From assembly GCA_017457865.1 (NCBI GenBank), contig JAFTGN010000080.1:1-39909 (forward strand): 39,909 bases of DNA, read 5' to 3'. Under the pieces are notes generated by a model. That model saw nothing but the letters and a program-made list of their open reading frames with translations. It ran no database searches and was not told where the DNA came from. The stretch is from Lachnospiraceae bacterium (GTDB lineage: Bacteria; Bacillota; Clostridia; Lachnospirales; Lachnospiraceae). The translations under genes and the position numbers were made by a program. Below are positions 1 to 39,909 of this stretch, piece after piece; the first letter of the stretch is position 1, and each line of letters starts with the position of its first letter.

Positions 1-2
1 AG

Positions 3-1724
3 AGGATACGTGGGATCGTGGCGGTTGTCCTGTCTGCGGCAGTGGTGGCAGGCATGTCCGGTGCCGTATACGGCACAGAGGCTTATGCCACACAGACAGA
101 AGAACAGCCGGAACAGATAGAAGAAACCGTACAGGAGCCGATGGCTGCCCAGCCCCAGGAACTGGATCTGGGTGAGTATCAGGCCAGTATGGAGACAGGA
201 CAGCGTCAGCTGTTAACGGTGACAGTTCTTCCTCTGGGAACGAACGCACTCATTTCCTATCAGTCTTCTGACCCGTCTGTGGCAGAGATCAACGGGATGG
301 GACGGATCACCGCCATTCATGCAGGGGTGACCCAAATCCAGGTATCCTGTGCGGGAACAGATGTGTCCGCATCCTTTCAGCTGCAAGTGACAGAACCGGT
401 GGAAAGCCGGAGCGTACAGGTGATGGAACTGGACTTAGGAGACTGTCCAAAGGAGCTGACAGCAGGCAGTACCGCTCTGGTGACGGTATCCGTGATTCCG
501 GCAGACGCAGCGGACTATGAATTGTCCTACCAGTCGGATCATCCGGAAGTGGTGACGGTAAATGCCCTGGGGCGTATCACAGCAGTCAGTCCGGGTGTGG
601 CAAACATTACGGTCTCCTGCGGTATAGTATCGGCTGGCTTTGCTGTGACTGTCCTTCCGGAAGAGACAGAACCGGCAGAAGAGAAAATCCCGGTGTCGGA
701 CATTGAGATCGGAGATTATAAAGAAGAACTGGAAGTAGACGGAACGGTAACCTTATCTGCCACAGTGCTTCCGGATGATGCCACTGACAGCAAAGTGACA
801 TACCGGTCTTCTGACCCTGCCGTTGCCACGGTCAAGTCCTCCGGTGAAGTAAAGGGAATCGCACCGGGCAGTGTGACCATCTATGTGACTGCCGGAGGGG
901 TGACCAGAGAAGCCAGATTTACCGTGAAGGTATCCACCAAGGCAATCACCATGAATCAGGATTATCTGGTATGCAAGCCGGGTGATACCTGCCAGCTGGA
1001 AGGGAGAGTCTCTCCGGCAGATGCCGTACAGACTTTGACTTACCGGACACTGGATAAAACTGTGGCAGAGGTGACAGAGGAAGGTCTGGTGCGTGCTGTG
1101 GGAACAGGGAACACATCTATTCTCGTTACAAACGGAGATCTGCAGACCTCTGTGACTGTGATCGTCAATGAAGGGGTACAGGAAACCGGGGATGCAGAAG
1201 CGGGAGAGAGGGTAGATGCATCTGACCGTGTACCGCTGCCGGAGCGGGTTTCTGTGAAAGAGTATCCTGTGATCCATGCGCAGATGTTGGAACAGCTGTA
1301 CGAGACAGATGGTACATTACAGGTGCAGGGGAAGGGATACCGTCTCCTGCTCAAAGGCAGCCAGATCGTGAACTATCACAACGAACTGGAAACAGACTTA
1401 AAACTGACAGAAGAACCATACGGCTACTCCTTTACCGTCAATGGGGGAAAACGTCTCTGCGGAACAGTACAGATCAAGATAGACAGAAACAGCAGCCGGA
1501 AGGGATATCTGTACCTCTACAATGACAGAAAAGAAAAGTATGAACTGGTAGGAACTACAGACGGAGTGGAACTGACAGTGGACACTGGAGGAACCTATCT
1601 GTACAGTGCAAAGAAGCTGTCTGGCTTTTCTATCCATCCAGGGCTGGCAGTGACCGGTCTGCTGGCGATACTGGCAGGAACCGGTATTTATATCGGAACG
1701 AAGAAACGGTATTGGTTTTGGTAA
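3..1724 (+). CDS. Secreted Big2 (bacterial Ig-like) repeat protein, C-terminal membrane anchor, 5' partial
   Basis: The reading frame is open to the left edge, so the true start lies upstream. The first visible residues (RIRG followed by a hydrophobic stretch ending in AYA) look like a signal peptide, and the GTG at 18 lies inside it. The body holds about four Ig-like Big2 repeats, recognisable by recurring ELxxGxxxxLxVxVxP, YxSSDPxVAxV and GxxxAxxxGxxxIxV blocks, roughly residues 45-125, 130-215, 225-305 and 305-385. A non-repeat domain follows. The C terminus has a hydrophobic helix (LAVTGLLAILAGTGIYIG) with a basic tail, so it is probably held on the outer face of the membrane. Big2 domains serve adhesion or as wall-protein spacers; the ligand is unknown. 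Confidence 0.85.
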   Translation, partial: RIRGIVAVVLSAAVVAGMSGAVYGTEAYATQTEEQPEQIEETVQEPMAAQPQELDLGEYQASMETGQRQLLTVTVLPLGTNALISYQSSDPSVAEINGMGRITAIHAGVTQIQVSCAGTDVSASFQLQVTEPVESRSVQVMELDLGDCPKELTAGSTALVTVSVIPADAADYELSYQSDHPEVVTVNALGRITAVSPGVANITVSCGIVSAGFAVTVLPEETEPAEEKIPVSDIEIGDYKEELEVDGTVTLSATVLPDDATDSKVTYRSSDPAVATVKSSGEVKGIAPGSVTIYVTAGGVTREARFTVKVSTKAITMNQDYLVCKPGDTCQLEGRVSPADAVQTLTYRTLDKTVAEVTEEGLVRAVGTGNTSILVTNGDLQTSVTVIVNEGVQETGDAEAGERVDASDRVPLPERVSVKEYPVIHAQMLEQLYETDGTLQVQGKGYRLLLKGSQIVNYHNELETDLKLTEEPYGYSFTVNGGKRLCGTVQIKIDRNSSRKGYLYLYNDRKEKYELVGTTDGVELTVDTGGTYLYSAKKLSGFSIHPGLAVTGLLAILAGTGIYIGTKKRYWFW

Positions 1725-1948
1725 AATACAATAGTTTATTGGTGAATTTGTTTCATGCGCAGAAACATTCACATAGATTCATAGCATTGGTTGATCCAGA
1801 GGCGATTTCTAAATCTGCAGCAATTATCACATATGTTCTTTGTGCAGCTGTTAAATTATTTAGTGGTGCTGCATCGGCTTATTTTTGGTATGCATCAGCT
1901 AGAGGAGGTGTTACAATTTCTTGGTCAGGGGTACATTTTGGAAAATAA
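1712..1948 (+). pseudogene. Possible remnant of a small hydrophobic peptide gene
   Basis: An open frame overlaps the end of the Big2 gene and ends at TAA 1946-1948. Only alternative TTG/GTG starts are available and none has a ribosome binding site. The C-terminal 45 residues look protein-like: a hydrophobic helix (AAIITYVLCAAVKLFSGAA) followed by a Gly/aromatic tail ending SWSGVHFGK. Such a profile fits a small membrane-active or bacteriocin-like peptide that has lost its start. The stretch is more AT-rich than the gene upstream. Function is unknown, and the frame may be fortuitous. Confidence 0.25.
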
Positions 1949-2066
1949 TGGGGTTTGTTTTTGGCATAAAAATTCTTGTTGAATTGATGCTAAGTAAAAT
2001 TTGGAGAGTTGTTATATGAAACAAATCGATTAAAGTAGACCCTGGGTCTTAAAAACAATTTAATAG

Positions 2067-2109
2067 GCAATACTGTAGCTGCTGAGAACATTTGTGGCTA
2101 CGGTATTGC
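2067..2109 (+). promoter_or_regulatory. Inverted repeat upstream of a small membrane protein
   Basis: GCAATACTGTAGC (2067-2079) pairs with GCTACGGTATTGC (2097-2109), 12 of 13 positions Watson-Crick plus one GU, around a 17-nt loop. A T5 run follows about ten bases later, so it could be a weak terminator of an upstream transcript. It lies 48 bp before the start codon at 2158, so it could also be a regulatory hairpin. Confidence 0.45.
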
Positions 2110-2157
2110 TGTAACCATTTTTGAAATGCAGAGTTGTTTATAAAAAAGGAGTATGAT

Positions 2158-2358
2158 ATGGAAAATAAGTATTTATGCGTGAAATTGCTTGTTTTATCGA
2201 TGATAAACAGTTTTGGCATTGGTCTTTTTGTTTTATTTGCTATTATAGGATTATTTTCCCATAAAACGGCATTGGTCATGATATTAATATTAGATTGTAT
2301 CATGACATGTTTATATGGTTTTTTTACTTTAAAAAGCAACAAAAATTTATTAAGATGA
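2158..2358 (+). CDS. Small two-helix membrane protein (66 aa), unknown function
   Basis: The ATG at 2158 follows AAAGGAG at good spacing, which makes it a better start than the in-frame TTG/ATG-like codons upstream. The 66-residue product has two hydrophobic helices, about residues 7-31 and 37-58, with a short polar turn containing SHKT and a basic tail (LKSNKNLLR). I do not recognise the family. Small two-helix proteins of this kind serve as bacteriocin immunity proteins, holins or stress peptides. It sits just downstream of the remnant of a hydrophobic peptide and near a LytTR regulator on the other strand, which would suit a decayed peptide/immunity locus. That is inference only. Confidence 0.6.
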   Translation: MENKYLCVKLLVLSMINSFGIGLFVLFAIIGLFSHKTALVMILILDCIMTCLYGFFTLKSNKNLLR

Positions 2359-2931
2359 AACATGTATTGGTCAGGTTACAGGCAGGGTTGCTAAAACACC
2401 AAGGCTCTGATGGATGTATGTTTACAAAAGGGTACATGTAATCTTGGATTAGTTTTTGCTGTTTGATAACAAAGTGTGAACAGATGTAATAAAACGGGTA
2501 AGCATTATTATTAAAATAATGGCTATACAAAATAAAGTTTAGGTTGGAGAAATGAGGGGATGGTTGTTTACATTTCTCCGTCCTGTCTGTTCATCCATAA
2601 TCAGGGTGTCAGTTTAGCTTGTTTACAGGGGATTGTCTTTTGTGGATGTTACCTCTTACGTTGTTGCCTGTGTCTGTGACATCCTGATATCATCTGTCAG
2701 CTTTTCGGGAATACAATAACTATTTTTGCAAAAATAAAAAATGATGTTAGAACTTACATGTCATCGCTACCACAGACTGCCTCTTCTTTGGTAGATTTTC
2801 CTTACGGGTTCAATAGTACTCTCGCATTCGTTCCGCTCAATCACATCGCTGCCTTATACCCGAGATGCTTCTACTTATGGTAGTTGATCTCATTTCCAAT
2901 GATTATTGAAAATATCGAACTACTTGTGATA
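2359..2931. other. Gene-free AT-rich stretch with hairpins
   Basis: I see no credible gene in these 573 bases. GGAGAAATG (2546-2554) pairs perfectly with CATTTCTCC (2571-2579). The part from about 2755 to 2900 has higher GC and a structured look, but all frames on both strands carry stops. It may be the non-coding end of a lost mobile element. Confidence 0.4.
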
Positions 2932-3627
2932 TTAAATTTTGAAATTCTTCTTAAAAGTACGCCCAATACTCAAGTTTCTCCCATCCCGTAAAATGACAGT
3001 ATTTCCCTGTACAGCATAGATCTCTGCTTTATTTACCACCTCGCTTTGATTCACTTGTATAAACTGATCGTCCAGTCGTTCATAGATGGCAGACAGTGGT
3101 TCATAAACCTGATATACTCGTATTTGAGTATGGATCAGTGTTTTAGGCTTGACACGTTCGATATAGAGAATATCTGACAAAGGAATCCTTTTTTTGATGT
3201 TTTCCTCTGTAATCACCAGATGCGGTGTCATGACCTGGCTTTTGACACCATAGGCATGTGTGAATGCCTTATGAAGCGTACGCTCTATTTTTTCTTCCCT
3301 GACTGGTTTTGTCACGTAACCCAGAGCGTCCACATCGTAGGCTTCACTGGCGAATTCTCTGTGACCGGTCAGAAAGATGAGGATCAGGTCTGGGTACTCT
3401 TTTACCAGATGCTGTGCTACAGTGATGCCGGATTCTTCCCTCAGATCAATGTCCAGAAACAGAATATCCAGCGGATGCTCTGCCAAATGGGCAAACAAAT
3501 GGGCAGAATTGCAAAAAGGGGTGATGGTGATGGGAACTTGTGCATTGTCTGCAATCTGCTGAATATAAGCACTGGCTAATTGTATTTGAACGATTTGGTC
3601 ATCGCAAATACCGATAGAATAATTCAT
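2932..3627 (-). CDS. LytTR-family response regulator (AgrA/VirR-like), orphan
   Basis: The 231-residue protein starts at ATG 3627 (MNYSIGICDDQ), preceded by AGAGAG. A longer frame upstream has no domain homology and is rejected. Residues 1-125 form a receiver domain with the acidic pair D9-D10, phospho-acceptor D59 in FLDID, and the TGH and TKP segments of the switch. Residues 135-231 form a LytTR DNA-binding domain (RIPLSDILYIER, FIQVNQSEVVN, GRTFKKNF). Such regulators activate peptide, bacteriocin or virulence genes after phosphorylation by a membrane histidine kinase. No kinase lies next to it here, so its partner must be elsewhere or lost. Confidence 0.9.
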   Translation of the reverse strand: MNYSIGICDDQIVQIQLASAYIQQIADNAQVPITITPFCNSAHLFAHLAEHPLDILFLDIDLREESGITVAQHLVKEYPDLILIFLTGHREFASEAYDVDALGYVTKPVREEKIERTLHKAFTHAYGVKSQVMTPHLVITEENIKKRIPLSDILYIERVKPKTLIHTQIRVYQVYEPLSAIYERLDDQFIQVNQSEVVNKAEIYAVQGNTVILRDGRNLSIGRTFKKNFKI

Positions 3628-3639
3628 ATGGTGCTCTCT

Positions 3640-3673
3640 ATCATCCAATGATAGTAAGAAAATGTTGGATGAT
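3640..3673 (-). promoter_or_regulatory. Inverted repeat in the 5' leader of the LytTR gene
   Basis: ATCATCCAA (3640-3648) and TTGGATGAT (3665-3673) are perfect complements with a 16-nt loop. On the gene's strand the hairpin ends directly beside the AGAGAG ribosome binding site of the regulator. It could limit translation or serve as an operator. On the plus strand it is followed by TTTTT and could terminate transcription coming the other way. Confidence 0.45.
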
Positions 3674-3912
3674 TTTTCCTTTCTCCCCGGATATTGCCGG
3701 GGTATATTCTTGGTTTGGTAAGCATCAAGACTCATAGGCACGCCTTGATGGGGAATTCTGTATCTTATGTGAAAATGGCAGCATCACTTCTACACAAAAT
3801 AATTCGTTATAGGACACATAAAATCTGAATCTAAAGTGCTACTTTTTATAATAAACTAGTAGGAAGAATTTGTCAAGAATAGAAATCCGGAATCCCTTAT
3901 CCGTGAAGTGAA

Positions 3913-3939
3913 ACAGCCATCCATAAGGTGGATGGCTGT
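3913..3939 (-). terminator. Hairpin terminator after the zinc-ribbon/XRE operon
   Basis: ACAGCCATCCA (3913-3923) and TGGATGGCTGT (3929-3939) form a perfect 11-bp stem with a five-base loop. On the minus strand it is followed by TTTCAC. It lies 48 bp past the last stop codon of the leftward operon. The T-tract is short, so efficiency is uncertain. Confidence 0.6.
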
Positions 3940-3986
3940 GGTTTAGAGTGCGCCTGGCGTGGTCGATTCATAACATGATGTTTCTG

Positions 3987-4148
3987 CTATAGGAACATGG
4001 TATGAATCACTGTAAAATCATCATTTTGCTGTTGTAGTTCCTTTTGTTCCTGTTCTGTCAAAATTTTTTTTAATCGTTTGCCACAGAGGGGACATTTTTT
4101 ACTGGTTTCAGAAAACTCTTTTTTGCATTTCTCACAATATTTTTTCAT
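3987..4148 (-). CDS. Small zinc-ribbon protein (53 aa)
   Basis: It starts at ATG 4148 behind a strong GGAGG; frames further upstream lack a site. The N-terminal half is a four-cysteine zinc ribbon, CEKC and CPLC about 12 residues apart, followed by a charged Gln/Glu-rich helix (TEQEQKELQQQNDD). Zinc ribbons of this size usually mediate protein or nucleic-acid contacts. It is the last gene of a three-gene leftward operon with an XRE repressor and a membrane protein, so it probably works with them. The exact role is unknown. Confidence 0.7.
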   Translation of the reverse strand: MKKYCEKCKKEFSETSKKCPLCGKRLKKILTEQEQKELQQQNDDFTVIHTMFL

Positions 4149-4213
4149 AATAGACCTCCATCTTCTTATTCTATTAATTGATATGAATGGGCTGGGTACA
4201 GAACGACTTTGCA

Positions 4214-4408
4214 TTATTCTTCCAGAAAAAACAGATGTTCAACCGAAGTGCCCAAGGCTTTTGCCAGTCGCATAGCCAGTTCCAGTGAGGGATTATATTT
4301 GTTATTTTCGATGGCAATGATAGTCTGTCTTGTGGCACCTACCTGTTTTGCCAGATCTTCCTGCCGCAGTCCCAGTTTTTTGCGGATAGTTTTGATGTCA
4401 TTTTTCAT
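4214..4408 (-). CDS. XRE/Cro-CI family transcriptional regulator (64 aa)
   Basis: The protein is essentially one helix-turn-helix domain: IRKKLGLRQEDLAKQVG, then the recognition helix region ATRQTIIAIENNK, then YNPSLELAMRLAKALG. This is typical of the compact Cro-like regulators (YozG/PlcR-N-like) that Gram-positives carry next to small membrane proteins. The start ATG 4408 follows AAAGG. The gene lies between the membrane-protein gene (34-bp gap) and the zinc-ribbon gene (65-bp gap). It probably represses its own operon through the two matching palindromes at 4832-4853 and 4876-4897. Confidence 0.85.
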   Translation of the reverse strand: MKNDIKTIRKKLGLRQEDLAKQVGATRQTIIAIENNKYNPSLELAMRLAKALGTSVEHLFFLEE

Positions 4409-4442
4409 TTCAAAGCGTACCTTTCTGTTTTAGAAATCCTTC

Positions 4443-4814
4443 TCATCGATTCCAAAGTACAATGATTCCCACGGCCACCAGGAGAGCTGCCATTGCCATA
4501 AGGATTCTTGTGATACGAAAAACGGACAACTGCTGTTTCCGGGTTGTTTCATATTCTTCATCATCGGCAATTGCGCTGTTTTGCAGAATTTGTTTGGACA
4601 GACTTTCGATACACAGTGAAATCAGAAGAATCATCCACGGAACCCATGTTCCCTGATAGTCTTCCTGGAGAACAGTTCGAATGATTTCGTACACTGCCCA
4701 GAGAAAAAGTGATAGCATGGTAAATAGCTGTGCGTAGCTTTTGGCTTTCAAAGTAATCTCTATCTCCATTTCGTCCATCTTGTGAAAAGAAAATTTGGAA
4801 AATAAATGTTTCAT
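4443..4814 (-). CDS. Membrane protein of 123 aa, partner of an XRE regulator
   Basis: The start is ATG 4814, eight bases past GGAGG; the frame upstream runs through the promoter and is not coding. The N-terminal 30 residues are charged (FHKMDEMEIEITLKAKSYA). Three hydrophobic helices follow at about residues 33-50, 61-77 and 101-120, the middle pair separated by an acidic region. I do not recognise a named family, but small three-helix proteins of this layout often travel with compact XRE regulators in Clostridia. It is the first gene of the leftward operon and lies directly behind a consensus promoter. Confidence 0.65.
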   Translation of the reverse strand: MKHLFSKFSFHKMDEMEIEITLKAKSYAQLFTMLSLFLWAVYEIIRTVLQEDYQGTWVPWMILLISLCIESLSKQILQNSAIADDEEYETTRKQQLSVFRITRILMAMAALLVAVGIIVLWNR

Positions 4815-4831
4815 AACTGATATACCTCCAA

Positions 4832-4897
4832 AATGTAAAAAACTCTTTACATTCATAATAGGATACAAAAAATAGAATGTCAAGAACTTTTTACATC
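4832..4897 (-). promoter_or_regulatory. SigA promoter flanked by two like-spaced palindromic operators
   Basis: On the minus strand TTGACA (4878-4883) and TATTAT (4855-4860) are exactly 17 bp apart. Downstream of the -10 lies AATGTAAA-N6-TTTACATT (4832-4853), a perfect 8-bp dyad. A second copy, AATGTCAA-N6-TTTACATC (4876-4897), overlaps the -35 and has the same 8-6-8 geometry. The centres are 44 bp apart, close to four helical turns. This is a strong candidate for autorepression by the XRE protein encoded in the same operon. Confidence 0.75.
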
Positions 4898-4940
4898 TTT
4901 TCTTTTGGCTTTTTGAAACTTTTCCTGCAACACATCTGTT

Positions 4941-5129
4941 TTGAACATATATAGCGTAGTTATACAATCGCGTGCTGTAAAGAGGCTGCAAGGCGAGATT
5001 CCGCTGGATATGCGTAAGATTCCTTCCGGGGATCATCTGATCTGGATTGCCGCAAGCAGTCAGGTAGAAAAAAAGGCAGAGGATTTCCTTTTTATTCCAG
5101 CAGAAATTTATGATGTCAAGGTGCCCTAG
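4941..5129 (+). pseudogene. Possible C-terminal gene remnant
   Basis: An open frame ends at TAG 5127-5129 and reads VKRLQGEIPLDMRKIP, then SGDHLIWIAASSQ and FLFIPAEIYDV. Its codon use resembles host genes more than the AT-rich surroundings. It has no proper start or ribosome binding site, and its left part overlaps the divergent promoter region. It may be the tail of a lost gene; I do not recognise the family. Confidence 0.25.
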
Positions 5130-5322
5130 GACAGGCAATTTTGCGTTACATCGTCAATATAGTTATAAAATTGTAAGAATCTGTTTCCATTTTTGGATAG
5201 CCAGGATGGCAAGAGTATGGTACAATGCAATTGTTCAGAGCAAAGTGCCAGGGATAGGGCAGGTTCTGACGGGAAGTGTTGGTTCATGCGGCGATGCCGC
5301 AGCTTACAGAAATGGAGAGGAT

Positions 5323-6105
5323 ATGAAGAAACAGGTAACAAGAATCATTGGTACAGCAGCCATCATTTGTATGGCAGGCAGCATGGCAGCGTGTGGAGAT
5401 AGTGCCAGTAAGGCATTGACAGCAGAGGAATTGTTTCAGAAGGCCATCGAGGAGACCCAGGATAGGGTGGAGATGCAGGTGACAGGAACTACCAAGACCA
5501 TGGGGATTTCCATGGACACGGATTGTAATGTAAAGACCATCAAGACAGATGATTCCATCGAACTGGCGATGACCGGTAAGTTTGCCATGATGGAGATGTC
5601 TGCTTATTATGTAGATGGATGGATGTACATGGACATGGGGGAACTGGGAAAGATGAAGACCCAGATTGATGCATCAGATTCGACCACCCTGTTAGGACAG
5701 CTTGGTGTAGATCAGAATGCATTGGCACAGATCGATCCGACAGATTGTTCAGAATTGACATTATCCAAGGATGATGATGGAAATCATGTAGTCAGCTATA
5801 CGGTTCCGGCTGATAAGGTGAGCGCAGTAGTGGATGCTGCCGGCAGTGCAATGAATGCACTGACGGAGGATATGGAATTGTCTTATGAGGATATGACCGG
5901 TACCCTGGTATTTGATCAAAACAATGAACTGATCAAGCAGACACAGCATATCAAGATGACCATGAATGTAGAAGGAACTACAATGGATACGGAGACAGAT
6001 ACAGTCAGCACCATTCTGGCTACTGGAGATGATGTGAAGATTACCTATCCGGATTTTGATGATTTTGAGGAAATCGATGCTTCTGATCTGGAATTAGGAG
6101 AATAA
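5323..6105 (+). CDS. DUF6612-like lipoprotein (260 aa)
   Basis: The start ATG 5323 follows GGAGAGG; the longer frame upstream is rejected for lack of a site. The N terminus is a lipoprotein signal peptide, MKKQVTRIIGTAAIICMAGS, with the lipobox MAAC, so Cys26 should be lipidated and the protein anchored on the outer membrane face. The mature part begins with LTAEELFQKAIEETQD and continues as mixed beta structure rich in Thr and Met (VTGTTKTMGISMDTDCNV, MSAYYVDGWMYMDMG). This is the pattern of the LolA/LppX-fold lipoproteins (DUF6612 type) common in Clostridia. It appears to be a single gene, ending in a strong terminator. Confidence 0.75.
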   Translation: MKKQVTRIIGTAAIICMAGSMAACGDSASKALTAEELFQKAIEETQDRVEMQVTGTTKTMGISMDTDCNVKTIKTDDSIELAMTGKFAMMEMSAYYVDGWMYMDMGELGKMKTQIDASDSTTLLGQLGVDQNALAQIDPTDCSELTLSKDDDGNHVVSYTVPADKVSAVVDAAGSAMNALTEDMELSYEDMTGTLVFDQNNELIKQTQHIKMTMNVEGTTMDTETDTVSTILATGDDVKITYPDFDDFEEIDASDLELGE

Positions 6106-6153
6106 GAGTTGATGGAAAGACTGGTCTGTTGACAGAAGTTGGCAGAAGTGTTT

Positions 6154-6199
6154 GGAAAAGCGCAGAGGAACAGGTTCCCCTGTGCTTTTCCTTTTCTTT
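6154..6199 (+). terminator. Strong intrinsic terminator after the lipoprotein gene
   Basis: An 18-bp stem, GGAAAAGCGCAGAGGAAC (6154-6171) with GTTCCCCTGTGCTTTTCC (6174-6191), contains only GU exceptions. The very short loop is followed by TTTTCTTT. Confidence 0.85.
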
Positions 6200-6270
6200 G
6201 GATCAATTGTCTGGTATACTGTTAGAAGGAATAGGGGAGTCGGGAACATCCTATGAAAATGTGATATAGA

Positions 6271-6404
6271 GTAACTATTCAGGACCCAATATTTCGCGAA
6301 GGTTTTGCGAAGCAAAATCCTGAGTTATGCAGGCAAAAACACAAACGACAAAGTCGATTTGGAATGGATTTTTGCCCGTAACTGTGAGGGTACTGAACAG
6401 TTAC
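6271..6404. mobile_element. MITE, 134 bp, with 17-bp terminal inverted repeats and 8-bp target duplication
   Basis: The left end GTAACTATTCAGGACCC (6271-6287) and the complement of the right end, GTAACTGTTCAGTACCC (6388-6404), match at 15 of 17 positions. The element is flanked on both sides by the direct repeat GATATAGA (6263-6270 and 6405-6412). No gene fits inside. The interior is highly foldable: TTTTGC-GAA-GCAAAA, and GGCAAAAA paired with TTTTTGCC. It lies in the leader of the GTPase-nuclease gene, ending 25 bp before its start. Terminal repeats plus an exact duplication make a transposed non-autonomous element very likely. The parent transposase is not in the window. Confidence 0.85.
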
Positions 6405-6429
6405 GATATAGATTTGGGGAGAAATGATT

Positions 6430-9000
6430 ATGCAAAATTTGGTGTTGGGCATGCTTGCCCATGTAGATGCGGGAAAAACCACACTGTCAGAAGCGATTTT
6501 ATATAAGACAAAGACCATTCAGAAGTTTGGACGGGTGGACAAGGGAGATACCTTTCTGGATACAGATGCCATGGAACGGCAGAGGGGCATCACCATTTTT
6601 TCCAAGCAGGCACAGTTAGAAATCGGAGGCAGACCGGTGACACTGCTTGACACGCCGGGACATATTGATTTTTCCGCAGAGATGGAGCGTACCTTGCAGG
6701 TACTGGACTATGCCATCCTGATCATCAGCGGTGCAGATGGGGTCCAGAGCCATACGGCTACCCTTTGGAAACTGCTGGCACGGTATCAGGTACCGGTATT
6801 TTTGTTTGTGAATAAGATGGACCAGCCGGGCACTGACCGTGGTCGTTTGATGGAGGAATTACACCACAAGCTGTCCGGCTATGTGACGGATTTTTCCTAT
6901 CCGGATTATGAAGAAATTGCCCTGGGGGATGAGGCAGTCATGGAACATTATCTGGAAAGCGGGGAGATTTCCGATGAGGAAATTGCCGGGATGGTGGCAA
7001 AGAGACAGCTGTTCCCCTGCTTTTTTGGCTCTGCGTTGAAAGATCAGGGAGTCAAGGCCTTTTTAGAGGCACTGCCCCGGTACGTAACAGAGAAGACCTA
7101 TCCGGAAGACTTTGGGGCTCGAGCCTTCAAAATATCCAGAGATGAACAGGGCAATCGGCTGACCTGGTTGAAAGTGACGGGTGGAACCCTCACTGGACGG
7201 ATGCAGATCACGGAAACCGAGAAGGTGAACCAGATCCGGGTATACTCAGGAGAAAAATATAAGCCGGTACAGGCAGTTGCGGCAGGAGGGGTCTGTGCGG
7301 TTACCGGACTGGAGGAAAGCCGTCCGGGTGATTCGTTTGGAGTGGACGCACCATCTCTGATCCCTATGCTGGCACCGGTGCTGACCTATCAGTTGCAGCT
7401 GCCGGAGGGAATGGATGCCATGCAGATGCTGCCTAAACTGCGTCAGCTGGAAGAAGAAGACCCTCAGCTGCATATTTTGTGGAGTGAATTGACCAGAGAA
7501 ATCCAGATTCAGGTCATGGGGGCAGTGCAGATTGAAATTTTGCAGACCATGATCCGGGAACGGTTTGGAGTGGATGTGACCTTTGGAACCGGCAGTATTA
7601 TATATAAGGAAACCATTGCTTCTGTGGTGGAAGGAGTGGGACATTTTGAGCCCCTGCGCCACTATGCGGAAGTCCACCTGCTGTTGGAGCCGGGAGAACC
7701 GGGCAGCGGCATGGAGTATGTGCTGGATTGCAGTGAGGATGTGCTGGATCGGAACTGGCAGCGGCTGATCCTGACCCATTTATATGAACGAACCCACAGA
7801 GGGGTTCTGACAGGTGCGCCACTGACCGATGTGCGGATTTCCGTGGTGGCAGGGCGCGCCCATCCCAAGCATACAGAAGGGGGAGATTTCAGACAGGCCA
7901 CTTACCGGGCAGTCCGTCAGGGACTCATGCAGGCAGAATCTGTATTATTAGAACCGGTGTATGGGTTTGAAATGGAACTGCCCCGGAGCGCAGTGGGACG
8001 TGCTATGATGGATCTGGAACGGATGAATGGTGCCTTTACATTAGAAGAAATGGGAACCACAGAGGAAAGCCGGATCACCGGTACAGTGCCGGTGGCATCT
8101 TTTGGCACATATCAGACGGAATTTGTGGCATACACCAGAGGACAGGGCAGGCTGTCTGTACAGATGGCAGGCTACCAGCCCTGCCACAACACAGAAGAAG
8201 TGGTGGCAGCTTCCGGCTATGAGCCGGAACGGGATACGCTAAATACAGCAGATTCCGTCTTCTGCTCTCACGGGGCAGGGGTGGTGGTACCGTGGGAGAA
8301 AGTTTATGACCATATGCATGTGGAAAGTGTGTTGGAGCGGAGACAGCAGACGGGCAGCAGTGACATTTCCATTACCTCTATGGGACAAAGCCGTACCGTT
8401 TCGGATGTGGCATTGGGCACGGAAGAAGTGGATGATATCATCAGCCGTACCTTTTATGCCAACAGCCGCAGCCAGGAAGAAGTGCGCAAATCCCTGCATC
8501 AGAAACGGATGGCAGAGCGGCAGACCGCTACATATAAGGGAAAAGAGCGTTCTATCAACGGAGCAAAAACCTACCTGTTGGTGGACGGTTATAACATCAT
8601 CTTTGCATGGAAAGAACTTGCCGAACTGGCAAAAGACAATATAGACGGAGCCAGAGGCAGACTACTGGATATTTTGTGCAACTATCAGGCCATGAAAGGC
8701 TGTGAAGTCATCGTCATTTTCGATGCTTACCGGTTGCAGGGGCACCCCACAGAGCAGTACGATTACCACAACATTCACGTGATCTTTACAAAAGAAGCGG
8801 AAACCGCTGACCAGTACATTGAAAAATTTGCCCACGAAAAGGGCCATCAGTACCACATTCGGGTGGCCACGTCCGATGGTTTAGAGCAGATCATCATCCG
8901 TGGCGCCGGCTGCTATCTGGTATCGGCCAGAGAGTTCGAGGCAGAAGTGAAAGCATCAGAACAGCAGCTGCGGGAAGACTATCTGGGGCGGACGTATTAA
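6430..9000 (+). CDS. Tet(M)-like translational GTPase fused to a C-terminal Rae1/YacP-type NYN ribonuclease
   Basis: The ATG at 6430 lies eight bases past GGGGAG; the in-frame ATG at 6424 is only two bases from it and is less likely. Residues 1-650 match the EF-G/Tet(M) ribosomal-protection family: G1 AHVDAGKT (10-17), switch-1 RGITIF, G3 DTPGH (74-78), G4 NKMD (128-131), then the EF-G-like domains with the loop SFGTYQTEFVAYTRG. Residues about 715-856 match Rae1 (YacP), the Bacillus endonuclease that cuts mRNA in the ribosomal A site: LLVDGYN, VIFDAYR, FTKEAETADQYIEK and VATSDGLEQ, with probable catalytic acids D719, D765, D794 and D816. Known Rae1 is a free protein of about 170 residues. Here the GTPase could deliver the nuclease to the A site, which is inference. 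Tetracycline resistance cannot be deduced. Confidence 0.88.
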   Translation: MQNLVLGMLAHVDAGKTTLSEAILYKTKTIQKFGRVDKGDTFLDTDAMERQRGITIFSKQAQLEIGGRPVTLLDTPGHIDFSAEMERTLQVLDYAILIISGADGVQSHTATLWKLLARYQVPVFLFVNKMDQPGTDRGRLMEELHHKLSGYVTDFSYPDYEEIALGDEAVMEHYLESGEISDEEIAGMVAKRQLFPCFFGSALKDQGVKAFLEALPRYVTEKTYPEDFGARAFKISRDEQGNRLTWLKVTGGTLTGRMQITETEKVNQIRVYSGEKYKPVQAVAAGGVCAVTGLEESRPGDSFGVDAPSLIPMLAPVLTYQLQLPEGMDAMQMLPKLRQLEEEDPQLHILWSELTREIQIQVMGAVQIEILQTMIRERFGVDVTFGTGSIIYKETIASVVEGVGHFEPLRHYAEVHLLLEPGEPGSGMEYVLDCSEDVLDRNWQRLILTHLYERTHRGVLTGAPLTDVRISVVAGRAHPKHTEGGDFRQATYRAVRQGLMQAESVLLEPVYGFEMELPRSAVGRAMMDLERMNGAFTLEEMGTTEESRITGTVPVASFGTYQTEFVAYTRGQGRLSVQMAGYQPCHNTEEVVAASGYEPERDTLNTADSVFCSHGAGVVVPWEKVYDHMHVESVLERRQQTGSSDISITSMGQSRTVSDVALGTEEVDDIISRTFYANSRSQEEVRKSLHQKRMAERQTATYKGKERSINGAKTYLLVDGYNIIFAWKELAELAKDNIDGARGRLLDILCNYQAMKGCEVIVIFDAYRLQGHPTEQYDYHNIHVIFTKEAETADQYIEKFAHEKGHQYHIRVATSDGLEQIIIRGAGCYLVSAREFEAEVKASEQQLREDYLGRTY

Positions 9001-9034
9001 AGAAAATAAATTTACATAAAATAAGTCAAATGTA

Positions 9035-9063
9035 TTGCTTTTGCAGTAGTTTGGTGGTATGAT
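9035..9063 (+). promoter_or_regulatory. SigA promoter of the toxin-antitoxin-chaperone operon
   Basis: TTGCTT (9035-9040) and TATGAT (9058-9063) are 17 bp apart. Transcription should begin near 9070. That makes the ATG at 9072 nearly leaderless and favours the ATG at 9123 as the toxin start. Confidence 0.6.
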
Positions 9064-9122
9064 TCAAATACATGGAGAAAGCGTGTAAGTTATGCCTGAA
9101 TGATGTGTGGATTGGGAAGAAT

Positions 9123-9755
9123 ATGGAAAAATATAATGAGAATCAAAGAAGTAGTTCCATGGTCAGGATCAAAGGGTATCATGGCACATGCTCTTTTGCA
9201 CAGGAAAGCATAGAGAGATATGGACTGGATCCGAAAAAAACAAAAAAGAGATCAGATCACTGGCTGGGGCAGGGGGTTTACTTTTTTTTACAGCAAGACC
9301 AGGCACGATGGTGGGCAGAGGATATAGCGGGAAAGTATTGGAATCACGGCTCTGTTGCGTTGGTATATGGTGCGGATATTGTGGCGGATCGAAAATATGT
9401 GAAGGATTTTAGGGAATATGAGGACGTGGCACAATTTCAGAAATGGGCTGTAGAGTTACTCAATTCTTTGAATGAAGGTCACGAAGCGAAACCGAAGTTT
9501 ACAACTGAAAAATTCAGGGGACTATTATTTGATTATTATAAAACGGAATATAATATATATGTGATGATAGGATCATTTTCGAAAAATCGTGTGGGGTATG
9601 CATTGTATGATCCAAGAGAGGAAGAGTTGCAGTTACAAAAGGCAATTATGAAAACGACAGGCATATATTACCAGGAGGTTCAAGTTTGTGTGTCTAATTC
9701 CGCTTGCATTCAAAATCAGAAAGTAGAATATGTTGGTGAGGTAGAAGTGATATGA
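9123..9755 (+). CDS. CmdT-like ADP-ribosyltransferase-fold toxin
   Basis: I chose ATG 9123 (210 aa) because GGGAAGA precedes it and the promoter lies at 9035-9063; ATG 9072 would add 17 residues. The N-terminal half carries the hallmarks of an ADP-ribosyltransferase fold: YHGTC with H20 to bind NAD, and LGQGVYFF with Y53 about 33 residues later. The C-terminal strand EVQVCVSNSACI follows E185, a candidate catalytic glutamate. The gene overlaps a small acidic protein by four bases, followed by a SecB-like chaperone. This T-A-C order matches CmdTAC, whose CmdT ADP-ribosylates mRNA during phage infection. The family assignment rests on motifs and context, not on a full alignment. The gene is distinctly AT-rich compared with its neighbours, which suggests horizontal acquisition. 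Confidence 0.72.
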   Translation: MEKYNENQRSSSMVRIKGYHGTCSFAQESIERYGLDPKKTKKRSDHWLGQGVYFFLQQDQARWWAEDIAGKYWNHGSVALVYGADIVADRKYVKDFREYEDVAQFQKWAVELLNSLNEGHEAKPKFTTEKFRGLLFDYYKTEYNIYVMIGSFSKNRVGYALYDPREEELQLQKAIMKTTGIYYQEVQVCVSNSACIQNQKVEYVGEVEVI

Positions 9756-9997
9756 AGATCAATCAGGAATTATTCAAAGAATTGTGCGAATTGTATGAGG
9801 TTGAATTTTCGGAACAATATAAAAAGGTGATGCTGGAAGATGAAAATGGGGAAATGAGGGAACTGATACCCGAGGATATAAAAGAGATTATTTCTCCGTA
9901 TATTGAGGTTATCCCATATACTGTGAGACAAAGAGAATTTTGTTTAGAGGAACAGTTGTTTTTTGAAGCTTCAGAGGAACTTCTGATTGCGGCATAA
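9752..9997 (+). CDS. Small acidic antitoxin of the TAC operon (CmdA-like), 81 aa
   Basis: The start ATG 9752 overlaps the toxin's stop (ATGA), so translation is probably coupled. The protein is small and strongly acidic (VMLEDENGEMRELIPEDIKEI), as antitoxins usually are. Its tail is hydrophobic and ends LLIAA. Antitoxins of chaperone-dependent systems carry such a C-terminal chaperone-addiction segment, and the final Ala-Ala resembles an SsrA-type degron read by ClpXP. I do not recognise the sequence family; the role is inferred from size, charge and position between the toxin and the SecB-like gene. Confidence 0.6.
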   Translation: MKINQELFKELCELYEVEFSEQYKKVMLEDENGEMRELIPEDIKEIISPYIEVIPYTVRQREFCLEEQLFFEASEELLIAA

Positions 9998-10007
9998 GGA
10001 GCGTGTC

Positions 10008-10409
10008 ATGGAAATAAAAAACAAGTATCAAAGCCCTTTAAAGATGAAAGAGATCATGATTTTGGAAAGCAGCTTCAGACGCTCAGAAGAAGATATAGAT
10101 CATTTGGAATTGGGATTTCGTCCGGAACGTAAGATAGAAAAGATTGGTGAGGATCAATATAAAATTGAGTTTGAAGTTTATTTGGGAGATGATGAGGAAA
10201 AACTGAGTCTCTATGTAAAGTGTGCGGCGATTTTTGAGACGGAACAGGAGAATATGGGGTTGATTGAACGAAATGCCATTGCTATTATATTTCCTTATGT
10301 AAGAGCCTATATTTCTGCGTTGACGTCACAGCCTGGAATGTCTCCGATTGTCCTTCCCCCGATTAATATTATTGCAATGCTGAATGATGACAGAGGAAAA
10401 AATGAATAA
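10008..10409 (+). CDS. SecB-like chaperone of the TAC operon (CmdC-like), 133 aa
   Basis: ATG 10008 lies six bases past AAGGAG; the in-frame ATG-like codon at 9987 lacks a site. The protein has the SecB layout: an N-terminal strand region (LELGFRPERKIEKIG), paired strands (YKIEFEVYLG and LSLYVKCAAIFE), then the signature FPYVRAYISALTSQPGMSP and LPPINIIAML, equivalent to the FPYxRxxIS and PxNF segments of SecB. Gram-positive bacteria generally lack housekeeping SecB, and solitary SecB-like proteins there usually belong to toxin-antitoxin-chaperone modules. It should hold the antitoxin in a folded, protected state; diversion of the chaperone would free the toxin. Confidence 0.75.
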   Translation: MEIKNKYQSPLKMKEIMILESSFRRSEEDIDHLELGFRPERKIEKIGEDQYKIEFEVYLGDDEEKLSLYVKCAAIFETEQENMGLIERNAIAIIFPYVRAYISALTSQPGMSPIVLPPINIIAMLNDDRGKNE

Positions 10410-10812
10410 TCAGTTTATCAGACATTTATTACAGAGTCATTCAGAGGAAACGCTGGTATCCATCTGTCGCATCTTACAGGAGGCTGGCATAGAACTGTTC
10501 GTGAGAGAAGGAGACAGCCTGGAATTCCACAACCTGCCGATCAATTTGCTGCATCAGGAGAAAGCGGATTTCCTACAGTCCATCACCTGCGGAAACCTTT
10601 ACGTCAGTGCCGCAGACTTAGAGCAGGCATCCCGGCTTGTCAGAGAACAAGGCTATGGGAATACTCTGGTAGACGATCCGATCGTACCGGGTTTACAGAC
10701 AGAATTAGAAAAAGCAGAAGCAGCCTACTATAAAAAACGAAAGTGGCTTTATATTGAGTGCGCAGTGGTGGTAGCAGGCGCACTGTTATATATGCTATAT
10801 AAGAGCTTGTAG
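10402..10812 (+). CDS. DUF2007-like protein with a C-terminal membrane anchor (136 aa)
   Basis: The probable start ATG 10402 lies inside the last codons of the SecB-like gene and follows AGAGGA; two earlier in-frame ATGs at 10384/10387 are possible. Residues 1-90 resemble the DUF2007 'putative signal-transducing' fold (ICRILQEAGIELFVREG, then LYVSAADLEQASRLVREQG). A linker with basic KKRK and one transmembrane helix (LYIECAVVVAGALLYMLY) closes the protein. Its base composition returns to the host average, unlike the three genes before it. It therefore looks like a resident gene next to which the TAC module inserted. A strong terminator follows. Confidence 0.6.
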   Translation: MNNQFIRHLLQSHSEETLVSICRILQEAGIELFVREGDSLEFHNLPINLLHQEKADFLQSITCGNLYVSAADLEQASRLVREQGYGNTLVDDPIVPGLQTELEKAEAAYYKKRKWLYIECAVVVAGALLYMLYKSL

Positions 10813-10883
10813 CAAAGCAGAAAGCATGTTGTGACAGGCTGCAGGCAGCTATGTGTTCTTTTGAAAAGCAAAATAGGATTCAT

Positions 10884-10916
10884 AAAATCAGGCAGGAAAT
10901 CTGCTTGATTTTTTTT
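10884..10916 (+). terminator. Intrinsic terminator after the TAC/DUF2007-like genes
   Basis: AAAATCAGGCAG (10884-10895) pairs with CTGCTTGATTTT with one GU, across the loop GAAAT, followed by eight T residues. Confidence 0.85.
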
Positions 10917-11123
10917 ACAATCTTGTATACAATGTACCTGTCTGACAGGAAACCGACACTGCATTCCGCAAAGAAGCAGCAGTTGGGGATAGGTCAGAAC
11001 ATTCAAAAATTTCATATTGTAATAGGGAATTGCAAAGCATTTTGCATTGATTCAGAGTGAGACATTCCTGTTTGATTTTGAGGCATTGTAAAAATTTATG
11101 AGCAAAAGAACAGCCTGTAAAAT

Positions 11124-11261
11124 CAGAAATTTTTCCATCCGAAAAACTCTGTGGAACGCCGGCACTTTGTTTTTTGAGTAATATTATGATATTACGAAAA
11201 AAACATTAGTGCCGTTGCGTGAAACCGAAGCGAGAGCGTGTTTTTTGGATAAAAATTTCTG
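11124..11261 (+). repeat. Long nested inverted repeat upstream of the peptide transporter operon
   Basis: The outer arms CAGAAATTTTT (11124-11134) and AAAAATTTCTG (11251-11261) are perfect complements and extend inward with ATCC and AAAAAC blocks. Inside sits a long hairpin (11160-11214): CGGCACT pairs with AGTGCCG, and AT-rich arms meet at the centre. No convincing target duplication flanks it. It could be a decayed MITE or a structured leader of the transporter operon. Together with 10917-11123, where I see nothing coding, it fills the gap before the solute-binding protein. Confidence 0.5.
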
Positions 11262-11331
11262 AATGTCAGGCGTACGTTTGTCAAAAGTTTTGCAATGCCC
11301 TCAGTTTACAAGAGGAAAGGAAGGAAACACA

Positions 11332-12879
11332 ATGAAAAAGATAGTTCGCAACATTCTTTTGACTGTTTTGTGTACCACACTCACTGTTGCACTGGGCGCA
11401 TGCGCAGGTAATAAGGAAGAGAAGGACTCCTCCACAGGTTCAAATGCTTCTCAGGCAGAAATAACTGCATCTGTAGACAGTAGTATAGTCATTGGAATTC
11501 CCCAGGACATTGAGGATAGTCTGGATCCACACGTAGCAACGGGGGCAGGTACGAGAGAGGTACTGTTCAATTTATTTGAAGGTTTGGTGAAACCGGACAG
11601 CGATGGAAATCTGAATCCTGCTGTAGCAAGCGCATATCAGATTTCCGATGACGGAAAGACCTATACATTTACACTTCGGGATGGAATTTTATTCCATGAC
11701 GGAAGCGCAGTGACAGTAGAAGACGTGAAATATTCTTTGGAACGCAGTGCGGATACCGGTATGGTACCAGCGCTTTCCGATATCACATCCATTGAAATAC
11801 CGGATGAACATACAGTAGTGATCCGGTTAGCCGAGCAGAATCCGGATTTTCTGACGTATCTGACTACGGCTATCATTCCGGAAGACAATGCCAACCCGGA
11901 AACCAATCCAATCGGTACCGGTCCATATCGCTATGTATCCCGCTCTCCACAGGAGAACATCGTCATGGAGAAGTTTGACGGATACTGGGGAGAACCGGCA
12001 CATATTGAAGATGTGACCTTTCAAGTATGTGCTGACTCTGCTTCTCTTGTAGTAGATATGGAGGCAGGCACCATTGATATGTTCGCCAGAGTGACTTCCG
12101 CACAGGCGGCACAGTTAAGCGACAAGTTCAACATCGAAGAGGGAACCATGAATCTGGTGCAGGCATTGTATCTGAACAATGACAACCAATACTTCTCTGA
12201 TCCACTGGTGCGTCAGGCACTGTGCTATGCAGTGGACAGACAGGCGATTTTGGATTTCGTATCCGATGGCAAGGGTGTGATCATCGGCAGCAGTATGTTC
12301 CCGGCATTTGGCAAGTATTATATAGAAGAACTGGCAGATGTGTATGAGCAGAATATTGACAAGGCAAAGGAACTGCTGGCAGAGGCTGGCTATCCGGATG
12401 GATTCAGCTTTACCATATCTGTACCTTCTAATTATCAGCAGCACATTGACACTGCACAGGTCATTAAGGAACAGCTGAAGGCCATCCATGTGGATGCCCA
12501 GATCGATCTGATCGAGTGGGACAGCTGGTTGAGTGACGTATACACAGACCGAAACTATGATGCCACAGTGATCGGTGTGGATGCTTCTTCTCTGACGGCC
12601 AGAGCATTGTTGGAGCGTTTTACCTCTACTGCATCCAATAACTTCATCAACTATCACAATGAAGACTATGATGCGGCATTTGCCAATGCCATCAATACAG
12701 TAGATGAGGATGAGCAGACAGAATATTATAAGGAATGCGAGCGCATTCTGGCAGAAGATGCTGCCAATGTCTACATACAGGACATTGTAGAGTATGTGGC
12801 ACTGAACAAAAAATATGCCGGATATGAATTCTATCCGCTGTATGTGCAGGATGTAGCAAAATTGTATATCGTAGAATAA
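11332..12879 (+). CDS. Peptide ABC transporter solute-binding lipoprotein (OppA/DppA/NikA family)
   Basis: ATG 11332 follows AAGGAAGG; the upstream extension is rejected. The N terminus is a lipoprotein signal (MKKIVRNILLTVLCTT, lipobox LGAC). The mature 515-aa protein has the SBP_bac_5 (cluster C) signatures: DPHVATGAGTREVLFNLFEG near the N terminus, YTFTLRDGILFHDGSAVTVEDV, and the C-terminal ECERILAEDAANVYIQD. This is the full usual length. It captures oligopeptides or a similar ligand outside the cell and feeds the permease pair encoded directly downstream (20-bp gap). The exact substrate, peptide or a metal chelate such as nickel, cannot be read from the sequence. Confidence 0.9.
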   Translation: MKKIVRNILLTVLCTTLTVALGACAGNKEEKDSSTGSNASQAEITASVDSSIVIGIPQDIEDSLDPHVATGAGTREVLFNLFEGLVKPDSDGNLNPAVASAYQISDDGKTYTFTLRDGILFHDGSAVTVEDVKYSLERSADTGMVPALSDITSIEIPDEHTVVIRLAEQNPDFLTYLTTAIIPEDNANPETNPIGTGPYRYVSRSPQENIVMEKFDGYWGEPAHIEDVTFQVCADSASLVVDMEAGTIDMFARVTSAQAAQLSDKFNIEEGTMNLVQALYLNNDNQYFSDPLVRQALCYAVDRQAILDFVSDGKGVIIGSSMFPAFGKYYIEELADVYEQNIDKAKELLAEAGYPDGFSFTISVPSNYQQHIDTAQVIKEQLKAIHVDAQIDLIEWDSWLSDVYTDRNYDATVIGVDASSLTARALLERFTSTASNNFINYHNEDYDAAFANAINTVDEDEQTEYYKECERILAEDAANVYIQDIVEYVALNKKYAGYEFYPLYVQDVAKLYIVE

Positions 12880-12899
12880 AACTAAAGAGGAGACGGGGA

Positions 12900-13835
12900 A
12901 TGAAATATGCAGTACGAAAAGTCTTAACGATGGGGGTAACGATACTGGTGGTTTCGTTCCTCGTCTTTTTGGCATTTCATATCATTCCGGGTGATCCGGC
13001 ACTGGCAAAGCTGGGGACCCAGGCCACGCCGGAGCAGCTGGAACAGCTGCGGGAGGAAATGGGACTGAATGATCCCCTGCCGGTGCGGTTTGTCCGCTGG
13101 CTTGTGGCATTTGTACAGGGCGACATGGGAACATCCTATAGTTATCAGATGTCCGTGACCCAGATGATCGGAGAAAAGATTCCCATTACACTGACCATGG
13201 GAATGATGGCATTTGGGATGATGGTGGGATTGTCTGTTGTACTGGGCATTTACACGGCCAAGCACAACGGAGGTGTCATAGACCGGGTGATCTGTGTCCT
13301 GAATCAGTTGTTGATGGCCGTTCCCCCATTTTTTTCCGGGATTTTGATTTCTTGGGGACTGGGCCTGATGCTTCATTTGTTTGTACCAGGCAGTTATGTG
13401 TCTTATACGAAAGACAGGGGCGGATTTTTCTATTATCTGCTCTTTCCGGCAGCCGCCATTGCGCTGCCGAAGTGCGCCATGGCAGCCAAGCTTCTTCGGT
13501 CCTCTCTCATAGAGGAACTGAAAAAAGATTATATCCGCACAGCCTTTAGCCGTGGCAATACGGTAAATGGGGTGCTGTATGCCCATGCGTTGAAAAATGC
13601 GCTGATGCCGGTGATTACCTTCTGGGGCATGGCACTGGCGGATATGTTAGCTGGCAGTATTATTGTGGAGCAGGTATTTGGCATTCCGGGCATGGGACGG
13701 ATTTTGCTTACCAGTATCAGCCATCGGGATTATCCGGTGGTACAGGCGATCATTGTGCTGATTGCAGTCTGGGTGATCGTCATCAATACGCTGGTGGATT
13801 TGATTTATAAACTGGTAGACCCCAGAATTTCGTGA
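12900..13835 (+). CDS. Peptide/nickel ABC transporter permease, OppB/DppB type
   Basis: The 311-residue protein begins MKYAVRKVLTMGVTILVVSF, after GAGGAGACGGGGA. It has the standard features of the DppB family: the N-terminal motif FHIIPGDPALAKLG, six predicted membrane helices, and the EAA-type cytoplasmic loop DYIRTAFSRGNTVNGVLYAHA followed by ALKNALMPVITFWG. The loop docks onto the ATPases. Full length and no defects are visible. It is the second gene of a five-gene operon and overlaps the next coding frame's leader closely. Confidence 0.92.
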   Translation: MKYAVRKVLTMGVTILVVSFLVFLAFHIIPGDPALAKLGTQATPEQLEQLREEMGLNDPLPVRFVRWLVAFVQGDMGTSYSYQMSVTQMIGEKIPITLTMGMMAFGMMVGLSVVLGIYTAKHNGGVIDRVICVLNQLLMAVPPFFSGILISWGLGLMLHLFVPGSYVSYTKDRGGFFYYLLFPAAAIALPKCAMAAKLLRSSLIEELKKDYIRTAFSRGNTVNGVLYAHALKNALMPVITFWGMALADMLAGSIIVEQVFGIPGMGRILLTSISHRDYPVVQAIIVLIAVWVIVINTLVDLIYKLVDPRIS

Positions 13836-13843
13836 GGTGGCAG

Positions 13844-14647
13844 ATGAAGAAGAAATACAATTACAATCTGATGACAGGCGGAATTCTGACAGTTACAATG
13901 TTGCTGCTGATTCTCATTAGTGTATTTTATGTGCCTTATGATCCGGACAAAATGGACAGTACAGCGAAACTGGCAAAGGCTTCCTTTCATCACATCATGG
14001 GCTGTGACCAGTTTGGACGGGATATATTCAGCCGTGTGATGAAAGGATGTGGCAATACTTTTTTTGTGGCAGCAGGCACTGTGTGGATGGGAACCGTGTT
14101 TGGCATCCTGATCGGTTCCTTTACCGGTTATTACGGTGGCATTCTGGATGAGGTGCTGATGCGGATCAATGATACTATTTTTGCCTTTCCCAGTATCCTG
14201 CTGGCGCTGGTGTTTGTCAGCCTCCTTGGGGGAGGTAAGTATCAGATCATTCTGGCACTTGGTATTGCCTTTATTCCCAGCTTTGCCAGAATCGTCCGCA
14301 GTGAGTTTATCCGCTGTCGGGAACTGGATTATGTGAAAAGTGCAAGGTTGTCCGGGGCAGGCAGTCTGCGGATCATGTTTGTCCATATTTTGCCCAATAC
14401 ACGGAATGTGCTGTTTTCTGCCATTTTGATCGGGTTTAACAATGCAGTGCTGGCAGAATCCGGCATGAGCTTTTTAGGCATCGGGGTACAGCCGCCGGAA
14501 GCCAGTCTGGGACGGATGATGTCGGAGGCACAGACCTATCTTTTGACCAGACCGTCTATGGCGCTGTTTCCGGGATTGATGATTTTGTGGATGGTATTGG
14601 GTTTTGCGCTGCTTGGAGAGGGGATCTCTGAACGGCAGGCAGGATAA
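13844..14647 (+). CDS. Peptide/nickel ABC transporter permease, OppC/DppC type
   Basis: ATG 13844 follows GAGGTGG; the GTG at 13832 sits within that site and is not the start. The protein of 267 residues starts with one helix (GILTVTMLLLILISVFYVPY), then the family motif HIMGCDQFGRDIFSRVMKG, and carries the EAA loop ELDYVKSARLSGAGSLRIM followed by HILPN. The conserved GMSFLGIGVQPPEASLG segment of DppC is present near the C terminus. It pairs with the OppB-type subunit to form the membrane channel. Confidence 0.92.
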   Translation: MKKKYNYNLMTGGILTVTMLLLILISVFYVPYDPDKMDSTAKLAKASFHHIMGCDQFGRDIFSRVMKGCGNTFFVAAGTVWMGTVFGILIGSFTGYYGGILDEVLMRINDTIFAFPSILLALVFVSLLGGGKYQIILALGIAFIPSFARIVRSEFIRCRELDYVKSARLSGAGSLRIMFVHILPNTRNVLFSAILIGFNNAVLAESGMSFLGIGVQPPEASLGRMMSEAQTYLLTRPSMALFPGLMILWMVLGFALLGEGISERQAG

Positions 14648-14657
14648 GGAGGAAGAT

Positions 14658-15455
14658 ATGCTGCTGGAAGTGAAAAATTTACAGATTGCATTTCATGATC
14701 ACAGCCTGCCGGAAACGGTGGTCCATGATTTTAACCTGACCATGGAGGCAGGGGAGATCGTAGGCATTGTAGGAGAGTCCGGTTCCGGCAAATCCATGTC
14801 TGCCATGGCCATTGCAGGTTTGCTGTCCAGACATGATATGACCAAGGAGGGCAAATGTCTCTTTCAGGGGGTGGATACGCTCCGGTGCAGCAGACAGGAA
14901 CTGCGGAAATTACAGGGCAATGAAATGGGAATTATTTTTCAGGAACCTATGACTTCCTTAAATCCACTGAAGAAGATTGGCTGGCAGGTAGAGGAAAGTC
15001 TGCGGCTCCATACCGATCTGGGCAAAACGGAGCGGAAGGAACGGGCATTGCAGGCGCTTGCAGAAGCAGAACTGCCAAATCCGGAACGGGTTTATTCCCT
15101 CTATCCCCACAATTTGTCCGGTGGTATGAGACAAAGGGTAATGATCGCTGCTGCCATGATTGCCAGACCAAAGCTGCTCATTGCGGATGAACCTACTACT
15201 TCACTAGATGTGACCATACAGGCACAGATTGTAAAATTGCTGCAAAAATTCAGCAGAGAAAAAGGCATGGCGGTGCTGTTCATCTCCCATGATCTGAGTC
15301 TGGTGAGACAGCTGTGCGGCCGTGTACTGGTGATGCAGAAAGGATATGTGGTAGAACAGGGAGACATGGAAACGGTATTTGAACATCCGGTGCATCCCTA
15401 TACACAGAAGTTATTGGCGGCGATCCCTAAGATACCGGGGCAAGGAGGCGTGTGA
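14658..15455 (+). CDS. Peptide ABC transporter ATP-binding protein, OppD/DppD type
   Basis: ATG 14658 follows AAGGAGGA. The 265-aa ATPase has Walker A GESGSGKS, the Q-loop [10 protein letters not shown], the ABC signature LSGGMRQR, Walker [13 protein letters not shown] and the H-loop SHDLS. The C-terminal [15 protein letters not shown] is the start of the oligopeptide-transporter-specific (oligo_HPY) region, cut short as in compact NikD/DppD forms. It works as a heterodimer with the next gene product, with whose frame it just touches (TGATG). Confidence 0.92.
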
Positions 15456-16216
15456 TGCAGGAGAACGTGTTAGAAGTGCGCCATGTGAATGGATTTTACA
15501 AAGAGCAGTCCGTGCAAAATGGCATCCGCCGTCTGTTTGGCAGAGAAGGGCAGCGTGTGCAGGTACTCCATGACATTTCCTTTTTCATCGGAAAAGGGGA
15601 GGTGGTGGGACTGGTAGGGGAAAGCGGTTGTGGAAAAACCACCTTATCCAAGGCCATTTTAGGCTTTTTAAAAGACCGGGAAGGGGAAATCTGCCACCAG
15701 ACCAAACATCCCCAGATGGTCTTTCAGGATCCATACAGTGCCTTAAATCCGGTAAAAAAGATTGGCTGGATCATGGAAGAACCATTGAAAAACTATACCA
15801 AATTAGACAGACAGGCACGCAGGGAAAAGGTACTGGAAATGCTGCAAAATGTAGGATTGGAAGCGGACATGGCAGACCGGTATCCCAGACAGCTGTCCGG
15901 CGGCCAGCGGCAGCGTGTGAACATTGGCACTGCCCTCATGTTAGAGCCGGGATTGCTGATTGCGGATGAGCCGGTTTCCGCATTGGATGTGACCATACAG
16001 GCACAGATCATGGAATTGTTTCAGGAATTACAGCAGAAACTGCAGTTGTCTGTTTTGTTTATTTCTCATGACCTGCGGGTGGTGTATCAGATGTGCGACC
16101 GGGTACTGATCATGAAAGAAGGCAGGATCGTGGAAGAAGGCACTGTGGAAGAAGTGTACCGGCATCCAAAGCATGAGTATACAAAATTGCTGTTGGCGTC
16201 TGCCGGCATATCTTAA
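15455..16216 (+). CDS. Peptide ABC transporter ATP-binding protein, OppF/DppF type
   Basis: ATG 15455 follows AAGGAGG and overlaps the preceding stop; a GTG three bases earlier is possible. The 253-residue protein has Walker A GESGCGKT, the Q-loop [10 protein letters not shown], the signature LSGGQRQR, Walker [13 protein letters not shown] and the H-loop SHDLR, then [13 protein letters not shown]. It completes an SBP-permease-permease-ATPase-ATPase operon, the canonical order for oligopeptide or nickel importers. No terminator hairpin is evident before spoVT. Confidence 0.92.
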
Positions 16217-16235
16217 AAAATTGACAACAAAAATT

Positions 16236-16265
16236 TGCATAAGAACCCTCTGTTTACAGATAATA
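16236..16265 (+). promoter_or_regulatory. Possible SigG/SigF-type promoter of spoVT
   Basis: TGCATA (16236-16241) and GATAATA (16259-16265) are separated by 17 bp. They resemble the forespore sigma consensus (TGnATA, CATnnTA). In Bacillus spoVT is transcribed by SigG, which makes this reading plausible. A nearby TTGACA at 16221 has no -10 at the right distance. Confidence 0.45.
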
Positions 16266-16332
16266 GTATCAAAAGCAGGATTAGGATGCCGCTTTTAAGG
16301 GAAAACTATGATGTAAATGGAGGGTTTTTGAT

Positions 16333-16881
16333 ATGAAAGCAACCGGAATTGTAAGAAGAATAGATGATTTGGGACGTGTGGTGATCCCAAAGGAGATTCG
16401 CCGCACCATGCGCCTGCGGGAAGGCACCCCATTGGAAATCTTTACGGACAGAGAAGGAGAGATCATCTTCAAAAAGTACTCTCCTGTGGCGGAAATTGGC
16501 AGTTTTGCCAAGCAGTACGCAGAATCTCTGGCACAGACCGCAGGCTGTACCGTCTGTATTTCTGACAGAGACCAGATCGTAGCAGCGGCAGGAGGGCAGA
16601 AAAAGGAATTTTTAGGACAGCCCATCAGCAGACAGATGGAAGGCCTGATTCACAACAGAGAAAACGTACAGGTCTATTCCGGCAGTTTTGGCACCATTCC
16701 CCTGATTCAGGGAGAGGGACAAAACTATGAATCACAAATCGTCTACCCGGTCATTTGCGAGGGAGATGCCATCGGGGCGGTGGCAGTGGTTTCCAGAGAA
16801 AACCGCTCCAAATTTACAGATGTAGAGCAAAAATTGACCGCCTGTGCCGCCGCTTTTTTGGGAAAACAGATGGAATCTTAA
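16333..16881 (+). CDS. spoVT: Stage V sporulation protein T, AbrB-like regulator
   Basis: The 182-aa protein starts MKATGIVRRIDDLGRVVIPK, the unmistakable SpoVT N-terminal swapped-hairpin AbrB domain (through about residue 50, LEIFTDREGEIIFKKYSP). A GAF-like domain (55-178) follows. SpoVT tunes SigG-dependent genes in the forespore. The ATG follows GGAGGG. In Bacillus spoVT also heads the yab-div-spoIIE-tilS-ftsH region, and the order here is the same, with hup and rqcP next, but mazG/yabN is absent. Confidence 0.95.
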   Translation: MKATGIVRRIDDLGRVVIPKEIRRTMRLREGTPLEIFTDREGEIIFKKYSPVAEIGSFAKQYAESLAQTAGCTVCISDRDQIVAAAGGQKKEFLGQPISRQMEGLIHNRENVQVYSGSFGTIPLIQGEGQNYESQIVYPVICEGDAIGAVAVVSRENRSKFTDVEQKLTACAAAFLGKQMES

Positions 16882-16963
16882 AGGAAAAAAGAGTGCGTAG
16901 GCCATGCAGCATGGAAAAACAGCAAATTTGGCAAGATTTAAAGAAAAAACTTGCTTCCAATAC

Positions 16964-16992
16964 TTGACAAACCTGTTATTTCCAATTATAAC
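16964..16992 (+). promoter_or_regulatory. SigA promoter of hup
   Basis: TTGACA (16964-16969) and TATAAC (16987-16992) are 17 bp apart, about 50 bp upstream of the HU start. This is a near-consensus promoter, as expected for an abundant nucleoid protein. Confidence 0.7.
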
Positions 16993-17048
16993 TATCTTTG
17001 ACACTTAATTCGTGCAGTTAAAAAGTGAATGCGCATGGAGGTATGAAA

Positions 17049-17324
17049 ATGAACAAGAAAGAGTTAGTTGCTGCAATTGCAGAGAGCACAGAAGTTTCCA
17101 AGAAGGACGTAGAGAAGGTACTGGAAAGTTTTGTTAACACTGTTGTAGAGGAAGTAAAGAATGACGGTAAGGTACAGTTGGTTGGCTTTGGTACTTTCGA
17201 AGCATCTGAGCGTGCAGAGAGAACCGGACGCAACCCGAGAACAGGTGAGACTGTGACCATCGCTGCAAGCAAGGTATTCAAGTTCAAGCCAGGTAAGGCT
17301 GTAAAGGATGTATTAAACGCATAA
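17049..17324 (+). CDS. hup: DNA-binding protein HU
   Basis: The 91-aa product reads MNKKELVAAIAESTEVSKKD and contains the HU/IHF signature GFGTFEASERAERTGRNPRT followed by FKPGKAVKD. It is full length. I chose the ATG at 17049, seven bases past GGAGG; the ATG at 17043 sits one base from the site. HU dimers bend and compact DNA. The gene is followed after 14 bp by rqcP, and the two probably form one transcript ending at the hairpin at 17641-17689. Confidence 0.96.
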   Translation: MNKKELVAAIAESTEVSKKDVEKVLESFVNTVVEEVKNDGKVQLVGFGTFEASERAERTGRNPRTGETVTIAASKVFKFKPGKAVKDVLNA

Positions 17325-17338
17325 GAGGATGCATAATC

Positions 17339-17578
17339 ATGAGGCTGGATAAATATCTGAAAGTTTCAAGACTGATCAAGAGAAGAACTGTGGCCAATGA
17401 AGCCTGTGATGCAGGCCGTGTGATGATCAATGGCAAAGTGGCCAAGGCTTCTGCAGAAGTAAAGCCGGGAGACTGCCTGACCATACAGTTTGGAACCAGA
17501 ACAGTGACAGTAGAGATTGTCAGTGTAGAGGAGACGGTACGAAAAGAGGAAGCGAAGGAAATGTTCCGCTATGTATAG
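17339..17578 (+). CDS. rqcP: S4-domain RNA-binding protein RqcP (YabO)
   Basis: The 79-aa protein is a single S4 domain: MRLDKYLKVSRLIKRRTVAN, then DAGRVMINGKVAKASAEVKPGD. Size and position (between hup and yabP) match Bacillus yabO, renamed rqcP. RqcP binds the obstructed 50S subunit with RqcH and promotes C-terminal alanine tailing of stalled peptides. The chromosome neighbourhood is conserved through the Firmicutes. Confidence 0.92.
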   Translation: MRLDKYLKVSRLIKRRTVANEACDAGRVMINGKVAKASAEVKPGDCLTIQFGTRTVTVEIVSVEETVRKEEAKEMFRYV

Positions 17579-17640
17579 TCTCTTTTGATGACAGTATAGG
17601 ATGTCAGATTGTTTTGGATTGTTCAGACACATAATGAAAA

Positions 17641-17689
17641 AGACCTTCTAATATACTGACTGTAGGAATGTATATTAGGAGGTCTTTTT
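17641..17689 (+). terminator. Terminator-like hairpin that contains the yabP ribosome binding site
   Basis: AGACCTTCTAATATA (17641-17655) pairs with TATATTAGGAGGTCT (17671-17685) with one GU exception, followed by TTTT and the ATG of yabP at 17690. The right arm contains AGGAGG, the yabP Shine-Dalgarno. The element looks like an intrinsic terminator for the hup-rqcP transcript and at the same time a lock on yabP translation. Confidence 0.75.
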
Positions 17690-18001
17690 ATGTCAGGAGA
17701 ATGGGAGAAGGGGAAAAGCAATGGACAGGCAGGTACGGTGAAGCATCACATCACATTGCAGCAAAGGGAATTGTGCATGGTTACTGGAGTGGTGGAGATG
17801 ATTTCTTTTGATGAAAAAGCAGTGGTGGCAGATACCCGGATGGGCATGCTTTCTATTAAAGGGGAAAATCTCCATGTGAAACGGGTGTCGTTGGAAACAG
17901 AGGAGTTAGAAGTGGAAGGCACTGTACACCAGATGTCGTACCAGGGCGCAAACCAGCGTGGAAAAAAGGGAGAAAACTTTATGAAAAGGCTGGTACGTTG
18001 A
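17690..18001 (+). CDS. yabP: Sporulation protein YabP
   Basis: The 103-residue protein contains the YabP/YqfC core: HHITLQQRELCMVTGVVEMI, SFDEKAVVADTRMGMLSIKG, then LHVKRVSLETEELEVEGTV. It has an extra hydrophilic N terminus and a basic tail. YabP is needed for spore envelope assembly in Bacillus and partners YabQ, whose gene overlaps this stop codon (TGATG). Translation may be limited by the hairpin around its ribosome binding site. Confidence 0.92.
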   Translation: MSGEWEKGKSNGQAGTVKHHITLQQRELCMVTGVVEMISFDEKAVVADTRMGMLSIKGENLHVKRVSLETEELEVEGTVHQMSYQGANQRGKKGENFMKRLVR

Positions 18002-18417
18002 TGAGTGGGTGGATGATTGCGGAACTGCACCTTCTGGGCACAGCGGTGCTGGCAGGTATTTTGTTCAGAGCCTGTTACGATCTCTGGCTCATTGGCAGGG
18101 AGTTGTGGCATCCGGGAGAGCTAATTGCAGGTATAGGAGATGTGCTTTATTGGCTGGGCGGTTGTATGTTCACTTTTCGGATGTTGTATTATGCCAATGA
18201 CGGGATTATCAGAGGATTTGTGCTGGTGGGGATGTTTGTGGGGATGTTGTTGTATCATTGTCTGGTATCTCCCATTGTGGTTCGAGTCATTTGTGGGCTG
18301 TGTCGGAAGATTGCGCACATATGGAACAAATATATAGTGGAAACATTCATTAAAATCATACGAAGAAAAAAGAAATTTTTGTCAAAAAATGTTGAAAAGA
18401 GAGAAGAAATGGGGTAA
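18001..18417 (+). CDS. yabQ: Spore cortex biosynthesis protein YabQ
   Basis: ATG 18001 overlaps the yabP stop. The 138-aa protein has four to five membrane helices and the YabQ hallmarks: an N-terminal helix with FRACYDLWL, and later GDVLYWLGGCMFTFRMLYYANDG with a conserved small-residue pattern. The C terminus is strongly basic (IIRRKKKFLSKN). YabQ localises to the forespore outer membrane and is needed for cortex formation in Bacillus. Length and neighbours fit the family. Confidence 0.92.
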   Translation: MSGWMIAELHLLGTAVLAGILFRACYDLWLIGRELWHPGELIAGIGDVLYWLGGCMFTFRMLYYANDGIIRGFVLVGMFVGMLLYHCLVSPIVVRVICGLCRKIAHIWNKYIVETFIKIIRRKKKFLSKNVEKREEMG

Positions 18418-18479
18418 TATAGTACCATATAGTGTTTGGATCGGACGACGATACAGAGTTTGAGTGGGGGGATATGCGG

Positions 18480-18818
18480 ATGGCAAAGAAGAGACGCCGG
18501 AAAAGTACGGCAATACAGCAGGACAGAATGATCAGATATGTATCCGGAAAGAAGCCATTTGCAGTGGCACTTGTATTATTGGCAGTATTTGCAGTGTGTG
18601 TGGGAAGCCGGATTTCCTATGTGCAGGCCAGAGCCTCTGCCTATGTGGAACAGGAGAAGCAGCTGGAGCAGAATATTGCAGAAGAGCGGGCACGCAGCGA
18701 AGCATTGATTGAATATGAGGAATATATGAAGACACCAGAGTTCATTGAGGAGATTGCAGAGGAACGTTTGGGGTTGGTGCATGACGGTGACATCATTTTT
18801 AAGAGTGTGACTAGATAA
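18480..18818 (+). CDS. divIC: Septum formation initiator DivIC/FtsB family
   Basis: I chose ATG 18480 (112 aa, MAKKRRRKS), eight bases past GTGGGGGG; GTG 18432 and ATG 18474 are alternatives. A basic cytoplasmic end precedes one transmembrane helix (PFAVALVLLAVFAVCVGS). A coiled coil follows (YVEQEKQLEQNIAEERARSE) and the characteristic end, MKTPEFIEEIAEERLGLVHDGD. This is the bitopic DivIC layout; it acts with FtsL and DivIB in the divisome. The position after yabPQ is the conserved Firmicutes position. Confidence 0.9.
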   Translation: MAKKRRRKSTAIQQDRMIRYVSGKKPFAVALVLLAVFAVCVGSRISYVQARASAYVEQEKQLEQNIAEERARSEALIEYEEYMKTPEFIEEIAEERLGLVHDGDIIFKSVTR

Positions 18819-18886
18819 GGTTTGCAAATCAGGTTGGAATATGGAGTTTGTGTGGGAATTTGCACAGGATTCTTACAGAAGAAGGG

Positions 18887-18919
18887 AAAGCTTGGACAGT
18901 TTTTGTCTAAGCTTTTTTT
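18887..18919 (+). terminator. Intrinsic terminator after divIC
   Basis: AAAGCTTGGAC (18887-18897) pairs with GTCTAAGCTTT (18905-18915) with one GU, followed by TTTTG. It separates the divIC unit from spoIIE. Confidence 0.8.
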
Positions 18920-18935
18920 GATATACTGCCATAAT

Positions 18936-18968
18936 TTGACAAAGTCCGTATTTGTTGTGTGATAAAAT
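18936..18968 (+). promoter_or_regulatory. Spo0A-type spoIIE promoter with a 21-bp spacer
   Basis: TTGACA (18936-18941) and TAAAAT (18963-18968) are 21 bp apart, too far for ordinary SigA promoters. The Bacillus spoIIE and spoIIG promoters show the same stretched spacing, bridged by phosphorylated Spo0A. The segment TTTGACA overlapping the -35 differs from the 0A-box TTCGACA by one base. Confidence 0.6.
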
Positions 18969-19038
18969 GGTCATGATTCAGAGTCATTTGAAGTGATATT
19001 TTGAATCATTGCATAGATATCAAACCAGGAGGCCTCAT

Positions 19039-20229
19039 GTGAAAAAGAAACAGCGCATCAAGGAAAAGGAGCAATATCAAACCGAATACCAGTGCCTGGA
19101 GGAAGTGTACGGGAAACAGATTGACCAGGTGGTGCATTGTATAGAAGAGATGATGGAGATGTATCGGCAGAGCGGAGAGACAGCAGTGGCACTGGAAGCG
19201 GCAGATGAATGGAAATATAGATATTTGGAAAGCAGAGGAATCCTGGCAGAACAATACCAGTGTATTGCCGGTATTTTGCAGCAGATTCGCACCAGAATCT
19301 GTCACAGTCGGGACGTGACCAGACAGGCAGAAGCAGATTTGAGCAAAGTACTCAGATGCAATCGGCTGATTCTGGAAAAATGTATGCTGTTGGACGGAAA
19401 GAACAGACGCAAGGAGGCCATCCTGTATTTGCACAGTCAGGATGACATCTGCATTCCTGCATCTGCTATTGCAGGACTGATGAAAGAGGTGACGGATACA
19501 GAATGGATGGTGTCCGGGGACAGCAGAAGTATTGTCACCAAACAGACTTCTTTGGTTCATTTAGAAGAACAACCTCGATTTTTTTTAGAGCATGGACTGG
19601 CGCGGGCTGTGAAAAATGGGGAGTCCATTTCCGGAGACAGTTTCTCCTTTCAGGCACTGCCGGATGGCAAATGGATGCTGGCCTTGTGTGATGGATTGGG
19701 AGCAGGAGAGCGTGCCAATCGGGAAAGCAGACAGGCAGTGGAGCTGTTGGAACATTTATTGGAGGCTGGGTTTATTCCGGATACGGCACTGCGGATGCTG
19801 CACAACACGTTGCTCATGCAGGAGCAGGAATTGCGTCCGGTGACTATGGATCTGGCAGTGGTGGATTTACATACAGGAATTGGAGATTTTTATAAATCGG
19901 GGGCGGTGACCTCTTTTGTGAAACACGAAAAGGACACAGAGCTGTTACAGCCGGAGGCATTGCCCATGGGATATCTGCCTATGCTGCAACCGGCTCATCA
20001 TGTGTGCAGACTGCAGGATGGAGACTATGTCATTATGATGACAGACGGCATGTTGGATGCGGTGGACAAGGAGGACAAAGAGCAGCATTGGATGGAACTG
20101 ATTCGAAAAATGCATGCTGCAAATCCTAAGGATATGGCGAACAAGCTGCTGATTTATGCTATGGCAGCAGTAGACGGAGAACCCACGGATGACATGACAG
20201 TGTTGGTCAGTGGTGTCTGGAAAAAGTAG
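19039..20229 (+). CDS. spoIIE: SpoIIE-family PP2C phosphatase lacking the membrane domain
   Basis: GTG 19039 follows AGGAGG by six bases; the TTG frame further left overlaps that site. The 396-residue protein has an N-terminal helical part (20-160, coiled-coil-like) corresponding to the SpoIIE regulatory region, then a PP2C domain with metal motifs GDSF, ALCDGLGAGERANRES, MMTDGMLDA and PTDDMTVLV. Bacillus SpoIIE has about 830 residues with ten membrane helices first; here none is present. SpoIIE dephosphorylates SpoIIAA to free SigF in the forespore. Its locus between divIC and tilS is the classical one. Confidence 0.88.
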   Translation: MKKKQRIKEKEQYQTEYQCLEEVYGKQIDQVVHCIEEMMEMYRQSGETAVALEAADEWKYRYLESRGILAEQYQCIAGILQQIRTRICHSRDVTRQAEADLSKVLRCNRLILEKCMLLDGKNRRKEAILYLHSQDDICIPASAIAGLMKEVTDTEWMVSGDSRSIVTKQTSLVHLEEQPRFFLEHGLARAVKNGESISGDSFSFQALPDGKWMLALCDGLGAGERANRESRQAVELLEHLLEAGFIPDTALRMLHNTLLMQEQELRPVTMDLAVVDLHTGIGDFYKSGAVTSFVKHEKDTELLQPEALPMGYLPMLQPAHHVCRLQDGDYVIMMTDGMLDAVDKEDKEQHWMELIRKMHAANPKDMANKLLIYAMAAVDGEPTDDMTVLVSGVWKK

Positions 20230-20235
20230 AAGGGA

Positions 20236-20264
20236 TTGCAATTTGGAAACTGACATGTTATAGT
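20236..20264 (+). promoter_or_regulatory. Likely SigA promoter of tilS-hpt-ftsH
   Basis: TTGCAA (20236-20241) and TATAGT (20259-20264) are separated by 17 bp. It sits just after spoIIE and about 95 bp ahead of the chosen tilS start. Confidence 0.5.
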
Positions 20265-20359
20265 GATACATGGTATTTGCTGAAAAACAGCAACGGTTCA
20301 GAGACCACTATACTGTGAAGCCATTGAACAGTTGCGAAAGATGGGAACAGGGGTTTGGC

Positions 20360-21706
20360 ATGTTTGTACAGAAGGTAAAGGCTTATATGAAACGTTGGCA
20401 GATGTTACCGTCTGGCAGTCATGTACTGGCAGGGGTTTCCGGAGGGGCAGATTCCGTCTGCCTTCTTTTGGTACTGCAACGCCTACAGAAGGAATTGTCC
20501 ATACAGGTCAGTGTTGTCCATGTCCATCATGGCATCCGGGGAAGTGAGGCAGATGCAGACCAGGCATATACAAAAGCCCTTTGTGAGAAACTGCAGGTTC
20601 CCTGTTATACCCTGCAGCGTGATGTGCCGGCATTGGCAAAGGAGTGGCATATGTCCACGGAAGAAGCTGCACGAAAAGTTCGATATGAGGCATTTGAAAC
20701 CATACGAGCAGACATACAGGCAAGTCATATTGCGGTGGCGCATCATGCAGAGGACCAGGAGGAAACCATACTGATGCATTTGTTTCGGGGATGTGGATTG
20801 TCCGGGGCAGCAGGGATGCAGCCGGTAAATGGACCATTGATTCGCCCCCTCCTTGCAGTCAGCAGAGCAGAAATCGAAACCTATCTGACAGAAGAAGGGA
20901 TTCGTTGGCGGACAGACAGCACCAATGCAGAAACGGTGTATACGAGAAATTTTGTACGCCATCAGCTGATGCCCCTGATTGCAGAGCGGTTTCCACAGGC
21001 AGGAGAACAGTTGCGCCAGTTTGCTTTGTTGTCAGGAGAGACAGATCGGTATTTGAAGGAGCAGGCAGAGCAGCTGTTGGAATGTTGGGGAGGGGTGAAA
21101 AAGCAGGCATTTGTGCAGACAGATACGCTGTTACAAGTTTATGTACTTCGGCTTGCCATGGAACAGGCAGGGATGCCGGGAAAGGATATAACAGCTGCCC
21201 ATTATCGGATGTTGGCAGAACTGTGTGAAAAACCGGTGGGACATCGCATTTCTCTTCCGGGAAAGTATGAAGCGTATGTGGGATATGAATGCCTGGAATT
21301 TCGAAAGTCTTTAGTTGGAAGGAAGCAGGAAACCACAGCTGTAAAGTCCCCAAAGCCCCCGGAACTGGTCATGCAAGTACTATCTTATGAAAAAAATATG
21401 AAAATTCCCCAAAACACATATACGAAATGGTTTGATTATGATAAAATAACAGAGGAAGTGATCTTGCGCACCAGACAGACGGGAGATCGGTTTAGTCCTC
21501 TGCCACAGGGAAGCAAAAAGCTGAAAGACTATATGATTGATGCCAGGATTCCCAGAGAACAGCGGGATCAGCTGTGGCTGGTGGCATCGGGCAGTGAAAT
21601 TTTGTGGATCATCGGATACCGAATCAGTGAGGCCTATAAAGTGACTGCTCAGACAAAACATATATTGGAGGTTGCAGTTAAAATAGAACCATCAGAAGAA
21701 GGCTGA
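20360..21706 (+). CDS. tilS: tRNA(Ile)-lysidine synthase TilS
   Basis: I chose ATG 20360 (448 aa, MFVQKVKAYMKRWQM), preceded by AGGGG; ATG 20270 lacks a site. The PP-loop SGGADS near residue 27 and the later HHGIRGSEADADQAYT and VAHHAEDQEETILMHLFRG are diagnostic of TilS. The C-terminal part carries the TilS tail motif RTRQTGDRFSPLPQGSKKLKD with MIDARIPREQRDQ. The enzyme converts the CAU anticodon of a minor tRNA-Ile to lysidine so that it reads AUA. It is essential, and its position before hpt and ftsH is conserved. Confidence 0.95.
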   Translation: MFVQKVKAYMKRWQMLPSGSHVLAGVSGGADSVCLLLVLQRLQKELSIQVSVVHVHHGIRGSEADADQAYTKALCEKLQVPCYTLQRDVPALAKEWHMSTEEAARKVRYEAFETIRADIQASHIAVAHHAEDQEETILMHLFRGCGLSGAAGMQPVNGPLIRPLLAVSRAEIETYLTEEGIRWRTDSTNAETVYTRNFVRHQLMPLIAERFPQAGEQLRQFALLSGETDRYLKEQAEQLLECWGGVKKQAFVQTDTLLQVYVLRLAMEQAGMPGKDITAAHYRMLAELCEKPVGHRISLPGKYEAYVGYECLEFRKSLVGRKQETTAVKSPKPPELVMQVLSYEKNMKIPQNTYTKWFDYDKITEEVILRTRQTGDRFSPLPQGSKKLKDYMIDARIPREQRDQLWLVASGSEILWIIGYRISEAYKVTAQTKHILEVAVKIEPSEEG

Positions 21707-21736
21707 TAAAAGGCTGAGTGAATGGAGGAAAGTAAG

Positions 21737-22303
21737 ATGTCAGATCAGATTCGTGTGCTGGTTTCAGAAGCACAGGTGGATGAGAGAGTCAGGGAATTAG
21801 GGAAACAGATCAGCGCAGATTATGAGGGGAAAACCCCTCATATTGTAACCATTTTAAAAGGAGGCGTATTTTTTTCCTGTGAGCTGGCAAAGCGTCTCAC
21901 TGTTCCGGTCACGCTGGACTTTATGGCCGTGTCCAGTTATGAGGGTGGAACATCTTCCAGTGGTGTGGTGAAGATCGTAAAAGATCTGGATGAACCATTG
22001 GAAGGCAGAGATGTACTGATCGTAGAGGATATCATTGATTCCGGCAATACGTTGAGTCATCTGCTGAAAATTTTACAGGAACGTCATCCCGCAAGCATCC
22101 GCATCTGTACTTTGCTTGATAAACCAGAACGCAGAGTGAAAAAGAAGGTCCGGGTAGACTACTGTGGCTTTGTCATTCCGAATGAATTTGTAGTGGGATA
22201 CGGCTTGGATTATGATCAGAAATACCGCAATCTGCCCTATATCGGTGTGGTAGAGCCTGGACGGCAGGATGCAGAAGCAGATAAGACACAGCAAAGAAAG
22301 TAA
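21737..22303 (+). CDS. hpt: Hypoxanthine phosphoribosyltransferase
   Basis: ATG 21737 follows GGAGGAAAG; the upstream ATG 21722 overlaps that site. The 188-aa product shows the PRPP-binding loop [13 protein letters not shown], the substrate-hood segment [12 protein letters not shown] and the C-terminal [20 protein letters not shown]. It salvages hypoxanthine and guanine. The C terminus has an extra hydrophilic tail ([14 protein letters not shown]). It lies between tilS and ftsH as in Bacillus. Confidence 0.96.
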
Positions 22304-22314
22304 AGGAGGCTATT

Positions 22315-24153
22315 TTGAAGACAAATCGCAGAGGAATGGGTTTTTGGCTCCTGATTTTGGGTGCCTGCCTGATTTTTTCCTACTTATGGAGTTTGAAAAG
22401 TCTGGGGATGGATAATATCACCTATAACCAGTACCAGGAGGAAGTAGAAAGCGGAGCGGTACAGTCCGTTCGAATTGAACAGAATAAGGAGATTCCTACC
22501 GGTGTGCTGTGTTTGCAGATAGGTGACAAAGAAGAAGAGATTTACGTGGCAGATGTGAATGCGGAGATGGAGTATCTGATGGAACATGGTGTGACAGTCA
22601 GTTTCTCAGATGTACAGCGTGACAGCATTATGCTGACAGTGGTATTTCCGATCTTACTTGTATTTTTGATCTGTATGGTCGTATTTTTTGTGATGAATGT
22701 CCGAATGGGGCAGGCCGGTGGTGGTGGCAACGCCATGATGAATTTTGGTAAAAGTCGTGCCCAGATGATGAGAGACGGAGACAATCCGGTGACTTTTGAC
22801 AAGGTAGCCGGGTTGGCAGAGGAAAAGGAAGCATTGGCAGAGGTGGTGGATTTCCTGCGAAATCCCAAAAAGTATACGGATTTGGGTGCGCGGATTCCAA
22901 AGGGCATGATTTTGGTAGGTCCTCCTGGAACCGGCAAGACGTTGCTTGCAAAGGCAGTGGCAGGAGAAGCCGGGGTGCCGTTTTTCAGTATTTCCGGTTC
23001 TGATTTCGTGGAAATGTTTGTAGGTGTGGGTGCATCTCGTGTCCGTGACCTGTTTGAACAAGCCAAGAAAAATGCGCCATGCATTGTGTTTAATGATGAG
23101 ATTGATGCAGTGGCACGACAAAGAGGAACCGGTATGGGCGGTGGACATGATGAGCGGGAGCAGACACTGAATCAACTGTTGGTAGAGATGGATGGATTTG
23201 GGGTAAACGAAGGCATCATTGTGATGGCAGCCACCAACCGTGTGGATATCTTAGATCCGGCCATTCTTCGTCCGGGACGTTTTGACCGAAAGATTGCAGT
23301 CGGCCGTCCGGATGTACGGGGGAGACAGGAAATCTTACAGGTACATGCTAAGAATAAACCTTTGGGAGATGATGTCAATCTGGAACGTGTGGCACAGACC
23401 ACAGCGGGATTTACCGGTGCGGATTTGGAAAATCTGTTAAATGAAGCTGCTATTTTGGTGGCAAAAAATGGAGGTCATTTCCTGACACAGGAAAGCATCG
23501 ATAAGGCATTTATCAAAGTGGGTATCGGAGAGGAGAAACACTCCCGTGTGATTTCCGATAAGGAAAAACGGATTACTGCATATCATGAGACCGGTCATGC
23601 CATTTTGTTCCATGTACTGCCAGATGTGGGACCGGTGCATACAGTTTCCATCATTCCCACTGGTGTGGGGGCTGCTGGTTATACGATGCCGCTTCCGGAA
23701 AAGGATGAGATGTTCCATACAAAGGGATGGATGTTACAGGATATCATCGTCAGTCTGGGAGGTCGTGTGGCAGAAGAACTGATTTTCCACGATGTGACCA
23801 CAGGTGCATCTCAGGACATCAAGCAGGCCACCAATCTGGCCAGAGCCATGGTGACCAAATACGGGATGTCGGATCGTCTGGGAATGATTCATTATGGATC
23901 AGATGATGAAGAAGTATTCATTGGCCGTGATTTGGCACATACACGCAGCTATAGTGAAAAAGTGGCTGCTGCAATCGATGAGGAGGTTAAAGAAATCGTA
24001 GATAAGTGTTATGCCAGAGCAAAGGAATTGATTCTGGCAAATGAACAGGTACTGCATGCTTGTGCACAATTGCTTCTGGAGAAGGAAAAGATTACCGGTG
24101 CGGAATTTGAAGCGCTGTTTCCCGAACAGATGCCAGAGGTGTTTGAATTTTAA
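22315..24153 (+). CDS. ftsH: ATP-dependent zinc metalloprotease FtsH
   Basis: The start is TTG 22315 behind AAAGGAGG. Two membrane helices (about 7-25 and 103-125) flank a small external domain; the AAA module follows with Walker A GPPGTGKT (202-209), the pore loop [13 protein letters not shown] and the arginine-finger region RPGRFDR. The zinc site is HETGH (424-428). FtsH removes damaged membrane and regulatory proteins and influences sporulation. One oddity: Walker B reads IVFNDEID, with N260 where FtsH proteins almost always have isoleucine. The catalytic D261-E262 are intact, so activity may survive. Confidence 0.96.
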
Positions 24154-24167
24154 GTGATTTACAATGG

Positions 24168-24200
24168 ACGGTGGCAGAAGAGATTCTGTCGCCGTTCTTT
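24168..24200 (+). terminator. Terminator after ftsH
   Basis: ACGGTGGCAGA (24168-24178) pairs with TCTGTCGCCGT (24185-24195), using two GU pairs, followed by TCTTT. The rest of the gap to 24460 holds the glycosidase promoter and leader; I see no gene. Confidence 0.65.
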
Positions 24201-24347
24201 GTCTGGAAGCAGACCATGGAAAATGACATAGAAAGCGAATCACTGTGAGGGTATGGGGCAGTCAAGAAACTGTTTGTGTCATGAGAGGAAACCAGGAAAG
24301 TTTCGAAAATAAAATGAAAAATCCATAAAAATAGCGAAAAAATTACA

Positions 24348-24376
24348 TTTACTGTACATGAGAATTATAGTATAAT
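24348..24376 (+). promoter_or_regulatory. SigA promoter of the GH13 gene
   Basis: TTTACT (24348-24353) and a perfect TATAAT (24371-24376) are 17 bp apart. The leader is about 80 bases and contains GGGGGTTTTGC, loosely similar to the interior of the MITE at 6271-6404. Confidence 0.6.
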
Positions 24377-24460
24377 AAATAATAATGATTTAGCTATTAT
24401 GATCTGCGGGGGTTTTGCACAGCGAAATTCCGGGTTCTTTCGTTGATATGGAGGATTGGG

Positions 24461-26527
24461 ATGAGAATACAGTACAGTTTAGATCGAAATGCATTGTTTA
24501 GTGACGAATCCGCAAATTACCGCGTGCCGGAAGAGCCGGAAGCTGGTGATCGGGTGAAAATCCGCTTTCGTGCCGGATATGAAAATGTAGATAGTATATA
24601 TTTGATGTATCAAACGGTAGAGCATAAGATGAAGAAAGTCTGTTCTACCGGTGTGTTTGATTATTATGAAGCAGAAGTACAACTGGGCGAAGAGCCATTG
24701 ACCTATTATTTTGAAGTGGTAAAAGATAGAGAACATACGTATTATGATAAGACTGGTTGTACCAGTGTGCCCAAGGAGCAGTATCACTTTAAAGTGACTC
24801 CGGGGTTTCATACACCTGCCTGGGCCAAAGGAGCAGTCATTTATCAGATTTATGTAGATCGCTTTTTTAACGGAGACCCTGCCAATGATCCCTTGAGTCA
24901 TGAATATTCTTATGTAGGTGGTCACAGTTTACAGGTGACAGATTGGAACAAATATCCGGATACACTGGATGTGAGATGTTTTTATGGTGGAGATTTGCAG
25001 GGGGTATGGCAGAAGCTGGATTATCTGCAGAGTTTAGGAGTAGATGTGATTTACTTCAATCCATTGTTTGTATCCCCTTCCAATCATAAATATGACATTC
25101 AGGATTATGATTATATCGACCCGCATTTTGCGGTTATCCAGAAAGATGAAGGGGAGTTGCTGCCGGATGACAGCATTGACAATAGCCTTGCCACCCGTTA
25201 CATCAGTCGTGTCACTTCTAAGGAAAATCTGGAAGCCAGCAATGCTTTTTTTGCAGAGCTGATGGAGGAGATTCATAAACGCGGCATGCGGGTGATTTTG
25301 GATGGTGTGTTCAATCATTGCGGTTCTTTTAACAAATGGATGGACAGGGAACGGATTTATGAAGGGGCGGAAGGCTATGAAGCCGGTGCCTATGAATCTA
25401 AGGACAGTCAGTATCGTGACTTCTTTGATTTTTGGGGAAATGACTGGCCGTACAATGGACAATATGAAGGCTGGTGGGGGCATGATACCTTGCCGAAGTT
25501 GAATTTTGAGGGATCTCAAACTTTATATGAGTATGTGATGCGCATTGGGGCAAAATGGGTTTCGGCGCCGTATCATGTGGATGGATGGCGTTTGGATGTG
25601 GCAGCTGATTTGGGACATAGCGAAGCATTTAATCATAAATTCTGGCATGATTTTCGAAAATCTGTCAAGACAGCCAATCCGGAAAGTATCATTTTGGCAG
25701 AACATTATGGAGATCCTTCTGCATGGATACAAGGTGACCAATGGGATACGGTCATGAATTATGACGCATTTATGGAGCCGGTCACCTGGTTTTTGACAGG
25801 GCTGGAAAAGCACAGTGATGAATTTAATGGAAATCTGTATGGTAATGGGGAATGGTTTTTCAATGCCATGATTTATAACATGAGTAAATTTCAACGCCCT
25901 TCCCTGGATGTGGCCATGAATGAATTATCCAATCATGATCATTCCCGATTTCTGACCAGAACCAATCATACAGTGGGGCGTACTAATACATTGGGAGCGG
26001 AAGCTGCTGATCAGAATGTCAATAAGGGCATTATGAAGGAAGCAGTCGTCATCCAAATGACATGGCCGGGAGCACCAACCATTTATTATGGAGATGAGGC
26101 GGGTCTGGCAGGATGGACCGATCCGGATAACCGTCGTACCTTCCCATGGGGCAGAGAAGACTGGGATCTGGTGGAGTTTCACCGTTATATGATTCGTATC
26201 CATAAGGAGTTTTCCTGTTTCATTTCCGGTTCTGTCAAACCGCTTTTGTGGGGATCCCACATCATTGCCTATGGACGTTTTGATGGCAGGAGCAAGGCGG
26301 TGATTGCCATAAACAATCGTGCAGAGGAACAGCACATGGAGATTCCGGTATGGGAGGCAGAGGTACCATTTGATTGTCGGATGCTGCGGGTCATGGAAAG
26401 CAACCGGGACAGTTACAATGTAGGGCGTACCCAGGTGGAAGTCCATGGAGGTGTGCTTCGTTATATGGTAAAGGGATATTCAGCCGTGGTTTTTGTATAT
26501 GAATGTGAAAATTTCCAGGAAATTTAA
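24461..26527 (+). CDS. GH13 alpha-glucan hydrolase (neopullulanase/cyclomaltodextrinase-like)
   Basis: ATG 24461 follows GGAGG by six bases. Residues 1-115 form an N-terminal beta domain of the CBM34 kind (DRVKIRFRAGYENVDSIYL, FDYYEAEVQLG). The catalytic barrel begins AVIYQIYVDRFFNGDP, with GGDLQGVWQKLDYLQSLGVD and VILDGVFNHCG. The nucleophile lies in DGWRLDVAADLGH, the acid/base in ILAEHYGDP, and the third acid in NHDHSRFLTR. A C-terminal beta domain closes the 688 residues. No signal peptide is seen, so it probably degrades maltodextrins or cyclodextrins inside the cell. Exact specificity is not deducible. Confidence 0.88.
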   Translation: MRIQYSLDRNALFSDESANYRVPEEPEAGDRVKIRFRAGYENVDSIYLMYQTVEHKMKKVCSTGVFDYYEAEVQLGEEPLTYYFEVVKDREHTYYDKTGCTSVPKEQYHFKVTPGFHTPAWAKGAVIYQIYVDRFFNGDPANDPLSHEYSYVGGHSLQVTDWNKYPDTLDVRCFYGGDLQGVWQKLDYLQSLGVDVIYFNPLFVSPSNHKYDIQDYDYIDPHFAVIQKDEGELLPDDSIDNSLATRYISRVTSKENLEASNAFFAELMEEIHKRGMRVILDGVFNHCGSFNKWMDRERIYEGAEGYEAGAYESKDSQYRDFFDFWGNDWPYNGQYEGWWGHDTLPKLNFEGSQTLYEYVMRIGAKWVSAPYHVDGWRLDVAADLGHSEAFNHKFWHDFRKSVKTANPESIILAEHYGDPSAWIQGDQWDTVMNYDAFMEPVTWFLTGLEKHSDEFNGNLYGNGEWFFNAMIYNMSKFQRPSLDVAMNELSNHDHSRFLTRTNHTVGRTNTLGAEAADQNVNKGIMKEAVVIQMTWPGAPTIYYGDEAGLAGWTDPDNRRTFPWGREDWDLVEFHRYMIRIHKEFSCFISGSVKPLLWGSHIIAYGRFDGRSKAVIAINNRAEEQHMEIPVWEAEVPFDCRMLRVMESNRDSYNVGRTQVEVHGGVLRYMVKGYSAVVFVYECENFQEI

Positions 26528-26545
26528 AAAAATTGCAAAAAGGAC

Positions 26546-26574
26546 TTGCTTTTTTGGAGTAAATGAGGTAAGAT
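26546..26574 (+). promoter_or_regulatory. SigA promoter of the tRNA cluster
   Basis: TTGCTT (26546-26551) and TAAGAT (26569-26574) are 17 bp apart, 37 bp before the first tRNA. Confidence 0.55.
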
Positions 26575-26611
26575 TGTCTTTGTCAGTGCTTGCATGAGTG
26601 CTGACGAACGT

Positions 26612-26693
26612 GGGTGGTTTCCCGAGTGGCCAAAGGGGACAGACTGTAAATCTGCTGCAACATGCTTCGGTGGTTCGAATCCACCACCACCCA
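26612..26693 (+). tRNA. tRNA-Tyr (GTA)
   Basis: The acceptor arms GGGTGGT and ACCACCC pair perfectly, and the discriminator is A. The anticodon GTA (26646-26648) sits in the loop CTGTAAA between GCAGA-type stems. A long variable arm typical of bacterial tRNA-Tyr is present, and the T-arm reads GGTGG-TTCGAAT-CCACC. CCA is not encoded. A hairpin TCGATAC-GAAA-GTATCGA follows at 26696-26713. Confidence 0.92.
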
Positions 26694-26773
26694 CTCGATA
26701 CGAAAGTATCGAATTGATATTGTATATCGGATAGATGTGCGATATTAATGACGGAATCAGATATGTGGATTCT

Positions 26774-26846
26774 GCCCAGATATCTCAGTTGGTAGAGCAG
26801 AGTACTTAAAATCATCGTGTCGCTGGTTCGATTCCGGCTCTGGGCA
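26774..26846 (+). tRNA. tRNA-Phe-like gene with UAA anticodon, possibly a pseudogene
   Basis: The acceptor GCCCAGA/TCTGGGC and the T-arm GCTGG-TTCGATT-CCGGC pair well, and the overall backbone is that of bacterial tRNA-Phe with a short variable loop. The anticodon loop reads CTTAAAA (anticodon TAA, 26807-26809) instead of CTGAAAA. The anticodon stem GAGTA/TCATC has two adjacent mismatches, and the D-stem begins with T10 opposite C25. Relative to the usual tRNA-Phe, all four changes are G to T or C to A (positions 10, 30, 34, 41). It is not a leucine tRNA, which would have a long variable arm. Either it is decaying or these are sequencing errors. Confidence 0.6.
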
Positions 26847-26850
26847 TTTT

Positions 26851-26921
26851 GCGGGTGTAGTTCAATGGTAGAACACCAGCCTTCCAAGCTGGATACGTGG
26901 GTTCGATTCCCATCACCCGCT
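26851..26921 (+). tRNA. tRNA-Gly (TCC)
   Basis: The acceptor GCGGGTG pairs with CATCCGC-like CACCCGC, and the loop CTTCCAA carries the anticodon TCC between CCAGC and GCTGG. The T-arm is GTGGG-TTCGATT-CCCAT. The gene lies four bases behind the tRNA-Phe-like gene, so they share a transcript. The discriminator is T and CCA is not encoded. Confidence 0.93.
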
Positions 26922-26959
26922 TCTCACAAATTTTGAAAATAAAATTTGTGAAAAAGTTG

Positions 26960-26988
26960 TTGACAAATAGATGTAGATGTGATAAGAT
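26960..26988 (+). promoter_or_regulatory. SigA promoter of tRNA-Gly (GCC)
   Basis: TTGACA (26960-26965) and TAAGAT (26983-26988) are exactly 17 bp apart, 33 bp before the tRNA. This tRNA therefore has its own transcript. Confidence 0.75.
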
Positions 26989-27021
26989 TTATATCGTTGA
27001 GATCAACAAGCAATTGAATAT

Positions 27022-27094
27022 GCGCGAGTGGCTCAGTTGGTGGAGCACGACCTTGCCAAGGTCGGGGCCGCGGGTTCGAGTCCCGTCTCGCGCT
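27022..27094 (+). tRNA. tRNA-Gly (GCC)
   Basis: The acceptor GCGCGAG pairs with CTCGCGC, the anticodon loop CTTGCCAA carries GCC between the stems GACCT-like and AGGTC, and the T-arm is CGGG-TTCGAGT-CCCG. A strong terminator follows directly. Confidence 0.92.
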
Positions 27095-27098
27095 CTTG

Positions 27099-27127
27099 AA
27101 ACTCCTTGTATATGCAAGGAGTTTTTT
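27099..27127 (+). terminator. Terminator of tRNA-Gly (GCC)
   Basis: AAACTCCTTG (27099-27108) pairs with CAAGGAGTTT (27115-27124) across TATATG and runs into a T-tract. Confidence 0.88.
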
Positions 27128-27223
27128 GTGTAACAGGACTTTCCTATTAGGTAACAGAAAAAATCTGTCACCAAAAGGTAAGATCAGCAGAGCACATGCA
27201 TTTGCCTTTTCTGCGTTGCTTGC

Positions 27224-27252
27224 TTTACTTTTCTAGAGATTTCTCTTATAAT
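27224..27252 (+). promoter_or_regulatory. SigA promoter of the HtrA-like gene
   Basis: TTTACT (27224-27229) and TATAAT (27247-27252) are 17 bp apart. The leader to the start at 27355 is about 95 bases. Confidence 0.6.
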
Positions 27253-27354
27253 AAAGTATATGGGAACTATTCAGCACGGCTGTTTCCTTTTGGAATCGGG
27301 TGATGAGAATATGAGCCGCAGCATTTGCGGCTGGTCTTACTGAAGGAGGGTGTC

Positions 27355-28689
27355 ATGACAGATCATACGTCAGACAAGAACCTGGAATCAGAGGAAAAGT
27401 CATTTATCAAAGAGAAAATGGCAGCACCGACGAGGGGAAAGGCATTTTATGCAAAGATCGTTTTGGCAGTCATCGGAGGATTGCTTTTATTTGGCATTGC
27501 CACGGGGACTTCATTTGCGCTGATGATGCATCATCTGGGAAAAGAAGTGTCAGAAACACAGTCGGAAATCGACATTCCATTTGAACGGGATACGATACCG
27601 GAGACAGTAGAAGCTTCTATAGAAACAGAAGATTCGACGGAGGCAGAAGTGCCGGAAATCCAGAATGAGGCAGATGCAGACGAGAAGAGGGAAGCGCTCC
27701 TGGGTATGTTGAGAGAATTAAATGGGGACAGTATGCTGTCAGAACTGGTCAATGACTCTTTGTATACTGCATATGAAAATGCGGCTTGTTCTCTTGTGAC
27801 AGTACGAAACAGTGCAGGGGATGCGGAAGCGTTTTATGCAGAATCAGATACGGTAGAAACATTTGGTGTCATTGTGGCCATGTCAGATTATGAAGCAGTG
27901 GTATTGTTCCCAAGTGAGCCGTTGAACCTGGAGGCGCCTTTTCAGGTGCAGATTCAGGAATATGGAGTTGAAGCGGTATTGAAGCAGGTGGATTCTCTTA
28001 CAGGCATTGCGGCATTGACGGTGAACTTGCGACAGCTTCCGGATGGCATACGGGGTGGTCTGTCGGCCATTGGACTGGGAAATTCTTATAATGTGAAACT
28101 GGGAGACAGGATTCTTCTGGCGGGCAGTCCGTTGGGGATGACTGGTTCTGCCATTGCCGGCAATGTAACTTATGTGAAAAAGGAAGTACACATTTCAGAT
28201 ACAGTGATACGGTTGATTTATACAGACATACCGACTGCCTATGAGGTGGGCGGCATCTTGTTGAATGCCAAAGGAGAACTGGTGGGCTGGTTGACATCCC
28301 GCTATAGCGACAGTACTTTGAGCCGCTGGACGGCGGCAGTGGGCATTTCTGAATTAAAATCTGTGATGGAAGATTTGATCCTGGGGCAGGACACCGCATC
28401 GTTAGGCGTAGTAGTCAGAAGCATTGCATCGTCATTGGCAGAATCTCTGGAATTGCCAGAGGGGTTGTATGTGACCGATGTAGACAGCCAGAGTCCGGCT
28501 TATGAGGCAGGGATCCAGAAGGGGGATGTGATTACAGCCATAGAGGATGTGGAAATGCGTTCTGTGCGCAGTTTGCAGAATTTTCTGGAAGATGCGGAGC
28601 CGGGAGCAGAGGTGACGGTGAAGGTCATGCGCCTGGGAAGAGATGCTTATAAAGAAGTCAGTTTTGTTGTAGAATTGGGTAGCAGATAA
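27355..28689 (+). CDS. HtrA/DegP-like membrane protein with PDZ domain, apparently a pseudoprotease
   Basis: ATG 27355 follows AAGGAGGG. A cytoplasmic N terminus is followed by one membrane helix (about 33-58), a long acidic linker (60-125), a trypsin-like S1C domain (about 140-345) and a C-terminal PDZ domain (LGVVVRSIASSLAESLEL, VDSQSPAYEAGIQKGDVI, LQNFLEDAEPGAEVTVKVMR). The fold-defining strands of HtrA are present (LGDRILLAGSPLGMTGS). The catalytic triad seems lost: GNSGG is replaced by YEVGG (V298 for Ser), the TDLAV aspartate by G217, and the NHV histidine segment by LFPSEP. It may bind misfolded proteins or regulate a partner instead of cutting. Confidence 0.82.
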   Translation: MTDHTSDKNLESEEKSFIKEKMAAPTRGKAFYAKIVLAVIGGLLLFGIATGTSFALMMHHLGKEVSETQSEIDIPFERDTIPETVEASIETEDSTEAEVPEIQNEADADEKREALLGMLRELNGDSMLSELVNDSLYTAYENAACSLVTVRNSAGDAEAFYAESDTVETFGVIVAMSDYEAVVLFPSEPLNLEAPFQVQIQEYGVEAVLKQVDSLTGIAALTVNLRQLPDGIRGGLSAIGLGNSYNVKLGDRILLAGSPLGMTGSAIAGNVTYVKKEVHISDTVIRLIYTDIPTAYEVGGILLNAKGELVGWLTSRYSDSTLSRWTAAVGISELKSVMEDLILGQDTASLGVVVRSIASSLAESLELPEGLYVTDVDSQSPAYEAGIQKGDVITAIEDVEMRSVRSLQNFLEDAEPGAEVTVKVMRLGRDAYKEVSFVVELGSR

Positions 28690-28738
28690 GAAAAAGAAAC
28701 TGTGAAGAAATTGAACCATTACAGGAAAATAGTAGGAA

Positions 28739-28770
28739 GTGTCAAGTTGTGTCGTGGCACAGTTTGACGC
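28739..28770 (+). terminator. Hairpin after the HtrA-like gene
   Basis: GTGTCAAGTTGTG (28739-28751) pairs with CACAGTTTGACGC (28758-28770) with three GU pairs, followed by only TTT. A weak terminator or attenuator ahead of yhaM. Confidence 0.5.
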
Positions 28771-28789
28771 TTTGAAATGGAGGAGTCAG

Positions 28790-29731
28790 ATGTATATCAG
28801 TGAATTGCGTGAAGGACAACGTGTGAGTCAGGTTTTTTTGTGTAAAAACAAAACAGTGGCCACAACCAAGGCAGGCAAGACTTATTATTCCCTACAATTA
28901 CAGGATAAGACGGGCCTGTTAGATGGAAAAGTGTGGGATTTGAACAATGGCATTGAACATTTTGAAGCAATGGAGTTTATTCAGGTAGATGGAGAAGTGA
29001 CGGTATTTGCTTCGGCATTGCAGTTGAACATCCGCCGCATCCGAAGGGCCAGAGAGAATGAATATGTGGTAGGAGATTATTTTCCGGTATCCAGTAAAAA
29101 TATTGATGCCATGTACCAGGAACTGATGCAGTATGGGGATAAGATCAAGAATGAGAAGATGAGACAGCTGGTACAAAGCTTTTTTGTAGAGGATGCAGAT
29201 TTCATCAAGCGTTTTAAAAACCATTCCGCAGCCAAAAGTGTACACCACGGTTTCATCGGCGGATTGCTGGAGCATACTCTTGCAGTAACCAAGTTGTGTT
29301 ATTTTTATTGCGGCATGTATCCCACTTTGAATCGTGATCTGCTTTTAGCAGCTGCCATGTTTCATGACATTGGCAAGCTGGAGGAGTTGTCTCCATTCCC
29401 ATCCAATGATTATACAGACGAAGGACAGTTGCTGGGACACATTGTGATTGGATGTGAGATGGTGGGAGCACGGATCCGCACCATTCCAGGATTTCCCGAG
29501 AAAACGGCCGCAGAACTGCGCCACTGTATTCTGGCACATCATGGAGAGTTTGAGTACGGTTCTCCTAAGAAGCCGGCGTTAATGGAAGCCCTGGCCTTGA
29601 ATTTTGCAGACAATACCGATGCCAAGCTGGAAGTGATGATCGAGGCACTCAGCGGCAATGTAAATGGAGAGTGGATGGGCTTTAACCGTTTCCTGGATAG
29701 CAATATTCGCAAGAGTACAGAGCTGGAGTAA
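28790..29731 (+). CDS. yhaM: 3'-5' exoribonuclease YhaM family (OB-fold plus HD domain)
   Basis: ATG 28790 follows GGAGG by six bases; an upstream start would cross the hairpin. The 313-residue length equals that of Bacillus YhaM. The N-terminal OB-fold reads KTVATTKAGKTYYSLQLQDK with GLLDGKVWD. The HD phosphohydrolase domain carries KSVHHGFIGGLLEHTLAVTK, AMFHDIGKLEEL and LRHCILAHHGEFEYGSPKKP, which supply the metal ligands. YhaM shortens single-stranded RNA and DNA 3' ends. A strong terminator follows. Confidence 0.93.
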   Translation: MYISELREGQRVSQVFLCKNKTVATTKAGKTYYSLQLQDKTGLLDGKVWDLNNGIEHFEAMEFIQVDGEVTVFASALQLNIRRIRRARENEYVVGDYFPVSSKNIDAMYQELMQYGDKIKNEKMRQLVQSFFVEDADFIKRFKNHSAAKSVHHGFIGGLLEHTLAVTKLCYFYCGMYPTLNRDLLLAAAMFHDIGKLEELSPFPSNDYTDEGQLLGHIVIGCEMVGARIRTIPGFPEKTAAELRHCILAHHGEFEYGSPKKPALMEALALNFADNTDAKLEVMIEALSGNVNGEWMGFNRFLDSNIRKSTELE

Positions 29732-29800
29732 AGGGACAGATGATTGTGAAATGGTGACAATGAACATTGTTTATGAATTTTTATCCCAAAAACATGCTAG

Positions 29801-29837
29801 AAACGCTGCTGCTTTTTAGAGAACAGCAGCGTTTTTT
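29801..29837 (+). terminator. Terminator after yhaM
   Basis: AAACGCTGCTG (29801-29811) pairs perfectly with CAGCAGCGTTT (29824-29834), followed by TTTG. It ends 12 bp before the next start codon. Confidence 0.85.
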
Positions 29838-29849
29838 GAAAGGATTTTT

Positions 29850-31307
29850 ATGCAGAAGAATGAAATCGTGACGGTGACAATAGAGGATCTGAGTCAGAAT
29901 GGAGAGGGTATCGGTAAAGCAGATGGCTACACACTGTTTATCAAAGGGGCTGTCATTGGCGATCAGGTGCGTGCCAGAATCATCAAGGCAAAAAAGACCT
30001 ATGGATATGCCCGCATAGAGGAATTACTGGAGCCTTCCCGTCATCGTGTTACACCTGCCTGTTCCATTGCGGGTCCCTGTGGCGGCTGTCAGTTACAAAA
30101 TATGAGTTATGAAGCGCAGCTGGCATTTAAACAGAAGAAAGTAGAGGATAGCTTTACCAGATTGGGACACTTTACAGAGGTGCCCATACTGCCCATTCGG
30201 GGGATGAAGGATCCTTTTCGTTATCGCAATAAAGCCCAGATTCCGGTGTCACGGGATAAGAATGGGCGGCTGATTGCCGGATTTTATGCGGGACGGACTC
30301 ACTCTGTGATTCCACAGGAGGATTGTCTGCTTGGTGTGCCGGAAAATGCAGCCATTACCAGAATGGTGCTGGCACATATGGAACAGTACCATATCCCGCC
30401 TTATGAGGAAGAAACGGGCACCGGTCTGCTGCGCCACATTCTGATTCGAAAAGGATTTGCCACAGGGGAACTGATGGTGTGCCTGATTATCAATGGGGAT
30501 CGTTTTCCAAAGATGGAGGAACTGACCAGACAGCTGTTGACCATACCTGGTATGACAGATATTTCCCTGAATCTCAACAAAGAGCGCAACAATGTGATTT
30601 TGGGGCATACCATTTGCCAGATTTACGGACAAGGGTATATTACAGATTATATTGGCAATGTGGCGTATCATATTTCACCCTTGTCTTTTTATCAGGTGAA
30701 TCCTATCCAGACAGAGGTGTTGTACAGTACAGCGTTAGACTATGCCGGTCTGACTGGACAGGAAACGGTATGGGACCTGTACTGCGGCATCGGCACCATT
30801 TCCCTGTTTCTGGCACAAAAAGCAAAGCAGGTGTATGGGGTGGAGATCGTAGAAGCGGCTATTCAGGATGCCAGGGACAACGCAGAACTGAATCAACTGC
30901 ACAATGCAGAATTCTTTGTGGGAAAGGCAGAGGAAGTATTGCCCCGGAAATACCAGGAGGAACACATTCAGGCGGATGTGATCGTGGTAGATCCGCCCAG
31001 AAAAGGTTGTGAGAGAGCAGTATTGGATACGATGATTCAGATGGCGCCAAAGCGTATTGTGTACGTCAGTTGTGATCCGGCAACCCTTGCAAGAGATGTG
31101 AGAGTGCTGGTGGATGCAGGGTACCAGTTGGAGAAAGTAAAGCCGGTAGATATGTTTGGAGGTACTTATCACGTAGAGACTGTGTGCCTCTTGAGCAACC
31201 GAAAATGCAAACCGGATTCCTATGTGAAGTGGAAGCTGGATATGGAAGATTACTATAGAATCAAAGACACAGAGGCGAATAAAGAAAGGTCCCGCCTTGG
31301 CGTTTGA
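29850..31307 (+). CDS. rlmD: 23S rRNA (uracil-5-)-methyltransferase, RumA/RlmD family
   Basis: ATG 29850 follows AAAGGA. Residues 1-55 form a TRAM domain (VTVTIEDLSQNGEGIGKADG). A cysteine set CSIAGPCGGCQLQ, with C39-type spacing, can hold an iron-sulfur cluster. The Rossmann methyltransferase part has the SAM motif WDLYCGIGTISLFLA, VVDPPRKGC and the catalytic-cysteine motif YVSCDPATLARD. These define the RumA/RlmCD group that makes 5-methyluridine in 23S rRNA. Gram-positive members often modify two sites, so the exact target is uncertain. The extreme C terminus abuts the mobile-element remnant and may be altered. Confidence 0.9.
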   Translation: MQKNEIVTVTIEDLSQNGEGIGKADGYTLFIKGAVIGDQVRARIIKAKKTYGYARIEELLEPSRHRVTPACSIAGPCGGCQLQNMSYEAQLAFKQKKVEDSFTRLGHFTEVPILPIRGMKDPFRYRNKAQIPVSRDKNGRLIAGFYAGRTHSVIPQEDCLLGVPENAAITRMVLAHMEQYHIPPYEEETGTGLLRHILIRKGFATGELMVCLIINGDRFPKMEELTRQLLTIPGMTDISLNLNKERNNVILGHTICQIYGQGYITDYIGNVAYHISPLSFYQVNPIQTEVLYSTALDYAGLTGQETVWDLYCGIGTISLFLAQKAKQVYGVEIVEAAIQDARDNAELNQLHNAEFFVGKAEEVLPRKYQEEHIQADVIVVDPPRKGCERAVLDTMIQMAPKRIVYVSCDPATLARDVRVLVDAGYQLEKVKPVDMFGGTYHVETVCLLSNRKCKPDSYVKWKLDMEDYYRIKDTEANKERSRLGV

Positions 31308-31500
31308 TAGATTTCAGAGATGTTAAAATGACATTTCAAGAGATGTCGAAACGACACTTCAAGAGATGTTAAAATGACATTTCAAGACATGTCAAAACGA
31401 CACGCTAATAATACTGATATTAATAAGACTGATATAGTAATACTTATCTATCTTATCGGCACATGCCGCAGTCGGCACTATTGCGGTTATAAAAGAATAT
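31308..31500 (+). pseudogene. Remnant of a RepA-type (DUF6017-like) replication initiator gene
   Basis: Read in one frame, this stretch gives VKMTFQEMSKRHFKRC, a stop, NDISRHVKTT; another frame gives QDMSKRHANNTDINKTDI. The repeating VK-T, MSKRH and C-NDT blocks and the NNTDINKT run recall the linker of replication initiator proteins carried by clostridial plasmids and integrative elements. A CAA to TAA change and lack of a start make it a remnant. It lies directly behind the methyltransferase stop, so it probably marks the edge of an integrated element. The assignment rests on memory of the motif. Confidence 0.4.
31315..31406. repeat. Four tandem 23-bp repeats with an internal dyad
   Basis: The units at 31315-31337, 31338-31360, 31361-31383 and 31384-31406 share AAGAGATGTYRAAAYGACAYTTC. 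Each contains the dyad TGTCGAAACGACA or a close variant. Because 23 is not divisible by three, each unit would be read in a different frame of an enclosing gene. Iterated dyads inside a replication gene suggest iterons, binding sites for the initiator. Confidence 0.7.
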
Positions 31501-31656
31501 GATCTGATAAGAAAGAAAAAGGAAATCCAGAACGGACGGATGCCGATTCAGATTACAATGCTGTTCGTGGATACGGACGCTACGACACTAGTTGAAATGC
31601 CGTGGGGGTTCATGGTGGCGCAGGATAGATTTCGTTTGGGTTTTGCAAGGAGTTAA
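31441..31656 (+). pseudogene. Gene remnant of unknown family
   Basis: A 71-codon open frame without a usable early start ends at TAA 31654-31656. It reads AAVGTIAVIKEYDLIRKKKE, then MPIQITMLFVDTDATTLVEM and FMVAQDRFRLGFARS. It looks coding by codon use. I do not recognise it. An intrinsic terminator follows within ten bases, so it is probably the 3' end of a lost gene. Confidence 0.35.
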
Positions 31657-31662
31657 AAAATA

Positions 31663-31702
31663 CGGCTGATGGAGATTTATGGTCTCTGTCAGCCGCTTTT
31701 TT
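31663..31702 (+). terminator. Intrinsic terminator
   Basis: CGGCTGATGGAGA (31663-31675) pairs with TCTCTGTCAGCCG (31683-31695) with two GU pairs, followed by CTTTTTT. It closes the remnant to its left and lies just outside the IS element. Confidence 0.85.
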
Positions 31703-31829
31703 GTGTCACGGTAAAAATAAACCACCTGCTTTGCAGGTGGAGGGAAGATCTTTAGATCGAAGAAAACTCCTGTGTTAGTATAAATGTGGGTCTGCAAACC
31801 ACAAAAATAAAAACACAGGAGGTGCCCAA

Positions 31830-32306
31830 ATGAGCACAGATAATAGTTTAGCCCATACGAAATGGGAATGCAAGTATCACGTAGTTTTTGCACCAAAATA
31901 CAGAAGGCAGGTAATCTACAAACAAATCAAAGCGGATGTAGGACAGATTCTAGGAACATTATGTAGAAGAAAAGGCATAGAAATAATTGAAGCGGAAGCG
32001 TGCCCGGATCATGTACATATGCTTATCAGGATACCACCGAAATACTCTGTATCAGAAGTAATGGGATATTTGAAGGGGAAAAGTTCGCTCATGATATTTG
32101 AGAAACATGCCAATCTGAAGTATAAATATGGAAACCGGCATTTCTGGTGTCGTGGATACTATGTAGACACAGTGGGGAAGAATACAGCTGCGATCAAACA
32201 GTATATTCAGAATCAGCTGAAAGAGGATTTGGAATATGACCAAATGTCGTTAGTGGAGTATATCGACCCGTTTACGGGCGAGCCGGTGAAGAAAAACAAG
32301 AAGTAA
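31830..32306 (+). CDS. tnpA: IS200/IS605-family Y1 transposase TnpA
   Basis: The 158-aa protein starts at ATG 31830, seven bases past AGGAGG. It has the HUH nuclease motif H61-V-H63 in ACPDHVHMLIRIPPKYS, the segment YLKGKSSLMIFEKHANLKY, the YGNRHFWCRGYYVDTVG block, and the catalytic tyrosine Y125 in AIKQYIQNQ. It cuts and rejoins single-stranded DNA at the hairpin ends. All active-site residues are present, so it should be functional. Confidence 0.95.
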   Translation: MSTDNSLAHTKWECKYHVVFAPKYRRQVIYKQIKADVGQILGTLCRRKGIEIIEAEACPDHVHMLIRIPPKYSVSEVMGYLKGKSSLMIFEKHANLKYKYGNRHFWCRGYYVDTVGKNTAAIKQYIQNQLKEDLEYDQMSLVEYIDPFTGEPVKKNKK

Positions 32307-32513
32307 GCCACTTGGAGTGGCCGTAGGAAGTCAAAGCAAACCAGCAAGCCCCTTATGGGGCTGCGCCGGAGTAAGGAAGCACTGAATGTGTCCCTTTAGG
32401 GACAGCTGTGTAAGTGGTGCAGTAGGCAGACCGTCAGTGCGCCTTCCGGGCGCAAGCAGGTAATAGTCCCTTATAGGGACTGAGCAGGCTACCGGCTAAG
32501 CCGGTAGTCCTGA
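32307..32513 (+). ncRNA. Structured RNA-like 3' region of the IS element
   Basis: Six hairpins stand in a row: GCCACT/AGTGGC (32307-32321), AGCCCC/GGGGCT (32347-32362), GTCCC/GGGAC (32390-32403), GCGCC/GGCGC (32439-32453), AGTCCC/GGGACT (32465-32481) and the end hairpin at 32489-32507. No reading frame covers them. The density suggests a folded transcript, comparable in position to the omega RNA of tnpB elements, though no tnpB is present. Whether it is transcribed cannot be seen. Confidence 0.5.
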
Positions 32514-32840
32514 CTAGTTCAAGTTTTGCTTGTATTCCATTCCCCAAGTCTCCATAGACTTGATGATGGGGCGCATGGATTCGCCGAGTTCGGAAAGAGC
32601 ATATTCTACACGGGGCGGTACTTCGGGAAATACTGTGCGTGTGATGATGCCGTCTTCTTCCATTGAGCGGAGACTGTCAGTCAGAACCTTCTGACTGATA
32701 CCCTCAAGATTCTTTTTGAGTTCATTGAAACGCCAAGGTCTTACAAGTAGGTTCCTCATAATGAGTAGTTTCCATTTGCTGCCGATCAGGGATACTGTGG
32801 TTGCTACCGGGCAATCAGGGAGTTCTTCTTTTTTCTTCAT
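32514..32840 (-). CDS. HxlR-family winged-helix regulator, probable redox sensor
   Basis: It starts at ATG 32840 behind GGAGG. The 108-aa protein has the HxlR core: CPVATTVSLIGSKWKLLIMR, FNELKKNLEGISQKVLTDSL, and the wing VFPEVPPRVEYALSELG. Cys10 in DCPV occupies the position of the redox-active cysteine of YodB and related quinone or diamide sensors. The gene is divergent from a cluster of nitroreductases and an oxidoreductase, whose promoter has matching GTTAC dyads, so it is probably their repressor. The IS element ends at or next to its stop codon; C-terminal length looks normal. Confidence 0.9.
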   Translation of the reverse strand: MKKKEELPDCPVATTVSLIGSKWKLLIMRNLLVRPWRFNELKKNLEGISQKVLTDSLRSMEEDGIITRTVFPEVPPRVEYALSELGESMRPIIKSMETWGMEYKQNLN

Positions 32841-32890
32841 AGGGGATACCTCCTATAATATTTGTTTTTAGGTGCTACATTCAAATACGA

Positions 32891-32931
32891 TGTAACAATC
32901 AAATTATAGTGTAACAATCGGCTTGTGTCAA
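32891..32931 (-). promoter_or_regulatory. hxlR promoter with two TGTAACAATC repeats
   Basis: On the minus strand TTGACA (32926-32931) and TATAAT (32903-32908) are exactly 17 bp apart. TGTAACAATC occurs twice on the plus strand (32891-32900 and 32910-32919), once in the spacer and once just past the -10. Autoregulation by HxlR is likely. Confidence 0.75.
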
Positions 32932-32997
32932 TGATAATTTGAGAGTCAAAAAAATTTCTGTTCAGTTAGGTGCCGTGAAGCTAGTAAATACGCAAAA

Positions 32998-33064
32998 GTT
33001 ACAAAAAGGTAACCAGGGTTACAAAAAGGTGCGTACTTGTAGGCTTTTCAGGCATCCGTATAAT
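32998..33064 (+). promoter_or_regulatory. Promoter and HxlR operator of the RiPP/redox operon
   Basis: GTTACAAAAAGGT is directly repeated at 32998-33010 and 33018-33030. The first copy extends to the dyad GTTAC-N6-GTAAC (32998-33013). They are followed by GCGTACTTGTAG, with TTGTAG (33037-33042) as a -35, and a perfect TATAAT (33059-33064) 16 bp further. GTTACA is the complement of the TGTAAC repeated at the hxlR promoter, so one regulator probably controls both. Confidence 0.7.
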
Positions 33065-33124
33065 GAGAATCACAGACAGGCAATGGTGCCTGCTGAAACA
33101 AAACTCATAAGGAGGTACAGACAA

Positions 33125-33340
33125 ATGGCATTATCAAACATCGCTGGATGGAACGAGAACACAGCAGGAAGCGCGTGTGGTGCTTCTGACAAGCCGGCAG
33201 CATGCGGTGCATCTGAGAAGCCCGCAGCTTGTGGTGCTGGGGACAAGCCTGCAGAAGCTCCTGCAGCTTGTGGCGCAGCTGACAAGCCGGAAGAGAAGCC
33301 TGCAGCCTGCGGTAGTGCTTGCGGCGCCGGTGACAAATAA
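33125..33340 (+). CDS. ACGX-repeat RiPP precursor peptide (71 aa)
   Basis: ATG 33125 follows AAGGAGG by eight bases. A 16-residue leader-like start (MALSNIAGWNENTAGS) precedes a repeat region with six ACG motifs: ACGAS, ACGAS, ACGAG, ACGAA, ACGSACGAG, separated by spacers such as DKPA and EKPA. This is the pattern of ACGX-repeat peptides, which are paired with dedicated radical SAM-SPASM proteins, and such a gene follows immediately. The cysteines are the likely modification sites, perhaps thioether or other links. There is no signal peptide and no obvious exporter in the operon, so it may act inside the cell. Confidence 0.88.
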   Translation: MALSNIAGWNENTAGSACGASDKPAACGASEKPAACGAGDKPAEAPAACGAADKPEEKPAACGSACGAGDK

Positions 33341-33384
33341 GAACGAACGCTTGTAAGCATAGATCTTGTTTGGCCAGACAAAAG

Positions 33385-33412
33385 ATCCTCCGGCTGTCAA
33401 AGGTCGGAGGAT
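33385..33412 (+). terminator. Attenuator between precursor and maturase genes
   Basis: ATCCTCCG (33385-33392) pairs perfectly with CGGAGGAT (33405-33412), followed by TATTTC. A leaky terminator here would yield more precursor than enzyme transcript. Confidence 0.55.
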
Positions 33413-33473
33413 TATTTCAGAGAGATATCAGCATAAAGCTGTTTAAGATAATCAGGAATTGGAGCGTAGGATC

Positions 33474-34535
33474 ATGAAACCTTATTTTTCTTTTCAATGG
33501 CATATAACGGATGAGTGTGATCAGAGATGTAAGCACTGTTACATTTTCTCGGCGGGAGATCACACCTGCCTGCTTTCCATGAATTGGGAACAGATGGAGA
33601 ACACATTCTATAATTGCCTTGATTTCTGCGAAGTATATGGAAGAACACCATATTTCTATATCACAGGTGGAGATCCGATCCTGCATCCTGATTTCTGGAG
33701 ATTATTAGAACTTATGCATGAGCACGATATCAAGTTTACGATCCTGGGGAATCCGTTCCACCTAAATGACCAGATATGCCGTGAACTGAAGTGGTATGGT
33801 TGTGAAAAATACCAGTTGTCACTTGATGGACTCCGGGAGACACATGACTGGTTCCGGAAGCCCGGTTCTTTTGATTGTACATTGGAAAAAATCGGATGTA
33901 TCAATCGTGCGGGTATCCGCAGTGTTATCATGACAACGGTATCCAAGACGAACCGCATGGAGGTGCCGGGAATTATTGATGAAGTGGTAAAGGCCGGGGT
34001 AAATGTATTTGCCTTCTCCAGATATGTACCGAGCGGAGGAGATCTGGATGCCAGCATGACCGCACAGGAATACAGAGAGCTTCTGGCTATCTGTGACAAG
34101 AAGTTCAAAGAATATGAAACGGAAGGTTGTGAGACTTATTTTAACAAGAAGGATCACCTCTGGACGTTGTATGAATATGAGACGGGAGAGTTTAAGATCC
34201 CGGAGAATGCTGGGAAGGGAATGATTTATGGCGGATGCAACTGCGGCAACTGCCATTTGACGATATTACCGTCAGGTGATGTATATGCCTGCCGGAGAGT
34301 AACGGAAAGCAAGGTGGGAAATGTATTTGAAGACCGGCTTGCTGATCTGTGGGTTACAAGCGTGGAGACGTACCGTGATTACGAGAAATTCAGTAAGTGC
34401 TCCAAGTGTAAGCTGCTTGCATGGTGCAGGGGATGTCCTGCGGTAGCAAGAGGTACGTATGGAGATTTCTATGCGAATGATCCGCAGTGCTGGGCGGATG
34501 AAAATGGCGAACTGTTTCAGGGGGTAGATGGCTGA
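33474..34535 (+). CDS. Radical SAM-SPASM maturase of the ACGX system
   Basis: ATG 33474 follows GGAGCGTAGG; the TTG-type start 15 bases earlier overlaps it. The 353-residue protein has the radical SAM cluster motif CDQRCKHC (CxxxCxxC), ITGGDPILHPD, and SLDGLRETHDWFR. The C-terminal SPASM domain supplies further cysteines, CNCGNCHLTILPSGDVYACRR and CSKCKLLAWCRGCPA, for auxiliary iron-sulfur clusters. Position directly after the ACGX precursor identifies the substrate. It overlaps the next gene by one base. Confidence 0.92.
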   Translation: MKPYFSFQWHITDECDQRCKHCYIFSAGDHTCLLSMNWEQMENTFYNCLDFCEVYGRTPYFYITGGDPILHPDFWRLLELMHEHDIKFTILGNPFHLNDQICRELKWYGCEKYQLSLDGLRETHDWFRKPGSFDCTLEKIGCINRAGIRSVIMTTVSKTNRMEVPGIIDEVVKAGVNVFAFSRYVPSGGDLDASMTAQEYRELLAICDKKFKEYETEGCETYFNKKDHLWTLYEYETGEFKIPENAGKGMIYGGCNCGNCHLTILPSGDVYACRRVTESKVGNVFEDRLADLWVTSVETYRDYEKFSKCSKCKLLAWCRGCPAVARGTYGDFYANDPQCWADENGELFQGVDG

Positions 34536-35506
34536 TGGAAAAGATGATGAAAGCGGTTGTACTTGATAAGCCGACAAAGGGTGAGGAAGTTGTACTTTCA
34601 GAAATCGCTATACCGGAGGCAAGGCCGGGATGGGTGCTTGTGAAGGTAAAAGCATTCGGCATGAATCATTCGGAAGCCATCCTTAGAGAGTTTGAGATTG
34701 AGAACGATTATATACAGAAGCCAATCATACCGGGAATAGAGTGTGTCGGTGAGATAGAGGATCCTTCTGACAGCGGATGGGAAAAGGGACAAAAGGTTGC
34801 GGCTCTTATGGGCGGTATGGGCCGGAGTTTTAATGGCAGTTATGCGGAATACGCCCTGCTTCCAATCCATCATGTATTTCCTATCGAGTCGGCTCTGACA
34901 TGGGAGCAGATGGCTGCAATTCCGGAGACCTATTTCACGGCGTGGGGTTCCCTGTTTCAATGTCTCCGGCTTACGAAAGAGGATAAACTTCTGGTGCGTG
35001 GAGCCACCTGTGCTCTTGGATATGTGGCTGTGCAGCTTGCGAAGGCTCTGGGGTGTACTGTAGTCGGAACCACGCACAGAGAATCCAAAATAGAGCTTCT
35101 TAAGTATGCGGGCTGTGATGAATGCATTCTGGATGACGGAAGTCTGCGGGGCAAAGTATCAGGCGTGACAAAGGCTCTGGAACTGATCGGAATCAAGACG
35201 GTCAAGGATACCATGATGAGCGTGGAGCAGGGCGGCATCGTCTGCAATACCGGTGTTCTTGGGAAGGTTTATGAATGGAATCACTTTGACCCCATCAAGG
35301 ATATTCCGAACGGTGTGTGTCTGACAGGGTTTTACAGCAATTATCCGACAACAAAGATGATGCAGGATATCTTCAGCTTTATGGATGATCATCAGCTGAA
35401 GCCGCTGATCGGCGCGACCTATGATTTTGAAAATATCCGTGAGGCGTGTATTGCTCTCGATGAAGGAAAAGTAAATGGAAAGATCGTTGTGAAGGTTGGT
35501 GATTGA
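34535..35506 (+). CDS. MDR-family zinc-free oxidoreductase (quinone oxidoreductase-like)
   Basis: ATG 34535 overlaps the maturase stop (TGATG). The 323-aa protein has the GroES-like domain (MNHSEAILREFE, IPGIECVGEIED) and a Rossmann domain with LLVRGATCALGYVAVQLAKALG and VVGTTHRESKIELLKYAG. The structural and catalytic zinc cysteines of alcohol dehydrogenases are missing, as in NADPH:quinone reductases. It probably reduces quinones or alpha,beta-unsaturated carbonyls, which fits a HxlR-controlled electrophile response. It could also tailor the RiPP. Confidence 0.85.
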   Translation: MEKMMKAVVLDKPTKGEEVVLSEIAIPEARPGWVLVKVKAFGMNHSEAILREFEIENDYIQKPIIPGIECVGEIEDPSDSGWEKGQKVAALMGGMGRSFNGSYAEYALLPIHHVFPIESALTWEQMAAIPETYFTAWGSLFQCLRLTKEDKLLVRGATCALGYVAVQLAKALGCTVVGTTHRESKIELLKYAGCDECILDDGSLRGKVSGVTKALELIGIKTVKDTMMSVEQGGIVCNTGVLGKVYEWNHFDPIKDIPNGVCLTGFYSNYPTTKMMQDIFSFMDDHQLKPLIGATYDFENIREACIALDEGKVNGKIVVKVGD

Positions 35507-36390
35507 TCGTGGGAGCAGAGACGAAAACCCATTTTGTGGTGGATAGATCAAAATGTGTTAAGTGCGGAAAGTGCATCAATACCTGCTCCGGCATGGTGAT
35601 CGAGTTCGGGGAAGACGGATATCCATACATGAAGGAGTTTGAGCGTTTTGGCTGGAGAGGATGCTGGAGATGCCAGCATTGCCTGGCTGTATGTCCGCAG
35701 GGTGCAATCTCTATCTTCGGGAAGAAGCCGGAAGATTCCCTTCCGATGCCGCCCAAAGAAATGGGTGAATATATGGAGCAGCTTGTGACAAGCCGCCGTT
35801 CCTGCAGACGCTTCCTTGATAAAAATGTGGATCCGGATACCATTACTCGTATTCTGTCTGCAATGGCGGCAGCTCCTACCGGAGGAAATGCACAGGGTGT
35901 GGAATATACAGTCATTGATGACAAGGACAGGGTGCATGAGATATGGCAGGAAGCCTATTCTGTAATGGATGCCAAGGCGAAGAAGCATATCTATACGCAC
36001 AGCTTCAGCGATTTTTATTACAGCAAGATGAAACAGTCAGAGAAGACCGTGCGAAAGGATGACCTGCTGTTTTGCGGAGCGCCGCATCTGTTTATCGCTC
36101 ATGAGAAATGTGTCGGTAAATGGGCGGAGGACAGCAAAACGAACTGTCATCTTGCCGCCGCTTACTTTGAACTTCTCTGTAATGCCCATGGGCTCGGAAC
36201 GACGATCATGAGTTACTCCGCCGAGGTGCTGAATGAACTGGCACCAGAAGCAAGAGCCATGTTGAACATACCGAAGGATCACTATACAGGACTGATTATC
36301 GGCTTCGGCTATCCGGAAATCGAGTATGCAAGAGGTGTACAGAAGGATCGTTCAGCAAAAACACACCGCTGGACACAGGAGCACAAATGA
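35503..36390 (+). CDS. Nitroreductase with N-terminal 2x[4Fe-4S] ferredoxin domain
   Basis: The start is TTG 35503, overlapping the preceding stop; GTG 35509 is possible. Residues 5-75 hold two ferredoxin motifs, CVKCGKCINTC and CWRCQHCLAVCP. A flavin nitroreductase domain follows (VTSRRSCRRFLDKNVDPDTI, AAPTGGNAQGVEYTV, and later AAAYFELLCNAHGLGTTIMS). The fusion lets electrons pass from a ferredoxin-like centre to FMN. Such proteins are common in anaerobes. The last bases overlap the 2H phosphoesterase start. Confidence 0.88.
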   Translation: MIVGAETKTHFVVDRSKCVKCGKCINTCSGMVIEFGEDGYPYMKEFERFGWRGCWRCQHCLAVCPQGAISIFGKKPEDSLPMPPKEMGEYMEQLVTSRRSCRRFLDKNVDPDTITRILSAMAAAPTGGNAQGVEYTVIDDKDRVHEIWQEAYSVMDAKAKKHIYTHSFSDFYYSKMKQSEKTVRKDDLLFCGAPHLFIAHEKCVGKWAEDSKTNCHLAAAYFELLCNAHGLGTTIMSYSAEVLNELAPEARAMLNIPKDHYTGLIIGFGYPEIEYARGVQKDRSAKTHRWTQEHK

Positions 36391-36902
36391 GCGAGCTGAT
36401 GTGGGCGTGTGCCATACTTCCAGAAAAGGAAGAGACGGCGATCAAAAGTATTTGTAAGCGGCTGAACAAGGGGGGCGGCCTGCCGGAAACGGTATTCCGG
36501 TTCCCTCTGCACATCTCTCTGAAAAAGAGCTGGTATTGTGACAGATTTGAAGCAGCGCAGACAGATGTTGCCGATTATTTGAAGCACTGCGGAAGCTTTG
36601 ATATTGAGATTAGAAACCCGATTATGCACAAGAATATGATCTGGCTTCCTGTGGGCGTTACAGGGGAACTGCAAGAGATCCATAAAGGACTTGATCTGCT
36701 TCTTGAACGTAAATATGGTGTGCCACGCGCCACATTTGATGCAAGTTTCCAGCCTCATATCAGCCTGTTCACGAAAGGTGATCACGGGGATATGGCTGCG
36801 ATGCATGAGCTGCTTGTAAAAGAGACTATGCCGCAAACAGCGCGGATATGGAATATCGTGATTGGCGGCGCTGTCCATCGGGATACCTACTATATGATCT
36901 GA
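36387..36902 (+). CDS. 2H phosphoesterase / 2'-5' RNA ligase-like protein
   Basis: ATG 36387 overlaps the previous stop (ATGA). The 171-aa protein has the two histidine motifs of the 2H superfamily: PLHISL at about residue 41 and QPHISLF near 128, spaced as usual. These proteins hydrolyse cyclic phosphodiesters, including ADP-ribose 1'',2''-cyclic phosphate and RNA ends. In an operon with a macrodomain and a sirtuin, ADP-ribose metabolism is the attractive reading; that is inference. Confidence 0.75.
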   Translation: MSELMWACAILPEKEETAIKSICKRLNKGGGLPETVFRFPLHISLKKSWYCDRFEAAQTDVADYLKHCGSFDIEIRNPIMHKNMIWLPVGVTGELQEIHKGLDLLLERKYGVPRATFDASFQPHISLFTKGDHGDMAAMHELLVKETMPQTARIWNIVIGGAVHRDTYYMI

Positions 36903-36913
36903 GAGGACTATTT

Positions 36914-37339
36914 ATGAAATACAGAAGAAACGGCGATCAGCTATTGATCCGTATAGACAAGGGTGAGGAAATCCTTGATACCATTCTCAAGATTTGCACA
37001 GTCGAAAAGATATACGGAGCGGTTTTCTCCGGTATCGGGGCTTGCAGCAAGGCTGTGGTATCTTCCTATATTCCGGAGATGAACGATTTTACGAATCACG
37101 AGGCAGACGGCTTGCTGGAACTGATAGCATTAAGCGGCAATATCTCACGGGAGGATAATGCGCCCTTTGAGCACACGCATGCGCTGTTCTCGTATTTGGA
37201 AGACGGCGAGCAGAAAGTGCTGGCCGGGCATCTGAAACATGCGCTTGTCAGTTATACGGCTGAAATCCTCCTGACCGTGACGGACACGATTGAAAAAACA
37301 TTTGATCCGACTGTTGGAATCACTGTGTGGGATCTATGA
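36914..37339 (+). CDS. PPC/DUF296 domain protein
   Basis: ATG 36914 follows GAGAGGA. The 141-residue protein is one PPC domain: YRRNGDQLLIRIDKGEEILD, IYGAVFSGIGACSKAVVSSY, and the metal-binding pattern FEHTHALFSYLEDGEQKVLAGHLKHA. Bacterial PPC proteins form trimers and bind a metal through the histidines. Their molecular role is poorly known; the family name refers to plant DNA-binding relatives. Operon position is its best clue. Confidence 0.85.
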   Translation: MKYRRNGDQLLIRIDKGEEILDTILKICTVEKIYGAVFSGIGACSKAVVSSYIPEMNDFTNHEADGLLELIALSGNISREDNAPFEHTHALFSYLEDGEQKVLAGHLKHALVSYTAEILLTVTDTIEKTFDPTVGITVWDL

Positions 37340-37437
37340 ATATTGGAAACACTCAAACCGGAGATGACACTGTGAGAAGACTTAGTCGGAATAAGGCTGA
37401 GCTGCTGACACGTTATATCGAAAGAAGGGGGCAGTGA
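37336..37437 (+). CDS. Small coupled open frame (33 aa)
   Basis: ATG 37336 overlaps the PPC gene's stop (ATGA), and the frame ends at TGA 37435-37437, three bases before the nitroreductase ATG. The product, including RRLSRNKAELLTRYIERRGQ, is basic and probably helical. It fills the only gap in an otherwise overlapping operon and contains the next gene's ribosome binding site. It may be translated simply to couple the two genes, or be a gene remnant. Confidence 0.4.
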   Translation: MNIGNTQTGDDTVRRLSRNKAELLTRYIERRGQ

Positions 37438-37440
37438 CAC

Positions 37441-38052
37441 ATGGACTTCATGGACATTTCAAAGAAACGGGTAACCGTGCGGAAGTTTGCGCCGAAACCC
37501 GTTGAGGAAGATAAGATAAATAGAATACTGGAGGCAGGCCGTTGGTCACCTACTGCCGTGAATAAACAGCCACAGCGAATCCTGGTGCTGAATACGCCGG
37601 AAAGCCTTGCAAAGGTCAGAGAATTCTGTTCCTTTGGCTATGATCAGAAGTATGTAGATCTGGCAAAAGAATGTGATGACAAAGAGCAGGGGAAGGTCAA
37701 TTTTTACTATGGAGCCCCATTGGTCCTCTTTGTTGCCTATGATAGGACGGAATGCTGGACACATCCGCAGAGCGGAAAATCCAGCGGAGCTACTGATGCG
37801 ACAATCGTTGCCACACACATGATGCTGGAGGCGGCAAGTCTTGATCTTGGGAGTGTATGGATTTCTTATTTTGATGAGGATAAGGCAAGGAAACTATTAA
37901 AACTCCCGGAGGACTGGCAAAGTGTATGTATGCTGTATATAGGATATCCGGCAGAAGATTTCGTTCCTAATACGCACCTTGGAGGGCATCGAAAACCGTT
38001 GTCCGAGACTTGCTTTTATAATGCTGTTCTGGAAGAAGGGTCGGAAAAATGA
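37441..38052 (+). CDS. FMN nitroreductase family protein
   Basis: ATG 37441 follows AAGGGGGC. The 203-aa protein shows the family motifs KRVTVRKFAPKPVEEDKINR, WSPTAVNKQPQRI, and AATHMMLEAASLDLGSVWI-type helix (HMMLEAASLDLGSVW), with the C-terminal LGGHRKPLSE. It lacks the ferredoxin part of the other nitroreductase in the operon. It probably reduces nitro, quinone or related electrophilic compounds with NAD(P)H. Its stop overlaps the macrodomain start (ATGA). Confidence 0.9.
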   Translation: MDFMDISKKRVTVRKFAPKPVEEDKINRILEAGRWSPTAVNKQPQRILVLNTPESLAKVREFCSFGYDQKYVDLAKECDDKEQGKVNFYYGAPLVLFVAYDRTECWTHPQSGKSSGATDATIVATHMMLEAASLDLGSVWISYFDEDKARKLLKLPEDWQSVCMLYIGYPAEDFVPNTHLGGHRKPLSETCFYNAVLEEGSEK

Positions 38053-38822
38053 AACAGGAAGAAAGAAGGTTATATCTGATACGGGAGCTTTTGCATGAGC
38101 AGCCACGATACAGAAATATAGAAATCTCCAAGGATCATGCCAAGCAGAAAAAGCTGCTGCGTTCACTTATGAATATACGTATGGCTGCTCCCATTAGCGA
38201 TGCTTTTCTGCAGACCCAGGATGAATATCTGCAGGAAACTATAAAGGAAAAAGGGATTACAGATATAAAGGATTTAAAACCTGCTGAAGAAGGAATCTAT
38301 CTCTGGCAGGGGGATATTACAACACTTAAATGCGATGCCATCGTAAATGCTGCAAACAGCGGAATGACAGGCTGCTATCAGCCCTGTCATAACTGCATTG
38401 ATAATTGTATCCATACATATGCCGGAGTCCAACTCAGAAATGCCTGTGCAGAGATAATGGAGAAACAGGGACATGAGGAACCGACAGGACAGGCAAAGAT
38501 CACGCAGGCCTTCAATCTGCCGTGTAAATATGTATTGCATACCGTCGGACCGATCGTACAGGGGCAACTCACAAAGGAGCATGAAGAACTGCTGGCATCA
38601 TGCTACAGGTCATGCCTGGAACTTGCTGATGAGAATGATGTAAAGAACATTGCATTTTGCTGTATATCGACGGGAGTATTCATGTTCCCGAATGAACGTG
38701 CGGCAGAGATTGCGGTGCAAACCGTGCGGGATTACCGCAAGGAAAAGAATAGTGGAATCGAGGTGGTATTCAATGTTTGGAAGGATGTCGATTACGAAAT
38801 CTACCGGGAATTACTCGGATGA
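38049..38822 (+). CDS. Macrodomain protein-ADP-ribose hydrolase of the SirTM-linked type
   Basis: The 257-residue protein has an N-terminal helical extension (1-85, LIRELLHEQPRY) followed by a macrodomain: GIYLWQGDITTLKCDAIVNA, AANSGMTGCYQPCHNCIDN, CIHTYAGVQLR, HTVGPIV and FCCISTGVFMFPNERAAEI. The NAANS and STGVF loops bind ADP-ribose; the Cys/His-rich insert (CYQPCHNCIDNC) fits the zinc-containing macrodomains of SirTM operons. It removes ADP-ribose from proteins. Its 3' end overlaps the SirTM gene by 50 bp. No GcvH-like or lipoate ligase gene, the usual extra partners, is visible in the window. Confidence 0.92.
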   Translation: MKQEERRLYLIRELLHEQPRYRNIEISKDHAKQKKLLRSLMNIRMAAPISDAFLQTQDEYLQETIKEKGITDIKDLKPAEEGIYLWQGDITTLKCDAIVNAANSGMTGCYQPCHNCIDNCIHTYAGVQLRNACAEIMEKQGHEEPTGQAKITQAFNLPCKYVLHTVGPIVQGQLTKEHEELLASCYRSCLELADENDVKNIAFCCISTGVFMFPNERAAEIAVQTVRDYRKEKNSGIEVVFNVWKDVDYEIYRELLG

Positions 38823-39639
38823 GATAAAGAGATTAAAGAAAGCTATAGAAGAAGCGGATGCTATTGTGATCGGAGCAGGAGCCGGGCTTTCGACTTCCGC
38901 GGGATTTGTTTATAACGGCGAGCGGTTTGAGAAGCATTTCTCGGATTTTGGAAAGAAGTACGGTTTTAAGGATATGTACTCCGGTGGCTTCTATCCCTAT
39001 GAAACTCCGGAAGAGATGTGGGCATACTGGTCGAAGTTCATCTTCGTCAACAGATATATGGATGCACCGAAGCAAGTGTATGAGAATCTGCTTTCCTTGG
39101 TAAAGGATAAGGATCATTTCGTTATCACCACGAATGTGGACCACTGCTTCCAGAAGGCAGGCTTTGAGAAGAAGCGTCTCTTTTATACCCAGGGCGATTA
39201 CGGCCTGTTCCAGTGCAGTGAGCCTTGCTGCGATGAAACATATGAAAATGAGCAGATGGTAAGGGATATGGTGAAGCAGCAGAAGGACATGAAGATCCCG
39301 ACGGAGTTAATCCCGAAATGTCCTCATTGCGGAAAGCCTCTGACCATGAATCTTCGTTCCGACGATAAGTTTGTAGAAGATGAAGGCTGGCATCAGGCGG
39401 CAGAAAGATATGAGAATTTCCTGAGAACAAGGAAAGGAAAGATCCTGTTCCTGGAACTGGGGGTTGGATATAACACACCGGTGATCATTAAATATCCTTT
39501 CTGGCAGATGACAGCAAAGAATCCGGAGGCAACATATGCCTGTGTGAACTATGGTGAAGCTGTGTGTCCTGAAGATATCAGGAAGCAGTCCATCTGTATT
39601 GACGGTGACATCGGGCAGGTAATTGAAGAATTACGATAA
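38773..39639 (+). CDS. SirTM-class sirtuin, protein ADP-ribosyltransferase
   Basis: I chose ATG 38773 (288 aa), six bases past GAGGTGG within the macrodomain gene; ATG 38785 is an alternative. Sirtuin motifs are present: AIVIGAGAGLSTSAGF for NAD, ITTNVDHCFQKAG, and a zinc module CSEPCC with CPHCG. The usual catalytic histidine motif (QNIDxLH...EXHG) is changed (TQGDYGLFQC), as in SirTM, which ADP-ribosylates instead of deacylating. Known SirTMs modify a lipoylated GcvH-L and are reversed by the linked macrodomain under oxidative stress. That partner is not in the window. Confidence 0.9.
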   Translation: MFGRMSITKSTGNYSDEIKRLKKAIEEADAIVIGAGAGLSTSAGFVYNGERFEKHFSDFGKKYGFKDMYSGGFYPYETPEEMWAYWSKFIFVNRYMDAPKQVYENLLSLVKDKDHFVITTNVDHCFQKAGFEKKRLFYTQGDYGLFQCSEPCCDETYENEQMVRDMVKQQKDMKIPTELIPKCPHCGKPLTMNLRSDDKFVEDEGWHQAAERYENFLRTRKGKILFLELGVGYNTPVIIKYPFWQMTAKNPEATYACVNYGEAVCPEDIRKQSICIDGDIGQVIEELR

Positions 39640-39658
39640 ACAATGAAGGAGGAAATTA

Positions 39659-39784
39659 ATGTTCAAGATAGTTGCAAGCCTGACAATTAAGGCGGACAAA
39701 ATGGATGAATTCAAGAAAACCGCTGAGGAACTTGTAAGAAAATCAAGTGCGGAAGAAGGAAATATCTTTTACCTGAATCCGTGA
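39659..39784 (+). pseudogene. Truncated antibiotic-biosynthesis-monooxygenase (ABM) domain gene
   Basis: ATG 39659 follows AGGAGG. The frame reads MFKIVASLTIKADKMDEFKK, then TAEELVRKSSAEEGNIFY, and stops after 41 codons. ABM proteins have about 95 residues and continue after the EEGCxxY strand with the rest of a ferredoxin-like fold. Here the sequence is broken just there (YLNP, stop), and the following bases look like the end of a mobile element. These heme/quinone-type monooxygenases fit the redox theme of the operon. Confidence 0.7.
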
Positions 39785-39909
39785 AGTTCACGATTTATTA
39801 TCACCAACCCGTCAAATTCGAGTTGGTGGTATAGATGTGACCACATGGGGTTGGGAAATCGTCCCAAAACGTGGTCAGCAGATTACAATAAGCTACTAAA
39901 AATAGGTAC
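39785..39909. mobile_element. Probable end of an inserted element at the window edge
   Basis: The ABM frame is cut at about 39780. Downstream, two foldable segments follow: ACCAAC paired with GTTGGT (39802-39828 region), and ACCAC paired with GTGGT around TTGGGA/TCCCAA. Subterminal hairpins without an open frame resemble the left end of an IS200/IS605-type element. Only 125 bases are visible, so the class is a guess. Confidence 0.4.

What the first reader, a model, noticed from the sequence alone, without database searches (positions are those of the whole stretch)
9035..10409. CmdTAC-like toxin-antitoxin-chaperone operon in a Gram-positive gut bacterium
Three overlapping AT-rich genes behind their own promoter encode an ADP-ribosyltransferase-fold protein (YHGT, GVYFF), an 81-aa acidic protein and a SecB-like chaperone. 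Gram-positives normally lack SecB, so a SecB-like gene beside a toxin points to a TAC module. The T-A-C order and ART toxin match CmdTAC, the E. coli anti-phage system whose toxin ADP-ribosylates mRNA. The composition drop at both edges suggests transfer as a unit. A Firmicute version with such diverged sequences may be undescribed.
Basis: partly seen in the sequence, partly recalled or inferred. Interest (0 to 1): 0.88.

Follow-up and report, generated by a model that had tools for sequence, protein, structure and literature searches.

The report
CmdTAC-type toxin operon in Lachnospiraceae
A bacterium of the family Lachnospiraceae carries a three-gene operon (a predicted ADP-ribosylating toxin, an antitoxin with a self-destruct tail, and a chaperone that probably guards that tail) with the layout and parts of a known anti-virus system; it is a new, diverged member of a family already reported from Gram-positive bacteria.

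Summary
Window 9123-10409 carries toxin (T), antitoxin (A) and SecB-like chaperone (C) genes, T/A overlapping by 4 nt, with low GC. C is SecB by Pfam and PD-T4-9_C (CmdC) by PADLOC (E 4e-18). T alone matches PD-T4-9_A only weakly (0.014), but 28 of 34 aligned T do at 1e-3, all 34 share the H and Y of the ADP-ribosyltransferase signature, and 32, the window's included, have Gln third. A ends LIAA, ssrA-like, as CmdA ends LAA. T-A-C recurs in 15 further Lachnospiraceae-type loci with mostly different flanks, and in viral contigs, Streptococcus satellite phages and plasmids. Most likely it is a CmdTAC-type module: C shields the A tail; a phage protein titrates C; ClpXP destroys A; freed T modifies RNA and blocks translation. 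Sensing, target and defence are inferred. The novelty claim fails: CmdTAC in Gram-positives is in print. Side findings: clade-specific Ala-Cys antitoxin tails resembling host tmRNA tags; a CmdT-like gene beside 18 of 46 sampled Bacillota SecB genes; CmdT-like genes without a chaperone.

The parts
9035..9063 (+). putative promoter: -35 TTGCTT 9035-9040, 17-nt spacer, -10 TATGAT 9058-9063 preceded by TGG (extended -10)
   Evidence: read; T9036, T9055, G9056, T9058, A9059 and T9063 are invariant in 16 aligned upstream regions; not found by the consensus scan, and the short motif alone is not above chance
9123..9755 (+). toxin T, CmdT-like predicted ADP-ribosyltransferase (210 aa; alternative starts 9072 or 9159)
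   Evidence: phrog_14664 E 2.7e-12; PD-T4-9_A E 0.014 for itself, 28 of 34 aligned T at 1e-3, not the window's; tree
9180..9182 (+). predicted catalytic His (YHGT)
   Evidence: invariant in 34 of 34 aligned T; aligns with YHGT of PARP10
9279..9281 (+). predicted catalytic Tyr (GVYFF), by inference the counterpart of CmdT Tyr41
   Evidence: invariant in 34 of 34 aligned T; aligns with GVYF of PARP10; Y41 role from PMC11618068
9681..9683 (+). predicted third triad residue Gln (EVQVCV)
   Evidence: Q in 32 of 34 aligned T, exceptions L016 and L020; invariant in the 35 rows of A7, from which L016 and L020 had been left out
9752..9997 (+). antitoxin A, CmdA-like by position and tail (81 aa)
   Evidence: N-terminal half aligns with 15 Lachnospiraceae-type antitoxins; no family hit in four libraries
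9983..9994 (+). LIAA, predicted ClpXP degron at the antitoxin C-terminus
   Evidence: 40 of 50 genes preceding SecB-like genes end A[AC] against 3 of 384 background ORFs; own tmRNA tag is ADENLAFAA
10008..10409 (+). chaperone C, SecB-like, CmdC-like (133 aa)
   Evidence: PF02556 31.5 bits, cut-off 26; PD-T4-9_C E 4.3e-18; profile of 24 C matches solved SecB 1fx3 at 1.1e-13 and Rv1957 5mtw_C at 0.0018

Best explanation
It is a CmdTAC-type toxin-antitoxin-chaperone module, most likely an abortive-infection anti-phage system. T is an ADP-ribosyltransferase with an H-Y-Q active site; A folds and blocks T through its N-terminal part and ends in an ssrA-like LIAA tail; C is a SecB-type chaperone that holds A and hides its tail from ClpXP. 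During phage infection a phage protein (in E. coli the T4 major capsid protein) draws C away, ClpXP destroys A, and freed T ADP-ribosylates RNA (in E. coli adenines of GA in mRNA), stopping translation and phage production. Shown here: gene order, family of C, conserved H, Y and Q of T, the antitoxin tail, recurrence as a unit with mostly different flanks, and a ClpX gene and a tmRNA tag in the same genome. Inferred: fold of T, neutralisation, shielding, trigger, RNA target and defence. I hold CmdTAC-type membership at about 0.9 and mRNA as the target at about 0.6.
For: C: (24 of 24 C match PD-T4-9_C). T: 28 of 34 match PD-T4-9_A; 13 of 34 match PARP PF00644 at 0.01, 1 the exotoxin A catalytic domain. 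A tail: and CmdA ends LAA (PMC11618068 section 6). Conserved unit: (6 of 120 locus pairs share any flanking gene, none of the six with the window; GC below flanks in 15 of 16 loci, equal in L043). Mobile carriage: with translations. Tree: window T groups with the 15 Lachnospiraceae-type T (99/97; unrooted). One PF02556 match in its genome; ClpX present.
Against: The window T itself does not match PD-T4-9_A at 1e-3 and has no Pfam hit. The profile match to PARP10 is weak (0.029). No predicted structure could be made. E. coli CmdTAC itself was not retrieved, so no direct alignment was made. A has no family hit. CmdT-like T without C exist: of the 37 loci, 23 have C beside T, 6 are cut within or shortly after T, and 8 show no C. 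No expression, toxicity or phage data exist. No empty site was found, and I did not search T in the two other genomes of the genus.
Confidence: 0.8

Rival explanations
1. A TAC module of the same build whose toxin modifies another target (a protein, tRNA, rRNA or DNA) rather than mRNA.
For: T is at most 41% identical to its nearest relatives in the tree set and matches the CmdT model only weakly; ADP-ribosyltransferases differ widely in substrate (established knowledge). No substrate residues could be checked.
Against: 28 of 34 aligned T fall under the PD-T4-9_A models at 1e-3.
Confidence: 0.3
2. A selfish or stress-response toxin-antitoxin module that keeps itself in the genome and does not defend against phage.
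For: Related loci lie on plasmids, viral contigs and satellite phages; no defence gene was recognised by Pfam among ten window genes scanned (most genes beyond position 16216 were not scanned).
Against: The closest characterised relative is anti-phage (PMC11618068, PMC9519451); carriage by prophages and satellites also fits exclusion of rival phages.
Confidence: 0.2
3. C is an export chaperone of the SecB kind that happens to sit beside two unrelated genes.
For: C passes the Pfam SecB cut-off.
Against: It scores far below the TIGR00809 secB equivalog cut-off (32 against 102.8 bits) and sits behind T and A in 15 other loci.
Confidence: 0.03
4. A decayed, non-functional copy.
For: A run of eight T directly behind the Tyr codon (9282-9289) and an uncertain N-terminus of T.
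Against: All three frames are open, H, Y and Q are intact, and start signals are conserved.
Confidence: 0.05

Closest known systems
CmdTAC (PD-T4-9) of E. coli ECOR22
   Same: T-A-C order; toxin with the H and Y, and a third residue allowed by HY-[E,D,Q]; antitoxin ending in a ClpXP-like tail (LAA there, LIAA here); SecB-like chaperone matching its model
   Different: window T scores only 0.014 against the PD-T4-9_A model; 81-aa antitoxin with no sequence match; Gram-positive host; trigger and target unknown
CmdTAC homologues noted in Gram-positive bacteria (PMC11618068 and, in general terms, PMC9519451)
   Same: the same system type in the same broad group of hosts
   Different: no paper in the library holds both words Lachnospiraceae and CmdTAC; I could not see the figures
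HigBA1-SecBTA TAC of Mycobacterium tuberculosis
   Same: SecB-like chaperone protects an antitoxin whose C-terminal end is a ClpX degron (PMC8165232 passages)
   Different: its toxin is a ribonuclease (abstract start of PMC9098466 in the listing); here a predicted ADP-ribosyltransferase
MqsRAC
   Same: TAC with anti-phage activity in E. coli (PMC9519451 passages)
   Different: toxin and antitoxin unrelated to CmdTAC according to the same passage

Membership tests
CmdTAC / PD-T4-9 | three genes in the order toxin, antitoxin, SecB-like chaperone | tested here: met
   repeated in 15 further Lachnospiraceae-type loci
CmdTAC / PD-T4-9 | chaperone matches the CmdC model | tested here: met
   PD-T4-9_C E 4.3e-18; 24 of 24 aligned C at 1e-3
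CmdTAC / PD-T4-9 | toxin matches the CmdT model | tested here: inconclusive
   window T 0.014, not at 1e-3; 28 of 34 aligned T at 1e-3
CmdTAC / PD-T4-9 | H-Y-[E,D,Q] triad | tested here: met
   H and Y in 34 of 34, Q in 32 of 34 including the window; by alignment, not structure
CmdTAC / PD-T4-9 | toxin has the ADP-ribosyltransferase fold | tested here: inconclusive
   PF00644 in 13 of 34 T at 0.01, none for the window; PARP10 0.029 by profile; structure prediction unavailable
CmdTAC / PD-T4-9 | antitoxin ends in a ClpXP-like tail | tested here: met
   LIAA; 40 of 50 genes preceding SecB-like genes end A[AC]; by sequence only
CmdTAC / PD-T4-9 | antitoxin with N-terminal helices and a long unstructured tail | not tested
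   no structure prediction was possible
CmdTAC / PD-T4-9 | toxic only with antitoxin, rescued by chaperone | not testable with these tools
   needs expression
CmdTAC / PD-T4-9 | ADP-ribosylates mRNA; senses capsid protein; stops phage | not testable with these tools
   needs biochemistry and phage challenge
canonical export SecB | passes the secB equivalog cut-off | tested here: not met
   TIGR00809 32 bits, cut-off 102.8
HigBA-type TAC | RelE-fold toxin and HTH antitoxin | tested here: not met
   no Pfam match for T or A up to E 1; by sequence only

The most novel reading that the evidence does not exclude
CmdT-type TACs are a main home of SecB-fold genes in Bacillota, including genes of the kind earlier counted as solitary. 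Their antitoxins carry tails that imitate the host tmRNA (ssrA) tag; one Lachnospiraceae-type clade ends in Ala-Cys ([DN][FY]A[IVET]AC in 15 of 15 loci) where the host tags found end in Ala-Ala, which could be a tuned, slower degron. CmdT-like toxins without a chaperone, which the tree places among TAC toxins (inner forks weak, root unknown), would show how chaperone dependence is gained or lost.
Probability: 0.4. Interest if true: 0.55.

Novelty: new member of a known kind. Interest (0 to 1): 0.35.

Why it matters
CmdTAC is one of few systems reported to ADP-ribosylate mRNA, and the experiments I saw were in E. coli. A diverged Gram-positive clade offers tests of what is general: whether the chaperone senses structural proteins of unrelated phages, whether the target is mRNA, and how an ssrA-like tail on an antitoxin is balanced between chaperone and ClpXP. 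The natural variants (AA tails, AC tails, chaperone-less) form a ready comparison set.

Tried and rejected
Canonical SecB: rejected. HigBA/MqsRA-type TAC: rejected for the window. The fourth gene 10402-10812 as part of the operon: rejected, since it has flank-like composition, the window shares no flanking gene with the 15 other loci at 1e-8, and it matched only the window's own genome among 79 searched. Empty site: not found; the downstream gene gave no match in the two other genomes of the genus (one is 74% complete), and the transporter gene only a weak hit in one. Homology of the partner proteins of chaperone-less T to CmdA-like antitoxins: inconclusive (hhalign probability 12%, E 0.0024). 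Antitoxin by families or solved structures: nothing useful. T against plasmids: no match at 0.01.

Cautions on counts: the 50 antitoxin tails come from loci gathered through T or C searches, so they are not a random sample; 43 of the 50 have a CmdT-like T by my profile, 7 do not (L027, L029, L030, L031, L032, L034, L093), and for L032 the preceding gene is probably not an antitoxin. Among the 43, 35 end A[AC]. The 384 background ORFs are mechanical calls of at least 150 aa from the same loci, so longer than the antitoxins. The binomial value printed treats related loci as independent and is not used. In the SecB-first sample three of the 18 T-positive loci (L135, L136, L138) are near copies from one genus, and the window is one of the 18.

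Full report
What is there. Three same-strand genes lie between an EF-G-like gene fused to a YacP-type NYN domain (6424-9000) and, beyond a 136-aa gene (10402-10812), an oligopeptide-type ABC transporter operon (11263-16216). T ends at 9755 and has ATG starts at 9072, 9123 and 9159. Relatives begin just before the YHGT motif and the putative -10 box ends at 9063, so 9123 or 9159 is likelier than 9072. A is 9752-9997. C starts at the ATG at 10008 behind AAGGAG. Operon GC is 0.384 against 0.474 in the flanks.

Chaperone. C passes the Pfam SecB cut-off (31.5 against 26 bits) and matches PADLOC PD-T4-9_C at 4.3e-18. It is far below the cut-off of the export SecB equivalog. A profile of 24 C proteins finds solved SecB (1.1e-13) and the M. 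tuberculosis TAC chaperone Rv1957 (0.0018). It is the one PF02556 match in the genome at 1e-3.

Toxin. The window T alone is hard to place: PD-T4-9_A 0.014, phrog_14664 2.7e-12, no Pfam match up to E 1. Relatives place it. In an alignment of 34 T, H8, W35, G37, G39, Y41 and W52 are invariant and Q175 is present in 32 (numbering from the ATG at 9159; without Q are L016 and L020). Of these 34, 28 match PD-T4-9_A PDLC04068 and 22 PDLC04069 at 1e-3, but not the window T; 13 match PARP PF00644, 6 DUF3990, 1 DUF4712 and 1 the exotoxin A catalytic domain at 0.01. The A7 profile finds seven PDB sequences at E up to 1, six of them PARPs; the best is PARP10 (0.029), aligned on YHGT and GVYF. CmdT has an HY-[E,D,Q] triad and a predicted likeness to exotoxin A (PMC11618068 passages). 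Structure prediction could not be run, so the fold rests on sequence.

Antitoxin and tail. A matches no family. Its N-terminal part aligns with 15 Lachnospiraceae-type antitoxins. Its end, LIAA, is the telling feature: CmdA ends in LAA, a ClpXP signal, like antitoxins of other known TACs (PMC11618068 section 6). Among 50 distinct SecB-like genes gathered here, the preceding gene ends AA in 26 and AC in 14; 40 of 50 end A[AC], against 3 of 384 background ORFs. The sample was gathered through T or C and is not random; 43 of the 50 have a CmdT-like T, and 35 of these 43 end A[AC]. The host tmRNA tag is ADENLAFAA. Tags were found in 15 of 16 genomes searched, the sixteenth giving none, and the unstarred tags all end in AA. 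The tails of the Lachnospiraceae-type antitoxins ([DN][FY]A[IVET]AC, 15 of 15) resemble these tags save the last residue. The genome has two ClpX-family matches over the cut-off.

Relatives. The genome scan gave 37 loci. My profiles find C beside T in 23 of 37; 6 loci (L053, L061, L062, L064, L068, L073) are cut within or shortly after T; 8 show no C (L054, whose T is cut short, L056-L059, L063, L067, L070). In 15 loci (L038-L052) T-A-C is complete with A of 78-79 aa. The T tree groups the window with these 15 (99/97; unrooted). Of 120 pairs of these 16 loci 6 share any flanking gene at 1e-8, none of the six involving the window, and operon GC is below the flanks in 15 of 16, equal in L043: the unit seems to move. 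T-A-C also occurs in viral contigs L022, L023, L025, L026, L035-L037 (T of L036 is truncated), Streptococcus satellite phages Javan245, Javan248 and Javan16, an unverified faecal phage clone, and plasmids of Enterococcus faecalis and Thiodictyon. T is rare: 6 of 295 genomes of the order by sequence, 14 of 295 by phrog_14664 and 13 of 391 of the class by profile, some of them weak hits.

SecB-first view. PF02556 matches in 391 class genomes and 398 phylum genomes (overlapping samples) give 46 distinct places. A CmdT-like T (E up to 0.01) lies within the 1.5-kb flank in 18 of 46, the window included and three of them near copies; two of the 46 were not found by my own C profile. Of the rest, L133 sits beside a GNAT gene, L118 beside a gene with a sub-threshold RelE match and an HTH/MqsA-like antitoxin; L122, L131 and L160 look RelE/HigB-like by eye only; most others I did not identify. 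A 2014 review placed Firmicutes SecB sequences largely in the core of solitary SecB (PMC4257090 passages); at least part of such genes are in T-A-C operons.

Mechanism. From CmdTAC (PMC11618068: abstract, sections 6, 12, 34, part 1 of section 41, and passages): CmdA helps fold and neutralises CmdT, CmdC protects CmdA, T4 capsid protein draws CmdC off, CmdA is degraded through ClpP, and CmdT modifies adenine in GA dinucleotides of single-stranded RNA. The window has a part for each of these roles. Which phage protein is sensed, and whether the target is mRNA, is inference.

Promoter. A consensus scan found no site before T. Aligned upstream regions of 16 loci share T of a TTG and TG-n-TA-nnn-T columns, and a purine-rich start signal; the window has TTGCTT, 17 nt, TATGAT with TGG before it, at 9035-9063. 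Alone, TGnTATRAT is not above chance in the window.

Novelty. CmdTAC homologues in Gram-positive species are in print (PMC11618068 passages), and the 2022 paper reports more than half of its systems as abundant in Firmicutes and other phyla (PMC9519451 passages). A search for papers holding both Lachnospiraceae and CmdTAC gave none. One with satellite-phage and TAC terms listed 10 of 43 papers, none of which holds both kinds of term. One on TAC, GNAT and SecB gave three papers that I did not open. The 2024 Cell Host and Microbe paper on TAC sensing is not held, so overlap with it is unknown. I file this as a new member of a known kind.

Noticed in passing
L038-L052, antitoxin C-termini: Antitoxins of the Lachnospiraceae-type clade end in Ala-Cys in 15 of 15 loci, while the tmRNA tags found in 14 of their 15 genomes end in Ala-Ala. 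A terminal Cys in a ClpXP-like tail looks unusual to me.
   Followed up: partly
L056, L057, L058, L059, L061, L063: CmdT-like T followed by a 96-160 aa gene and no SecB-like gene in the locus; their T form one group (98/94) in the tree. L061 ends about 100 nt after the partner gene, so a chaperone there is not excluded.
   Followed up: partly
L008, L009, L010, L017, L024: Another CmdT-like group with a small gene before T and no SecB-like gene seen; by eye, L024 (and perhaps L009) lies among phage tail genes.
   Followed up: no
L133: SecB-like gene behind a GNAT acetyltransferase gene and a 143-aa gene without Pfam match: a possible TAC with a GNAT toxin.
   Followed up: partly
L027, L029, L030, L031: Viral-contig TAC-like operons with an unrelated ~130-aa first gene (no Pfam match for the one tested, L027) and second genes ending LAA or SAA.
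   Followed up: partly
L130, L147, L149, L151, L159: SecB-like genes preceded by a ~200-aa gene ending YAA; the one tested (L149) matches the RAMP superfamily model at 7.9e-6.
   Followed up: partly
L032, L033: SecB-like gene followed, not preceded, by a 195-aa gene with WLGEGYYFW: gene order seems changed.
   Followed up: no
window 6424-9000: EF-G-like protein (kin of ribosomal protection proteins, from recall) fused to a YacP-type NYN domain.
   Followed up: no
window 9282-9289: Run of eight T directly behind the predicted catalytic Tyr codon of T; could invite slippage.
   Followed up: no
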